Shown here: piece after piece, positions 1-64,000 of the stretch
Position numbering within the stretch: position 1 is the first letter of the stretch
How the letters are laid out: every line of letters starts with the position of its first letter
Assembly (NCBI GenBank): GCA_025055575.1
Contig: JANWWP010000017.1
Span: 19,764 to 83,763, forward strand
DNA length: 64,000 nt
DNA from: Flavobacteriales bacterium
GTDB taxonomy: Bacteria > Bacteroidota > Bacteroidia > CAIKAF01
Direction: 5' to 3'
The notes under the pieces: model-generated
The model's input: only the letters and a program-made list of their open reading frames with translations
What the model was told of the DNA's origin: nothing
The model's database searches: none
Position numbers and translations under genes: made by a program

Positions 1-1
1 T

Positions 2-682
2 TTGCTGAATTCGGCTTTTGCCGCTGAAAACAAGCCTGAAAAGCTGTTCTTTTGGTCATTCGACATCACCCAGGAAAACGAAGTAGCATCGGCCGCGCGC
101 GCTGTGGAAGAAAGTATGGGCCGGGTGGACGTGCTTGTGAACAACGCCGCCCTGAACGAAAAATTTGAAGATCCTCTCTTGGGTCCTGACGAAAGCCGCT
201 TTGAAAATTACGCCCCGGATAAGCTGCGCCAGGCTTTTGAAGTGAACGTGCTGGGCGCAGTGTTGTGCGCCCGCTTTTTTGGGCAGGTAATGCTCAAGCA
301 GGGCCGGGGCAGCATCATCAACATGGGCAGCACCTATGGCATGGTGGGTCCGGACCAAAATATCTACCGCCGGCCCGATGGAACCCAGGACTTTTTTAAA
401 TCACCGGCTTATCCCATCACCAAAGCCGCCCTGCTCAACTTCACCCGTTATCTCGCCGCCTATTGGGGACCGCGTGGCATTCGGGTGAATACACTGACGC
501 CCGGCGGCGTCGAGAACCGCCAGGAAGCCTACTTTATCGAAAATTACGCTGCGCGCACCCTGCTGGGGCGCATGGCTCAACCCGGCGATTTAAAAGGAGC
601 GCTGCTTTTTCTGGCCTCAGACGCCTCGGCCTACGTGACGGGCGCCAATGTGGTCGTGGATGGGGGCTGGACAGCTATTTAA
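2..682 (+). CDS. SDR-family oxidoreductase, 5' end truncated by the window edge
   Basis: Translation has NNAA motif, catalytic S/YPITK and C-terminal DGGWTAI typical of classical SDRs. Confidence 0.85.
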
Positions 683-695
683 AAAATTTGCCCGC

Positions 696-1202
696 ATGTC
701 CCAAAATCAAATATTCAGGAAACTCGAAAAAATACGCGCCCTGGCCACCGACGTGGACGGTGTGCTCACCAACGGCGCCGTGTATTACGGCCCGGAAGGG
801 GAAAGATTGAAACGGTTTTACATCCGCGACGGTATGGGCTTTGAACGCCTGCGCAATGCCGGTTACAAAGTGGTGGTGATCACCGGGGAAAATTCCGAGT
901 TGGTGCACAGGCGCATGGAAAAACTCTTGGTGGAACACTATTTTCCAGGAGCCAAAGACAAATATTCTTTGCTCGTGAACTGGTGCCGGGAACAACGCTT
1001 GGATCCATCAGAACTAGCCTACCTGGGCGATGATGTGAACGACATCAGCGCCATGCAAATGTGCGGCTTCAAAGCTTGCCCTTCGGACGCTTTCCACCAG
1101 ATCCGAACCCTGGTGGACTACGTGTGCCACAGGCCGGGCGGATTAGGGGCTTTCCGCGAAGTGGCAGAACTGATGCTGGCCCATGGGCCATTCCGGCTTT
1201 AA
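696..1202 (+). CDS. KdsC-like HAD phosphatase (3-deoxy-manno-octulosonate-8-phosphatase / NulO-type)
   Basis: [32 protein letters not shown] motifs; ATG at 696 preferred over the track start at 648. Confidence 0.85.
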
Positions 1203-2335
1203 AAGCCAAAAATGCCTTTTCCTTTAGATGAATTTTTGTTACCGGCCGGTTTAAAATTTGGAGAATCGCGGAGCTTTTCAAGCATTTGGCGTTCCTCCCG
1301 CGAAAGGTTTTCAGGGGTGTACACTTGCACCACAATGCGCTGATCCCCGGTGCCTCGGCCGTTGAGGTCCGGAAACCCTTTGCCACGCAGTTTGAGAATT
1401 TTTCCGCTTTGGGTGCCGGCCGGAATTTTTATTTTGGCTTTGCCGGACAAGGTGGGCACCTCCACTTCTGCCCCCAAGGCAGCTTCAGGAAAGCTCAAAA
1501 CGAGGTGGTACACCACATCGTTGCCATCCCTTTCGAAGACTTTGTTTTCTTCCTCTTCAATAAGCACCAGCAAATCGCCGGGAACACCCCCCCGAGCGCC
1601 CATATTGCCCCGGCCGCTGAGAGAGAGCTGCAAACCCGGATACACGCCGGGGGGAATGTTGAGCTCCACGATATCCTCTTTGCGGGCCACACCGTCGCCA
1701 AAGCATTTGGTGCATTTGTCACGGATCACCTGGCCGCTCCCGCCGCATTCGGGACAAGTGGTCACCGTCTGCATACGCCCCAAAAAAGTGTCGGTGATAC
1801 GACTCACCTGTCCCTGACCCCGGCATGTTGGACAGGAATCCGCACGGCCAGTGCGGCTGCCACTGCCGTGACAGGCATCGCAAGCCACCAGTCGATTGAT
1901 CTTAATTTTCTTTGAAACGCCCTGGGCCATCTCCTGCATAGTGAGACGCAATTTCACGCGGATGTCTGAACCTCGGTTTACGCGGCGTCCCCGAGAGGCA
2001 GAGCCAAAACCAAAGCCGCCAAAATCTCCGAAAATATCACCAAACCGGCTGAAAATGTCTTCGATGTCCATGCCGCTGAACCCGCCCCCGGCACCATTGC
2101 CGGCCGGCCCCCCAAGGCCTTCATGGCCAAAGCGATCGTAGCGTGCCCTCTTTTCAGGATCGCTGAGCACCTCATACGCTTCCGCAGCCTCTTTAAATTT
2201 CTGTTCGGCCTCTTTATTTCCGGGATTCTTGTCCGGATGATACTGAATCGCTTTCTTGCGGTAGGCTTTTTTTATTTCCTCCGCAGAAGCCGAACGAGGT
2301 ACTTCCAAAATTTCGTAATAGTCTCTTTTGCTCAT
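1199..2335 (-). CDS. dnaJ: Molecular chaperone DnaJ
   Basis: J-domain [10 protein letters not shown] region, four CxxCxGxG-type zinc motifs. Confidence 0.97.
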
Positions 2336-2349
2336 CTCCCAGAATGATT

Positions 2350-2952
2350 TTATTCCCCAACCACCACTTTGGGAAAGCGAAGCACCCGATCATGCATCAT
2401 AAAACCCCGCTCCACCGTGTCTAAGATGATACCTGACTTATCCGGACCCGCCGGCACTCGGGCCACCGCTTCATGCTTCTCAGGGTCAAACAATTGTCCG
2501 CTGCAATCGGGGGTTGTGACGCCCAGTTTTTCTAAGGTGTCATGAAATTTTTTAAAAATCAGCTGAACACCTTCCTTCACGGATTCCACATCCTGAGTGC
2601 CTTCCATATTCTTCAGCGCCCGCTCAAAATCATCCAGAACAGGCAAAAAAGCCAAAATGACATCACGACCGGCCATTTTGGCAAATTCTGCTCTTTCTTT
2701 CATCCACCGTTTCTTAAAGTTGTCAAATTCCGCAAAAAGCCGCAGATATTTGTCCTTCCACTCTTCCAATTGTTCCTCCAAACCAGGCCCTGTGGCCGTA
2801 GGTTCCTTGGCTATAGAATCTTCTGCAACAGACTCATTAGCCGTCATTTCCTGAAGGTCATGATGCGCCGCAGAGCTGTCCGCATCAGAGCTAGAGCCAT
2901 GCTTTTCCGTGTTTTGATCTTGGATATTATTGAAGGAGGTGTTATCAGTCAT
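2350..2952 (-). CDS. grpE: Nucleotide exchange factor GrpE
   Basis: [13 protein letters not shown] and C-terminal [11 protein letters not shown]; adjacent to dnaJ. Confidence 0.95.
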
Positions 2953-3053
2953 AGGGAATTAACGCGAAATATTGAGCTGCAATAAATCCGCCAAAGACGG
3001 GGTTGCGTCAAAATGACAGAAGCCATTCCCAGTTACTCTTAATCCAATAATGA

Positions 3054-3932
3054 TTATCCTCCGCCGCGAAACAGTTCTTCCCAAAAAGTGCGGGTGGAAG
3101 CTGTAGGTCGCCCCAGCAGATGTTGAAGCGTTTGCGCGGGATCGGTATTGTCCCTGAAGAGAAGCTGAAACTGGTCGTAGCTGATAATTTCCGGAAACCA
3201 GACAGAAATGAAGTTTTTCGTAACAGGCTCCACCAGGGCCTTGGGAATTTCCACAGGAATGGTACGCCGACGGCGCACACGGTTGGCCATGGCCAGAAGA
3301 TCTTTGAAGGAAAAAGCTTCCGGTCCGGCACAGGGAATCACATTCTGGGAAAATGGATTCTCCATAAGCCGGATCACACTTTCTAAAATATCCTCCGGCA
3401 TCACAGGCTGAATACGTGTGTTCAGAAAGCCTTTGGGAACGGGGGTAAGATTCAGCAACAATCGGCCCATCTGAAGCAACAGTTTGAACTTTTGTACCAA
3501 CACATTTTCCGGAAGGCAGATAATAGAAGGTCTCAGGATAAAAACATCCGGATGTTGGAGCAGCAGAGCGTCTCCGATGCCTTTGGATTTCAAAAAAGCA
3601 ATCGGATTATACTCGTCCGCGCCGAGAACGGAAAAATGAATTATTCTGGGTTGGCCAATCCGTTCTCTGTGCTGCAGAATATTTTTTACCAGTTGCACAT
3701 GCACATCAAAAAAAGCAGAGGCTTTGGATTCACGCAGGATGCCGGCACAATTGATCAGAACGTCCACACGCCCCAGCAAATGCCAGTCATCCTTTTCGGG
3801 ATCAAAGCACATGTAACCGGGCAAAGCCGGATGCCGGGATAAAGCCAACACCTCGTAGCGCCCGATGGCTCTGAGCCGGACGGTTAAATGCCGGCCCAGC
3901 ATACCCGAAGCTCCAATGATAGCCACGCGCAT
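3054..3932 (-). CDS. NAD(P)-binding epimerase/NmrA-like protein
   Basis: N-terminal MRVAIIGASGMLGRHL Rossmann motif; start set at this Met rather than 4016. Confidence 0.75.
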   Translation of the reverse strand: MRVAIIGASGMLGRHLTVRLRAIGRYEVLALSRHPALPGYMCFDPEKDDWHLLGRVDVLINCAGILRESKASAFFDVHVQLVKNILQHRERIGQPRIIHFSVLGADEYNPIAFLKSKGIGDALLLQHPDVFILRPSIICLPENVLVQKFKLLLQMGRLLLNLTPVPKGFLNTRIQPVMPEDILESVIRLMENPFSQNVIPCAGPEAFSFKDLLAMANRVRRRRTIPVEIPKALVEPVTKNFISVWFPEIISYDQFQLLFRDNTDPAQTLQHLLGRPTASTRTFWEELFRGGG

Positions 3933-3985
3933 TGCCGCACGAAAGTATTTCAAAACGGGCGGGCTTTGACCGGGTTGAAACCAGG

Positions 3986-5188
3986 ATGAAAACCCTTCCA
4001 GAATTACTTTTATCAACGGACATGATCCTCCCTGCCAAAAAGCCTGGACTAACCTTGGCGAACCGATGGCGGATTTCGGATGGTGGGATAATTTTTTCAG
4101 GGGTTTTGTTTTTTCTGACCTTAGGCTGGATAAGCCCCCCCTCCGGATGGGAAAGCAGCACGCTCCAGAGCCTGGCCAGCGGCCCTGACGACTGGAATCG
4201 CTATGCCCGTCATGCCTTGGAAATTCATCGGAATGGCCTCCTCATGCCGGGAGCACCTTGTCCTTATGACGGGCCAGGCGGGTTTCTGTACGCATATTTT
4301 CTGGCGGCTTGTGCCGCCGGGGGCTGGAACAATTCAGGTGATTTTTACCTTCTGCAATCCGCTTTGCTGGGGCTGAGCTGGGGTTTGTGGACAAGCGCCA
4401 GCCGAATCTTTTTCCGCAGCCCTTGGCTTTGGGGCCTTTTCGCGGTCAGCTTGGCTGTGGTTTTCTTTTTGGACGTTTACAGACATTATGTGTTCCGCTT
4501 GCTCAGCGAAAATCTTTTTCTTCCACTTCAGGCCGTTTGGTTTTACAGCTGGATACAGGGGTCAAATGCTGCAGATCACGGGAAAATTGAGCGATATTTT
4601 TGGCCCAGTATCTCCTGTATTGCTGCCACTTGGATGGCGTTGGTTCGGCCGCAGCTGATTTTGTTCCCTTGGCTGTTTTTAGTTGGCTCTATTGGGTTTT
4701 ACAGGTACCGGGGAGAAGTAAAAAAGTCAGTGTTTTGGAGTTTTGCCGTTTTTATCACCGCCACGGAGATGTTTTTGTGCTTTCGAAATTTTTGGGTATG
4801 TGGCGTTCCCTCCTGTCTGCCGGAGGAGGGCATGTCTTACGCTCTTTCGCAAGGCTGGAGGCAATCAGGAGGATTTTTCCAAAAACTGGCATTTATAATG
4901 GGATGGCTTCCAGCCCTAGCCCCTGAGTATCACATACGTCCGCACTGGCTTTTGGCCTGGGCTGGGATCCTGGGTGGAGGAACTTGGAGTGGGTTGAAAA
5001 GAAGGGTTTCTCTGTCCCATTTCGGAATGGGGTTGCTTTTTATTCTCTACTACGGGGCCACATTATTCTGGGTGGAGCTTCCTTCTTATGGCTTTCGCTA
5101 CATTTTACCCCTGATGCCTCTGCTTTGGATTTATCTTTTTATCGTGCTGCAGTCATGGGTGTGCCCATCACAGGTTACACACCGATAA
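3986..5188 (+). CDS. Polytopic membrane protein, possible GT-C type glycosyltransferase
   Basis: Many hydrophobic segments; ATG at 3986. Confidence 0.6.
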   Translation: MKTLPELLLSTDMILPAKKPGLTLANRWRISDGGIIFSGVLFFLTLGWISPPSGWESSTLQSLASGPDDWNRYARHALEIHRNGLLMPGAPCPYDGPGGFLYAYFLAACAAGGWNNSGDFYLLQSALLGLSWGLWTSASRIFFRSPWLWGLFAVSLAVVFFLDVYRHYVFRLLSENLFLPLQAVWFYSWIQGSNAADHGKIERYFWPSISCIAATWMALVRPQLILFPWLFLVGSIGFYRYRGEVKKSVFWSFAVFITATEMFLCFRNFWVCGVPSCLPEEGMSYALSQGWRQSGGFFQKLAFIMGWLPALAPEYHIRPHWLLAWAGILGGGTWSGLKRRVSLSHFGMGLLFILYYGATLFWVELPSYGFRYILPLMPLLWIYLFIVLQSWVCPSQVTHR

Positions 5189-5528
5189 TCCAGGCTAAAA
5201 AGCGGATAAGTTGAAGCAATAAGCTCAGAAAATAAAAGGAAAAAATAAAAACATTCTGGAGGCGGACCGGATATTCCGAAAGGCGGCCACGTATCTGGAT
5301 CGCCAAATGTCCGATGGCCATGATGTGGAAGCCGATGGAAAATACCAACCACACCATTTCTCCGGACAAGGTCCAGGGCCAGGTGGCCATGGCCATCACT
5401 CTGTAGTGTCCGGTGGTCAAATATTTATAAGATTCGAGGCCGATTCCCGTGAGGATGTGCAGAATGAGATACAGATGTGCCAGGTAAAAGGTAGCAGGAA
5501 AGTTAACGGTTGTTTTCGGTTGGGTCAT
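5175..5528 (-). CDS. Small multi-TM membrane protein
   Basis: Four hydrophobic segments; start MTQPKTTVN. Confidence 0.55.
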   Translation of the reverse strand: MTQPKTTVNFPATFYLAHLYLILHILTGIGLESYKYLTTGHYRVMAMATWPWTLSGEMVWLVFSIGFHIMAIGHLAIQIRGRLSEYPVRLQNVFIFSFYFLSLLLQLIRFLAWIIGV

Positions 5529-5538
5529 AGGCCAAAAG

Positions 5539-6120
5539 TCATCCGTGAACGGCCACGCCCTTGCTGTATTTTTCAATTATATCAGCTTCAAATTCCAGAA
5601 GTTCATTCCACCGTTCGTCGGTGGCAGTGCGGCCTGTGAGCCGGCGGGCCAATGTGATAAAAACCGTGTAATGACCGGCCTCGCTCTCCATCAATTCCCG
5701 GTAAAAATTTTTCAATTCCGGATCGGCCACATTTTCAGAAAGCACACGAAAGCGGTCGCAGCTGCGAGCCTCAATCATGGCGCCCACCAGGAGATGGTCC
5801 CGGAGCCGCACCGCAGCGTCCCCTCCTTTATGTCGCCAGGCCATCAACTCATTCACATATTGGTCTTTGCGTTGGGGACGAAGGGATAGACCGCGCCGGC
5901 GCATCATGGCAATCACCCGCGCGAAATGCTCCAGCTCTTCACGCGCCAGTTCCGTCATAGCATCCACCAATTCAGGACTGTCCGGGTAGTGGTTGATTAA
6001 AGACAGCGCGGTGGCGGCGGCTTTTTGCTCACACCAGGCATGGTCGCTCAAAATTTCTTCCGGATCGCGAACGGCTAAGGCAGCCCAGTAGGGGTCGGTG
6101 CGCAGCCTCAGGCGGAACAT
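5539..6120 (-). CDS. miaE: tRNA-(ms2io6A)-hydroxylase, MiaE-like diiron protein
   Basis: ELAREELEHFARV and ESEAGHY carboxylate/His motifs; start corrected to ATG 6120. Confidence 0.8.
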   Translation of the reverse strand: MFRLRLRTDPYWAALAVRDPEEILSDHAWCEQKAAATALSLINHYPDSPELVDAMTELAREELEHFARVIAMMRRRGLSLRPQRKDQYVNELMAWRHKGGDAAVRLRDHLLVGAMIEARSCDRFRVLSENVADPELKNFYRELMESEAGHYTVFITLARRLTGRTATDERWNELLEFEADIIEKYSKGVAVHG

Positions 6121-6259
6121 AAATTGGAATTTTAAGGACAAAATTAACCGAAAGAACGCGGGGGAGGGCCGAAATCAAATATTTTTGAAGACTCTGGAAC
6201 GCACTCCCACGTTTGAAAATCCCAAAAGATTTGCTGAAAATCTGGGGTCGAGAGACCAC

Positions 6260-7063
6260 TCATTTCTCTTTTTCTAACACCCACACATCCTGAAAAGCTA
6301 CGGGATGGGATGGCGGTATTCCCCTCCAACTCCCCGGAACCGCCAGCCGCACCCGCCAACCGGCCGCGCGACAGGCTTCCTCCAGAAACTCCGGACTGTA
6401 TGCAACATTGGCCCGCTGCACGTTCAGGTCCATCAATCCATAATGCCCAAAATTGTGAGGAAATGAAAAGGATCCCCGCACTTCGGACTCCTTGCCCGTG
6501 AGCAGAAAAAATGTGGCCACAAAACGGCCTCCGGGCTTCATCACGCGGGCTGTCTCATGGAGGTATTGACGGGTTTCAGCAGGCAGCAAATGGGTGAAAA
6601 CTGAGATGGCGCATCCAAAGTCAAAGGTGGCCGCATCATAAGGAAACTTGAAACGATCGGCCGCCAGGCCATCAGCAGTGTACAAATCATTGTGCAACCG
6701 CACATGACGGAAATGAAATTGGGGATATCGTGATGTTATATGCCTTTGGCACCAGCGTACGCCCATTTCCACCACATCAAAGCCTTCGTAGGGTCCCGAG
6801 AGAAACTGGGTCAGGGGCCGGGCAATACGCCCGATGCCGCTGCCCACATCCAAAAAATAATGGTGCGTCTGAAGCCCCTGATCCTGAAAAAATCGCAACC
6901 AATCCTCCCCCTGACGCACAAAATCGCCCCTGCCGGTATACATGAGACGACGGGGCGGAACCATGGGCGGCGGAGGATGCAAGAGATCATAGGGTAGGTA
7001 GCGAAGCCAACGCGCAGCCAGGCGCCAGGCCGGAGAGAGCAGGTAATAGAGCCTGCGCCACAT
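6260..7063 (-). CDS. Class I SAM-dependent methyltransferase
   Basis: FLDVGSGIGRIA motif I; start placed at MWRRLYY, downstream of a TATTTTTG box. Confidence 0.8.
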   Translation of the reverse strand: MWRRLYYLLSPAWRLAARWLRYLPYDLLHPPPPMVPPRRLMYTGRGDFVRQGEDWLRFFQDQGLQTHHYFLDVGSGIGRIARPLTQFLSGPYEGFDVVEMGVRWCQRHITSRYPQFHFRHVRLHNDLYTADGLAADRFKFPYDAATFDFGCAISVFTHLLPAETRQYLHETARVMKPGGRFVATFFLLTGKESEVRGSFSFPHNFGHYGLMDLNVQRANVAYSPEFLEEACRAAGWRVRLAVPGSWRGIPPSHPVAFQDVWVLEKEK

Positions 7064-7069
7064 AGGCTG

Positions 7070-7077
7070 CAAAAATA
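7070..7077 (-). promoter_or_regulatory. -7 box TATTTTTG, 6 nt before ATG 7063
   Basis: Matches Bacteroidota TAnnTTTG. Confidence 0.55.
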
Positions 7078-7147
7078 GGACAACCCCAAGGCCCTTATTT
7101 TTTATGCCCTGATGCAAGGCTTAACCTTTTCTTAATAAATCGGCCCC

Positions 7148-7155
7148 TACATTTG
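7148..7155 (+). promoter_or_regulatory. -7 box TACATTTG, 15 nt before ATG 7171
   Basis: Matches TAnnTTTG. Confidence 0.55.
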
Positions 7156-7170
7156 TCCATCCTTTTCAAA

Positions 7171-8457
7171 ATGCGCACTTTAAAAATTGTTTCCTGCATC
7201 GGGTTCACTGTACTTACAAGTTTTTCTGCCCATAGCCAGATTGCCATCAGCGAAATCAATTACAACTCCGATTCGCTGAACAGCCCGGGCGACTGGATTG
7301 AATTGTACAATTACTCCGGCAACTCCGTGGATTTGTCCAATTGGAAAATTATGGACAGCCAGCCTGTAAATGCCTTCACCATTCCAGGTGGCACCGTGAT
7401 TCCGGCCAACGGGCGGCTGGTGCTGGCAGAAAACTTTACCAAGTTTGACCAGCGTTTTCCGGGCATCCCCCGCATCGGACCCCTCAGCTTCGGCCTTGCA
7501 GGATCCGGAGAGCAGATCACACTGATGGACCAAAATGGTATTGTCAAAGTGCAACTGACCTACGATGACAGCCTTCCCTGGAGCAAATGCGCCGATGGCA
7601 TGGGGCGTACACTGGAAATCATCAATCCCCAGGGCAACGCCAACGACCCTTCCAACTGGCGCTGCGGTTGTGTGATGGGTTCTCCCAATGCAGCGTTTTC
7701 GCCCTGCACGAGCGAAGTGGTGATCGTTTCTGAAATCAACTATAATTCCGACTCGGTGGCCAATCCTGAAGATTGGTTTGAGCTTTGGAACACCAGCAAC
7801 GGGGTGGTCAACATCAGTGGTTGGTATGTGCGGGATGACAACAACAGCAACGTTTTTCAGTTCCCGGCCAACACCGTGCTCAATCCCCAAGCCCGCCTCG
7901 TGGTATTTCGGGATGCCGCGGCCTTCGCGGCCCAGCATCCAAATGTCAGTAACAAAGTGGGGCCTTTTTCCTTTGGATTGAGCAATTCCGGAGATTGTAT
8001 CCGTTTGTATGACAACCAGAACCGGATAAAATTCACAGTTTGTTACTCGGATAAATCTCCCTGGCCTGTGGAAGCCGATGGCGGGGGCTACACACTGGAG
8101 TTGGATACCCTATTTAATAACAGTAAAGATGTTTGCTCGCCCGCATCCTGGTTCGCGGGATGCAAGGGCGGCTCGCCGGGCAAGGCTTTTAGCCCTTGTA
8201 ATGCCAGCCTACCTGAAGACCTCCTCGCAGGAATTTCTATTTTTCCCAACCCGGCTTCTGAAATTTTGTATTTTGAAACCGAAAAGCCTGTTGAGGAAAT
8301 AACCCTGACCGACTTGAACGGGAAAATTTTAATGCGTTTTAACGGCCCACCCGACAATGGTTTTTTAAACTTAAGCCCGCTTCCTGGAGGGCTTTACATT
8401 CTTAAGATCCGCTTCCGGGAAGGCTTTGCTGCCCAAAGGCTGGCCATCGTCAGGTAG
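7171..8457 (+). CDS. Secreted protein with two lamin-tail-like domains and T9SS type A sorting domain
   Basis: Two copies of SEINYNSDS...DWxEL...PFSFGLxxSG; C-terminal IFPNPASEILYF...GLYILKI. Confidence 0.85.
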   Translation: MRTLKIVSCIGFTVLTSFSAHSQIAISEINYNSDSLNSPGDWIELYNYSGNSVDLSNWKIMDSQPVNAFTIPGGTVIPANGRLVLAENFTKFDQRFPGIPRIGPLSFGLAGSGEQITLMDQNGIVKVQLTYDDSLPWSKCADGMGRTLEIINPQGNANDPSNWRCGCVMGSPNAAFSPCTSEVVIVSEINYNSDSVANPEDWFELWNTSNGVVNISGWYVRDDNNSNVFQFPANTVLNPQARLVVFRDAAAFAAQHPNVSNKVGPFSFGLSNSGDCIRLYDNQNRIKFTVCYSDKSPWPVEADGGGYTLELDTLFNNSKDVCSPASWFAGCKGGSPGKAFSPCNASLPEDLLAGISIFPNPASEILYFETEKPVEEITLTDLNGKILMRFNGPPDNGFLNLSPLPGGLYILKIRFREGFAAQRLAIVR

Positions 8458-8472
8458 AAAGCGTCCATTTCA

Positions 8473-9813
8473 TTACAATAGTTCATTGGCCAAATTAGCC
8501 AGCATGCTGCGCTCTCCTTTCTCCAGAGTGATGTGGGCATGCAAGGCGTGGTGGTGAATTTTGTCAATGAGGTAACTAAGTCCGTTGCTTTCGGTGTCTA
8601 AGTAAGGCGTGTCAATCTGGAAAATGTCCCCGGTGAAAACAATTTTGGTACCTTCTCCGGCCCGTGTAATGATGGTTTTGATTTCGTGGGGCGTGAGATT
8701 CTGGGCTTCGTCCACGATGAAAAAAACATTGCTTAGGCTGCGGCCGCGTATGTAAGCCAGGGGCTGAATCACAAGTTTTTCAGTTTCCAGCATCTCATTG
8801 ATTTTCCGGGCCTCTTTATCATTTTCCCCGTGGCGGCTTTGAATGTATTTCAAATTATCATACAGCGGCTCCATGTAGGGGTTGAGTTTGCTTTTTATGT
8901 CGCCGGGCAGGTATCCGATGTCCTTGTTGCTGAGAGGCACGATAGGACGGGCGAGGTAGATTTGCCAATAGTCCCGACGAAGTTCAAGAGCCGCGGCCAA
9001 GGCCAGTAATGTTTTGCCGGTGCCGGCCACCCCTTGGAGGGTCACCAGCCGCACCTGGGGATTCAACAGAGCGTGGAGGGCAAAAACCTGCTCTACATTG
9101 CGCGGCCGGATGCCATACGCTTCGCGCCGTTCCAGGCGCTCCACACGCTGCGTTTCGGGATTCATGTAAGCCAGGACGCTGCTGTTTTCGCTGGTGATCA
9201 AATAGTAGTGGTTGGGGAAGCGGGGAACGTCTTCAGGCAAGTCAGACAGAGCACAAAATCCTTTTTGATAAATCGCTTCAATGAGGTCGGGTTTGGCCAC
9301 CCGGATTTCACTTTTACCTGTGTACAATGCAGAGATATCGCGTACCTTACCTGTCTCAAAATCTTCGGCCTCAATGAGCAGACTTTTGGCTTTAATGCGC
9401 AGATTGATATCTTTTGTCACCAACACCACGCGCCGGTTAGGATATTGGTTTTTTAAGGCCAGTGCGGCATTCAGAATTTTGTGGTCAGGCTTGGCATCTC
9501 CAAATATTTCGCAGGCATCCGGATGGGCGTGTTCATCCATCACCACGCGGAAGTAGCCTTTGTCCGAACCGTTGATGGGAATCCAATCATTGAAGGTGGT
9601 CCCTTCGCTGTAATCATCCATCATTCGGATAAATTGCCGCGCCTCAAAATTTTTGGTATCATTCCCTTTTTTGAAATTGTCCAGCTCTTCCAGCACGCTG
9701 ATGGGAATGGCCACATCATGTTCTTCAAAACAGTTGATGGCGTTGTGATTGAAAAGGATTACAGAGGTGTCCAGAATAAAAATTTTTTTTTCTTTCCTTC
9801 TGCGGGGCGTCAT
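8473..9813 (-). CDS. phoH: PhoH family ATPase with N-terminal PIN domain
   Basis: ILDTSVILFN PIN motif; GVAGTGKTLLALA Walker A; DEAQN. Confidence 0.93.
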   Translation of the reverse strand: MTPRRRKEKKIFILDTSVILFNHNAINCFEEHDVAIPISVLEELDNFKKGNDTKNFEARQFIRMMDDYSEGTTFNDWIPINGSDKGYFRVVMDEHAHPDACEIFGDAKPDHKILNAALALKNQYPNRRVVLVTKDINLRIKAKSLLIEAEDFETGKVRDISALYTGKSEIRVAKPDLIEAIYQKGFCALSDLPEDVPRFPNHYYLITSENSSVLAYMNPETQRVERLERREAYGIRPRNVEQVFALHALLNPQVRLVTLQGVAGTGKTLLALAAALELRRDYWQIYLARPIVPLSNKDIGYLPGDIKSKLNPYMEPLYDNLKYIQSRHGENDKEARKINEMLETEKLVIQPLAYIRGRSLSNVFFIVDEAQNLTPHEIKTIITRAGEGTKIVFTGDIFQIDTPYLDTESNGLSYLIDKIHHHALHAHITLEKGERSMLANLANELL

Positions 9814-9900
9814 AAGATAGGATGGTTTCTAAAATCCCGAAATAAAGTTACCCGATCCACTCACTGGACGTATGCAGAAAACCGAAATTTTTTACCGTAA

Positions 9901-10557
9901 TTACAAACAAGTCTCCCGCCCTGTTATCCAAGCCTCAGCGGTTTGTTGGAAAAAATCCAAAACGGTTTCCCGACCGGACTTCTCTAAGATAGAGACGGAA
10001 AGAACCACAGGTACTTTTTCCAGAAAATGCCCAAGCTCCTGAAGGCGTTTTTGAACGATATGTCGGGCACTGCTGCGCGGAAGTTTATCACACTTGGTGA
10101 AAATGAGCACCCAGGGAAGACCCGATTGCTCCAAGTTCTGCATCACAGCCAGATCCGAACGCTGCCAAGGCACGGACACATCCACCAAAAGACACACCAA
10201 AGCTAAATTGGGCCTGTGCCTGAGGTAGGCGTTGAGATGACTCTGCCAGGCTTCCCTTTCTTTTTGGCCCGCGCGCGCATACCCATATCCGGGGACATCC
10301 GTAAAGTACCATTTTTGAGAAACCTCAAAGTGGTTGATGGTGCGCGTTTTACCAGGCCGAGCCGATGTGTGGGCTAGATGCTTGCGCCCGGTCAAAAAAT
10401 TCAGCAAGGAGGATTTGCCGACATTGCTACGGCCCAGGAACACAAACTCCGGTTTGTCGGGCGGAGGAGCCTCCGTGTAGCTGAGACTGCTTTTTAGAAA
10501 GCGGGCATCCAACGGAAGAGGCCAGCGGCTCAGTTGGGCACGGGATTGCGCAACCAT
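9901..10557 (-). CDS. engB: Ribosome biogenesis GTPase EngB (YihA/YsxC)
   Basis: GRSNVGKSSLLNFL, RPGKTRTINHF, DVPGYGYA, TKCDKL. Confidence 0.95.
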   Translation of the reverse strand: MVAQSRAQLSRWPLPLDARFLKSSLSYTEAPPPDKPEFVFLGRSNVGKSSLLNFLTGRKHLAHTSARPGKTRTINHFEVSQKWYFTDVPGYGYARAGQKEREAWQSHLNAYLRHRPNLALVCLLVDVSVPWQRSDLAVMQNLEQSGLPWVLIFTKCDKLPRSSARHIVQKRLQELGHFLEKVPVVLSVSILEKSGRETVLDFFQQTAEAWITGRETCL

Positions 10558-11294
10558 CCCTCCAACAGCCTGTTAAAAGTTTCGGGATGCTCCATCATGG
10601 GCGCATGCCCGCATTTATCAATCCAAAACAAAGCCGAGTTGCGAAGGCGCTGATGAAATTCCTCGGCCACTTCCGGAGGGGTAATAATGTCGTTTCGGCC
10701 CCAAATAAGACAAGTGGGTGTTTGAATGACGTGCAACTCATCGGCCATGTTGTGGCGAATGGCGGACTTGGCAATGGAAATGATACGAACCAGCTTGCTT
10801 CGGTCATTGATAATTTCAAACACCTCGTCCACGAGTTCCTTCGTGGCAATGGCAGGATCATAAAATGTGATTTCTACTTTCTTCTTGATGAATTCATAAT
10901 CTCCCCGTTTGGGATAAGAACCTCCGAAAGCATTTTCATAAAGACCTGAAGATCCTGTGAGAATCAAATGTTTTAAGAGGGGCTGATGGTTCACGGCATA
11001 CACCAAAGCCACGTGACCGCCCAAAGAGTTCCCCAGCATGGACACCTGCTCATAGCCTTTAAACTCTATAAAATCACGGATATATCGATATAACGGTTTC
11101 ACTCCGGCATCCAGAATGTTGATCTCAAAAATGGGCATGAGCGGAATCACCACTCTGTAGTCTTTTTTAAAATGCTCCACCACCCCTGAAAAATTACTCA
11201 GGGCGCCCATGAGACCATGCAACAACATAAGAACGGGGCCCTCGCCCTCCTCAAAATACGCAAAACCGTTTTCCCGTATCACCCTATCTTCCAT
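10530..11294 (-). CDS. Alpha/beta hydrolase
   Basis: LLHGLMG, GNSLGGHVAL nucleophile elbow, GHAPMMEHP. Confidence 0.88.
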   Translation of the reverse strand: MEDRVIRENGFAYFEEGEGPVLMLLHGLMGALSNFSGVVEHFKKDYRVVIPLMPIFEINILDAGVKPLYRYIRDFIEFKGYEQVSMLGNSLGGHVALVYAVNHQPLLKHLILTGSSGLYENAFGGSYPKRGDYEFIKKKVEITFYDPAIATKELVDEVFEIINDRSKLVRIISIAKSAIRHNMADELHVIQTPTCLIWGRNDIITPPEVAEEFHQRLRNSALFWIDKCGHAPMMEHPETFNRLLEGWLRNPVPN

Positions 11295-11373
11295 GCCTCA
11301 ATTTGGGAACCAAAAGTAAAAATTAATTCCCACCCGCTTGTTCCCCCCTCGAAGTGGGCAACAGGACAAAATC

Positions 11374-11865
11374 CTAGTAGAGGCCGCAATAACCGACAAA
11401 AGGTATAACCCGGCTCAGTCCTTTGGCATCGAGAATTTGAATGGAGCCCGACTTCCGGAAACGATTCGAACCCAAACTGCCTTCTTCACGGATTTTCAAA
11501 GCCATGGAATATTCGCTGTTTTGATACTTTTCTTCCACGTCGAATTCATTGAGATTCGAGGAACCCGTTTTGTACATTAAGGAGAAGGCATTATTTAAAC
11601 GAATGACGGCTATTTTGTCCATATCGCTCACAAATATGAATTGTTTGTTTGCGAGGCCCGAGGAGTCCCGGGCAAAAAAACATCCACAGCCCCGGATGTC
11701 GAAAGGTATTTCAGAAAAAGTTTGAGGTTCAAGAAGGTCCTCTCTTTGAGGTGTAAGTTGGCTTCCACTCACCGAACTTGTGAGCCCCCCCTCATTGCAT
11801 CCCATCAAAAATAGGGAAACAAAAGTGAGCCAACAAGAGCCGGCTGAAACGGAAAGAGGAGCCAT
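11374..11865 (-). CDS. Putative lipoprotein, unknown function
   Basis: Signal peptide with lipobox LMGC; start at MAPLSV. Confidence 0.55.
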   Translation of the reverse strand: MAPLSVSAGSCWLTFVSLFLMGCNEGGLTSSVSGSQLTPQREDLLEPQTFSEIPFDIRGCGCFFARDSSGLANKQFIFVSDMDKIAVIRLNNAFSLMYKTGSSNLNEFDVEEKYQNSEYSMALKIREEGSLGSNRFRKSGSIQILDAKGLSRVIPFVGYCGLY

Positions 11866-11997
11866 AATGGACGTTTTGGGCGAAATGCTCTGCAAGTATA
11901 ATATTTTTTTTAATACATGCAAATTCTTGTAACCTAATCTTGGGGAAAATGTTTTTGTTTTAGATTAAAAGCTTAACTTTCTCTCTTTTGGTCACAT

Positions 11998-12005
11998 TAA
12001 CTTTG
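11998..12005 (+). promoter_or_regulatory. -7 box TAACTTTG, 7 nt before ATG 12013
   Basis: Matches TAnnTTTG. Confidence 0.55.
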
Positions 12006-12012
12006 AAACAAA

Positions 12013-14367
12013 ATGAACATGAGAATAATTGAGAATTTTCTGGCTTTAACTTTTATTTGTATTAAAATATTATCTGCCCAGGTTTCGAAATATGATCTCA
12101 TGCGTATCCGCCTGTCCGCGGATAGTTGGGAGGTTATTTCCGGGTCAGGGCTTTTGGATTGCGGGGTCCACGTGAAGCCCGGTTGTTGTCTCATAGGAGA
12201 CTTTCCTGAAACTGTGGCAGGAGAATTAAATCCCTTGGATTTCGAGATCCTTAAACGTCCGGCCATCGCTTTGGAAAAGTCCGGCTCAGGAGCTTGTGAG
12301 AAGGGGACGTTCCCTTCCGTTCAGAATTTTCAACTGGGCAGTATGGGTGGTTTTTACCGGCTGGCAGAGGTGGACAGCGAGATGGCCCGAATGCGTCAAT
12401 TGTTTCCCCAATATGTATCTCAAAAATACACGATACCCGGCCTCACCACACATCAGGGCCGGCCCTTGTCCTATTACAGAATTTCGGACAATCCGCACCT
12501 CAACGAACAAGAACCGGCTATATTCTATGGGGCTGCCATCCACGCCAGGGAACCCATTTCGGTATCCAACCTCATCTATTTCCTTTGGTTTTTGCTTGAA
12601 AATGCCGCTCAAAGGCCGGACTTGCAATTTTTAATTGAAAACTCTGAGTTGTACGTGATGCCCATGATCAACCCGGACGGCTATTATTATAACGAAACTA
12701 CAGCGCCAAACGGCGGGGGCAACTGGCGAAAAAATATGCGCAACAACGGCGATGGCACATGGGGCGTGGACTTAAACCGCAACTTTCCGTTTGCCTGGGG
12801 TTGGGATGATTTGGGCAGCAGTCCGGATCCGGCTTCTTTCACCTACCGCGGCCCCTCGCCGGCATCAGAACCGGAAGTTCAGGCTGTGATTTGGCTGGCC
12901 AATCAGGAAAAATTCAAATTCAGCTTGATGCACCATTCTTATGGAAATTTTCTGATCCATCCCTGGAATTACATCCCCCAGGCAGCCCCAGACTCCCTGA
13001 TTTTCCGGTCGGCCGGGCACTATTTGACTCTAGAAAATAATTTTTTATCTGGCACCTGCCAGGAAACGGTAGGATATTTAGCCAATGGAGGTTCGGACGA
13101 TTATCTGTACGGGGATACCTCGGCGCCCAAAGGTCGGATCCATGCCTTTACTCCGGAAACAGGCACCTATTACGATGGCTTTTGGCCTATGCAGGAACGC
13201 ATCATCCCGCTGTGCCACCGGAATTTATGGATGAATCTGGCCCCTCTTTATCTCCTTTTTCCGACGCTCCAGCACAATCTGACGCCGCCGGTCATTTTGC
13301 CTAGCGGCCAGGAACACGTACTGCGCTTTCAATGGCAACGCGTTTCCGATACCAACGCCGTGTTTTTGCGGAGTGTTCAAAGTCTGAGTCCTTACATCCA
13401 AATACCCGCTTCCCTTGCCCAGCGTCAAATTTTTTATCCGGCGGCCTTTACCGCCCTGGACGACTCCCTCGTTTTAAACGTTTTGTCGGGCGCCCCGCAA
13501 GGCACCTCCGCACGCGTTGTACTTTCATGGCACAATGGAGTTTTCGAACGCACAGATACTTTATCTTTTATTCTTGGCGTGCCGGAAACGATTTTTTACA
13601 CTGCCTGCGACAATAATTCGCCCGAAACCTTCACCGCCCAGGGCTGGGGATTTTCTTCTCAGTCGTATATAAGCCCCCCGGCTTCGATCACGGACTCGCC
13701 TTTCGGAAATTATCCACCCAATGCAGAACAAACCCTTATTTTTAACAAAGTCATCAATCTGGCGGATGCGCTGGCAGCAGAACTCCGCTTCAGAGCCCGA
13801 TGGGAAACGGAAAAATCCTATGATATTGTAGTTCCCTTTGCCCGGATATTCTTGGGGGATGAGGTGCCATTGTGCGGTCAGTATACCTTTCCTGTATTTT
13901 CAGCCCCGCCCTCTGGCCCTGCCTCAGAACAACCGGCTTACGATGGTATGAGCGCAGGGTGGATCGAGGAACATATTTCGCTCGCAGGTCTGCTGGGAGA
14001 AAAATTCCAACTGGGCTTTCGGCTGTATTCAGACAGCTATGTAGAGAAAGACGGTTTTTACCTGGATGATGTTCAGATTATCAAAATTGGTCCTTCCTCG
14101 GCCGTAGTTCCAGCTGTAGAAACTTCCGGTGAAAAGCCTTTAATAATTGTACATAAGCCCGGTCAGGAACAGCTTTTAATTCATATTCAAAATGTTCCTG
14201 AGGATGCCTACATTTACATATACAATATAGCCGGCACCCTGATGTGGTCAAAAAAAATTTATAAAGAGGAAAGAAACATTAACATTAATTTGAACAGCTG
14301 GCCTTCAGGCGTTTACATGGTACGTCTCAACGAATGGTGTGAAAGGTTTATTGTGAAAAAAGATTGA
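12013..14367 (+). CDS. M14 family zinc carboxypeptidase with T9SS C-terminal domain
   Basis: GAAIHAREPIS (HxxE), NPDGYYYN, GVDLNRNFPF, FTPETGTYYDG; C-terminal IYNIAGTLM...WPSGVYMVRL. Confidence 0.9.
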   Translation: MNMRIIENFLALTFICIKILSAQVSKYDLMRIRLSADSWEVISGSGLLDCGVHVKPGCCLIGDFPETVAGELNPLDFEILKRPAIALEKSGSGACEKGTFPSVQNFQLGSMGGFYRLAEVDSEMARMRQLFPQYVSQKYTIPGLTTHQGRPLSYYRISDNPHLNEQEPAIFYGAAIHAREPISVSNLIYFLWFLLENAAQRPDLQFLIENSELYVMPMINPDGYYYNETTAPNGGGNWRKNMRNNGDGTWGVDLNRNFPFAWGWDDLGSSPDPASFTYRGPSPASEPEVQAVIWLANQEKFKFSLMHHSYGNFLIHPWNYIPQAAPDSLIFRSAGHYLTLENNFLSGTCQETVGYLANGGSDDYLYGDTSAPKGRIHAFTPETGTYYDGFWPMQERIIPLCHRNLWMNLAPLYLLFPTLQHNLTPPVILPSGQEHVLRFQWQRVSDTNAVFLRSVQSLSPYIQIPASLAQRQIFYPAAFTALDDSLVLNVLSGAPQGTSARVVLSWHNGVFERTDTLSFILGVPETIFYTACDNNSPETFTAQGWGFSSQSYISPPASITDSPFGNYPPNAEQTLIFNKVINLADALAAELRFRARWETEKSYDIVVPFARIFLGDEVPLCGQYTFPVFSAPPSGPASEQPAYDGMSAGWIEEHISLAGLLGEKFQLGFRLYSDSYVEKDGFYLDDVQIIKIGPSSAVVPAVETSGEKPLIIVHKPGQEQLLIHIQNVPEDAYIYIYNIAGTLMWSKKIYKEERNININLNSWPSGVYMVRLNEWCERFIVKKD

Positions 14368-14414
14368 GCCGATCCTAAATTTAATATACATCATGCCATA
14401 ATTAAAAAATGGAA

Positions 14415-15419
14415 TTATGGCCCGTATATCAGTTTTTCAGCTACGATTTCAGGAGCCACTTTCTCCATACATGAACAGGAGTGCGGGATGCATTTTTTAG
14501 AACAATCCAGCGCCCCGGTGAGCGCCAGCACGCGCGGGCCTATGGGGGCCCATCGGCCAGGATGCATGGGGCTGCGCGGCACAAACAGACCGATGGTATT
14601 TAATCCTAAAGCTGCCGCCACATGCAAAGGGCCTGTCGAGGGCGCTGCAATACTGTGGCAGGTGGCGATAAAACGTATGAATTCCTCCAGATTAAATTGC
14701 CCGCACACATTCAGAGCCTTTACGTTCCCGGATTCCCGGATAAGATATTCCGCTTCAGCTTGATGTTCTGAAAGTCCAGAAACAAATATTTCTGCATTTT
14801 TTAACGACCCGAGAATCCTGAGAAGGGAAATCCAATGCTTGCGGGGCCAAAGGGGTGCACTTTTGTTGCTGAAAGGATGAAGTAGTATGCGCAGCGAGCC
14901 GGCAGAATGAGAATTCCCATTCAGGGACCAGAGCTTTAATTGGGATAATTCATCCAGAGCGCAGGGCCACACACGCGGCAAAAATTTTTTAACCAGCACC
15001 AGGTTGAGTTGGGTCTCATGCCAAGGAGAATGCCGGCGAGAGAAAAAAATTCTTTCATTGGAATATAACCAGTGCCACCACCGGCCCGCTGTTCCTGTGC
15101 GCCGTCGAAAATTCAGTTTCAGAGCCATCCGGGCTTCTTCAGGCCGGCTGTAGAAAAAAACGATGTGACTGCGTTCTGTTTCCGGCCATGGCACACGGCC
15201 TTCCATAAAATCTTCAAGGGCCACCCAGGAATCCAAAAAAGTGCAACGCTGCACCAAAGGCTCCCATGACTTGCGACAAATAAAGCGAAGAGCCCAATCC
15301 GGATATGTGTGGTGTATCCAACGCAATGACCACAGGCTCACCATGACGTCGCCCATGTTGTCGCTGCGAAGAATGGTGAGCGAGGGCTGTGGAGATGGTT
15401 CTTCTGCCGATAATTTCAA
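14415..15419 (-). CDS. Glycosyltransferase family 9 (heptosyltransferase-like)
   Basis: RSDNMGDVMVSL N-terminus, ILLHPFSNKSAPLWPRKHW, APSTGPLHVAAALG; probable TTG start overlaps the cphA stop. Confidence 0.8.
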   Translation of the reverse strand: MKLSAEEPSPQPSLTILRSDNMGDVMVSLWSLRWIHHTYPDWALRFICRKSWEPLVQRCTFLDSWVALEDFMEGRVPWPETERSHIVFFYSRPEEARMALKLNFRRRTGTAGRWWHWLYSNERIFFSRRHSPWHETQLNLVLVKKFLPRVWPCALDELSQLKLWSLNGNSHSAGSLRILLHPFSNKSAPLWPRKHWISLLRILGSLKNAEIFVSGLSEHQAEAEYLIRESGNVKALNVCGQFNLEEFIRFIATCHSIAAPSTGPLHVAAALGLNTIGLFVPRSPMHPGRWAPIGPRVLALTGALDCSKKCIPHSCSCMEKVAPEIVAEKLIYGP

Positions 15420-18043
15420 ATGCTGATGAGCTCGCGGTCTTCTTCTTCTTTGTATGCCATAATCTGCTCCAAAGCGTCCGGAACCACATCGCTGCAAATG
15501 ACGATAAAACTGCCTTTTTCCGCAGTTTTCAAAGCATGATCTATGGCTTCGCGCTCGGTCTTTATCACTTCCACAGGCTTGGAGGGGTCTGTGCCTTGAA
15601 TGCCCGTAGTGAGCAACTGAATGATTTCGTCCTCCGAACGACCCCGCAGATTGCGATCCTGCCGAATGATAATTTTATCAAAATACCGTGCCGCTTCGGC
15701 CCCAAGGCTGATGATGTCCTCATCGCGGCGGTCACCCACGCCGGCAATAATGCCCACCTTGGGCCGGGCATCCACCCGGGAAATAAATTGTCCGATGGCG
15801 TGCAAACCGGCGGTGTTGTGAGCGTAGTCCACCATGACGGTGAAATTGTGAAAATGGAAAATATTCATTCGGCCCGGGGTTTGGGCAGGGGAAGGGATGA
15901 AGGTATTGAGTGCGATACGAATATCTTCCACCGAAATGCCTTTAACAAAAGCTGCCAGGACGGCCGCAAGGGCGTTCGCCACGTTAAATTCAGCCTTACC
16001 ACCAAAAGTGATGGGCACGTTGGACACCCGTTCCACCCGTATTTTCCAGTTCCCCTTAAGCACGGTGAGATAACCGTTTTCATAGACGGCCGCCAGACCG
16101 CCTTCCTGACAGTGTTTGCGCACACGGGGATTGTTTTCGTCCAGAGAAAATAAGGCAATACGGCATGTGAGATCCTGGCGCATGGCATACACGCGGTCGT
16201 CATCCGCGTTCAAAACCGCATAACCTTCCGGGAAAACACTTTGCGGCACCACACTTTTCACCCGGCTCAACTGATCCAGATTATCAATACCCCCAAGGCC
16301 CAAATGATCGGCGGCAATATTGGTGACCACGGCCACATCGCACTGATGAAATCCCAACCCCGCACGGAGAATGCCACCTCGGGCTGTTTCCAATACCGCA
16401 AAATCCACTGTGGGATCCTTCAATACGAATTCCGCCGATACCGGCCCGGTGCAATCTCCTTTCATCATGAGTTGATTCTGAATATACACGCCATCCGTTG
16501 TGGTGTACCCCGGCTTGTAACCGGCCTGTTTCACGATGTGGGCTATCAGGCGCGTTGTGGTCGTTTTTCCATTGGTGCCTGTAATGGCAATAATGGGTAT
16601 GCGCGCCGAGGTGCCGGGGGGATACAGCATGTCCAGGACAGGCTCAGCCACATTGCGGGGCAGGCCTTCGGTGGGCTCCAAATGCATGCGAAAGCCGGGC
16701 GCTGCATTTACTTCCAGAACAGCGCCGCCGTTCTCAGACAAGGGCGTGGATAGGTCCGGGGCCATAATATCTATGCCGCAGATATCCAATCCAATGATGC
16801 GCGCGATGCGTTCGCACATAAAAATGTTGGAGGGATGCACCAAATCGGTGACGTCGGTAGCCGTACCTCCCGTGCTGATATTGGCTGTTGGCTTGAGATA
16901 GAGGGTTTCGCCCTCCGGCAAAACGGAATCCAGAGTGAGCCCCTTGTCTTGCAAAATTTTTTCAGTGAATTCGTCCACTTTAATGGACGTGAGGACTTTC
17001 TCATGCCCATAGCCGCGCCGCGGATCGGAATTCACAATATCAATCAGTTGCTGAATGGTGTGGACACCATCGCCTGTGACGGCCGCCGGTGTGCGGCGGG
17101 CAGCGGCCACAAATTTGTAATTGATGACCAGCACCCGATGGTCGTGACCGGTAATAAACTTTTCTACAATGACACCCCGGCTGTATTTGCGGGCGGCTTC
17201 AAAACCGGCCACCAATTCCTCCCAGTTTCGCAGATTGGTGGTGGCGCCCTTTCCATGATTTCCGTTCACGGGCTTGGTAACCAAAGGATATCCTATGCGG
17301 CGCGCGGCGGCTTCCAAGTCTTCCATATCATAACAAATGCGCCCTTTGGGAACCGGAATTTCAGCGGCTTCCAATAGATTTTTCGTATCTTCTTTGTCGC
17401 AGGCTATCTCCACGGCAATGTTACTGGTTTGACTGGTAACCGTGGCCTGAATGCGCTTTTGGTTTACGCCGTACCCCAGCTGTACCAAAGAATGACGGTT
17501 GAGCCGAATATAGGGTATTTTGCGCCGTATGGCTTCTTCAACGATCGAAGCCGTACTGGGCCCCAATCTTTCTTCTTCGCGAATTTCCCGAAGTTTTTGA
17601 ATGTCTTCGCTGAGATCATACTCTGTGCCATCCACAAGCGCCTGGGCAATCCGAACGGAGGCCTTGGCCGCATATATACCGGCTTTTTCTTCGTAGTAGC
17701 TGAACACCACGTGGTACACTCCTTTCTGAGATGTTTCCCGCGTGCGGCCAAAGCCTACATCCATGCCGGCCAGCGTCTGCAATTCCAAGGCAATATGCTC
17801 CACCACGTGCCCCATCCAGGTGCCTTCGGCCACGCGACTGAAAAATCCGCCCGGGACACCCTCGCTGCACCTGTGTTCATACATCGTGGGGAACAGGCTG
17901 GTGAGTCGGTCATAAAAACCAGGTATTTTGCTTGTGGGCTTTTCTTCCAGGTCCTCCAAATCCAAAAGCATGACTATCAGTTTATGCCTGCGTATGGACC
18001 AGTAGTTAGGCCCTTTCATCACTTTTATGTCTAGAATTTTCAT
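15416..18043 (-). CDS. cphA: Cyanophycin synthetase
   Basis: ATP-grasp KPVNGNHGKGATTN and Mur-ligase ITGTNGKTTTTRLIAHI in a single 875 aa protein. Confidence 0.93.
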   Translation of the reverse strand: MKILDIKVMKGPNYWSIRRHKLIVMLLDLEDLEEKPTSKIPGFYDRLTSLFPTMYEHRCSEGVPGGFFSRVAEGTWMGHVVEHIALELQTLAGMDVGFGRTRETSQKGVYHVVFSYYEEKAGIYAAKASVRIAQALVDGTEYDLSEDIQKLREIREEERLGPSTASIVEEAIRRKIPYIRLNRHSLVQLGYGVNQKRIQATVTSQTSNIAVEIACDKEDTKNLLEAAEIPVPKGRICYDMEDLEAAARRIGYPLVTKPVNGNHGKGATTNLRNWEELVAGFEAARKYSRGVIVEKFITGHDHRVLVINYKFVAAARRTPAAVTGDGVHTIQQLIDIVNSDPRRGYGHEKVLTSIKVDEFTEKILQDKGLTLDSVLPEGETLYLKPTANISTGGTATDVTDLVHPSNIFMCERIARIIGLDICGIDIMAPDLSTPLSENGGAVLEVNAAPGFRMHLEPTEGLPRNVAEPVLDMLYPPGTSARIPIIAITGTNGKTTTTRLIAHIVKQAGYKPGYTTTDGVYIQNQLMMKGDCTGPVSAEFVLKDPTVDFAVLETARGGILRAGLGFHQCDVAVVTNIAADHLGLGGIDNLDQLSRVKSVVPQSVFPEGYAVLNADDDRVYAMRQDLTCRIALFSLDENNPRVRKHCQEGGLAAVYENGYLTVLKGNWKIRVERVSNVPITFGGKAEFNVANALAAVLAAFVKGISVEDIRIALNTFIPSPAQTPGRMNIFHFHNFTVMVDYAHNTAGLHAIGQFISRVDARPKVGIIAGVGDRRDEDIISLGAEAARYFDKIIIRQDRNLRGRSEDEIIQLLTTGIQGTDPSKPVEVIKTEREAIDHALKTAEKGSFIVICSDVVPDALEQIMAYKEEEDRELISI

Positions 18044-18228
18044 GCGCGGTCAGGGTTTTCAGGTAGTAAAAATAGAAGAGAAAAAAACATTCGCACGCCC
18101 ACCTTCTACCGACCATTAACCTTTGAGTCCTATCTTATGCCATGCAAAACCAAACTTAAAAGTTATTTACTGGAAGTTTCTGAATTAAAGTTCTATTTTA
18201 TTTAACGACATTCAGAGTTTATGTAGTT

Positions 18229-18657
18229 TTGCATATTGAAAGAAAGGACTTGCGCATTCCCAACTTTAAATATCCGTTGTCCTTTTTGGCTCTGACGCTC
18301 GTTCTTTTTCTGAGGACGGATTTACACCAAATCCTACGCGCGCCCATTCTTTGGCACCATTACTTAGAGCACAAGGCTCTGAATCCAGATTGCAGTTTTT
18401 GGGATTTTCTTAGCCTTCATTATGGTGGAATAATTTCCCATCCTGATGACAACCACCACGACCACGAAAATCTCCCCTTCAAGCCTTTTGACGCAAAAAT
18501 TCTTCATTTTTTCTCTACTCCTTTTGATTTGGATTCCCGGATCCTCGTCGGAAAGATTTTTGGTATAGAAAATCTCTTGAGGGATATCGTCTGCTTCTGC
18601 TTACCCGAGGGTTGGAGATCCAACATTTGGCAGCCCCCTAAATCAAATTCTATTTAA
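18229..18657 (+). CDS. Small His/Asp-rich protein encoded upstream of a heavy-metal RND system
   Basis: WHHYLEHKALNP...LSLHYGG...HPDDNHHDHENLPFK; no ATG near the start, exact start uncertain (a -7 box overlaps the track TTG). Confidence 0.55.
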   Translation: MHIERKDLRIPNFKYPLSFLALTLVLFLRTDLHQILRAPILWHHYLEHKALNPDCSFWDFLSLHYGGIISHPDDNHHDHENLPFKPFDAKILHFFSTPFDLDSRILVGKIFGIENLLRDIVCFCLPEGWRSNIWQPPKSNSI

Positions 18658-18763
18658 GAGAAAAAGAGGCCATTCAGCTCGAGAATTGCTGCATTAGCCT
18701 TCGGGAAATTCTCTCCTACCCCTCAATTTTTATTAAAGTATATCCCAAAATAACATTCTGGAT

Positions 18764-21700
18764 ATGTTTTCTAGATTAGTAAATTATTCAATTAAAAATA
18801 ATTACTTAGTATTAATAGGAATTTTTTTAGGTGTGATATGGGGCATCTGGGAAGCCCGTAACCTGGCGATTGATGCTGTCCCCGATATCACCAACAATCA
18901 GGTGCAGCTGATCACGACGGCCCCAGCCTTTAGCGCCGAGGACATGGAGCGTCTGGTCACCTTCCCACTGGAACAGGCCCTGCGCAACATTCCCGGGTTG
19001 ATGGAAATGCGCAGTTTTTCCCGGCTGGGTCTTTCAGTCATCACGCTTGTTTTCAATGACGAAACCGATGTGTATTGGGCCCGACAACAAATTTCAGAAC
19101 GTCTGCCACAAGCCCGGGAACAGTTGCCGGCCGGAGTGGCACCGCCATTTTTGGCGCCGGTCACCACCGGCCTGGGGGAGATTTTTCAATATGTTCTCAG
19201 GCCCGCTCCCGGATTTGAAAAACGATACGATGCCCTGGCCCTGCGCTCCATCCAGGACTGGGTGGTGCGCCGTCAACTGCTGGGAGTGCCTGGTGTGGCA
19301 GATGTCAGCAGCTTTGGCGGGCGGGTGCTGCAGTACGTGGTGAGCTACAACCCAGCGGTTCTAAAAACCTACGGCCTGTCGCCCGAAAATCTGGCGGAAG
19401 CCCTAAACCGGGCCAGTGGCGTTGCGGGCGGCGCTTATATTGAAAAAGGAAATAGGGCTTTTTTTCTGCGGGCTGATGGGCTTTTTAATACCCCACAGGA
19501 TATTGAAAACACCGTGGTGGGAATAAGTTCGGATGGCACGCCCATTCGAATTCGGAATGTGGCCAAAGTTCATACAGGCTTCGCCCTGCCTTACGGGGGC
19601 ATGGTCTACAACGACAGCCTGGAAGTGGCCGGCGGGATTGTGATGATGCTGAAAGGAGAAAACGGCAACCGGGTGGTTCAAAATGTGAAAAAAAGGATAG
19701 AGGAAATTCGAAGCACCCTGCCAGAAGGTGTGATTCTGGAACCGTTTCTAGACCGGAGCAGACTGGTGGGAAGTGTCCTGCGGACCGTTCGAAATAATCT
19801 TGTGGAAGGCGCCTTAATTGTTCTGGGAGTCCTTTCCATATTGTTAGGAAGCATCCGGGCCGGACTTATCGTGGCCTCAGTGATTCCTTTAGCCCTCCTC
19901 TTTGCGGTGGTGATGATGAAACACTTTGGCCTAAGCGGAAACCTAATGAGTCTGGGAGCGCTGGACTTTGGTTTGATTGTGGACGGTGCCGTGATCGTGG
20001 TGGAGGGGGTTCTGTATGGCCTGCATACGCATGTGTCGCGCCAGATGCACGGTTCAGAAAGAGCTTTTCTTGCAGATATTATTCAAAAATCCAGTGGGCG
20101 CCTTCTTCGCAGCGCCTTCTTCGGGCAATTGATCATACTGGCTGTGTATCTCCCCATCCTGAGCCTGGAGGGTATTGAAGGAAAAATGTTTCGACCCATG
20201 GCCCTCACTGTGATTTTTGCCCTGGCCGGAGCCTTCATTTTATCATTCACGTATGTTCCAGCCCTCACCACTCTGGTGCTTCGACGCGCTGACGGTCACC
20301 ATTCCGAAAAAGCTGAAAAGCTCTTGGGGCCTTTAGCGAAGTTCCAGTCCAAAATTCTGTTCTTTTTATTAAGAAGACCTTACTGGGTGGTGCTGGCATT
20401 GTTGTTCATGCTGCTCATATCAGTTAGCCTAATCCGTCGAATGGGAGGCGAATTTATTCCCACTTTGCCGGAGGGAGATTTAGCCATCGAGACACGGCTG
20501 ACCACGGGCAGCAGTTTAACTTCTTCCCTTGGAACAGTGAAGCAAGGGGCCGCTTTATTGCTTAAGAAATTTCCTGAAGTCCTTAGGGTGGTGAGCAAAA
20601 CAGGAACCGGCGAAATTCCAACAGATCCTATGCCAATGGAAGCCAGTGATATGATGGTGGTCCTGCGGGACAAATCGGAATGGGTATCGGCCAGAACTTG
20701 GGCGGATCTCATTTCACAAATTCAGGATTGTCTGAAAGGTATTCCCGGCGTTTATTTTTCTGTTCAATATCCTGTGGCCATGCGTTTTAATGAATTGTTG
20801 ACAGGGGCCCGGCAGGATGTAGTGTGCAAGGTGTTCGGCGAAAACCTGGATACCTTGGTAATGCTGGCCGAACAAATTGGACAGGAAGCGGAAAAGATTC
20901 CCGGGGTGGCCAGTGTCTATATTGAATCCTTGAAAGGCGCTTCCGAAATTCGAGTTCAAATACAGAGAGAGCAAGCCGCCCGATTAGGAGTGGACATGGG
21001 CTCCCTGGCCCTTGCTTTGAGCACGGCTTTTGCCGGCCAGCAAACCGGGATGTTATTTCAAAATGAACGGCGGCATCCTATCGTCCTCCGGCTCGATTCG
21101 GCACTCAGATCCGATTTGGAGACATTGGAAAGGCTGCCGGTGGCCACCAAGGCGGGAGGATGGGTGCCTCTGGGCCAGGTAGCTTCCATCTACGTTGGAG
21201 AGGGCATCCATCAAATCCAGCGCGAAGATGCCCGACGGCGAATTGTGGTGGGCTTTAATGTGTTGGAAGCAGATGTGGAATCGGTGGTGCAACAACTGCA
21301 AAGGCAATTGAGCCTTCATCCGCTGCCTGCAGGTTATACCCTGAAAATAGGGGGCGCCTATGAGCATCTGGTCTCGGCGCGGCGCCGCTTGTTTTTGGTA
21401 GTGCCCTTGGCTTTGGCTGTCATTTTTATTTTTTTATTCATGGCATTCAGGAGTTTATTGCCGGTCTGGATCGTGTTTTTAGCGGTTCCATTCTCTGCGG
21501 TGGGAGGCCTAATGGCTCTTTCCCTTCGTCACATGCCCTTCAGCATCAGCGGAGGGGTTGGTTTTGTCGTGCTTTTTGGGGTTTCTGTCCTCAATGGGAT
21601 TGTTTTAGTGAACGAAATCCGCCGCCTGATGTCGGAAGAAAAGTATTCCCTCTACAGAGCCGTGTTCAAAGCCAGCCAGATAAGACTTCGGCCCATTTTA

Positions 21701-21895
21701 ATTACCGCCCTGGTAGCCTCTCTTGGTTTTCTTCCTATGGCCATCAGCACCGGCAACGGAGCTGAGGTGCAACGTCCATTGGCCACGGTTGTCATTGGCG
21801 GACTAATGATTTCCACCTTCCTGACGCTCATTTTGTTACCCTTTTTCTTTATTATTTTCTCAAAATTATTTAAAACTAAAACAGAAAATCATTAA
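18764..21895 (+). CDS. czcA: CzcA/CusA-type HME-RND heavy-metal efflux transporter
   Basis: NLAIDAVPDITNNQVQL N-terminus; DFGLIVDGAVIVVE in TM4. Confidence 0.92.
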   Translation: MFSRLVNYSIKNNYLVLIGIFLGVIWGIWEARNLAIDAVPDITNNQVQLITTAPAFSAEDMERLVTFPLEQALRNIPGLMEMRSFSRLGLSVITLVFNDETDVYWARQQISERLPQAREQLPAGVAPPFLAPVTTGLGEIFQYVLRPAPGFEKRYDALALRSIQDWVVRRQLLGVPGVADVSSFGGRVLQYVVSYNPAVLKTYGLSPENLAEALNRASGVAGGAYIEKGNRAFFLRADGLFNTPQDIENTVVGISSDGTPIRIRNVAKVHTGFALPYGGMVYNDSLEVAGGIVMMLKGENGNRVVQNVKKRIEEIRSTLPEGVILEPFLDRSRLVGSVLRTVRNNLVEGALIVLGVLSILLGSIRAGLIVASVIPLALLFAVVMMKHFGLSGNLMSLGALDFGLIVDGAVIVVEGVLYGLHTHVSRQMHGSERAFLADIIQKSSGRLLRSAFFGQLIILAVYLPILSLEGIEGKMFRPMALTVIFALAGAFILSFTYVPALTTLVLRRADGHHSEKAEKLLGPLAKFQSKILFFLLRRPYWVVLALLFMLLISVSLIRRMGGEFIPTLPEGDLAIETRLTTGSSLTSSLGTVKQGAALLLKKFPEVLRVVSKTGTGEIPTDPMPMEASDMMVVLRDKSEWVSARTWADLISQIQDCLKGIPGVYFSVQYPVAMRFNELLTGARQDVVCKVFGENLDTLVMLAEQIGQEAEKIPGVASVYIESLKGASEIRVQIQREQAARLGVDMGSLALALSTAFAGQQTGMLFQNERRHPIVLRLDSALRSDLETLERLPVATKAGGWVPLGQVASIYVGEGIHQIQREDARRRIVVGFNVLEADVESVVQQLQRQLSLHPLPAGYTLKIGGAYEHLVSARRRLFLVVPLALAVIFIFLFMAFRSLLPVWIVFLAVPFSAVGGLMALSLRHMPFSISGGVGFVVLFGVSVLNGIVLVNEIRRLMSEEKYSLYRAVFKASQIRLRPILITALVASLGFLPMAISTGNGAEVQRPLATVVIGGLMISTFLTLILLPFFFIIFSKLFKTKTENH

Positions 21896-21940
21896 TATTT
21901 TTAGTTTTTATCATAGTTTGATTTATTATAATTCAAAAAA

Positions 21941-23101
21941 ATGGAAAAAAAAGTATATTTAGCAGTCCTTTTTAACTTTATTATTTTTTGTTTAATTTTT
22001 ACTTTGAGTTGCAGAAAAAATCTCTCCCAATTATCCTCCACCCCGGAGGCGCCAAAAACCGACACAATTAAGCCGGGTCCACCCGGCAATTTAATTCTCA
22101 ACCACCTGCATTTGGGAAAATGGGTGCCATGCTCCTTCTCTTCTTTTTTCCAATCCGATGGCGTGGCTGAGTTGGTGCCTTCCGCAAGGATAAGCTTGTC
22201 TGCGCCGGTTTCTGGCCGGGTGGCTGAGTTATTTATCAGACCAGGCATGTCCGTGAAAAAAGGTCAGGTTCTGGCTGTGTTGGAAAGCATAGAATATATT
22301 AACATTCAAAAGGATTACCTTACCGAAAAATACATTTTAACCCAGGTAGAAAGTGAATATAATCGGCAGAAATCACTAATTTCAATGCGCACGGTAAGTG
22401 AAAAATCATTCGAAGAAATTGAAGCCCGCCTGGGCAGCCAGAAAGCCTCACTGAAAGCGTTGGAAGAAAAGTTGCGTTGCATGGGCATAGAACCTTCGGG
22501 CGTTCAGGAATCCAATCTCAGCAGAAAATTGCTTTTACGCGCCCCTTCCAATGGCCTGGTGGCTTCGGTACAGGTCCATATGGGCAAACAAGTAACCCCC
22601 CAGGAAGCGCTCTGTGAATTGTGGGATCTTGCAGGGATACAGCTCAAATTTCTGGTATTTGGAGACGATCTTCAAGGGGTCTCTGTGGGGCAACCAATAG
22701 AGGCCTGGAGCACTTTTTCCCCGGAAACGAAATGGAAAGGACGGGTGGAATATGTGGGGGCAATGTCTGAAAAGGAAAAATACACACCCGTGTATTGTTC
22801 TTTAATGGAAGGAGGTCAGGAAATACGCCCGGGCTGGCCGGTTTCGGCCCGTTTTTTCAATGCGCCAAAACCCGCCTGGAAAGTTCCAAACGGGGCGCTG
22901 GTTTTTTTAGGAGAACGCTCCTTAATTTTTAAAAGCAAAGCGCTGGGGCAATTTGAGCCCATACCTGTCAAAGTGCTCCAGCTTGGTAAAGATTCCAGTA
23001 TAATCAAATGTCTTGAAAAAGCCTGCTCGGATGATGACATTTTCTTATTCTCACAGGCCAATGTTTTATACGGCATATTAAAATCTGGTAGTGCGGATTA
23101 A
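21941..23101 (+). CDS. czcB: RND periplasmic adaptor lipoprotein (CzcB-like)
   Basis: Lipobox TLSC; SAPVSGRVAELFIRPGMSVKKGQVLAVLES biotinyl-lipoyl-like motif. Confidence 0.85.
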   Translation: MEKKVYLAVLFNFIIFCLIFTLSCRKNLSQLSSTPEAPKTDTIKPGPPGNLILNHLHLGKWVPCSFSSFFQSDGVAELVPSARISLSAPVSGRVAELFIRPGMSVKKGQVLAVLESIEYINIQKDYLTEKYILTQVESEYNRQKSLISMRTVSEKSFEEIEARLGSQKASLKALEEKLRCMGIEPSGVQESNLSRKLLLRAPSNGLVASVQVHMGKQVTPQEALCELWDLAGIQLKFLVFGDDLQGVSVGQPIEAWSTFSPETKWKGRVEYVGAMSEKEKYTPVYCSLMEGGQEIRPGWPVSARFFNAPKPAWKVPNGALVFLGERSLIFKSKALGQFEPIPVKVLQLGKDSSIIKCLEKACSDDDIFLFSQANVLYGILKSGSAD

Positions 23102-23139
23102 TGGAGGGGCCAGGTGCTTCACTTTCCAGTATTAATCCT

Positions 23140-23147
23140 TACATTTG
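23140..23147 (+). promoter_or_regulatory. -7 box TACATTTG, 4 nt before ATG 23152
   Basis: Matches TAnnTTTG. Confidence 0.55.
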
Positions 23148-23151
23148 AAAA

Positions 23152-24453
23152 ATGGGGTGGATTTCCGGCGCAGTTTGGCTTGTGTTGTGCGGCGCCTGGA
23201 TCATGTGGGCAGGCCGCCATCTGACGCCCCGTGTCTCGCAACGTTGGCTGGGAGGGCTGTGGGCGTTAAAAATAGCCGCGGGGTTTGCGATATGGTGGAT
23301 TTATGCCCATTACTATTCGGATGAAAAAACAGGAGACATTATCTCCTATCATGCGGATGGTTTAGAGCTGCGAAAAATTTTCTGGCAGTCGCCCTTAAAA
23401 TACGTTCAGGTATTGTTGGGGATGCACAACAACTATGAGGAAGAATTTGCCCCACTCTACAACACCATGCGCTATTGGTACGAGGAATGGAAAGGCAGCA
23501 ACCTGATCATTGAACCGCGGAACATGATCCGTCTCAGTTCCCTGGTAGGCTTGCTGACGGGCGGCTGGATTTTCTCACACATTGTGGTTTTTTCCTGTTT
23601 GGCCATGCTGGGGATTTTGTTTTTGACAGCCGGATTTCGGAGCGCTGGCATTTTTTCGGACGAACGGTGGCTGATGGCCGGCGCCACCTTAGCGCCATCG
23701 GCATTGGCCTGGACTTCGGCCCCCATGCGCGAGGCGCCTATGATGCTGGGTTTGGGTATGGCTGTGGCGGGCGCCGTGTGGGTCCGTAGAAACCTTTCAT
23801 TCAAGGCTTTTGCTACGCTTCTTGGTGGTTTTTGGTGGCTGGCTTATTTTAAAACTCATGTGGCTCTGACTTTATTTATGCCGGTTGTATTGTATTTGCT
23901 AGCACCTGCTGACCGACGCCAAGCCCTGGTATTATATGGAGGCTCCCTTCTGGCGCTCCTGATATTTCTCTACGCCACCCCGTCAGGCGCCTTCGTTTTG
24001 AAAGTGGTAGCCAAAAAGCGGATAGATTTTATCCATGTGGCTGAGGTGTGGGAGGCCCGCAGCCGCATTCCGGTGCCGGAAGTCCCCCAACGTTTGGAAC
24101 AACTTCCACAAAGTGTGGCCCACGCCCTCACCAATACCTTTTTTCAACCTATGCCCTGGCGGGTCAAGGGCCTGCTGGACAGCTTGGCTTTGGGAGAAAA
24201 CATTTTGTTTTCTGCCCTTTTGGCTTTATCGCTCTGGCGGATCTGGCGGTTCCAGAATTTACCACTGAATTTTGTGATGCTGGTGGTTCTGTTCAGTTTT
24301 TTTCAGGCCTTACTGATAGGGCTTACCACTTCTGTCGCCGGTGCCATAGTGCGCTATAAATGCAGCATTCTGGCGATACTTACGCCTTTTCTTTTGTTAA
24401 GCCTCCAGCCAAAAAATGCGAGAGAAACAAAAAATCTCAAAACCGATGAATGA
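23152..24453 (+). CDS. Polytopic membrane protein, unknown function
   Basis: Multiple hydrophobic segments; -7 box TACATTTG 4 nt upstream of the ATG. Confidence 0.6.
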   Translation: MGWISGAVWLVLCGAWIMWAGRHLTPRVSQRWLGGLWALKIAAGFAIWWIYAHYYSDEKTGDIISYHADGLELRKIFWQSPLKYVQVLLGMHNNYEEEFAPLYNTMRYWYEEWKGSNLIIEPRNMIRLSSLVGLLTGGWIFSHIVVFSCLAMLGILFLTAGFRSAGIFSDERWLMAGATLAPSALAWTSAPMREAPMMLGLGMAVAGAVWVRRNLSFKAFATLLGGFWWLAYFKTHVALTLFMPVVLYLLAPADRRQALVLYGGSLLALLIFLYATPSGAFVLKVVAKKRIDFIHVAEVWEARSRIPVPEVPQRLEQLPQSVAHALTNTFFQPMPWRVKGLLDSLALGENILFSALLALSLWRIWRFQNLPLNFVMLVVLFSFFQALLIGLTTSVAGAIVRYKCSILAILTPFLLLSLQPKNARETKNLKTDE

Positions 24454-25384
24454 CGGTGATGGCGTATCCGTCAAGTTCCTTCCGGGCTTTTTCAAGATCT
24501 TCCGTAAAACCTAGCAGATAACCGCCACCGCCCGAACCGCACAACTTCAGGTAATAAGCCTCTGTTTCCAGACCGCGCTGCCACACTTTTTTGAATTTGC
24601 CCGGAATCATAGGGGTGAGATAGCTGAGCAGAAAGCGGCTCAGGTCTTTGACGTTGGCCAAAAGCTCCCGGGTCTCCCCTTTCAGAAAGGCTTTAATGCA
24701 ATTGTCGTTAAATGGAATCATCTCCTTTTTCAGGAGTTTAAGGAATCCTTTTTCTTTCCGGCATTTATCCAGGAAAAGATTGACGAGCGGCTTGGTGTTG
24801 CCGGGCGTCCCCGTGTTGATCAGGAAGATTCCACCCTTGCCGTTCAGACGCGATTCCGGGATGCCCACCGCATCAATGGCCGATTTGTTACGAATGAGAA
24901 GTGGGTGTTCTAAGTAACAAATTAAGGGGTCGATGCCCGAACTGGTGCCATGAAAATAGCTTTCCATGGCGGCCAGGTGGTTTTTCAATGTGAGAATTTG
25001 ATCCCCTGTTATGGACTCGTCGTTATAAATTTTATCAAAAGCGTACCTGTCATACACCGCCGCCACCAAGGCGCCGGAACTCCCCACCCCAAAGCCCTGC
25101 GGTATGGTGCTGTCAAAAATCAAACCTCTTTCTACATCACGCTCCAAGGCTTCAATATCCAACCGAAAGCCCAGGGAACCTTCCTCCTGTTTTTTCCTTA
25201 AAAAAGCCGCATATTCTTTGAGGCTAAGGTTGGAGGCACGGGCCTCCTCTTCCGTCAAATTGGAGGAGCTGAAGGCCAGTTTGCCTTTATAAAAATCGAA
25301 GGGAATGGAAAGCCCCATAGAGTTGTGAATGAGACTGTATTCCCCAAACAAGAGGATTTTAGATTTGAAAGTGTCTCTTTTCAT
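24437..25384 (-). CDS. GHMP kinase, probable mevalonate kinase
   Basis: KILLFGEYSLIH, PQGFGVGSSGALVAAV GHMP motif, CGSGGGGYLLGF; in mevalonate operon. Confidence 0.85.
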   Translation of the reverse strand: MKRDTFKSKILLFGEYSLIHNSMGLSIPFDFYKGKLAFSSSNLTEEEARASNLSLKEYAAFLRKKQEEGSLGFRLDIEALERDVERGLIFDSTIPQGFGVGSSGALVAAVYDRYAFDKIYNDESITGDQILTLKNHLAAMESYFHGTSSGIDPLICYLEHPLLIRNKSAIDAVGIPESRLNGKGGIFLINTGTPGNTKPLVNLFLDKCRKEKGFLKLLKKEMIPFNDNCIKAFLKGETRELLANVKDLSRFLLSYLTPMIPGKFKKVWQRGLETEAYYLKLCGSGGGGYLLGFTEDLEKARKELDGYAITVIHRF

Positions 25385-25388
25385 GGTT

Positions 25389-26483
25389 TCAGAGGATTCT
25401 TTCGGGCCCTGTACCTTCCTTATCTTGAATGATGTCTTCGGGACGCAAATTTAAACCGGATTTGGATATTAAGAAGTCATTAACATTTTCCTTTTCACTG
25501 TCCGGAAAAAGGAGATGCAAATTGGGCCCTGCGTCCAGGGTGAAGGTGACTCGGCATCCGGTGTTGGCACGGAAGGCTTTTAACGCATCCAACAGCGCAA
25601 GGGTGGTGGGTTTCATTAAAATAAACCACGGCCGGGAGGTCATCATCATAGCGTGCAAGGACAGCGCTTCGTGTTCAGTGATAAATGAAAAGGTCTCCCA
25701 GTCTCCAGAGACCAGGGCCATTTTCATCCTTTCAATATTCTGAAAAGCCTGGCGGAAACGCTCAGCAGCGTAAGGATGCCCATTCATAAGGCCATGGCCT
25801 GCGCGGCTGCTTACGGCTTTTTCCTGTCGATCGCACACCACAATCCAGTCGTTTAGACCCCGGAACTCCGGGTGAATATTCCATGAGACGGGAAAGGCTT
25901 CTTCGTCCGAGGATTTTTCTTCTAAAGGATGCTTTCCCCACAAGACAAAACCACCATACACAGAGCGGGAAGCGCTGCCCGAAGCCAGGCGCGAAAGGCG
26001 CGAGGCTTCGCTGAAAAAGTCTTCTTTTTTGGCTAAGGCGCCCGTGCATTCGTTTTCCAGTGTGCATAAAGCCAGGCAAAACGCGCTCATTCCGGAAGCT
26101 GAAGATGCAATACCCGCCGAATGCGGAAAGGTATTCCGCGAACGCACCCACAAGTGCTTTCCCTTGAGAAAAGGCTTTTGCGGCAGGAGGGATTGACAAA
26201 ATGTTTTCAGCTTGTCTTCAAAAGCAGGCTTAGGCTGGCCGTCCAAAAGAAAAGATACCTCCATGGCACCGCTTTCGGACTCCGTGCAGACCACTTCCGT
26301 TTCCGTGTAACAAGCAGAAAGGGTGATGCTCAGGGAAGGATTGGCCGGCAGCTGTCCTTCAAATTTTCCCCAATATTTCACCAGCGCAATGTTGGAAGGA
26401 CTTTTCCAGGCAGTGCGCACTAAAATTTGGGAGGGATCAGGAAACCGGGCTAACGAAGCGCTGGGCCATTCACTCTGTGTCAT
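25389..26483 (-). CDS. mvaD: Diphosphomevalonate decarboxylase
   Basis: WKSPSNIALVKYWGK, FPHSAGIASSASGMSA, VTFTLDAGPNLHLL; start at MTQSEW. Confidence 0.9.
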   Translation of the reverse strand: MTQSEWPSASLARFPDPSQILVRTAWKSPSNIALVKYWGKFEGQLPANPSLSITLSACYTETEVVCTESESGAMEVSFLLDGQPKPAFEDKLKTFCQSLLPQKPFLKGKHLWVRSRNTFPHSAGIASSASGMSAFCLALCTLENECTGALAKKEDFFSEASRLSRLASGSASRSVYGGFVLWGKHPLEEKSSDEEAFPVSWNIHPEFRGLNDWIVVCDRQEKAVSSRAGHGLMNGHPYAAERFRQAFQNIERMKMALVSGDWETFSFITEHEALSLHAMMMTSRPWFILMKPTTLALLDALKAFRANTGCRVTFTLDAGPNLHLLFPDSEKENVNDFLISKSGLNLRPEDIIQDKEGTGPERIL

Positions 26484-27393
26484 AAATAAATTCATGATAT
26501 TGAAACACTGGCCATAGATTGCGGGTTTCAAAATAGTTTTTTACTTCTTCAGGAGGTCTTTTGGTGTATGCCAGAAGGAAATCGCCACCCCATGCACCCA
26601 GGGATTTGACCACTCCCTCAAAGTCTTGAAATTGCAGAACCTGTATGGGAGTTTTCTGTATTAACAACCCAATTTGGTTTTCATGTTCTTTAAGAACTTC
26701 AGAGGCTGTTTCGAAATCGGAAGCTTTCAGAAAAGCTTGCGTGAGGGCCGAAATTCTCTCCACTATCTCCTTTTTTTTATTGGACGACACCTGACGATAA
26801 CGATGGATTTCATCGGAGGAGGACTGTTTTCGGCCAGAATACACAAAATAAAAATACCGTCGGACTTCAGGTGCAATGGAAACCGGCGCCACAAAGGGAT
26901 TAGATACCTGCGTGCGCTGATACAAAATCGGACCTTTAGCGAAGGCACAGGCCACGTCATAGCCCGATCCGCCGAAAGTATCGGCCTGCAGAAGATAGGG
27001 GTTCACCCCGGAAAAAGCGGCCAGAAGAGCCAGCAAAGTGGCGCTGCTGCCCAAGCCCCAAAAACGCGGATAATCCGTGGCAGTGGAAATCTTGGAAGAA
27101 AGAAATAAATTCCTTTGACCCGACAAAATCCGAGCGCTGGAAAGAATATGACCCAGCCGCCTAGCCAGTTCGGAATCGGTGGTTTCTACCACCTGAAGCT
27201 GCTTGTCAAAAACAGCCTGAAACCAGAGCTCCCCTTGGTCTTTAGCTTCCCAATGGAGCGACTCCGAAATATTTTTTTCCCAACGCATGCTTTGGCCAAA
27301 CACCACCGGTAGAGCCACACTTAAAGCCCCATCCAGAATGGCATACTCCCCCATGAGCAAAACCTTCCCCCGGGCCTGGAGTATTTCTGGCAT
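26470..27393 (-). CDS. GHMP kinase of the GYDIA type (GYDVA here)
   Basis: GKVLLMGEYAILDGA, FWGLGSSATLLALL, GGSGYDVACAFA. Confidence 0.85.
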   Translation of the reverse strand: MPEILQARGKVLLMGEYAILDGALSVALPVVFGQSMRWEKNISESLHWEAKDQGELWFQAVFDKQLQVVETTDSELARRLGHILSSARILSGQRNLFLSSKISTATDYPRFWGLGSSATLLALLAAFSGVNPYLLQADTFGGSGYDVACAFAKGPILYQRTQVSNPFVAPVSIAPEVRRYFYFVYSGRKQSSSDEIHRYRQVSSNKKKEIVERISALTQAFLKASDFETASEVLKEHENQIGLLIQKTPIQVLQFQDFEGVVKSLGAWGGDFLLAYTKRPPEEVKNYFETRNLWPVFQYHEFIYDTE

Positions 27394-28796
27394 CAGGATA
27401 ATTTAATATCGCTGATCACCTCAGGGGAAATTTTCTCAGCAGAGCCTTCAATCAGTCCCTCGCGCAAAGCTACCAGGTAACTCCGCACCGCATTGAAGCT
27501 CACTTTGTTGTGCTTGAAATATTCCACAGCCAATTCTTTTTCTTTTTCGGTGGCTTCAAAATGGTTCAAAATGTTGAGGAGGTGCATCTTCATGTGCCCC
27601 TTTTGTATGCCGGTGGTGACGAGAGATTTGAGGGCTGCAAAATTGTTGGCCATACCCATGGTGGCAGCTATCATCATCAGCTCCTGGGCCGAGGGATGCC
27701 CTAAGAGCTCCAGCGAACGCCGCGCCATGGGATGCAGACGGGTGAGGCCACCCACCACGCCCAGGGCCATAGGCACTTCCAGTACATAGCGAAAACGCCC
27801 CTCGGAGCTTTCCATGCGTGTGAGCGACCGATACTGACCATCCCGGGCGGCATACGTGTGCCCGCAGGCTTCTACGGCACGAAAATCATTTCCCGTAGCC
27901 AGAACCACCGCGTCGATGCCGTTATAAATGCCTTTGTTGTGGGTTGTGGCACGGTGGGGGTCCACCTGAGCCACTTTCACAGCTAAAGAAAATTTGCGCA
28001 TAAATTCCTGCGCCGAAAGGCCGCCATCAAAAGTCCCCAATTCTTCCACGGGACACTCCACCACACATTCTACTTTGCAGTTAGGGGTGTAATTGGATAG
28101 AATACTCATGATCACTGTCACCTCTCTCTCCGTGGCTTCAAGACCTTCGGCTTCCTGCATAAATTCGCGGAGGATCAAAGCAAATTCTTCCAGACAGGAA
28201 TTGATAAAATTGGCGCCCATGGAGTCGCAGGTATCGAAAATGGCCTTCACCTGATAGTATCCTGGCTCATGGTGCGTCATGTCCACGAGCTGGATGTCCA
28301 GAATGCCGCCGCCGCGTTTTTCCATATTTCCGGTGATGTGGCGAGTGCCGGCCAGAAATTGAGTTTTCAGTTCCGGGAAAAGCGCTTTGAGTTTTTCAGG
28401 GCGTCCCATCCAAATAAAATGTACCTGGCCTATTTTTTCGACCGATACGACGCGGGCCTGAAAACCACCGCGGGTGCTCCAGAATTTGGCGCTTTTGGCC
28501 GCCGCAGCTACCACAGAACTTTCCTCAATAACCATGGGCACGGTATACGTCCGGCCGTTGATCACCACATTCGGTACTACGCCATAAGGAAAGAAAAAGT
28601 TGGTAATGGTATTTTCACTGAATTCATCCAATTGCTTCTGGATATTTGGGTCCATGTGCCAGAAGGAGCGTATTTCTCTTTCGGCCTCAGAAGCATCCGG
28701 AAACAAGCCGCAGATGCGTTTCAGTTTTTCTTCCTTGGTCAGTTTTGAGAAACCATCCATACGGAGAGGCTTTTCTGAAGGATGTACAGGATTCAT
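27393..28796 (-). CDS. mvaA: Hydroxymethylglutaryl-CoA reductase, class II-like
   Basis: EESSVVAAAAKSAKFW, DSMGANFINSC, HNKGIYNGIDAVVLATGNDFRAVEA. Confidence 0.92.
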   Translation of the reverse strand: MNPVHPSEKPLRMDGFSKLTKEEKLKRICGLFPDASEAEREIRSFWHMDPNIQKQLDEFSENTITNFFFPYGVVPNVVINGRTYTVPMVIEESSVVAAAAKSAKFWSTRGGFQARVVSVEKIGQVHFIWMGRPEKLKALFPELKTQFLAGTRHITGNMEKRGGGILDIQLVDMTHHEPGYYQVKAIFDTCDSMGANFINSCLEEFALILREFMQEAEGLEATEREVTVIMSILSNYTPNCKVECVVECPVEELGTFDGGLSAQEFMRKFSLAVKVAQVDPHRATTHNKGIYNGIDAVVLATGNDFRAVEACGHTYAARDGQYRSLTRMESSEGRFRYVLEVPMALGVVGGLTRLHPMARRSLELLGHPSAQELMMIAATMGMANNFAALKSLVTTGIQKGHMKMHLLNILNHFEATEKEKELAVEYFKHNKVSFNAVRSYLVALREGLIEGSAEKISPEVISDIKLS

Positions 28797-28830
28797 AATG
28801 GTTTAAATAACAGTTATTTGTAGATTTTTG

Positions 28831-29853
28831 TTATGAATAATCCGAAAGTTTTTTGGGTTTCAAAAAGGCAAAAGCGGTTTGGAGCCCTTTGATTTGTGAT
28901 TTTGTAAAGACGTCCAGGGCTTTAGCATCTTGGGCCGCATATTTTAAAAAGGCCGAAGCTTGACCGTAGATGGCCGGAAGCGGAGATTGAGATATCAAAA
29001 AGTAACCGTCAAGAAAATTTTTTATGCCACCGGATACAATAATGTTCCGGGTTTGGATGGGAAACGCCTGTTTTTTATAAATTTTTTGCAGCATGGCCAT
29101 CATTTCCACGGCCGAATGTCCCACCAGCGCTAGCGGAGCCAGGCCCTCTGCATCAGGATTCCGATGGTTTTCGAGACGCGTAAAATTTGTGCCGCCGAAG
29201 CTTCCAAAGTCCACAGCCAGCAAAGGAAGCCGAAGCAAAGCCTCCAGCGAGGCCGGCCCAAATCCCTGACCCACTTCTTTCACAATGATGGGGAAGGTGG
29301 CATGGTTCAGACATTCCTGAATGACATCCAAGGGTCTGCGGCCGAAGCGATCGCCCTCTGGCTGCATCAATTCCTGAAGAGGATTCACGTGAATAATGAG
29401 ACCATCTGCCCCCAAACTGCTGACCAAGTCCTCTACGATTTGCCACTCACTCTTTTGTAAAATGCGTTCAATTTGAGCGATGCCCAAATTCGCAAAAAAA
29501 GGCACATCCGGACCCAACACCGGACGCAGATTGAAATCTGCCCATCGCGACCGGCTGTGCAGCAGGGGCCGGCAGGACCCCAGGCCCATGCCCAAACCAT
29601 AGCGGGCACACACCTCCGCCAAGCGTTGGTTGATGGTGTAAGCCGCCTCCGTGCCGCCGGTCATACTGCTAATCCAAATCGGGTACTGCATTTCCTTATT
29701 TCCGAGCCGCACCGGAAGGGTGGCAGATTCCTCAGGGTGGGGTGCCAGCATAGGCTCATAAAAGAAACGGGAATCCGCTTCTGAGACGCTCACCTGGGAT
29801 TCAAAAGCCAGCCGAATGTGATCGGATTTTCGGATATCCAGTTCTTCTTTCAA
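28831..29853 (-). CDS. fni: Type 2 isopentenyl-diphosphate delta-isomerase
   Basis: PIWISSMTGGTEAAYTINQRLA, LGSCRPLL, HVNPLQELMQPEGDR, VKEVGQGFG, DFGSFGGTNF; start likely TTG 29853 because the track start overlaps a -7 box. Confidence 0.92.
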   Translation of the reverse strand: MKEELDIRKSDHIRLAFESQVSVSEADSRFFYEPMLAPHPEESATLPVRLGNKEMQYPIWISSMTGGTEAAYTINQRLAEVCARYGLGMGLGSCRPLLHSRSRWADFNLRPVLGPDVPFFANLGIAQIERILQKSEWQIVEDLVSSLGADGLIIHVNPLQELMQPEGDRFGRRPLDVIQECLNHATFPIIVKEVGQGFGPASLEALLRLPLLAVDFGSFGGTNFTRLENHRNPDAEGLAPLALVGHSAVEMMAMLQKIYKKQAFPIQTRNIIVSGGIKNFLDGYFLISQSPLPAIYGQASAFLKYAAQDAKALDVFTKSQIKGLQTAFAFLKPKKLSDYS

Positions 29854-29859
29854 GGCCGG

Positions 29860-29867
29860 CAAATGTA
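29860..29867 (-). promoter_or_regulatory. -7 box TACATTTG, 6 nt before TTG 29853 (fni operon)
   Basis: Matches TAnnTTTG; overlaps the track start codon. Confidence 0.55.
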
Positions 29868-29971
29868 CAAAAGTTAATGGAATGTTAATGCCGGAGTTTT
29901 AAAAATGCGCTTCTTTGGTTTGGATCCACTCGGCAAAACAAATGATATGTGAAACGCCCTTTGAAAAACAA

Positions 29972-30001
29972 AAAATCCCAATCCGCGCGGATTGGGATTT
30001 T
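29972..30001 (-). terminator. Intrinsic terminator downstream of the 30020-30811 gene
   Basis: Perfect 30-nt palindrome aaaatcccaatccgcgcggattgggatttt followed on the minus strand by a T-rich run. Confidence 0.8.
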
Positions 30002-30019
30002 AAGGAATAAAGGGTTGAA

Positions 30020-30811
30020 TTATTTACCCAGGTGTACAAAACGTTTTGTAATAGTTTTTCCCTGAAAGGAGAGAGAGTAGGTGTAAATTCCTGCGGGCAA
30101 ATGTCGGAGATTCAGCTGATATTGATTCAGACCGGCCTGGCCCATGATATTTTTTTGTTCCACCACAGCGCCTGTGACGGAAGCCATTCTCAACTGAACC
30201 ATACCATGGCGTGGTAAGGTGAAAGAAATTTGGGTGAAGTCTGAGGTGGGATTAGGGGAATTCTGTGACACACTGAAACTATTCGAGTTCACGGTCATTT
30301 CTTCCTCCGAGGCGCTGCAACTTGGATTGATTTCAAAAGGTATGTAAAAGGCCGTATCAATCTGCAATACGAAGGATGCGGGAGTGCAGGTGTTGCTGGC
30401 ATGCACCCGTGCAGAAGCCGAGACTTTAATGTTATAGCTTCCAGCCACCGATCCATTGCCTAAGAAACGAAGGCAGGCACGTTCAAACTGATTGTTCTGA
30501 GGATTTAAATTAATTTGCTGGCCTAAACCTACCTGATTGCCATCTTTATATAATTCCCACATCCAGGATCCGGGGGGCAGTTGGTCCACGTTGTTGACGG
30601 TCACTTGGCAAATGAATACCGTCAAAGGCCCTACCGTTGTATTGGTGGGAAGGGTTACCGTGGTAGTTTCGTTATAATTCACCCCGGGCTTTGCGCAGGG
30701 GAGGGGCAGAATACCGCCCGAAGTGGTGGTATCCACCGGCGTACATGGCTGGGCCAAGAGAGCTCCTGCAGTGATGACGGTGCTGAGAGAAAGGAATAGA
30801 ATTTTTTTCAT
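30020..30811 (-). CDS. Secreted protein with T9SS type A sorting domain
   Basis: Signal peptide; C-terminal NSPNPTSDFTQISFTLPRHG...LPAGIYTYSLSFQGKTITKRFVHL. Confidence 0.85.
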   Translation of the reverse strand: MKKILFLSLSTVITAGALLAQPCTPVDTTTSGGILPLPCAKPGVNYNETTTVTLPTNTTVGPLTVFICQVTVNNVDQLPPGSWMWELYKDGNQVGLGQQINLNPQNNQFERACLRFLGNGSVAGSYNIKVSASARVHASNTCTPASFVLQIDTAFYIPFEINPSCSASEEEMTVNSNSFSVSQNSPNPTSDFTQISFTLPRHGMVQLRMASVTGAVVEQKNIMGQAGLNQYQLNLRHLPAGIYTYSLSFQGKTITKRFVHLGK

Positions 30812-30831
30812 AGATCTATTTTAAACGTGGG

Positions 30832-30839
30832 CAAAAATA
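30832..30839 (-). promoter_or_regulatory. -7 box TATTTTTG upstream of ATG 30811, with TTG 21 nt further upstream
   Basis: TTG-N21-TATTTTTG fits the Bacteroidota consensus. Confidence 0.6.
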
Positions 30840-30840
30840 A

Positions 30841-31212
30841 TTAAATTCCGTTGTTTTTGGCAATATCATCCATGATGATGTATTCTATGGCCTCGGAAAC
30901 AGTGGGTATGAGAGTAAGAATCTTATCTAACTGTGAAATTTGAATAAGTTTTTTTGCAAAATCACTCACGCCGGTCACCACAAAGAGGCCATTGGACTGA
31001 CGGCACTGGCGATCGCCAATCAAAAGAGCCGAAAGTCCCGAAGAGTCAATATATTTCGTGTGGGACAAATCCAGAATGATATTAGAATACCCTTTGCCTG
31101 AAAGCAATACGAGCTCGGCTTTTATTTTGGGGGCCACCAGGCCGTCTAATTTTGGCACCAGCACCTCCAATACCGCGTAGCGGTCTTCCTCACGCACATT
31201 AAAAAGTTCCAT
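30841..31212 (-). CDS. STAS-domain protein (anti-sigma factor antagonist-like)
   Basis: IILDLSHTKYIDSSGLSALLIG phospho-acceptor motif. Confidence 0.85.
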   Translation of the reverse strand: MELFNVREEDRYAVLEVLVPKLDGLVAPKIKAELVLLSGKGYSNIILDLSHTKYIDSSGLSALLIGDRQCRQSNGLFVVTGVSDFAKKLIQISQLDKILTLIPTVSEAIEYIIMDDIAKNNGI

Positions 31213-31227
31213 GATGAATTATGGCGT

Positions 31228-31235
31228 CAAAAATA
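31228..31235 (-). promoter_or_regulatory. -7 box TATTTTTG, 15 nt before ATG 31212 (STAS)
   Basis: Matches TAnnTTTG. Confidence 0.5.
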
Positions 31236-31366
31236 GAAAAGGTTCACAATGGGATTTTTTTAATAAAGTTATGTAGGGGTTTTAAAGATTTTCCGCTTTT
31301 TTCTTTTTGAGGTGGATAACCTGGCGCAAAGCCGGGAGGATGGTTCTGGTGTTAGGCCATTGGGGG

Positions 31367-34300
31367 TCACAATACGCCTTCGGCAGCGCTTGCTGGCAGA
31401 CGGGAGGCGGAGCGCGCCGCCCAACGTAATTTCAACTTTTCAAAAATGTAATATATGCAAGGCACCACCACTAAGGTTAGCGCCAAGGAACTGGTCAAGC
31501 CCCCGATAATCACCCAGGCCATGCCATTTTTCACCTCCGCACCTGCACTTTTATTGAGTGCAATGGGCAACATACCAAATACCATGGCGAGGGTGGTCAT
31601 GAGTATGGGCCGGAAGCGTTCGCGGCCGGCCTCAATAAGCGCTTCGGTAAGCGCCATTCCCTCTTCTTTTAGTTGATTGGTGAAGTCCACCAGGAGAATT
31701 CCATTTTTCGCCACCAACCCCATCAACATAATTATGCCAATAATGCTGAAGATGCTCAGGTCTTCCATGGTGAGCGCCAGCGCTAAGAAGGCGCCTATGC
31801 TGGCCAGCGGCAAAGCAAACAAAACCACGAAGGGATACAAAAGGCTTTCGTACAGCGCCACCATCACCAGATACACCAGTAGGATGGCAATAATCAAAGA
31901 AAATCCAAGACTCGAAAAGCTTTCCTGCATGCGCTGCTGGTTGCCCACAAACTGCCATGTGACGTTGCTTGGGAGTCTCAACCGGCCAATGGCCTGGGCG
32001 ACTTCGCGACCCACCGTTCCCGGAGAGCGCCCGACTACGTTGGCGTTCACACGGACAGAAGGAAGCCGGTCGGTTCTCTCCAGGACACTTTCCCCCAGAG
32101 TTTCTTTTAAAACGGCAAATTGATCCAAATACACATTCTGGCCTGTAGCGGTGGGAAATGAAAGGCTTTTCAAATCCTCTGGACTGCGACGAAATGCCGC
32201 ATCGTTCTGAACAAGGAGTGTATGTTCTTCCCCTTCCACCGTCACTTTCAAGTCTTCATTACCTCTCACAGCGGTGGCCAACGTCAGGCCCACCTGAGCG
32301 GCATTCAGCCCGAGACGTGTCATTTTCTCCTTGTTCAGGACAATCCTTATTTCGGGTCTTGGAATTTTTGTGCTGAATTGGTGATATTTGGTTCCCGGGG
32401 TTTTTTTCAGAATCTCCATAATTTTTTCAGCGGCCACCCTGAGACTGTCGCGGTTCGGGGATTTGACGGAAATAGAGACATCCGCCTCCCCCGTGTTGCC
32501 GGTGACGGTGATGGGCGCCACGGTGGCCATCACACCCGGAATGGTTGAAATTTCTTTTTCCACGAGCACGGCAAAATCGGTGGAGGACAGGCTTCTCTGC
32601 CCGGGGGGCACCAGGTTCACGGTGGATTCCGAAAAATGCGGATTGGAGGAGGTGAGCCCTGTGAAGCCCGTGCTGGAATACCCTACATTAGTAAAAACAC
32701 TTATCACCTCTGGATGGCTGAAGAGGATCCGTTCAGCCTGCAGGACGATGCGGTTGGTTTCCATAAGTGAAGTGCCGGGCGGCATTTCAATTCTCAGGTT
32801 GAATTGGCTTCGATCGCCTTGTTTCACGAAAGTGGCGCCTATGAACCCCAAGGCAGGAAGAAGGAAAGACCCCGCCATGGCCAAAAGGGTGCCTCCCAGC
32901 ACATAGCGCTTGTGGGCCAGACTCCAGCGCAAAATCCGCGCATAGGCATCCCGGGCCGACGCAATTAAATTTTCAAAGGCCCTGTTCAGGCGTATCCAGA
33001 GCGAGGAACCCGTGAGATGCGTCAATTTTCCGAAACGGGAAGCCAGAAGCGGCGTGAGCGTGAAACACACCAAAAGACTCATCAAAGTGCTGGCCACCAC
33101 CACCAAGGAAAATTCTCTCAGAATGTTTCCAATGATTCCTCCGGCCAAACTGAGCGGCACGAAGACCACCACGTCCACCAAGGTGATGGCTATTGCGGTG
33201 AAACCAATTTCGGCCCGGCCGTCCAGAGCGGCGCGCCGGCGGTCTTTTCCCATTTCCATGTGACGGTAGATATTTTCCAGGATCACGATGGCGTCGTCCA
33301 CCAAGATGCCCACCACTAAGGAAAGCGCCATCAGGGTCATCAGATTGAGGGACATGTTCAAGGCATACATGAGAATGAATGTGGGGATCATGGACGTGGG
33401 CAGGGCCACAAGCACAAACAGGGAACTCCGCACACTGTGCAGGAAAAAAAGCATGACGAGGGCCACGATAAGGATAGCCAAAGCCAGATCCTCCACCACG
33501 GCATTGGCTGAAGCTAAGGTATAGGTACTCTGGTCGGACGCAATATCGAATTTCAATTTTTTCTGAGCCCACTGTTTTTCTAGCTCTGCCAGCCGGGCCT
33601 TCACCAATGCACTCACTTCCACGCTGTTGGCGTCGGTTTGTTTCATAATGGTCAGTCCTATGGAAGGCCTGCCGTTAATCCGGCTGAGGGTGGAAGGCTC
33701 TTCTTCATCATCTGCGACCTCCGCCACATCTTTTAAGTACACGGTTCCTCCCGAGGGCGTCATGTACACCAGAAGATCTTGCAACTCTTCCGCACTGGTG
33801 AATTTACTGTCAAAGGTGAGTGTTAAATCGTTGAATCGGTCTTCCAGCGTTCCGGCCGGCACACTCAAACCCGAGGCCTGAAGCGCCTGGCTCACCATCA
33901 CCGGCGTGAGTCCAAGGGCCTCCAGCCGATCTTTTTTCAGGTTCACCCGGAACTGGCGGGGAGTGGCTCCCAATACCTGAACTGCACCGACACCCGGCAC
34001 ATTGGCCAAAACAGGCCGAATGGTCTTATCCACAATTTCATATAATTCCCGATTGCTGAGTTCTGCGCTTAAGGCAATGCGTAAAACTGGAACATCATCC
34101 GTGGAGAATTTGGAAATGGAAGGCTTTTGCACCTCATCCGGCAGCTGGGACATCACCTGATCCACCTTGCGTTGGGCATCGGCCAGGGCGTTGTTCACAT
34201 CCACGTGATTTTTAAGTTCCAGAATAATTACGGATACATTCTGCTGGGAATTGGCGTTAATTCGGTCCAGTCCTTCCATACTGGACAAAGCCTCCTCCAA

Positions 34301-34504
34301 CACTTTAGTAACAGAGGTCTCCACCTCTCGTGCAGAGGCTCCGGGATATACCGTTATTATGGTAAGCGTATTGGCATCGAACTTGGGTAGGAGGTTATAG
34401 TTAAGCCTTTGATAGGAAATAATTCCAAATAGAATGAGTCCCGTGAAAACGACTGTAACCAGAAGGGGACGTCGGATGGAGAGCTCTGTGAGGCGCATGG
34501 GCAC
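31367..34504 (-). CDS. HAE1/AcrB-like RND efflux permease
   Basis: 1045 aa; RRPLLVTVVFTGLILFG, VVGILVDDAIVILENIYR, GLVAKNGILLVDFTNQ. Confidence 0.93.
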   Translation of the reverse strand: MPMRLTELSIRRPLLVTVVFTGLILFGIISYQRLNYNLLPKFDANTLTIITVYPGASAREVETSVTKVLEEALSSMEGLDRINANSQQNVSVIILELKNHVDVNNALADAQRKVDQVMSQLPDEVQKPSISKFSTDDVPVLRIALSAELSNRELYEIVDKTIRPVLANVPGVGAVQVLGATPRQFRVNLKKDRLEALGLTPVMVSQALQASGLSVPAGTLEDRFNDLTLTFDSKFTSAEELQDLLVYMTPSGGTVYLKDVAEVADDEEEPSTLSRINGRPSIGLTIMKQTDANSVEVSALVKARLAELEKQWAQKKLKFDIASDQSTYTLASANAVVEDLALAILIVALVMLFFLHSVRSSLFVLVALPTSMIPTFILMYALNMSLNLMTLMALSLVVGILVDDAIVILENIYRHMEMGKDRRRAALDGRAEIGFTAIAITLVDVVVFVPLSLAGGIIGNILREFSLVVVASTLMSLLVCFTLTPLLASRFGKLTHLTGSSLWIRLNRAFENLIASARDAYARILRWSLAHKRYVLGGTLLAMAGSFLLPALGFIGATFVKQGDRSQFNLRIEMPPGTSLMETNRIVLQAERILFSHPEVISVFTNVGYSSTGFTGLTSSNPHFSESTVNLVPPGQRSLSSTDFAVLVEKEISTIPGVMATVAPITVTGNTGEADVSISVKSPNRDSLRVAAEKIMEILKKTPGTKYHQFSTKIPRPEIRIVLNKEKMTRLGLNAAQVGLTLATAVRGNEDLKVTVEGEEHTLLVQNDAAFRRSPEDLKSLSFPTATGQNVYLDQFAVLKETLGESVLERTDRLPSVRVNANVVGRSPGTVGREVAQAIGRLRLPSNVTWQFVGNQQRMQESFSSLGFSLIIAILLVYLVMVALYESLLYPFVVLFALPLASIGAFLALALTMEDLSIFSIIGIIMLMGLVAKNGILLVDFTNQLKEEGMALTEALIEAGRERFRPILMTTLAMVFGMLPIALNKSAGAEVKNGMAWVIIGGLTSSLALTLVVVPCIYYIFEKLKLRWAARSASRLPASAAEGVL

Positions 34505-34509
34505 AACAG

Positions 34510-35565
34510 TTATTTTACGACACGGACCGCGACCCCATCGGCCAGATTATTTTGACCTGTCAGCACCACGGTTTCCCCGGGTTGCAAACCCGAAAGGATT
34601 TCCACTTTCTGGAGGTTCACCCTTCCCGTTGTGACTTTTTTCAAATAAGCCACACTATCCCGAACGATAAAAATTTCTCCCAGCGCCACACTTCCCCCAA
34701 AAGCTTGGCGCGGAAGGGAGAGCACTTTTCTCTCTTCAGTTTTTGTGAAAAAAACAGAGGCAAATCCACCGGCTTTAATTTTCAGCTGAGGATTGGGCAG
34801 CACCACTTCCACCTGAAAGTTCTGAGCTTGATCAGCCCTGGGGTTAATAAAGCGCACCTGGGCTTCCAGCGTGTCCTGGGGGGCGCTTTCTAGCACCACC
34901 TTGACGGGGTCTCCTGCTTTCACAGCCGAAAGTTCTTCAGCGGTCAATGCACAGAAGATTTTTAGCCTGGATAAATCTGAAATGCGCCCTAAAGGCATGC
35001 CAGGGTTCACAAATTCGCCTTTGTTAAGATTTTTTGCGCTGACAATGCCTCCCACCGGCGCGGTGATCCGGCTGTCTCGGATTTGAAGTTTCACTTGCTC
35101 CAGTTGGATTTCCGTATTTTCTTTCTGGAACTTAAGGTCCAGATAGGCGGCCTCGGTCAGGGCTTCGCCTTGGCGCAACTTTTCAGCTCTGTCCAGATCT
35201 TTTTTTAGCTTTTCCAGCGCCAATTCCAAAGCCTGACGCGAAAGTTCTTTTTGGCGTATGTCGGTTTCGGCCAGGAGCTGTCCTTCCCGCACCTGATCCC
35301 CAGTCTGGAAATGAACGGCGGTCACTTGCCCCGGTTGTAGGGCCATTATAGCAGATTCTTCCCAAGGAAGGAGCGTGCCGGTTTTCACAACTCTAATGGA
35401 CCAGGTTTCCAACCGGGCCGTGTCCACTTTGACAGGAATCCGCACCTCCAGAGTTTCCAATTTCCTGGAAGCCTCCAGTTTCCTTTTATTTCTGGCAAGG
35501 GTAAAAGCTACAAAAACGCCAAAAGCGACTGTAATGGCACCGAGTACAATTTTTCTCAAAGACAT
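34510..35565 (-). CDS. RND periplasmic adaptor subunit
   Basis: N-terminal TM; VTAVHFQTGDQVREGQLLAETD and ITAPVGGIVSAKNLNKGEFV. Confidence 0.9.
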   Translation of the reverse strand: MSLRKIVLGAITVAFGVFVAFTLARNKRKLEASRKLETLEVRIPVKVDTARLETWSIRVVKTGTLLPWEESAIMALQPGQVTAVHFQTGDQVREGQLLAETDIRQKELSRQALELALEKLKKDLDRAEKLRQGEALTEAAYLDLKFQKENTEIQLEQVKLQIRDSRITAPVGGIVSAKNLNKGEFVNPGMPLGRISDLSRLKIFCALTAEELSAVKAGDPVKVVLESAPQDTLEAQVRFINPRADQAQNFQVEVVLPNPQLKIKAGGFASVFFTKTEERKVLSLPRQAFGGSVALGEIFIVRDSVAYLKKVTTGRVNLQKVEILSGLQPGETVVLTGQNNLADGVAVRVVK

Positions 35566-35580
35566 GGCAGGCTTAATAAG

Positions 35581-37059
35581 TTATTGAATGTTAAGACTTT
35601 TCAACAAATTCCCGCTGGCTTTCCTAAGCGTGAGCTCCGCCTCGAGTTGGGCCAAAAGGGTATTATGATAATTCATGATGGATTGCTGCACTTGAATTTC
35701 GGCCTGTATCACCTGGGCCAAGGGTTGCTGCCCCTGGCTGAAAGCCAGTCGCGCTTGACCCAAAAGCCGGAGCGCCAGCGCCTGGTTGAGTTCCTGCTGG
35801 CGCAAATCCAAAAAAGCTTGCCGGCGGGCGAGGGCCGCCCCGTCAAACTGTAATTTTAGGAGGCGTTCTGTGAGGGTCATTTGATCCTGAAGCTGAAGCC
35901 ACTGAATGCGGGCCTGACTGTACCGAGCCTCTTTCAAAAGCCCGTCGAACAAGGGAATGCTGAGACGAAACCCCACGCTCGAAAAATCGAACCAACGCCC
36001 CCAGAGATTGCTGAAATCGTTGTTGAGAGCCTGCAGCCCGTAGCGGGCATAGGCGCTCACAGTGGGAATGTAGCCATGACGCACCCTTTTGAATTGCACC
36101 TCCTGAATGCTCAGATTTTTTTTGAGAAGCCGATATTCCGGCAATAGCATAGGATCAAAGGGCGGATCGGAGGGTCCGGAACGGAGCAAATTCTTTAAGC
36201 CGGCGGTATCTGGAAGGATCGCTTCTGTTTCAGGAACAAACATGAGCGCTTTCAGCCGCAGGAGTGCGGTTTCTTTTTTTAGTTGCAACTGGCTTATTTG
36301 CGCCTCCACATTTTTTAAGGCCAGTTGAAGCGTCTCCAGGTCAGTGGAGAGGGCGAACCCCTCCTTCACTTGTAACTCCAGAATTCGATGCAATTTTTCA
36401 TAGCCCGTTCGGATTTCAACTAACGGAGCCGACTGCATCATAACTATGGCAGCCTGGATATAAGCCTTTGCCACTTCAAAGGCCACCTCTTGCCGAAGTT
36501 TCTCGATGCTCTCTACAGCCGCTTCAAGAGCGGGTTTAAAGGCTTTAAAACCAGTGAGGAGAGACTGGTCATAGATTTTTTGTTCCACTTGAGCCGAGGC
36601 CACCCCGGCATACGTTGTACCAAATCTTACCTTGATGGGTTCAGGCCCAAAAATGCCGGCTGGAATGACATTGGTTTGAAGTTTTAAATTGTCGTCGAAG
36701 GTAAACTGGGCTGAAGCTTGTGGTAAATAAGGACTATACCCCTCCTTGATTTGAGCTTTGGCCGCCAGAAGGTTTAATTGAGCGTTGCGGATGTCTGGAC
36801 GGCGTTCAAAGGCCATCTGAATGCTTTCCTGAATGGACACCACTCTTTGGGAGGTGGCCACTGCAGTCGAGCTTAGAATCCCTATTCCGACCACGAACCC
36901 GCATACATTTTTTTTAGATTGTTTCATAGGAAGCCACGGCATTTTCAAACAGCGCAGAATACAAAAACTCAGGAGCCGAGTTTTAATAAAAAAAGTGAAT
37001 TTTTTAATACCGCCAGAAATTGAATGCGGGTGCAAAGATTGAAAAAGTTTTTTGTGCAA
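35581..37059 (-). CDS. TolC family outer-membrane efflux protein
   Basis: SIQMAFERRPDIRNAQLNLLAAKAQIKEGYSPYLPQASA; third gene of the RND operon; exact start uncertain. Confidence 0.88.
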   Translation of the reverse strand: MHKKLFQSLHPHSISGGIKKFTFFIKTRLLSFCILRCLKMPWLPMKQSKKNVCGFVVGIGILSSTAVATSQRVVSIQESIQMAFERRPDIRNAQLNLLAAKAQIKEGYSPYLPQASAQFTFDDNLKLQTNVIPAGIFGPEPIKVRFGTTYAGVASAQVEQKIYDQSLLTGFKAFKPALEAAVESIEKLRQEVAFEVAKAYIQAAIVMMQSAPLVEIRTGYEKLHRILELQVKEGFALSTDLETLQLALKNVEAQISQLQLKKETALLRLKALMFVPETEAILPDTAGLKNLLRSGPSDPPFDPMLLPEYRLLKKNLSIQEVQFKRVRHGYIPTVSAYARYGLQALNNDFSNLWGRWFDFSSVGFRLSIPLFDGLLKEARYSQARIQWLQLQDQMTLTERLLKLQFDGAALARRQAFLDLRQQELNQALALRLLGQARLAFSQGQQPLAQVIQAEIQVQQSIMNYHNTLLAQLEAELTLRKASGNLLKSLNIQ

Positions 37060-37080
37060 CGGCCTATGGACAAGCGTTGG

Positions 37081-37872
37081 TTAGTGAAGTCCTTCAAAAT
37101 ATAACTTTAAATTTTCTTCCATCAAGGCTCTTACTTTCTCTCTCAGGTAAGGGACATCTTCTAAAGTGAGGCCCTGGGTAGAGATGGGATCCAGATAATG
37201 GATGCGCAGGGTGCCCTTACGCAGCAGAGGATTTCTCATGGGCATTAGAAACCTGTTGTCCGGCAAAAGGAAGGGGATCACTGGACACTGCGCCCGGATG
37301 GCCATTTTAAAAGCGCCATCTCGAAACGGCAAAAGCACACTATTGGTGCGGTTGCGCGTGCCTTCCGGAAATATCAAAAAGGGATGGCCCGACCGCAACA
37401 CCTGGGTGCACCTTTCCAGGCTTCTGGCGCGGCTTTCGGCGTCGCTCCGATCTACATATACAGCCACCAAATTAAAATACAGTCTTAAAAAAGGAATTCG
37501 GCTGATTTCTTTTTTGGCCAAACCTTTAAAATTATCCGGAACGGCCAGGCCTGCTGCCAGCACGTCCAGCAAACTGCTATGGTTGCTCACTAATACATAA
37601 GCCGAATATCGGGAAAGAATCTCCCGATTTTTATACACCACTCGAATTCCACAAAGCCTCAGCATGATTTTCAGATATGCCCTTGTGCATCGGACGAAAA
37701 TGACGCTTCCGGAGTCCTTTTTCAGGATGAATAAGAAAAGAACCAGCGGATAATGTAAAACCAGGTACAGACCAAAGAGAAAGTAGGCCCAGACGGTGCG
37801 CAAATAATCCTGAAATTCGGCTTTTTTCGGAGCGTTTAAAGGCTGCTGTGCATTTTTGTCTCCGGGAAACAT
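37081..37872 (-). CDS. plsC: 1-acyl-sn-glycerol-3-phosphate acyltransferase
   Basis: NHSSLLDVL (HX4D-like) and FPEGTRNRTNS; start at MFPGDKN. Confidence 0.9.
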   Translation of the reverse strand: MFPGDKNAQQPLNAPKKAEFQDYLRTVWAYFLFGLYLVLHYPLVLFLFILKKDSGSVIFVRCTRAYLKIMLRLCGIRVVYKNREILSRYSAYVLVSNHSSLLDVLAAGLAVPDNFKGLAKKEISRIPFLRLYFNLVAVYVDRSDAESRARSLERCTQVLRSGHPFLIFPEGTRNRTNSVLLPFRDGAFKMAIRAQCPVIPFLLPDNRFLMPMRNPLLRKGTLRIHYLDPISTQGLTLEDVPYLREKVRALMEENLKLYFEGLH

Positions 37873-38494
37873 GCATTCAGAGTCATCCAAAGGTAAACTG
37901 TTTATTTTTTCAGCGCCATCAGGATCTGGGAAAACGAGCATTGTGAAAGGCCTTCTGCAAAAAGATCCAAACCTGGCCTTCAGTGTTTCCTGCACCACGC
38001 GTTCGCCCCGGCCCCATGAAATCGAGGGAGTGGATTATTATTTTATCACCCGGGAGGCTTTTCAAAAGCTGATACAAGAAGGTGCCTTTGCCGAATGGGA
38101 AATGGTGTACAATGACGTATTCTATGGTACATTAAAATCGGAAGTAGAGCGTCTCCGGGAATCGGGTCGGGATGTTTTGTTTGATGTGGATGTGGTGGGG
38201 GGCTTTCACCTAAAAAAAATTTACGGTGACGACGCCCTGTCATTTTTTGTAAAACCTCCTTCCCTCCAAGTTCTGGAACAACGTCTCCGGGCCAGGGAAA
38301 CCGAGTCTGAAGCCATGGTTCAGCAACGCCTTAAGAAAGCCGTTCAAGAACTGACCTATGAACCTTTTTTCGATGTCGTCATTTTAAATGATGATTTATC
38401 CAAAGCCATCGAGCAATCTTACCATGCCATTTTGAAGTTCAAAAACAAAGACAATGCAGGAATCTCAAAGCCCACCTCCGGTGATAAGCACTGA
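37871..38494 (+). CDS. gmk: Guanylate kinase
   Basis: FSAPSGSGKTSIVKGLL, SVSCTTRSPRPHEIEGVDYYF; ATG 37871. Confidence 0.97.
   Translation: MHSESSKGKLFIFSAPSGSGKTSIVKGLLQKDPNLAFSVSCTTRSPRPHEIEGVDYYFITREAFQKLIQEGAFAEWEMVYNDVFYGTLKSEVERLRESGRDVLFDVDVVGGFHLKKIYGDDALSFFVKPPSLQVLEQRLRARETESEAMVQQRLKKAVQELTYEPFFDVVILNDDLSKAIEQSYHAILKFKNKDNAGISKPTSGDKH
37888..37895 (-). promoter_or_regulatory. -7 box TACCTTTG for plsC, located inside gmk coding sequence
   Basis: Matches TAnnTTTG, 15 nt before ATG 37872. Confidence 0.5.
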
Positions 38495-39563
38495 GGAACT
38501 GGAACAGGCGCTTCAAATGGTGCCCAATCCGGCCGGCGAAGGCAACCTTCTGAGTGCTGGTAAAGTGCGGTATTTCGAAATTTTAGGCCAACAGATCCGG
38601 GTGGAAGTAGAGGGTCATAACGCCGCGCTGCATGCCCGTCAAAAGCTGGCCCAACAAGTGAAGGAGGCCGTGCGCGCGGTGGCTGGAGAACGCCCTCATC
38701 AGACCGAAGTGGTGGTGCACGTAGCGCCCTCCCCCAGCCTCACCAAAAAGGAACCCTTGCTCCCGGAAGTCCAGCACGTGGTGGCGGTGGCATCGGGCAA
38801 GGGCGGCGTGGGCAAAAGCACGGTAGCCGCCAACCTGGCTGTGGCCCTGCATCAGCAGGGCTTCCGTGTGGGACTTGTGGACGGGGATATCTATGGGCCC
38901 TCCGTGCCCACCATGTTTGATGTAGAAAACCGCAGGCCGGAAGTACGACGCATCGGTGAAAAACCTTACATCATGCCGGTGGAAAATCACGGCGTTCGCA
39001 TGTTGTCCATTGGTTTTTTTGCCGGGGTCAATCAAGCCGTGGCCTGGCGTGGCCCCATGGCCTCCAAAGCTCTTCGGCAGATGTTCGCCGACGCCTGGTG
39101 GGGGCCCTTGGATTATCTTTTGGTGGACTTACCACCTGGAACCGGCGACATCCATCTGACGTTGGTGCAAATGCTGCCGCTTTCCGGCGCCATCGTCGTC
39201 ACAACGCCCCAAAAAGTGGCTTTGGCAGATGCCCGAAAGGCCATAGCCATGTTCCGAATGCCGGCTATTCAGGTGCCGGTTTTGGGTCTTGTGGAGAACA
39301 TGGCCTGGTTCAGCCCGCCCCTGCATCCTGAAGAGAAGTACTACATTTTTGGAAAAGAAGGCGGCCGCCGTTTGGCCGAAGAAATGGGAGTGCCTTTTCT
39401 TGGAAGCCTGCCTTTAGATGAAGAAATTTGCCTTCACGCCGACAGCGGAACGCCCATAGCCCTCGAAAAAGATAAGCCCATCGCAAAGGCCTATCGGGTT
39501 CTGGCCCAAAACTTCTTGAAATCCCTTCAGCTTAAAGATACTGAAAAAAAACAAGTTGTCTAA
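38454..39563 (+). CDS. Mrp/ApbC-type Fe-S carrier P-loop ATPase
   Basis: ASGKGGVGKSTVAANLAVAL, LVDGDIYGPSVPTMF, LVDLPPGTGD. Confidence 0.93.
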   Translation: MQESQSPPPVISTEELEQALQMVPNPAGEGNLLSAGKVRYFEILGQQIRVEVEGHNAALHARQKLAQQVKEAVRAVAGERPHQTEVVVHVAPSPSLTKKEPLLPEVQHVVAVASGKGGVGKSTVAANLAVALHQQGFRVGLVDGDIYGPSVPTMFDVENRRPEVRRIGEKPYIMPVENHGVRMLSIGFFAGVNQAVAWRGPMASKALRQMFADAWWGPLDYLLVDLPPGTGDIHLTLVQMLPLSGAIVVTTPQKVALADARKAIAMFRMPAIQVPVLGLVENMAWFSPPLHPEEKYYIFGKEGGRRLAEEMGVPFLGSLPLDEEICLHADSGTPIALEKDKPIAKAYRVLAQNFLKSLQLKDTEKKQVV

Positions 39564-39643
39564 TCCCCCACCTGCCATCGAAACTGAAAATTCGCCAGAA
39601 AGCCTGGTATTTTTCCACTCCATTTTATTCTTTTTACAAAACC

Positions 39644-39651
39644 TAATTTTG
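39644..39651 (+). promoter_or_regulatory. -7 box TAATTTTG upstream of sdhC
   Basis: Matches TAnnTTTG, 28 nt before ATG 39680. Confidence 0.5.
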
Positions 39652-39679
39652 CTCCCACTGTTTTAAAAGCAAAGCCAAT

Positions 39680-40468
39680 ATGGAAAAAAGAGCCCATTAT
39701 GGTCTAATTCGTTCGCTTGTTGGGAAAAAAATATTTATGGCCCTCACAGGGCTTTTTTTATGCTTGTTTTTGGTGGCCCATCTTTCTGGCAACTTACAGT
39801 TGCTTATTCCAGGTTACAAAGGACGTCTTCAATTTAACAACTATGCTGTTTTTATGACCACTTTTCCTCTGGTGAAAATGGTGTCCTATGTATTGTATGT
39901 CAGTATTGTTATCCACGTTTTGGACGCCTTGGTGCTCACTTGGCGCAACCGCAAGGCCCGGAAAGTGGATTATGCCGTTAAGAGCGGTTACGGCAGCAGC
40001 CTGGCCTCGCGCAATATGGGTGTTTTAGGCACCCTGATTCTGGTATTCCTTGTGGTGCATCTGGCCAATTTCTGGTATGTATATAAGTTTGGCCAAACGC
40101 CATACATGACCACGCCGGAGGGACACTACATCACAGCCAAAGGAGAAGTGCTGCCTGACGCTGAGCTGCGCGACGGTCATTTGTTTGCCGGTGGATTGGA
40201 TAAAGGACCGGCCATGAAAGATTTGTATGAAGTGGTGCGGCAGGCTTTCAGCGAATTTTGGATTGTGGCTTTGTATGTCCTCAGCATGGTTCCGCTAGGG
40301 TTTCATTTGGTGCATGGTTTTCAAAGCGGTTTTCAGACTCTGGGATTGCGAAGTGGCCGCTGGGCAGGCCTTCTCCAAAAAACTTCGCTAGCCTTTGGCA
40401 TAATAATCCCGGCCTTGTTTGCCGTGATCCCGCTCCTACTTTTCTTTTTACCCGAGAAATTTAATTAA
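39680..40468 (+). CDS. sdhC: Succinate dehydrogenase cytochrome b subunit
   Basis: LTGLFLCLFLVAHLSGN; FHLVHGFQSGFQTLG; immediately upstream of sdhA/sdhB. Confidence 0.93.
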   Translation: MEKRAHYGLIRSLVGKKIFMALTGLFLCLFLVAHLSGNLQLLIPGYKGRLQFNNYAVFMTTFPLVKMVSYVLYVSIVIHVLDALVLTWRNRKARKVDYAVKSGYGSSLASRNMGVLGTLILVFLVVHLANFWYVYKFGQTPYMTTPEGHYITAKGEVLPDAELRDGHLFAGGLDKGPAMKDLYEVVRQAFSEFWIVALYVLSMVPLGFHLVHGFQSGFQTLGLRSGRWAGLLQKTSLAFGIIIPALFAVIPLLLFFLPEKFN

Positions 40469-40489
40469 AACCGTGAAAACATTTTTCTG

Positions 40490-42436
40490 ATGGACACATC
40501 GTATTATAAAGTTTCCGAAAAAAAACTCGATGGAAAATGCCCCACCGGGCCCATTGAAAACCGATGGAAACAGCATAAGGCCTCGATTCGTCTTGTGAGC
40601 CCTGCCAACAAGCGCCGGCTGGATGTCATTGTTGTAGGCACCGGACTCGCGGGCTCCTCGGCAGCCGCTTCCCTTGCCGAATTGGGATATAATGTAAAGG
40701 CTTTTTGTTATCAGGACAGCCCCCGGAGGGCCCACAGCATCGCAGCCCAAGGCGGCATCAATGCGGCCAAAAACTACATGAACGATGGAGACAGTGTGTA
40801 TAGGTTGTTTTATGATACCGTCAAAGGCGGGGATTACAGAGCCCGGGAAAGCAATGTGTATAGGCTGGCTGAGGTTTCGGCCAACATTATTGACCAATGC
40901 GTAGCCCAAGGGGTGCCTTTTGCTAGAGAATACGGTGGATACCTGGATAATCGTTCGTTTGGAGGCGTGCAGGTATCGCGCACCTTTTACGCCAAAGGCC
41001 AGACGGGCCAACAGCTGCTTCTGGGCGCCTATCAGGCCCTCCAAAGGCAAGTGGCCCGCGGCCAGGTGAAAATGTATGCCTCCCACGAAATGTTGGACCT
41101 GGTGGTAGTGGATGGTAAAGCCCGCGGAATTATTGCGCGCAATTTGATAACCGGTGAAATTGAGCGCCATGGCGCCCATGCTGTGGTGCTTTGCACAGGG
41201 GGTTACGGGAACGTATTTTTTCTTTCCACCAACGCCAAAAATTGTAATGTCACGGCCGCATGGAGAGCCCACCGGCGGGGGGCATTTTTTGGCAATCCCT
41301 GCTTCACACAAATCCACCCCACTTGTATTCCCGTCAGTGGCGACCATCAAAGCAAACTCACCCTGATGTCCGAATCTCTCCGGAACGACGGCCGTATATG
41401 GGTACCCAAAAAGAAGGACGATCCGCGAAAGCCCACCGATATTCCTGAAGACGAAAGAGATTATTATCTGGAACGCCGGTATCCGGCTTTTGGCAACCTG
41501 GTGCCACGGGATGTGGCTTCGCGTGCAGCCAAAGAGCGCTGCGACGCCGGCTATGGCGTGGGGCCTAGCAAAATGGCTGTATATCTCGATTTTGCGGACG
41601 CCATCAAGCGCATGGGAAGACAGGCTGTGGAAGCCAAATACGGTAACCTTTTTGAAATTTATCAGCTCATCACGGATGAAAACCCTTACGAGACCCCGAT
41701 GCGCATCTACCCGGCGGTGCATTACACCATGGGTGGACTTTGGGTGGACTACAACCTGATGAGCACCATTCCCGGCCTATACGTCTGCGGAGAAGCCAAC
41801 TTCAGCGACCATGGCGCCAACAGGCTGGGCGCGTCGGCCCTGATGCAAGGCCTTGCAGATGGATATTTTGTGCTGCCCTACACCATCGGCGATTATCTGG
41901 CAGACGATATCCGTACCCCCAAAATAGATGTGCGCCACGAAGCTTTTGACGAAGCCGAAAAATCCGTGCAGGAGCGTATCGAAAGGTTGCTCTCAGTCCG
42001 GGGCAAGACCCCTGTGGATGTGCTGCACCGCAAGCTGGGTCTCACTATGTGGGACTTTTGCGGCATGAGCCGGAACGAAAAAGGACTTCAGAAAGCTTTG
42101 GGCATCATTGACGAACTGGAAGCGGAGTTTTGGAAAGATGTGGCCGTTCCGGGGACATCCAAGGAATGGAACAAAGAATTGGAAAAGGCTGGACGCGTTG
42201 CAGACTTTTTCGAGCTGGCCCGCCTCATGTGCATCGATGCGCTGCATCGGGAAGAGTCCTGCGGCGGCCATTTCCGGGAAGAATATCAAACCGAGGACGG
42301 CGAAGCGCTCCGGCGGGATGATGTTTACAGCTACGTGGCCGCCTGGGAATACACCGGGCAGGGCAAACCGCCTGTATTACACAAGGAGGAACTTCAATTT
42401 GAATATTGCAAACCCACCATGCGCAGTTATAAATAA
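40490..42436 (+). CDS. sdhA: Succinate dehydrogenase flavoprotein subunit
   Basis: [47 protein letters not shown]. Confidence 0.97.
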
Positions 42437-42447
42437 TACAATTGGCC

Positions 42448-43191
42448 ATGAAAGTATTTTTGAAAGTCTGGCGACAAAAAAATTCTGAGGATAGCGGTCG
42501 CTTCGTAGACTACACTGTGGAGGATATCTCCCCGGATATGTCGTTCCTTGAAATGCTGGATGTTTTGAACAACCGGCTCATTCGGGAAGGACAGGAACCT
42601 ATTGCATTCGATCACGATTGCCGTGAAGGCATCTGCGGCACCTGTGGTCTGGTGATTAATGGCCGGCCCCACGGACCCGTGCACCGTGCCACGACGTGCC
42701 AAGTGCACATGCGGCATTTCCGGGATGGGGAAACCATCGTGGTGGAACCTTGGCGCGCCAACGCATTTCCGGTCATTAAAGACCTTGTGGTGGACCGCAG
42801 TGCCTTTGATCGAATTATTCAAGCCGGAGGATATGTCTCTGTGAACACAGGACAGGCCCCAGACGGCAACGCTATCCCCATCCAGAAAGAGGAAGCCTCC
42901 AAAGCCTTCGATGCCGCCACATGCATTGGTTGTGGCGCTTGCGTAGCGGCCTGCAAAAACGCTTCGGCCATGCTGTTTGTCTCGGCCAAAGTGGCCCACC
43001 TCGCTCATTTGCCCCAAGGCCGGATAGAAGCTAAGGAACGCGTTATCAACATGCTCAGTCAGATGGAAGAGGAAGGTTTTGGCGGATGCACCAACACCGG
43101 CGCCTGCGAAGCGGAATGTCCAAAAGGTATTTCTCTCGAAAACATCGCCCTCCTCAACCGCGAATTCCTAAAAGCTTGTCTTACATCGTAA
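42448..43191 (+). CDS. sdhB: Succinate dehydrogenase iron-sulfur subunit
   Basis: [50 protein letters not shown]. Confidence 0.97.
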
Positions 43192-43322
43192 GACATCATT
43201 GGAAATTTTAATTTTTTTCCAGAAAATACAAAGCCCTGGCAGGCCCTTCTGGATTTAAATTTTTTCCAATACATTAATTAATTTTATTACTTTTACAGAA
43301 ATTTTCATTTTCTGCCAGATTT

Positions 43323-44495
43323 GTGGCTTGGTGTAGGATTTTCTCTTTTCTAACCGAAGCGTGGAAGTTTCACCCTCCGCGGTTTGCAGATTTCAGAAAT
43401 AGAATGATGGTTTGTGCTACGGCGTTTTGGCCCGCTATCCTTTTCAGTAATATGGCGTCACCTCTTAGGCCGGGTGGCCTGTCCGGTCATCCGCTTACCA
43501 GCCGCGACATCCGAATAACCCACCAAATTCTTCGCATTTTTCCGGCCAAGGATTTCCGAACGGCGCAGTTTGTTGTTGAATACAGGATATCTTCAAACCG
43601 ATCCGGTCGTCAAATTCCCATGCTTTTTTATGCGCTCCACCTGCGCGACAGCTTCAAGGTTTCTTTAGACGGACGACCGGTATCACTGTGGGTTGATCCC
43701 CGCTCAGCGCAACCTGAATTTCTTCTAGATAAATACTCTGGCGCAGACGATTCGGAAGAAATTACCATCCGCTGGCGGGAGGATGTTCAACGCACCTTCA
43801 AAATTTCGGATTTGCGATATTTTGAAATGGATTTGGAAGAAGGTCCCCATGAACTCCGAGTCGAATATGTATCCGATGTGTGGGAGAATGTTTCCGATCC
43901 GGTGAAACGCTACAGTTTTCATTACGCCTTAGAACCCGCCCGCTACTGGGCCTCCTTCGGTACGATGGAAGTGCATGTTGAGACCGTGGAACTTCCGGAA
44001 GGCATTTCCAGCAACCTGGGGGCGCCCCACGCGACGCCTGCACCAGGGCATCTTGTGTGGTATTTTAATCATTTGCCGGCCGATTCTTTCGAGTTGTCCT
44101 GGGAGCCTCAGGTGTCTTCTTTAGCGCGCTGGGTAATGCGGATATCGCCGGCCGGAATGGCCGGGGCTGGAGGATGCCTACTGGCGATTCTACACTTCTT
44201 GGGGATGATCGCCTACCGAAAAAAAACTCCACACCACTGGTTCTCTCCTGTGGCTTTCTGGGGCGTTCTCATCATACCATTCCTGGTTTTGATACTGTAT
44301 GTCCTGGCTTATTTCTTTCAAGACGTCGTCATCGGTGCGCACGCATCCAGACATCATGGATATCCTTATCTGGCTTTGCTCATGTATCCCATCTTCGTCC
44401 TGCTGTATGCCATACCCACCGGCATATGGGATTTCTTTTTCCGGAAAAAATTTCTGACCCGCACGTATTCTGAAAAATTTAAAAAGGAGTCCTAA
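43323..44495 (+). CDS. Unknown protein: extracytoplasmic-looking region plus about three C-terminal TM segments; start uncertain
   Basis: Long uninterrupted ORF with hydrophobic C-terminal segments (MAGAGGCLLAILHFLGMIAY, VLIIPFLVLILYVLAYFF). Confidence 0.6.
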   Translation: MAWCRIFSFLTEAWKFHPPRFADFRNRMMVCATAFWPAILFSNMASPLRPGGLSGHPLTSRDIRITHQILRIFPAKDFRTAQFVVEYRISSNRSGRQIPMLFYALHLRDSFKVSLDGRPVSLWVDPRSAQPEFLLDKYSGADDSEEITIRWREDVQRTFKISDLRYFEMDLEEGPHELRVEYVSDVWENVSDPVKRYSFHYALEPARYWASFGTMEVHVETVELPEGISSNLGAPHATPAPGHLVWYFNHLPADSFELSWEPQVSSLARWVMRISPAGMAGAGGCLLAILHFLGMIAYRKKTPHHWFSPVAFWGVLIIPFLVLILYVLAYFFQDVVIGAHASRHHGYPYLALLMYPIFVLLYAIPTGIWDFFFRKKFLTRTYSEKFKKES

Positions 44496-44613
44496 ATGAG
44501 AACTTCGCTACGGATAAGCCTTCGCTTCGTTTCCATTCAATTCATCAATAAAAAAATGGCTTGTTTGCAAAAAAATTTCAATTCAAACACACTTTTGGGG
44601 ATGCCACCGCTTT

Positions 44614-45564
44614 CTAGCGGCGTCGTGCCACGACCATCATTTCTTCTCCAATTTTTAAAAACGATAAAAAGTTGTAAATACCATTGTGGAGAAAAATCAG
44701 AAATTTTATTTGCCAGGAAGGCCTTTGGGTTATTTTGTTAAAAAAAGCTTGTCGTGCCGTATTATCCACCGGGCTTAAATTTTGCCGTTTAAAGTACGCT
44801 TTAAATTTTTTGATGGCCGGATAAATGGTGTACATTAATAAAAGTTTAAGTTCCAGCGACGAACGAACTTTTAAAACTTCATACCCATTGTTTTCGAGAA
44901 GCTTTTTAAGCGTTTGGGGGGAAAAATAATTGACATGGTCCAAGCCTAGCATCTTCCAATTTTTTCCCATACATCGCGCCACACAGCTATCAATCTGAGG
45001 CACCTGAAGCACCAGTACCGAGCCCGGATTCTGCAGCCTTGCACATTGGCGCACAAAACCTCCTGGATCGTCAATATGCTCCAAGACATCCCACATAGTA
45101 ATGACATCAAATTTTTCTTCTGCACTGAACTCAAAAAAATCCTTTTGGAGTACAGGAAGCCCCAAATCTTTTACGGAGTATTGATATGGCGCTGAATCCA
45201 ATTCTACTCCCAACACGTCATATCCCATATTTCGTGCGGCCAAGAGAAAATGGCCCCAGCCTGAACCCACATCCAATAAACGCCCCTTGGCTTTAAATTT
45301 TTTTATACAACGCAAACGCAGTTTGTGCCGCTCCAGCTTCAGGGCATTGTTGCCTTTTCGAACTTCCCGGGCTGTAGCTTCAGTTTTATAGGCGGTATAA
45401 CTTAAATTACGACGCCAGGCCGACGGAACAAAAACAAACCCACAACGACGGCATTGGACTATTTCACAGTTTTCAAGCTTATATTTTAAATTGAAATCCT
45501 TCTCTGAAGCGGTTCCGCAAATTTTACAGGGCCGCTTTTCCAGGGTTTCAGGAAACCTCATCAC
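44614..45564 (-). CDS. Class I SAM-dependent methyltransferase with N-terminal zinc-ribbon-like Cys pairs
   Basis: CKICG...CRRCGFVF; LLDVGSGWGHFL; MWDVLEHIDDP. Confidence 0.88.
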   Translation of the reverse strand: MMRFPETLEKRPCKICGTASEKDFNLKYKLENCEIVQCRRCGFVFVPSAWRRNLSYTAYKTEATAREVRKGNNALKLERHKLRLRCIKKFKAKGRLLDVGSGWGHFLLAARNMGYDVLGVELDSAPYQYSVKDLGLPVLQKDFFEFSAEEKFDVITMWDVLEHIDDPGGFVRQCARLQNPGSVLVLQVPQIDSCVARCMGKNWKMLGLDHVNYFSPQTLKKLLENNGYEVLKVRSSLELKLLLMYTIYPAIKKFKAYFKRQNLSPVDNTARQAFFNKITQRPSWQIKFLIFLHNGIYNFLSFLKIGEEMMVVARRR

Positions 45565-47369
45565 GACATTTTGTTTTGGGGCCTACTTTGGAAAGGAGTC
45601 TTTTCTTTTTTGTTTATTTTTTTCAATATCCAAAGGCCAGAATAGTGAAGGCCGTAACCGAAACATAAGGACATGAGGGGATATAAAACAATATGATAAC
45701 GGCTGAAATCAATCCAAATAAAATCGGCGGTACCTACAAACAGCACCAGAAAACCAAGTGTTATAAGCAAAGCGGGTGAAGCCAATCGTTGCCTAATCAA
45801 AAGACGCCAGCCAGAAAACAGCAAAAGGAACCATCCCAGCAAGGTGAAGAATCCGTCTAAAGGATTGCCGGGAAAGGGCAACAAGTGGCCCAATGTGCCA
45901 TAATATCGGTCTGGCTCCACCACAAGGAAGTTTCGTTTGAACAGCAGGCGGTACTTGTCGGAAGTTTTGCCTTCCACCACTTCTATGTAAGGGCGAAGTT
46001 CTTTGGTGTTCACATAACTCTGTTTTTTCTTGTGGCTGGCCACTTGCCAACTGCCAACCCGCGTGCCTTCGGCCAGAGCAATGCTCTCTCCCGCGCGGAG
46101 GGTGTCCGTCACAGGATATTGGGCTCCGGGGCCGGCATGTCCGAATACATACTCTTTTCCCCGCACCGGGGTGAATTTTGTTCGTTGGTCTTTTGCGCGC
46201 CGGGAAAAGTAACCATCCACACTTTGGCGCGTGGTCCGCATCATGGCCAGGGGCTGATCCCGGTATAAAGGATTAAAAGCCAGAAAAACAGCACCCCCAC
46301 CCATGATGATGATAAACCCCGAAAGAATTAATTTTAGAACACTTATTTTATTTGTCCGAAATTTTCGTATTTTTATAAGAACCAATACGCCCAAAAGGCC
46401 GGTAGCGATATAAGCAAAAAGGGCGTCGTTGAGCTTGGATCCAACACCCAGTCCAAAGAGAAGCGCCGTGCCAAGGGTCCAGCCCCCCCAACCTTTCCAG
46501 GATGGATTATCTATAGAATTCAAGACATTTTGAAAACAAGCCAAAGAGGCCACCATAAAAAAGATGGAAGAGCCGTCCAGACCTACCGCTGTAGAAGATT
46601 GAATGAAATAAATGTTGAACACGAGAAAAAGGGCCGCCAGAAATCCCGGCCAGAACCCTAGCCAAAGCCAGCCCAACAAAAACACTAGTTTTATAGTGCC
46701 GGCTGTGAATAAGGCATTGGGAATACGGGCCAGCGCTAAATATTTGTGGGGGACATAATTAAAAGTAACGTTGGTGGGCGTGCCTTCCGGATCACGGTAT
46801 TCAAAGTATCCGAAGGGATCTGGTTTTTCTTTGGAAAAATTTTCGATACAAAAACCCATGATGGCTTTCCCCACATTCGGCGCCTTCCATCCAAAGGTCC
46901 ATAAGGCATTGTCCACCCACTGAAAGCGCGTTCTGGGAAACTTCAAAGTGTCGTACTTCACGGCAAAAGACATGGCCTGCCCCAAGGTGTCCCACTGGAT
47001 AAAATCCCAGGGGAAGCGCAGGGTGTCCGGATCGAAAAAGGCGAGGCGGTTGTAAGGAAAAATTCTGCCTCCCAGGCGGGTTTCTCCCAGTTTATCCACA
47101 AATACATCCACGCCGTTTTTGTAGGCGTAGGTAGGGAACCAATTATCTAATTTTTGAGTGGGTCTCACATAGCCTTTGAATAACATGTGGTAGGTGGAAA
47201 TGGAGGCACCCGTCCACATTTCTTCGTCATAGCCCTGGGACGGGCGCCGTTCGATATCAATCATCCAGAGGGAATACAGCAGCCCCCCCAGAGCCACCGC
47301 TATGAAAACCGCTTTTTGCCAAAGCGGCGATCGTTTGAACAATGTAAAAAAATTTTGATGCTCAACCAT
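45561..47369 (-). CDS. GT-C (ArnT/PMT-like) membrane glycosyltransferase
   Basis: Polytopic; YDEEMWTG acidic motif in the first loop. Confidence 0.7.
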   Translation of the reverse strand: MVEHQNFFTLFKRSPLWQKAVFIAVALGGLLYSLWMIDIERRPSQGYDEEMWTGASISTYHMLFKGYVRPTQKLDNWFPTYAYKNGVDVFVDKLGETRLGGRIFPYNRLAFFDPDTLRFPWDFIQWDTLGQAMSFAVKYDTLKFPRTRFQWVDNALWTFGWKAPNVGKAIMGFCIENFSKEKPDPFGYFEYRDPEGTPTNVTFNYVPHKYLALARIPNALFTAGTIKLVFLLGWLWLGFWPGFLAALFLVFNIYFIQSSTAVGLDGSSIFFMVASLACFQNVLNSIDNPSWKGWGGWTLGTALLFGLGVGSKLNDALFAYIATGLLGVLVLIKIRKFRTNKISVLKLILSGFIIIMGGGAVFLAFNPLYRDQPLAMMRTTRQSVDGYFSRRAKDQRTKFTPVRGKEYVFGHAGPGAQYPVTDTLRAGESIALAEGTRVGSWQVASHKKKQSYVNTKELRPYIEVVEGKTSDKYRLLFKRNFLVVEPDRYYGTLGHLLPFPGNPLDGFFTLLGWFLLLFSGWRLLIRQRLASPALLITLGFLVLFVGTADFIWIDFSRYHIVLYPLMSLCFGYGLHYSGLWILKKINKKEKTPFQSRPQNKMS

Positions 47370-47417
47370 GAAGCAAATAAAAAGACAAAACTATCTGTTT
47401 TACTTTGCAAGAAGCTT

Positions 47418-48800
47418 ATGGAACGCTTTATAGATTGCATTAATCCTGCCACCGGAGAAATTTTTGATAAGGTGGCCGCACCTACCACCGGCGCCATAGA
47501 TGAAGCTTTTCAAAAAGCACGCGAAGTCCTTGGCCCCTGGTCACAAACGCCTTTGGAAGATCGTAAGGCCATCATCCGCCGCTTTGCCGACATCGTTTTG
47601 GCCGATTTGGATTCCTTGGCTGTTATTCTGACGCGTGAAACAGGAAAACCCATTCAACAAGCCCGGAACGAAATCCGGAATGCCGATAAACGCATTCGCT
47701 TTTTTCTGGACATTGCAGATCGGTTCCTCACCGAAGAAGTGGTGTATGAAGACGAAAAAATTGAAGAATCCATTGCCTATGAACCGCTGGGGGTGGTGGT
47801 CAATATTTCAGCCTGGAATTATCCATACAATGTGGGCTACAATGTTTTCATTCCGGCCTTGGTGGCTGGTAATGTGGTGCTTTATAAACCGAGCGAGCTG
47901 GCCCTTCACACCGGTTTAAAATTTGAGGAAATGTGGCAGCGGGCCGGACTTCCACCCCACGTGTTCACCACGCTGCCGGGCGATGGCATCACGGGGGCCT
48001 ACTTGAGCGCCCACGTGCCCGCGGATGGCTATTTTTTCACGGGCTCCTACGCCACGGGGATGAAAATTCTTAGCGCAGTACGCGAAAGGACGGTACCCGT
48101 GCAGCTGGAACTGGGCGGCAAAGATCCGGCCTACGTCACTGATGATGTGTCCGATGTTGGACAGGCCGCTGTGGCGCTCGCCGATGGGGCTTTTTACAAC
48201 TGTGGTCAGAGTTGCTGCTCGGTGGAACGTATCTACGTTCACGCTTCGATTTACGAAGCGTTTCTGCAGCACTTTGTTGAAGAAGTTAAAAGCTATAAAA
48301 TGGGCGACCCCATGGATGAATCCACCTACATTGGACCGCTCACCCGGGCCGCCCAATTGGAGGTGTTGGAAACCCATGTAGCCGATGCTCTGGCGCAGGG
48401 AGCCCGGTTGCTGGCTGGCGGGCGCCGGATAGCCCGGCCGGGCAATTGGTTCGAACCCACCGTGCTGGCCGATTGTCATCACAGCATGCGCGTGATGCGC
48501 GAAGAAAGTTTTGGGCCGATCATCGGCATCATGCCCGTCAAAGACGATGAAGAAGCCATTGCCCTCATGAACGACACTTCCTACGGCCTCACGGCCGCTG
48601 TGTACGGCGGAGACAGAGCCCGCGCAGAGCGCATTTTTTCGCGGCTCAACACCGGCACCGTGTATTTTAATGCCTGCGACCGCGTGAGCCCTTATGTGCC
48701 CTGGAGTGGCCGCGGCCACTCCGGAATGGGGCTCACACTTTCTCATTTGGGTTTGCGCGCCTTCACAAAAACAAAAAGCCGACACATTCTTAAAAAATAA
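47418..48800 (+). CDS. Aldehyde dehydrogenase
   Basis: SAWNYPYNVGYNVFIPALVAGN, FTGSYATGMKI, LELGGKDPAYV, NCGQSCC active-site Cys; ATG 47418. Confidence 0.92.
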   Translation: MERFIDCINPATGEIFDKVAAPTTGAIDEAFQKAREVLGPWSQTPLEDRKAIIRRFADIVLADLDSLAVILTRETGKPIQQARNEIRNADKRIRFFLDIADRFLTEEVVYEDEKIEESIAYEPLGVVVNISAWNYPYNVGYNVFIPALVAGNVVLYKPSELALHTGLKFEEMWQRAGLPPHVFTTLPGDGITGAYLSAHVPADGYFFTGSYATGMKILSAVRERTVPVQLELGGKDPAYVTDDVSDVGQAAVALADGAFYNCGQSCCSVERIYVHASIYEAFLQHFVEEVKSYKMGDPMDESTYIGPLTRAAQLEVLETHVADALAQGARLLAGGRRIARPGNWFEPTVLADCHHSMRVMREESFGPIIGIMPVKDDEEAIALMNDTSYGLTAAVYGGDRARAERIFSRLNTGTVYFNACDRVSPYVPWSGRGHSGMGLTLSHLGLRAFTKTKSRHILKK

Positions 48801-48998
48801 GAACCATGTACACGCGCAGCCAGCGAGGTATAAGATTTGTATTAATTTTTTACAGGAAAATAATTAAATTCAGATGAAGCCTGCACTGAATTTTTGAATG
48901 GGAAGAAAGAAAAATTATGTATGGGTAAATTTGGCCAATCGTGGCCATAAGGAATTCTACAATTTCCTTACAATACCTACTCCCAGGAATGAAAAAGG

Positions 48999-49724
48999 TT
49001 ACTTTCGAGCACTTAGAATGCAACGTTGGGAAGCGGCTTCATCAAAGGGATCCAGAGCGTAGCTTCCCCATTCCTGAAGGATTTCAAAATGGCTTTTTTG
49101 TAGCATTTCCCTAAGATCCTGTGCCGAGTATAAGCGCACTTTTTCGTGAAAAGCGGTGTCCTCATCCACGAAAATGTCTTTACAAATGTGGTTGTTTGTA
49201 GCGTATTTTACAATTCGGTAGCGGTGGCCGTGAATGATTTTTATCGACTCTGTTCTTTCAGTACCGGCGAGCAGGCGGGCATTAAAAAAATCTAATATCA
49301 AAAGTCCGCCCTTCCGAAGCGCACGATACACATTTTCTAAGACCCCGGTATTTTCTGCATCCGAAAAATAACCAAAGGAGGTGAATAGAAGCAACACCAC
49401 ATCAAAAGCATCTGAATCGTTGAGGCGCCGCATATCCCCCACCTGAAACTGCATGCCGGGAAGGGTGTGCCGCAGGCAATATTCAATATTTCGGGGCGCA
49501 ATATCTAATCCGGTTACCCGGTGCCCCATGCGGTGTAGGATCCGGGCGTGGCGGCCGCGCCCACAGGCCAAATCCAAGACTTCCAATCCTGGGGGCACAT
49601 GGAGTGCTTCCATCACCCTTTGTAGAAAAAATTCAGCCTCGCCTTCATCTCTATGGGCATACAGCCGATGATAATGCTCCGTATCGAACCAGGCGCTGAA
49701 CCATTCCTTATTTTCGCTCCCCAT
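48999..49724 (-). CDS. Class I SAM-dependent methyltransferase
   Basis: VLDLACGRGRHARIL; start MGSENKEW. Confidence 0.85.
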   Translation of the reverse strand: MGSENKEWFSAWFDTEHYHRLYAHRDEGEAEFFLQRVMEALHVPPGLEVLDLACGRGRHARILHRMGHRVTGLDIAPRNIEYCLRHTLPGMQFQVGDMRRLNDSDAFDVVLLLFTSFGYFSDAENTGVLENVYRALRKGGLLILDFFNARLLAGTERTESIKIIHGHRYRIVKYATNNHICKDIFVDEDTAFHEKVRLYSAQDLREMLQKSHFEILQEWGSYALDPFDEAASQRCILSARK

Positions 49725-50778
49725 GAATGCTTCCTGCAAAAGTAGAGCGGAGGTTGCTCACAGTTTCGCCAGCGATAACAACACCGGCATTCATCCCCTG
49801 GTGCTGGAAAAAATCCAGGAGGCCAACCAGGGACAATTTCTGGCCTACGGCGACGATCCCTGGACGGAAAAAGCACGGCAGCTTTTTTGTGAAAAGCTAG
49901 GGCGTGCAGCAGACATCTTATTTTTTTTGACGGGCACAGGCGCCAATGTAGTGGCCATGGCGGCGATGCTGCAATCCTGGGAAGCGCTCATTGCGCCCTG
50001 GCAGGCCCACCTGAACGAGGATGAATGCGGCGCCCCGGAAAAATTTACGGGTTCCAAAATAATAACCGTGAAGCGCCCGGACGGAAAACTAGGCCCCGAG
50101 GATGTTGCGCCGTTTCTCATGCAAAGAGGCGACGTGCATCGTGTGCAGCCCCGCGCGGTATCCATCACGCAAAGCTCTGAATTTGGGCGGATTTACAGCC
50201 TGGAAGAAATACGACGCCTGGCGGATTTCCTGCATAAAGAGGGCCTATACCTTCATGTGGATGGGGCCCGTCTGGCCAACGCCTGTGCCGCCCTTAACTG
50301 TGGGCTGAAAGAGATGATCGCGGGAACCGGCGTGGACATCGTGTCTTTTGGCGGCACGAAGAACGGGCTTTTTCAGGCAGAAGCCCTCCTTGTATTGAAC
50401 GAAAATCTAATATCTGCGGCGCGTTTTCTTCAAAAACAAGCCATGCAACTGCCCAGCAAAATGCGGTTTGTGGCGGCCCAATTTGTGGCTTACCTGGAAG
50501 ATGACCTTTGGTTGCGCCTGGCCGGCCATGCCAACAGGATGGCTGTGCATTTGGCCGCAGCCTTGAACGAACTGCCTCGGGTGCGTCTCGCGCATCCCGT
50601 GGAGGCCAATGCCGTTTTTGTATATGTGCCGGCGGAGTGCGTGGAAGCGTTGCGGGCCGGGGGATATTTTTATTTATTCGATGAAACCAGCTCCATGGCC
50701 CGCCTGATGTGCAACTACGACACCACTCCAGAAGATATTCAAACCCTTGTGGAGCATTGGCGCCGGACGCTTGCTTGA
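49723..50778 (+). CDS. Threonine aldolase family PLP enzyme
   Basis: SFASDNNTGIHPLVLE, FLTGTGANVVAM, HVDGARLANA, VSFGGTKNG. Confidence 0.9.
   Translation: MNASCKSRAEVAHSFASDNNTGIHPLVLEKIQEANQGQFLAYGDDPWTEKARQLFCEKLGRAADILFFLTGTGANVVAMAAMLQSWEALIAPWQAHLNEDECGAPEKFTGSKIITVKRPDGKLGPEDVAPFLMQRGDVHRVQPRAVSITQSSEFGRIYSLEEIRRLADFLHKEGLYLHVDGARLANACAALNCGLKEMIAGTGVDIVSFGGTKNGLFQAEALLVLNENLISAARFLQKQAMQLPSKMRFVAAQFVAYLEDDLWLRLAGHANRMAVHLAAALNELPRVRLAHPVEANAVFVYVPAECVEALRAGGYFYLFDETSSMARLMCNYDTTPEDIQTLVEHWRRTLA
49737..49744 (-). promoter_or_regulatory. -7 box TACTTTTG for the 48999-49724 methyltransferase, inside the threonine aldolase CDS
   Basis: Matches TAnnTTTG, 12 nt before ATG 49724. Confidence 0.5.
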
Positions 50779-50817
50779 GGCAGCGTAAACCAAGACTATG
50801 TGGTATGGATAATAGGG

Positions 50818-52092
50818 TCAATGCCGGTTGGCGGCAAAATCCCGTAAGCCGGTCACCAAGCGGTCCAAATCCGCGGGGCGGGTGTATACATGGGGCGTCA
50901 CACGAATTCCGTTGATGGCTTCGTATTTGATGGTGACCACGTGCACCTTGTACTTTTCCATGAGAAATGCGTCCAGTTTTTCCGCATCCACCCCCTCGAA
51001 CCCTACTGTGGCAATAGCGCCGGAATGCTTTTCATCTAAAGGACTATAGAAACGAATGCCTGGCAAATCTTTCACCTTTTCCACCCAGTAGTTTTTTAAA
51101 AAACGCAGACGGCGCTCTTTGCGTTCATCCCCGATGATCTGATGAAAATTAAGGGCATGACCGATGGCTTGTTCGATGGGAAAGGACCGTGTGCCCAAGG
51201 CCTCAAACTTGCGGATGTCGCCGCTGCGCGGCTCGGGCGGCGCAAGCAGGGGCCACACCTCGGGAATGCGGTCTTTTTGAATATACATCATGCCGCTTCC
51301 AATGGGCGCGCACAGCCATTTATGCAGGCTGGTGCCCCAATAGTCGCAGCCGAGCTCACGCAGGGAATGCCGCAGGTGGGCAAAGGCATGAGCCCCATCC
51401 ACCAGCACCCGGATACCGCGTGCGCGCGCGGCATCCGCTATGCGCCGTACGGGCAGAACTTGTCCATTCCAATTGATTACGTGCGTGATGTGCACCACGC
51501 GGGTGCGGCGCGTGAATTTTGAAATGTAGGCCTCTGCAAGCCGGGCATCATCCGTGTCCAAGAGATCTGTTTCGGCGTACACCAGCTGGATTTTATCTCT
51601 CAGAGCCCTTTGTTTCCAGGCATTCAGCATGTTGGGATAGTCGTACCTGTTCACCACAACCTCATCCCCGGGCGCCAGATCTAAACCAAAAATGAGGGTT
51701 TCTAAACTTTCGCTGGCATTGCGGTTGATGGCGATTTCTTCAGGACTCACGCCCGCCTGCTCGGCCAGCTTTTCGCGCAGCGGTTCGCGGCCTTTGTCCA
51801 GGATACGCCACATGTAGTAGGTAGGGCCTTCGTTGCTTAGACGGTTGTAAGCTTCGAGCGCTTCCTGCACCACTTTGGGCTGAGGGCTCACACCTCCGTT
51901 GTTCAGGTTGATAATATTAGGGGATACCGTGAAAGCCTGATGAATCCAATTCCAAAAATCCTCTTCGGGCGCGTGGTCCGCAGGGCGGGTCTGTAGCCAC
52001 GCGCTTTCCCCGGGCAACCGGAGAGCCGGGAACAAGACCCCGCCGGCCAGGGCCGCCGCACTCTTTCGAAGAAATGTACGGCGCTGTGTCAT
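50818..52092 (-). CDS. Aminotransferase class V-fold PLP enzyme with Tat signal
   Basis: MTQRRTFLRKSAAALAGGVLF Tat-like leader; VLVDGAHAFAH; GTSLHKWLCAPIGSG PLP-Lys. Confidence 0.88.
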   Translation of the reverse strand: MTQRRTFLRKSAAALAGGVLFPALRLPGESAWLQTRPADHAPEEDFWNWIHQAFTVSPNIINLNNGGVSPQPKVVQEALEAYNRLSNEGPTYYMWRILDKGREPLREKLAEQAGVSPEEIAINRNASESLETLIFGLDLAPGDEVVVNRYDYPNMLNAWKQRALRDKIQLVYAETDLLDTDDARLAEAYISKFTRRTRVVHITHVINWNGQVLPVRRIADAARARGIRVLVDGAHAFAHLRHSLRELGCDYWGTSLHKWLCAPIGSGMMYIQKDRIPEVWPLLAPPEPRSGDIRKFEALGTRSFPIEQAIGHALNFHQIIGDERKERRLRFLKNYWVEKVKDLPGIRFYSPLDEKHSGAIATVGFEGVDAEKLDAFLMEKYKVHVVTIKYEAINGIRVTPHVYTRPADLDRLVTGLRDFAANRH

Positions 52093-52244
52093 AGCATAAA
52101 GGTATTAAACCACAAGTTGATTCAGAATTCACGAAAAAAAAATTAGCCAAGGCATTCCAAGCCCCCTTTATTATCTATCGTACAATATCTCTACGAGCGG
52201 CATTTTAAAAAGATTTCCCAGGGGATTTTTTGTAAAAAACCCCA

Positions 52245-53141
52245 TTAATTAAACTTCAGAGCATTGCGCATATCGTTGCCCCATAAAAGCTTGGTGCGAA
52301 GGGTTTCCAAGTGGTCGTGCGGACTCAGACGCACCAGACGCAGACGCCATGCGCTCAGGAGAACCTCAATTTCGGAGCCCACGGGGAGATAGACAAAACG
52401 GGAATCCAAGGAGGAAATGATACGGGTGCTGCGGCTTTGCACCACGAAACGTAAGCGGGTGTTATCTGCCAGTACAATGGGCCGGACGTTTAGATTGTGC
52501 GGGGCAATGGCAGCCATGACTAATACGGGACTTGAAGGCGTAATGACCGGCCCGCCACAGCTGAGCGCATAGGCTGTGGAACCGGTGGGTGTGGCCACCA
52601 CCAGCCCGTCCGCCCAGATGTTGCTGAAAAAAAAGTCATCAATGTAGGTTTCTACATGAATCATGGAAGAGGTGTCCGTTTTGACAACGGTGAATTCGTT
52701 GAGACCAAGACCAAAATCATCCAAAGGTTTTCCTCCCACCAGAGCCTGTACCAAACTTCGTTCTTCAGCCACGAAAAGACCTTCCTTCAGGGCATGTAGT
52801 ACTTTTTCCAATCCGGAAACTTCGGCCGTGGAAAGATACCCGAGTCGGCCTACGTTAATGGCTACGACGGGCACTTGTGTAGGGTAGATCAAGGGGAGCG
52901 CACTGAGGAGCGTCCCATCACCGCCCAGACTGAAAAAAAAATCCGGCAGGGGGGCCAGTTCTTTCAGGTGGTTAAAGGTTTGGAGATGCGATGGCAGTGA
53001 AAGTCCGGAGTTATCACACAATACTCTATATGAATTGTGAAAAACCAGTTCTGACCTCTGGTTGGATAAGGTATTGATGATTTTCTGAACCCCCTCTCTG
53101 TTGCGGGAATCTATGGTACGTCCGTAAAGGGCAAAACGCAT
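52245..53141 (-). CDS. nadK: NAD kinase
   Basis: SLGGDGTLLSAL; NEFTVV; DGLVVATPTGSTAYALSCGGP. Confidence 0.95.
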   Translation of the reverse strand: MRFALYGRTIDSRNREGVQKIINTLSNQRSELVFHNSYRVLCDNSGLSLPSHLQTFNHLKELAPLPDFFFSLGGDGTLLSALPLIYPTQVPVVAINVGRLGYLSTAEVSGLEKVLHALKEGLFVAEERSLVQALVGGKPLDDFGLGLNEFTVVKTDTSSMIHVETYIDDFFFSNIWADGLVVATPTGSTAYALSCGGPVITPSSPVLVMAAIAPHNLNVRPIVLADNTRLRFVVQSRSTRIISSLDSRFVYLPVGSEIEVLLSAWRLRLVRLSPHDHLETLRTKLLWGNDMRNALKFN

Positions 53142-53150
53142 GACATTAGT

Positions 53151-53846
53151 TTATGTGTCCGAAAGGTAGGACATCAATAATTCGTACCGCAAACGGAGGT
53201 CATCCTTATCTGGGGACTCGTGGTACGAGGCTTTGATGGTGTACCCGTGCTGAAGAAGCGCAGCTTCCACGGCGCTTAAGTCCATTTTGTTGAACTTGAG
53301 CGTCATTTCCATAAGACCTGTCTGAGGGTTTACATCGGAATACACGCTCATAATGCCGGTATTCTGGCTTTCCACCAAGTGGGCTATCCGGGCCACGCTA
53401 TAATCGCGGGCCGGCATTTCCAAAACCACTACTCCCCCCGGTTCCCGGAACGACCAGATAGAAGCGAAGCGGAGCAACAGTTCTTTCTGCACAATGGAAC
53501 CTACATAGCGGCCCTCATCCAACACAGGTAGCACGGAAACCTGAGCTTCTGCCAGAAACCGGAGAACGTCAAGGGTGTGGCGATAGCCTTCCACATAGAT
53601 TTGGCGCAAGGGTACAATTCCCGAATTTAAGGGCGCCTGAGGCTGATTATTTTCAAATAAATCTTCTTCAAAAACAAGCCCGAGAAATTCCTGACCTCTC
53701 ACCACAGGCAGATGGTTCACACGGAACTCTTCCATCCATGCAGCGGCGCGCTCCAGCGTTTCTTCTGGCCGGAGGGAAGGCAACATTTCGGAGACCAGTT
53801 CGCGCGCCAACATAAAAAGGTATATTAAAAACGCTTCCGGCGGCAA
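53151..53846 (-). CDS. CBS-domain protein
   Basis: Two CBS-like units (NHLPVVRGQEFLGLVFEEDL; VSVLPVLDEGRYVGSIVQKELL); actual start probably MLARELVSEM. Confidence 0.8.
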   Translation of the reverse strand: MPPEAFLIYLFMLARELVSEMLPSLRPEETLERAAAWMEEFRVNHLPVVRGQEFLGLVFEEDLFENNQPQAPLNSGIVPLRQIYVEGYRHTLDVLRFLAEAQVSVLPVLDEGRYVGSIVQKELLLRFASIWSFREPGGVVVLEMPARDYSVARIAHLVESQNTGIMSVYSDVNPQTGLMEMTLKFNKMDLSAVEAALLQHGYTIKASYHESPDKDDLRLRYELLMSYLSDT

Positions 53847-53897
53847 AATTGTTGCCTCCGGATCAAGAGACCAAATCCTAAGAAAAAGCGATGCTTT

Positions 53898-56255
53898 TTA
53901 ATGGCCGGCGGGAGGCTGCTGAAGCCGGGTCATAGACATCGCCATCCGGTTGCGGGGAGTGAGCCTTGTAGGACCTGTTATCTTGTCTTTTTGCATTTGG
54001 CTTAAAGCTTCCTTGTAATCAATGGGACGGGGCGACACATAGGAGTAGTCACTGCGGGTGTCCCCATCGCGCTGCGCCAGGTCCGCACCAAAACGATGGT
54101 CCTGATAATGGAGGCGCTTGCAGGATACCCTCCATGCGAATGGCACATTGGATTGCCCGCCCTGTAACTCTCTGACCGTAAAGCCTGTGGTTCCCGGCTC
54201 CACATACAAACCGGCACAGTTGCCTTGGGGCGTCACAGTCACAATCATGGGATGTTGTTCATCGATAGCAACTGTTTCCAGAAAGAGCGGATCCAATTGG
54301 ACCGAGGCTGTCCCGTTCACCAACTGAGCCACGCCGAAATCCTCAAACCACACACCGGGGCTTTCCACACAATACAGAAGTTGATTGCCTTTGGATGTGC
54401 CTACGGAAGCGGATTTGGTACCATTTACAACAGCGAAATTTCCTGAGCCATAGATGGAATAATTCGAATTATTTCCCACCGAACCATATACGCCAATATC
54501 AAGGGAAGCCACAGGGTAGCCACCGTTAAATCCAATACCCGCAACGCCTATCCCAAACCCTGCGGGATTGTAACTGCCTTCTACGCCAATATTATTGGCC
54601 CCGACATTAAAATAATTATTATATCCAAAAATGGCTGCAGCGCCGGCCGCTGTGCCGTTATAATTACCATAAACCCCCATGTTCAAATCCGAAGCGCCGG
54701 TGGTTTGACCGAGAACACCCACACCGGAAGCCAAACCGGCCCCGGCGTTGTAGTTGGACCACCCAATCACACCATGCCAAACGGTGGAAAGTGCAATGTT
54801 TGCCGCACTGGTGTTGGTGCCGCTTGTGGCGGCCACCAAAGCGCCGGAAGCACCGGTGTTGGCCTGCGCGTAAACGGCGGCGTTAGGAACGGTTTGTGTC
54901 CCCACCACGATGTTACCATTGTATCCAAGAAAACCAGCATTCTGGTAAGCCGCCCCGTCAAATCCACCCCGGATGGCGTAGGACCCACCGGTTACATTCT
55001 GATTGGAAGCCCGGATTCCGCTAGCGTTACTGCTGGTGATTAAGCTGAGCACCTCACTGGTGGTGGGTGCTGTGTTGATGCCAACTCCCGTGCCGTTGTC
55101 CCGGATAAGTCCGATACCCAAGGTTGTGGCGTTGGGCGTGAAGCGGGCCACATAATCAACGGTGCCGCTGCCGCTGAGGCCTCCCCCTGAAGGCAACGTA
55201 ATAGAATTCCCACCAGAAATACTCAAAGTGTTTCCGGATAAGGACAAAGTTTGGGAATCATTATCCGTGGAAGGTGCCCAACTGGAACCATTCCACTTAA
55301 GCACCTGACCATTGGCGGCGCCCTGCTGAGCAAGCCCCAGAGGATTGGTGCTGGTGCCGTTGCCACTCAGAGTGGTATTGGTTTGCACTACCTGCGAGCC
55401 CCAATTGTCGCCACCAGAGGGTAAAGTGACACTGTTGCCACCGGAAATGGATAAGTTATTTCCGGCCAGCGTTAGTGTCTGGGCATCATTGTCGTTGGCC
55501 GGAGCCCAGGAAGTGCCGTTCCATTTAAGGGTCTGACCGTTTGTGGCGCCCTGCTGGGCAATTCCCAGCGGACTGGCGGAAGTGCCATTGCCGGTCAGGG
55601 TAGTGTTGGTTTGTGCCACTTGTGTGCCCCAGTTATCCCCAGCACCCCCGCCCACGTCATTCGCCGGCGTCCATTGGCTGCCGTCCCACTTGAGCACCTG
55701 GCCCACTCCAACCCCGGCCGTATTAACATCCGTCAGGTCGTTCATGGCCAGGTTGGCGGATATGGTGTAGTTGGAAGGACCTCCCGACACAGCGATGCCA
55801 GGACCACCTGTGAGGGTTATTGTGCTGCCGGCATTGTCCGCTGAGGCCGCGCGGGCCGCAAATAGGGCATAAGGCACGCTAAGCATTTGCTGGGTGCCCA
55901 TATTGATATAGCCAGACCCGACATTAATTTCAGTTTTTAGGAAAAATATGTTCGAACTCCAATCGATATTGCCGAATGTTCCAGCACTACCCCCGCTTGG
56001 AGTTCCTTGGCCAATGGCAAGATTGAATAAACCATAAGAATTGGCCACGGCGTTGTGGGTTTCCTGGTAAATCAGAGGTCCCGTAGCCGAACCGGAATGA
56101 ATCGAGATGCGGACGCCCACGGGCCCTGTGATCAAATTGCCTGAGGCATCCCGGGCCGAGGCTTGATAATTGATGGCTTGGGGAGGAGCCTGAGCGTTCA
56201 GACGGGTTCCTACTAGGCAGCAAAGAAGAAAAAGCAGAAAAAGGAATGTTTGCAT
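53898..56255 (-). CDS. Large secreted repeat protein with WNG repeats and a GTKSA/YCVESPGVWFEDFG C-terminal domain
   Basis: Signal peptide; tandem LKWNGxSWAPxxDNDxQTLxLxGNxLSISGGNSxTLPSGGDNWGxQVxQTNTTLxGNGTS units. Confidence 0.8.
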   Translation of the reverse strand: MQTFLFLLFLLCCLVGTRLNAQAPPQAINYQASARDASGNLITGPVGVRISIHSGSATGPLIYQETHNAVANSYGLFNLAIGQGTPSGGSAGTFGNIDWSSNIFFLKTEINVGSGYINMGTQQMLSVPYALFAARAASADNAGSTITLTGGPGIAVSGGPSNYTISANLAMNDLTDVNTAGVGVGQVLKWDGSQWTPANDVGGGAGDNWGTQVAQTNTTLTGNGTSASPLGIAQQGATNGQTLKWNGTSWAPANDNDAQTLTLAGNNLSISGGNSVTLPSGGDNWGSQVVQTNTTLSGNGTSTNPLGLAQQGAANGQVLKWNGSSWAPSTDNDSQTLSLSGNTLSISGGNSITLPSGGGLSGSGTVDYVARFTPNATTLGIGLIRDNGTGVGINTAPTTSEVLSLITSSNASGIRASNQNVTGGSYAIRGGFDGAAYQNAGFLGYNGNIVVGTQTVPNAAVYAQANTGASGALVAATSGTNTSAANIALSTVWHGVIGWSNYNAGAGLASGVGVLGQTTGASDLNMGVYGNYNGTAAGAAAIFGYNNYFNVGANNIGVEGSYNPAGFGIGVAGIGFNGGYPVASLDIGVYGSVGNNSNYSIYGSGNFAVVNGTKSASVGTSKGNQLLYCVESPGVWFEDFGVAQLVNGTASVQLDPLFLETVAIDEQHPMIVTVTPQGNCAGLYVEPGTTGFTVRELQGGQSNVPFAWRVSCKRLHYQDHRFGADLAQRDGDTRSDYSYVSPRPIDYKEALSQMQKDKITGPTRLTPRNRMAMSMTRLQQPPAGH
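55184..55700 (-). repeat. Coding tandem repeat, 228-nt (76 aa) unit
   Basis: ccattccacttaag (ending 55302) and ccgttccatttaag (ending 55530) are 228 nt apart; a third, shortened copy ends near 55694. Confidence 0.85.
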
Positions 56256-56407
56256 ATATTTTTACTTTTCGTTGTAAAGATATAATTAAAAATGCACCAG
56301 GTCAAAGTGCCGAGGTTTCGTTGAATGGTTGCCTATATTAGAAATGGAGGCCAATAGTTTTTTAATAGGGTGAAGGCACGAAATCTATAACCATCTTTGC
56401 ACTGTCC

Positions 56408-57496
56408 ATGAATGCCCCCCGCTTTTGCGTGATAATGGCCGGCGGAGCCGGCACGCGATTTTGGCCGATGAGCCGCCGCGAACACCCCAAACAATTCATA
56501 GATATTCTTGGAACCGGCGAAACCCTTCTACAGAGCACCTGGAAAAGGGTGATGCTGTTTTGCCCTCCGGAAAATGTTCTTGTGGTCACGGGCGCTGCAT
56601 TTCGGGATTTAGTGAAGGAGCAACTTCCTGAACTGGACGATAAGAACATTCTACTGGAACCTGTAAGAAGGGATACAGCGCCTTGTATTGCTTACGCCTG
56701 TGCCCGAATTGCCGCTTTATGCCCGGAGGCTCTGGTGGCCGTTTTGCCTTCGGATCATTTGATTTTAGAATCCGAATGCTTTGCACGTCTGATGGAAAAG
56801 GCTTACGAAGAAGCACACATCAATCCTGCTTTGCTCACTTTGGGGATTAAGCCCACCCGCCCAGATACGGGTTATGGTTACATTCAATTTGATCAACAGC
56901 TTTCACCCTCGCCACGTCAATTTTATAAAGTTAAAACTTTTACTGAAAAGCCGGACCTGGCGTTGGCTGAAGCCTTTCTGCAAAGCGGCGATTTTTTATG
57001 GAATTCCGGCATGTTTTTGTGGCAGGTGGCCTCTATTGAAAAGGCTTTTCATGAAAAACAGCCCGAGCTGCACAGTCTTTTTTTCGCGGGAAACATACCT
57101 TATTATTCCGAAGAAGAGCAAGAATACGTGAACCGGGCTTATCAAGAGAGCAAGGCTATTTCCATCGATTATGCCATCATGGAAAAAGCCTCGGACGTGT
57201 ATGTGATGCCTATGGAATGCGGCTGGAGCGATTTGGGCACGTGGTCCTCCCTGTATGAAGTGGTTCCCAAAAAAGCCCAGGAGATGGCATATATCGGACG
57301 CAATATCATGGATTTCGGGGCCCGCCACTGTCTTGTGACTGCCCCCAAAGAAAAACTTGTCGTACTGGGCGCTGTTTCAGACCTCATTATTGCAGAGTAC
57401 GACGACATGCTTTTGGTGTGCCGCATAGACGAAGAGCAGCGCATCAAGCACTTTGTTAATGAAATACGCATCCAGAAAGGCGAAAAGTTTATTTAA
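56408..57496 (+). CDS. manC: Mannose-1-phosphate guanylyltransferase
   Basis: VIMAGGAGTRFWPMSRREHPKQF; FTEKPDLALAEAFL. Confidence 0.94.
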   Translation: MNAPRFCVIMAGGAGTRFWPMSRREHPKQFIDILGTGETLLQSTWKRVMLFCPPENVLVVTGAAFRDLVKEQLPELDDKNILLEPVRRDTAPCIAYACARIAALCPEALVAVLPSDHLILESECFARLMEKAYEEAHINPALLTLGIKPTRPDTGYGYIQFDQQLSPSPRQFYKVKTFTEKPDLALAEAFLQSGDFLWNSGMFLWQVASIEKAFHEKQPELHSLFFAGNIPYYSEEEQEYVNRAYQESKAISIDYAIMEKASDVYVMPMECGWSDLGTWSSLYEVVPKKAQEMAYIGRNIMDFGARHCLVTAPKEKLVVLGAVSDLIIAEYDDMLLVCRIDEEQRIKHFVNEIRIQKGEKFI

Positions 57497-57530
57497 CGCA
57501 AGACTCTTTTCTTTAGCCCATTTGTAAGAC

Positions 57531-58100
57531 ATGCTTTTGAGTCTTGAGATTTTGGCCGTTGTGCTGGGGTTGGCTTACGTGGTGCTGGTCATTTTAGAAA
57601 ATAAATGGTGTTGGATTTTCGGTGGATTCAGTTCACTTCTCTACGTTGTGTTATATCTTCCTCAAAAACTGTTGGTTTTCGTGTCGCTTAATCTGATTTA
57701 CGCCGGCATGGCATTGGCCGGCTTTTGGCGCTGGAGCCGTCCGGCGGTGGATGGCGAAAAACTGATGGTTCGCCGTATGGATATTCCCCGTCTGGCCATG
57801 TATGTGTTGGCCGCTGTGGGTGCGGCCGGGGGCATTTTTATTGTGTTAAAATTTTGGGCTTTTTCCGCATATATGGCTTTTGAGTCGGTGGCTGGAGGTG
57901 CGGCGCTGGCGGCTATGCTGGCAACCATCGAAAAATATTTGGAAAACTGGTTGTTTTGGATGGTCTCCAATATCACCTATGTGATATTATTTTTTCTTTC
58001 GGGGAACTTTCCCACCGCCATTTTATATTGTGCATTCACTTTGTTGGCCTTGATAGGATATATTAATTGGAGGAATAAATATTATGCCCACGTGGCTTAA
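57531..58100 (+). CDS. pnuC: Nicotinamide riboside transporter PnuC
   Basis: NKWCWIFGGFSSLLYVVLY; NWLFWMVSNITYV. Confidence 0.9.
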   Translation: MLLSLEILAVVLGLAYVVLVILENKWCWIFGGFSSLLYVVLYLPQKLLVFVSLNLIYAGMALAGFWRWSRPAVDGEKLMVRRMDIPRLAMYVLAAVGAAGGIFIVLKFWAFSAYMAFESVAGGAALAAMLATIEKYLENWLFWMVSNITYVILFFLSGNFPTAILYCAFTLLALIGYINWRNKYYAHVA

Positions 58101-58644
58101 TCCCAGGATATTGGCCATTACAGGCCCTGAAAGCACTGGAAAAAGCACTTTGGCGGAAGCTTTTGCCTCAAAAACAGGGGCCCTCTTGATACCCGAATTT
58201 GCGCGGCGCTATTTGGAAAAAAAGCCGGTCCCGGGTTACACGTACTACGACTATCTGGCCATGGCCCGAGGACAAATGCTTCACCACATCCTGATTCAGT
58301 CCACAGAGCGCGCAGTCGTTGTTCTGGATACCGATCCCGTGGTCCTCAAAGTATGGGGGCTTGTAAAGTATGGCCAGTTTCCAGAGTTTTTGGAAAATCT
58401 TTATCAACGCTGTCGTTGCGATGTCCATTTGCTGTGTGCCCCGGACTTGCCCTGGGTGCCCGATCCTTTACGCGAGAACCCGGACGACAGGAAGGAAGTG
58501 TTTCGACGCTATGTGGAATTATTGGAAGCCGAGAATAAGCCTTTTGCCATTGTGACCGGTAGTGGCGAAAAAAGATTTGAAAATGCCTGGGGCCATGTGG
58601 CTAATTTTGGCCTATTAGACGGCGCTTCACGGAAGGATAGTTGA
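58084..58644 (+). CDS. NadR-type nicotinamide riboside kinase domain ATPase
   Basis: ITGPESTGKSTLAEAFA; EFARRYLE; VLDTDPVVLKVW; follows pnuC. Confidence 0.85.
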   Translation: MPTWLNPRILAITGPESTGKSTLAEAFASKTGALLIPEFARRYLEKKPVPGYTYYDYLAMARGQMLHHILIQSTERAVVVLDTDPVVLKVWGLVKYGQFPEFLENLYQRCRCDVHLLCAPDLPWVPDPLRENPDDRKEVFRRYVELLEAENKPFAIVTGSGEKRFENAWGHVANFGLLDGASRKDS

Positions 58645-59362
58645 TGAGGATGCCGCCTCCGGGCTTTTGAAAAACAGCCATGTTCCCGATGGCCACAGCA
58701 GAGACTCCCGCAAGATCGAGCGCCTTTTGAACATCCGGGGTGTCGCGTGCGCCGCCGTGCATAATGAGCGGAACACGGAGTGCTGGGATCAGTGTCTTGG
58801 CTAATTCTATATTCAGCCCCTCCCAAGTGCCTTCGCGGGACACATCGGTGAGAAGGATCTCGCCAACCCCCAGTTGCTGGGCATGTTCCAGGGCCTCTTG
58901 CGGCGACATGCGGAGAGCCTTCTGTCCGCCTCTCGTCACAACTCTGAATTTGCCGGTCCATGTGCGGCAGACATCCAGCGCGCACACGACAGACTGAGAA
59001 CCAATGCGCGCCACAAGCCTTTCCACCAGCGCGGGTTGCTCAAAAACCGCTGTGGACATCACCAGTTTTTCCACTCCGCAGGACACAATTTCCAGGCCTG
59101 TGTCAGCATCGGATATTCCTCCTCCATAAGACAACGGCATGAAAGCCTGGGCTGAAATCCTGCGGATTAAGGAAATATTAGGCTTGCTGCGCTTGCGGGC
59201 CGCTTCAATGTCCAAAAAACATACTTCGTCGGCCTGCAGCCGGTTGAAAATACGCAAGGTATTAAGAGGATCACCGATGTACACAGGATTTTTAAACCGG
59301 CGGGTTTTCACCAGGCGATTTCCGCTGAGAAGCAGCACAGGTATCACACGTTGCAGCGCCAT
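58601..59362 (-). CDS. HisF2/AglZ-like cyclase-family protein (probable acetamidino sugar modification)
   Basis: RVIPVLLLSGNRLVKTRRFKNPVYIGDPLNTLRIFN; SYGGGISD; MHGGARD. Confidence 0.8.
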   Translation of the reverse strand: MALQRVIPVLLLSGNRLVKTRRFKNPVYIGDPLNTLRIFNRLQADEVCFLDIEAARKRSKPNISLIRRISAQAFMPLSYGGGISDADTGLEIVSCGVEKLVMSTAVFEQPALVERLVARIGSQSVVCALDVCRTWTGKFRVVTRGGQKALRMSPQEALEHAQQLGVGEILLTDVSREGTWEGLNIELAKTLIPALRVPLIMHGGARDTPDVQKALDLAGVSAVAIGNMAVFQKPGGGILINYPSVKRRLIGQN

Positions 59363-59363
59363 T

Positions 59364-59975
59364 TCAGATAGCCCAAAAGTTTTTTAAAATCTGCATACCG
59401 AAACTGTGCGAACGCTCCGGGTGAAACTGAACGCCCATGATATGCTCCTTTTCTATGGCGCAGGGAAATGGAATGCCATATTCTGAGGTTAAAACCACAG
59501 TATTTGGGTCTCTGGGTTGCACAAAATAGCTATGGGCAAAATAAAAACGGGCCTCAGGACCCAGGGCCTTTGTCAAAGGACTTGGTTTTTCAAAGGATAC
59601 ATAATTCCATCCCATGTGAGGTACCGGCAGATGCGGCCCGATGTGACGCCTCAAAGCCACCACTTTTCCATCCAAAAATCCAAGACCTTTTTCATGGCCT
59701 TCTTCACTGCCCTCAAAGAGCAATTGCAACCCCAGGCAAACTCCTAAAACAGGTTTCTTTTGAGCGAGTACAATTTCACTTAAAATTTCATCCCAGCCGC
59801 GCTCACGAAGCCTTATCATAGCTTCATCAAAAGCCCCCACACCTGGCAAAATGAACTTTTCGCATTTCCGCATGGCCTCTTCGCTTTGTACCATAACCGC
59901 TGGAATGTCCAATTCTTCCATCATGCTCAGGAGCGATGCAATATTGCCCAATCCGTAGTGAAGAACCCCGATCAT
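59364..59975 (-). CDS. HisH-like glutamine amidotransferase partner
   Basis: GVCLGLQLLFEGSEEG nucleophile Cys, VQFHPERS His/Glu. Confidence 0.88.
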   Translation of the reverse strand: MIGVLHYGLGNIASLLSMMEELDIPAVMVQSEEAMRKCEKFILPGVGAFDEAMIRLRERGWDEILSEIVLAQKKPVLGVCLGLQLLFEGSEEGHEKGLGFLDGKVVALRRHIGPHLPVPHMGWNYVSFEKPSPLTKALGPEARFYFAHSYFVQPRDPNTVVLTSEYGIPFPCAIEKEHIMGVQFHPERSHSFGMQILKNFWAI

Positions 59976-59980
59976 CTTAA

Positions 59981-59988
59981 CAAAATTA
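59981..59988 (-). promoter_or_regulatory. -7 box TAATTTTG, 5 nt before ATG 59975 (HisH2-like)
   Basis: Matches TAnnTTTG. Confidence 0.55.
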
Positions 59989-60119
59989 AAAATATTTTTG
60001 ACAAAAAGTAGTTTTTATAAATATGTATTAACAAAAGAAACAAATTGCTTACAAAAAAAGGGAATTTTTAAGAAATTAAGATGTGGGTTCTATTACCCTG
60101 GGATTAATATTGCGACCGG

Positions 60120-61106
60120 ATGCTCCCAAAGTTTCATTCCATTCTGGTCATAGGCAGTGGATCCTGGGCCAGGGCCATATTAAAAATTCTTCAGGAGTCC
60201 GGTTTTTTCGAAACAGTTCAATGGTACGTAAGAGACCCGGGAAAGGCAAAAATTTTTTTGGATCAGTGGGAGAAAAAATTCATAAAAACAAGCCAGGAGA
60301 TTCGGATTTATAATCCTTTAGATCCACCGCTTTCGGCCGACGTGGTGCTCCATGCAGTGCCGGCTGCCTTCAGTCCGCGCTGGTATGCAGATGCTGATCT
60401 GGGCCGACTGCGGCCGCTATGCGTGATATCGGCCGCTAAAGGAGTGGTGCCTGAATTCCGGGTGTCGGCCTTAAACTGGCTAAAGCAACAATTCAGGGCT
60501 GAGCATTTTTTATTTCTGGGAGGGCCCTGTCATTCGGAGGAGGTGATGCAAAGCTCCCGGAGTTACCTGACTCTGGGCTGCCATAACATTGCCATGGCCC
60601 GCTCATTGGCTTCCGCGTTCACCACGCCTTACGTGACTGTGGCGGTGTCCGCCTTTCCTGAAGCCTTGGAAATGTTCGGCATTTTAAAAAATGTCATGGC
60701 AATTGCCGTAGGAATGGCTCAAGGCCTGGGATATGGCGATAATTTTACCGCGATACTTGTGGCGGCGGCATTTCGCGAAGTCACAAAAGTGGCGACGGAA
60801 ATGGGGATGATGCCAGGCCTTGATGTGGCGATGGGCGGAGGCTTTTTAGGCGATTTGCTGGTCACTTGCTTTAGTCCTCACAGCCGCAACCGACGGCTGG
60901 GAGAACTTCTGGCGCAAGGCCTCAGTTCGGAACAGGCTTTGCAAGAAATTCACATGGTGCCCGAAGGATATTATATTCTGAAGGCTTGGGCTTCCTGGCT
61001 CAGTGCACCTGAATTTCCGATTTGCCAGACGTTGTGTCGGATTTTTGATGGACGCAATGAGCCGGCAGAGGCTTTCAAAAGTTTAGAGTATCAATTAGAA
61101 AAATGA
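60120..61106 (+). CDS. gpsA: NAD(P)-dependent glycerol-3-phosphate dehydrogenase
   Basis: VIGSGSWARAILKIL; GGPCHSEEV; LKNVMAIAVGMAQGLGYGDN. Confidence 0.9.
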   Translation: MLPKFHSILVIGSGSWARAILKILQESGFFETVQWYVRDPGKAKIFLDQWEKKFIKTSQEIRIYNPLDPPLSADVVLHAVPAAFSPRWYADADLGRLRPLCVISAAKGVVPEFRVSALNWLKQQFRAEHFLFLGGPCHSEEVMQSSRSYLTLGCHNIAMARSLASAFTTPYVTVAVSAFPEALEMFGILKNVMAIAVGMAQGLGYGDNFTAILVAAAFREVTKVATEMGMMPGLDVAMGGGFLGDLLVTCFSPHSRNRRLGELLAQGLSSEQALQEIHMVPEGYYILKAWASWLSAPEFPICQTLCRIFDGRNEPAEAFKSLEYQLEK

Positions 61107-61777
61107 ATTTTTGTAAAAAGATTTTGAGCCCGACCCGGATATTCAAAATTTTAATCCTTTTGACGAGCGTGGTGGGGTGTCAGAAAAAAGACATCAACAA
61201 CCGGCTTCAGACCGGAGACATTTTGTTTCAGGATCTGGACTGCGGCCCCTTGTGCGATGCTATAGAGGCGGTTACAGAGGGGGCCGGAGGCAGGGATTTT
61301 TCCCATTGCGGCCTTGTGATTGTGGAACAAGACAGCATCTGGGTTATAGAGGCTATCGGCGCCAGTGTGCGTCAGACTTCCATAGCCCAATTTTTCCGCC
61401 GGAGCGGGGACACCTCCGTCATAAGCCATTGTTTAGCAGGCCGTTTTGAAGATGTTTCGGAAGAAGTTAAAAGCCGGGCCGCACGATGGGCCCGTCAAAC
61501 CATCGGGCAACCTTATGATGACCTTTTTCTGCCGAACAACGGGTCCTGGTATTGCAGCGAGTTGATAGCCGAAGCCTACAACAGGGCCGCCAAAGACAGT
61601 CTTTTCCGTCCGGCTCCAATGACTTTTAAGGAAAACCCATCCGGCGTTTACTTTAAGGTCTGGGAACGCTATTTTGACTCATTAAAATCTCCTATTCCTG
61701 AAGGTATTCCTGGGTTTAATCCCGGTGCGATGAGCCGGCATTCAGGTCTCCGCCTTTTCCTGCCACGTTGGCCATAA
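61103..61777 (+). CDS. YiiX/NlpC-P60-like permuted papain-fold lipoprotein
   Basis: Lipobox VVGC; DFSHCGLVI His motif then SWYCSELIAEAY Cys motif. Confidence 0.75.
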   Translation: MNFCKKILSPTRIFKILILLTSVVGCQKKDINNRLQTGDILFQDLDCGPLCDAIEAVTEGAGGRDFSHCGLVIVEQDSIWVIEAIGASVRQTSIAQFFRRSGDTSVISHCLAGRFEDVSEEVKSRAARWARQTIGQPYDDLFLPNNGSWYCSELIAEAYNRAAKDSLFRPAPMTFKENPSGVYFKVWERYFDSLKSPIPEGIPGFNPGAMSRHSGLRLFLPRWP

Positions 61778-61945
61778 AATCCTTGAAGATGCAGAAAACG
61801 GGCTTTAAATCCCGCGTTAAAGCGCGATTCCAGGTCTTTACAATTGGGTTATTGTGGCGCCATGAAAAGCATCCAAAAAGCAGCTGATGTGTTACTTTGA
61901 GGCGTATGGTGCCACCGAACAAAAAACTCAGAAAAAGTTAAGGAC

Positions 61946-62956
61946 GTGAAAAAAGGGGTTCTCGTGGCCGGTAACCTTCTTCCGGAGGCTTATTTAATTC
62001 CTGCGTTAGCCAGAGAAGGCTTTTCGCTTTCTGTGTGGACGCCACATCTGGGTCTGCCCCGTAAGGCAAAAATTGTGGCTGATGCCTTTTATCAAACTCG
62101 AATCGAAAAATTTGTAGAATGGGTTATGGATCCAGAGCCCTCCTGGGCACAAGCACGGGACCATCTTGAAAACTGTGACTTTTTGGTGATTTCCATGCCG
62201 TTTTTTTGGAAGAAGAATCGAAACAGCACATCCAGTGCTCTTCGATATTCCGCTTTTATTGAACGTCTGATAAACCTGGCCTTAGGGGTTTCATCCATTC
62301 AAAAAATAGTGGGCCTTGTGGCCAATCCCTTGTCCTTTATTCAATGGGAAAGCGGAGATGCCCCAAGCAGGCCCTCCCACATTCGTGGCAATTCTGAAAA
62401 CCGTCTCCTCAAAATACAACTCAGAGCTGAATTAGAATTATGGCGCGCCGAAGCTGAAGGTTGTCCGGTGTCATGGATAACCTACGGACTGCCTATAGGC
62501 TACCAACCGGAGGGTTACGGGCTTCTTCAATTTTTTCTGCATCAAATCCAGGACCAACAGAAAGCGCCTTCAGGGGGCTATTTTTTTTCGGATGTGCGCG
62601 ATGTATGTCAGTCCGTGCGTGACGTTATTCAGGAAAACAGCCAAACGGAGAAGGCCCTCATCCGATTGGAAAAATATTTAAATTTTCAGGAATTTCAAGA
62701 TAGGTTAGCCGAACACTCGGGTCGATTAGGGAAAAAAATTAATCTTCAAAAGCCTCAGATCAGGAAACCAAATATCCTTCTTTCCTTTCAAAGCGTTTTT
62801 TTTCAAGACTCAGAGCGGCAGGATAGAAAATTTTGGACCGAGTATTTGTCCACCATCAGCCTTCCGGAACCCTTGATATTAGAGCAAGAAAAACCGCACA
62901 GCCCCCCCTTTGAGGAAACCTTTGATTTTTTCCTGAAAAAAATGCAAAATATTTAA
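61946..62956 (+). CDS. Unknown protein with Rossmann-like N-terminus
   Basis: 336 aa ORF, GTG start; MKKGVLVAGNLLPEAYLIPALAREGFSLSVWT. Confidence 0.6.
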   Translation: MKKGVLVAGNLLPEAYLIPALAREGFSLSVWTPHLGLPRKAKIVADAFYQTRIEKFVEWVMDPEPSWAQARDHLENCDFLVISMPFFWKKNRNSTSSALRYSAFIERLINLALGVSSIQKIVGLVANPLSFIQWESGDAPSRPSHIRGNSENRLLKIQLRAELELWRAEAEGCPVSWITYGLPIGYQPEGYGLLQFFLHQIQDQQKAPSGGYFFSDVRDVCQSVRDVIQENSQTEKALIRLEKYLNFQEFQDRLAEHSGRLGKKINLQKPQIRKPNILLSFQSVFFQDSERQDRKFWTEYLSTISLPEPLILEQEKPHSPPFEETFDFFLKKMQNI

Positions 62957-63091
62957 TATCAAATTCAAAACCGCATACAACCGGATAGCGCCGGATATTT
63001 CCGTTTGTAACCAATTCCCGTCCAACTGGCACGAAAAAGCCCTTTCACCTTTGCTCCGTCAAACGCAAGTCAAACCATAAAATCAAAAACC

Positions 63092-63430
63092 ATGAATGCT
63101 CTCAGAAACAAAGTACAATTGATCGGAAATCTAGGTAAAGATCCGCAAGTGATGGAAGTGGGATCCGGCGTCACGCTCGTGCGTTTTTCGGTGGCCACCA
63201 CCGAATATTATAAATCTTCTAAGGGCACCACGCGCGACACCCAGTGGCACGCAGTGACGGCCTGGGGCAAAACCGGGGAACTGGCTGCCCGTCTTCTTAA
63301 GAAAGGCAGCCTTGTGGCTCTGGAAGGGCGTCTTGTTTCGCGCAGCTATGAAGACAAACAAGGGCACACACGCAACGTTACAGAAATCCGCCTGAACGAT
63401 TTTCTGGTACTGAAAGAAAGCCAAGCCTGA
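63092..63430 (+). CDS. ssb: Single-stranded DNA-binding protein
   Basis: MNALRNKVQLIGNLGKDPQV; TQWHAVTAWGKTGELAARLLKKGSLVALEGRL; short form without acidic tail. Confidence 0.93.
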   Translation: MNALRNKVQLIGNLGKDPQVMEVGSGVTLVRFSVATTEYYKSSKGTTRDTQWHAVTAWGKTGELAARLLKKGSLVALEGRLVSRSYEDKQGHTRNVTEIRLNDFLVLKESQA

Positions 63431-63450
63431 AAATAGAGGCTAAAAAAGTG

Positions 63451-63481
63451 AAACAACAGGCCCGCAGGGGGCCTGTTGTTT
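63451..63481 (+). terminator. Intrinsic terminator of ssb
   Basis: aaacaacaggccc-gcagg-gggcctgttgttt, 13-bp perfect stem, 5-nt loop, T-run. Confidence 0.9.
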
Positions 63482-63558
63482 TTTATAGGGACGCCTTATG
63501 GAAAGTTATTTCCAAAAAGCAGTTTGCGTTTACGGTGGTCGGCGCCGTGGGTGACCCC

Positions 63559-63566
63559 TAAATTTG
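63559..63566 (+). promoter_or_regulatory. -7 box TAAATTTG, 4 nt before GTG 63571 (ABC-F)
   Basis: Matches TAnnTTTG. Confidence 0.55.
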
Positions 63567-63570
63567 CCGA

Positions 63571-64000
63571 GTGTTTTCGGCGTTAAATCTGGGACTGGCT
63601 TATGGTGGTGTTTTTTTATTCAGGGAAGTCAATTTTCAGATTCGGGCCGGGGAGAAAGTAGCGCTCACCGGACGCAATGGCGCTGGGAAATCGTCGCTGT
63701 TTCGCATCATGACGGGGGAAATTTCCCCTACGGAAGGGCAATTTTCAGCGCCCCGCGGAGCGCGGATAGCACGGCTCGGACAGGAGCTGCCAAGGGAAAA
63801 CCAACGCTCGGCACGGGAACATGCAGCCCAGGCTTTTGAGGAAACCCGGCTTTTGAAAAACCGGGTGGAACAGATTTACCAGGTTTTGGAAAAACCTGTG
63901 CAGCTTGGGATGGAAGAAACGCTTTCTCTTACGGAAGAGCTTCACGAATTGGAGGAGCGCCTGCGCCTGCTGGATGCTCAAACGGAGGAGGAGCGCACCG
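63571..64000 (+). CDS. ABC-F family ATPase, 3' end truncated; GTG start; absent from the ORF track
   Basis: My translation: VFSALNLGLAYGGVFLFREVNFQIRAGEKVALTGRNGAGKSSLFRIMTGEISPTEGQF..., open to the window end. Confidence 0.85.
   Translation, partial: MFSALNLGLAYGGVFLFREVNFQIRAGEKVALTGRNGAGKSSLFRIMTGEISPTEGQFSAPRGARIARLGQELPRENQRSAREHAAQAFEETRLLKNRVEQIYQVLEKPVQLGMEETLSLTEELHELEERLRLLDAQTEEERT

Follow-up and report, generated by a model that had tools for sequence, protein, structure and literature searches.

A five-gene mevalonate operon in a Flavobacteriales genome with a GYDIA-family GHMP kinase as its probable phosphomevalonate kinase

Introduction

Five consecutive open reading frames on the minus strand of a 64-kb stretch of Flavobacteriales DNA (the 64,000 nucleotides analyzed, hereafter the window) very probably make up a single unit that runs the lower mevalonate pathway of the eukaryote type, in which a GYDIA-family GHMP kinase acts as the phosphomevalonate kinase (PMK). 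The genes span positions 24437-29862 and are ordered fni, mvaA, GYDIA-family kinase, mvaD, and mevalonate kinase, as an initial annotation of the sequence had proposed; all five frames are open. Such an operon yields the universal isoprenoid building blocks from HMG-CoA. In the proposed scheme, MvaA would convert HMG-CoA to mevalonate, the kinase at 24437 would phosphorylate mevalonate to mevalonate 5-phosphate, the GYDIA kinase at 26470 would extend this to mevalonate 5-diphosphate, MvaD would decarboxylate the diphosphate to IPP, and Fni would isomerize IPP to DMAPP. The GYDIA protein would accordingly represent a GHMP-type PMK that has diverged too far for the standard PMK models.

Both the mevalonate pathway and the GYDIA family were already known, and the window is an ordinary, well-supported case. 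The genome paper on Elizabethkingia anophelis reported that Flavobacteriaceae seem to lack the PMK and proposed a non-orthologous kinase of the GHMP type instead (2014; PMC4026382). The mevalonate-pathway enzymes of Flavobacterium johnsoniae are credited, in a later paper that cites the work (PMC6780523), to Hayakawa et al. (2017; doi 10.1016/j.bbrc.2017.04.120). A literature search on GYDIA itself found no paper. F. johnsoniae, which belongs to the same phylum as the window's bacterium, reportedly makes use of a general mevalonate pathway whose kinases are distant relatives of known enzymes. Its PMK is presumably a GYDIA protein, and the PMK function of GYDIA has probably been shown already in a relative.

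Operon organization

The source assembly that carries the window comprises 2.44 Mb and is 99.83% complete. With the GYDIA kinase counted as the presumptive PMK, its eukaryote-type mevalonate pathway genes are complete from HMG-CoA reductase to IPP isomerase. The first gene of the operon, fni (28831-29862, minus strand), encodes a type 2 isopentenyl-diphosphate isomerase that matches TIGR02151 with E 7e-54 and 182.9 bits (cut-off 281.3), spanning positions 2-326 of 338. It is followed by mvaA (27393-28796, minus strand), a class II HMG-CoA reductase scoring 271.8 bits against TIGR00532, above the cut-off, and 1e-84 against PF00368, and by the GYDIA-family kinase gene (26470-27393, minus strand). 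The diphosphomevalonate decarboxylase gene mvaD (25389-26483, minus strand) matches TIGR01240; its product bears NIALVKYWGK, GSASRS, and DAGPN and retains the decarboxylase features first remarked upon in the initial annotation, PSNIALVKYWGK and DAGPN. The last gene, mvk (24437-25384, minus strand), encodes a mevalonate kinase with FGEY, SSGID, and GSGGGG that matches TIGR00549 at 1e-20 and 74.5 bits (cut-off 163). Because both score below their curated cut-offs, the fni and mvk products are regarded as divergent members of their families.

The junctions are tight or overlapping, as had been noted. A 34-nt gap separates fni from mvaA, the mvaA stop and the GYDIA start have one base in common (TGATG, a 1-nt overlap), the GYDIA gene and mvaD overlap by 14 nt, counting mvaD from ATG 26483, and a 4-nt gap separates mvaD from mvk. 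The start of mvaD is most likely this ATG rather than TTG 26531, with which the longer ORF call begins. Junctions of 34, -1, -14, and 4 nt are compatible with one transcription unit, and all five mevalonate genes are presumably co-transcribed.

Upstream of the operon, a terminator-like hairpin with a 13-pair stem and a T tail lies at 29972-30001 on the minus strand. Closer to fni, TACATTTG (29860-29867, minus strand) matches the pattern TAnnTTTG, which we take to be the Bacteroidota -7-like consensus; it is one of three occurrences on the minus strand within 24300-30040. The start codon of fni is uncertain, as TTG 29862 falls within this element, whose designation as a candidate part of the operon's promoter is not secure. 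At the opposite end, the 3′ end of mvk overlaps by 17 nt (24437-24453) the 3′ end of a convergent plus-strand ORF (23152-24453), which appears membrane-protein-like and is without a family match.

The GYDIA-family kinase

The identification of the GYDIA kinase as the PMK, offered as a candidate assignment in the initial annotation, is now strongly supported by profile, motif, fold, and phyletic evidence, from which its activity is predicted. The protein scores 282.8 bits against NF040656 (cut-off 225) and covers profile positions 3-299 of 299. Its motifs comprise GKVLLMGEY (9-17), GLGSSAT, GSGYDVA (142-148), and KSLGAWGGDF (263-272); the GGSGYDVA that the initial annotation likened to the motif of eukaryotic PMK is indeed present, and the resemblance documented here is to bacterial PMK. 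In a set of 57 GYDIA proteins (the window protein and 56 from public loci), GSGxD(I/L/V)A is found in 56 of 57 and GxGGD in all 57. Both motifs occur in four of four canonical bacterial PMK proteins, where they read GSGVDIA and GAGGGD, and in none of 16 homologues of the neighboring 24437 kinase. The latter carry mevalonate-kinase-like motifs, namely, SSG(I/V/L)D (16/16) and GGGG (15/16). Profile-profile comparison with hhalign gave 2.5e-14 between GYDIA and PMK, 7e-11 between GYDIA and mevalonate kinase, and 7e-8 between mevalonate kinase and PMK, with a PMK profile built from four sequences.

The relatives were retrieved with a 24-sequence alignment; used as a single sequence, the window kinase found nothing in the PDB or among the genome contigs. 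It has no match at E<=0.001 to the Gram-positive PMK model TIGR01220 (cut-off 165.7), to which three of the 57 GYDIA homologues have a match (best E 0.00098). The absence of a conventional PMK from the operon, as first described, is borne out in that TIGR01220 has no match in the genome.

The AlphaFold2 model of the GYDIA kinase has a pLDDT of 96.2. Ranked by E-value, its first Foldseek match is the mevalonate kinase of M. jannaschii (1kkh); of the 50 listed matches, 3gon, the phosphomevalonate- and AMPPNP-containing PMK structure of S. pneumoniae, has both the highest TM-score (0.75/0.71) and the lowest rmsd (3.9 Å). The modeled structure agrees with a PMK assignment, with which it is compatible without being decisive alone.

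Genomic context and phyletic distribution

The genome was searched for other routes to the same products. Neither DXR nor IspH, the two MEP pathway genes tested, has a match in the 99.83%-complete genome. The model GHMP_kinases_N has three matches in the genome; outside the operon it detects a galactokinase and a heptose-7-phosphate kinase, the latter adjoining a SIS-domain-like gene. These three matches cannot exclude all other divergent kinases, since the model misses GYDIA itself, and a search with TIGR01220 was added on account of this blindness. This Gram-positive-type model, the one PMK model of the genome-wide search, likewise has no match. The genome-wide search for other PMK or MEP genes that the initial annotation had proposed as a check is therefore negative for TIGR01220, DXR, and IspH, and GHMP_kinases_N adds no PMK.

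Across a sample of 248 Bacteroidota genomes, all searched for GYDIA, DXR, and mvaD alike, GYDIA is above its cut-off in 36 and DXR is found in 212; the two sets are disjoint and together account for all 248. The GYDIA-positive genomes fall into four families (f1, f4, f5, and f6), and the class's other sampled families are DXR-positive. At E<=1e-29, mvaD is present in all 36 GYDIA genomes and in four others, an association with a Fisher p of 3e-44 that ignores kinship and overstates independence, as the genomes are related. Canonical PMK (TIGR01220) is absent from the 36 GYDIA genomes, in which two matches are at noise level (22 and 25 bits), and the four other mvaD genomes have DXR together with a canonical PMK adjoining mvaD. 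In this sample, then, GYDIA occurs exactly where the mevalonate pathway is needed without a standard PMK.

A cluster of mvaD, PMK, and HMG-CoA reductase accompanies DXR in genomes G159, G227, and G235 of family f24 (loci L034-L036 and L042-L044) and in G066 of family f17 (L037, L045, and L048). The HMG-CoA reductase frame in these four genomes is about 755-779 residues long, and part of it re-matches the PMK model; judged by sequence, it may encode a reductase-kinase fusion.

Alternative assignments

The two kinases of the operon could have their roles swapped, with GYDIA as the mevalonate kinase and the 24437 protein as the PMK. By sequence alone, GYDIA proteins fit mevalonate kinase models better than PMK models: TIGR00549 is matched weakly by 51 of the 57 members and TIGR01220 by three, and a GYDIA profile search of the PDB returns M. 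jannaschii mevalonate kinase at the top. However, the 24437 family is closer to mevalonate kinases, reaching 6e-24 against TIGR00549, and solved mevalonate kinases lead a PDB search with a profile of its 16 homologues (2x7i, 4e-15). Mevalonate kinases also hold Foldseek ranks 1-18 for the AlphaFold2 model of the 24437 kinase (pLDDT 91.6), with 3gon 26th at a TM-score of 0.61. Together with the distribution of motifs, in which SSGID and GSGGGG mark the 24437 kinase and the GSGxDIA and GGD of PMK mark GYDIA, these relationships make a swap unlikely, and we infer the substrate of each kinase accordingly.

Two further readings would remove GYDIA from the PMK step altogether. MvaD scores 172.3 bits against TIGR01240, barely above the cut-off of 171.35, which leaves some opening for an archaeal-type route that proceeds through a mevalonate 5-phosphate decarboxylase and an isopentenyl phosphate kinase, with another role for GYDIA. 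Yet the phosphomevalonate-decarboxylase model gives MvaD 70.5 bits of a required 475, and GYDIA is strictly coupled to mvaD across 36 genomes, so that this route is very improbable. It is just as hard to credit that GYDIA is a second kinase serving another pathway and merely travelling with mvaA: although NF040656 is still a hypothetical equivalog in NCBIfam and mvaD and mvk are sited elsewhere in many genomes, no further PMK candidate was found with TIGR01220 across the 36 genomes, and the presence of GYDIA matches the absence of MEP exactly. A PMK role for GYDIA is thus the reading that we retain.

Supply of HMG-CoA

The gap in the pathway lies upstream of the operon's chemistry. HMG-CoA synthase, already noted as missing from the window, is also undetected in the whole genome: PF01154 has no match, and TIGR01835 and TIGR00748 match only two FabH genes (L058:3222-4229 and L059:3698-4696), one of which adjoins plsX. 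These two were considered as synthases and rejected, scoring 376 and 352 bits as FabH versus 45 and 28 as synthase. HMG-CoA lyase (NF004283) has no match in this genome and is found at E<=1e-45 in the other 35 of 35 GYDIA genomes.

The same pattern extends to relatives. TIGR01835 is matched at E<=1e-45 in 16 of the 36 GYDIA genomes; the 20 without a strong match, this genome among them, have FabH-level matches only and include many Flavobacteriaceae-like f5 genomes. No HMG-CoA synthase was found in the same-genus genome G248, and one was found in a single genome (G249) of the 14 others in the family. That this genome and about half of the sampled GYDIA Bacteroidota operate the mevalonate pathway without a recognizable HMG-CoA synthase, and here without the lyase too, is a doubtful proposition; if true, an unrecognized synthase, the breakdown of leucine, or an external source would supply HMG-CoA. 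A divergent HMG-CoA synthase that escapes the models is the plainest possibility. The synthase gap may merit more attention than the kinase.

Comparison with known systems

The window kinase is a full-length member of the NF040656 family with all of its invariant motifs, 31-43% identical to the sampled members, and its GYDIA signature reads GYDVA. The NCBIfam model is a hypothetical equivalog without an assigned substrate. The comparative evidence from the window argues cleanly that NF040656 be named "phosphomevalonate kinase," a change that would fill a gap in the annotation of Flavobacteriaceae, Saprospiraceae, and other Bacteroidota. Among characterized structures, the S. pneumoniae PMK (1k47/3gon) has a fold in common with the GYDIA kinase (TM 0.75 to 3gon), and its GSMGDLA and SSGAGGGDC are a looser form of the GSGxDIA-like loop and GGD motif of GYDIA. 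The motif K-S-x-G-A-x-G-G-D is common to the GYDIA kinase and the Gram-positive-type PMK, reading KSLGAWGGDF in the window kinase and KSSGAGGGDC in the latter, whereas the aligned structures are about 17% identical and TIGR01220 is not reached.

Gene order was compared across the 80 best-scoring GYDIA loci from named genomes. The gene mvaA adjoins GYDIA in 63 of them, a fni-mvaA-GYDIA run is present in 18, and nine carry the complete set of five arranged as in the window, so the compact operon is not peculiar to the window. These nine belong to Marinilabiliaceae (including Carboxylicivirga mesophila and Marinilabilia rubra), unclassified Bacteroidales, and two Bdellovibrionota MAGs. Complete or near-complete fni-mvaA-GYDIA-mvaD-mvk clusters occur in Bdellovibrionota MAGs (Oligoflexia, Bacteriovoracaceae; L125 and L158), whose GYDIA proteins pair at 100/98 support and are nested inside the Bacteroidota proteins, a placement that, on sequence grounds, might reflect cross-phylum transfer or a binning error.

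In the GYDIA tree, the window protein falls weakly among Saprospiraceae/Lewinellaceae proteins, none above 43% identity, and no well-supported set holds it. The sampled clusters of these families contain at most fni-mvaA-GYDIA, in contrast to the five genes of the window, and the sampled Flavobacteriaceae have mvaA-GYDIA and mvaD-mvk as separate pairs instead of a single five-gene run. The closest parallels in organization come from Carboxylicivirga mesophila, Marinilabilia rubra, and Bdellovibrionota MAGs, whose clusters comprise the same five genes in the same order and on the same strand, with distant sequences.
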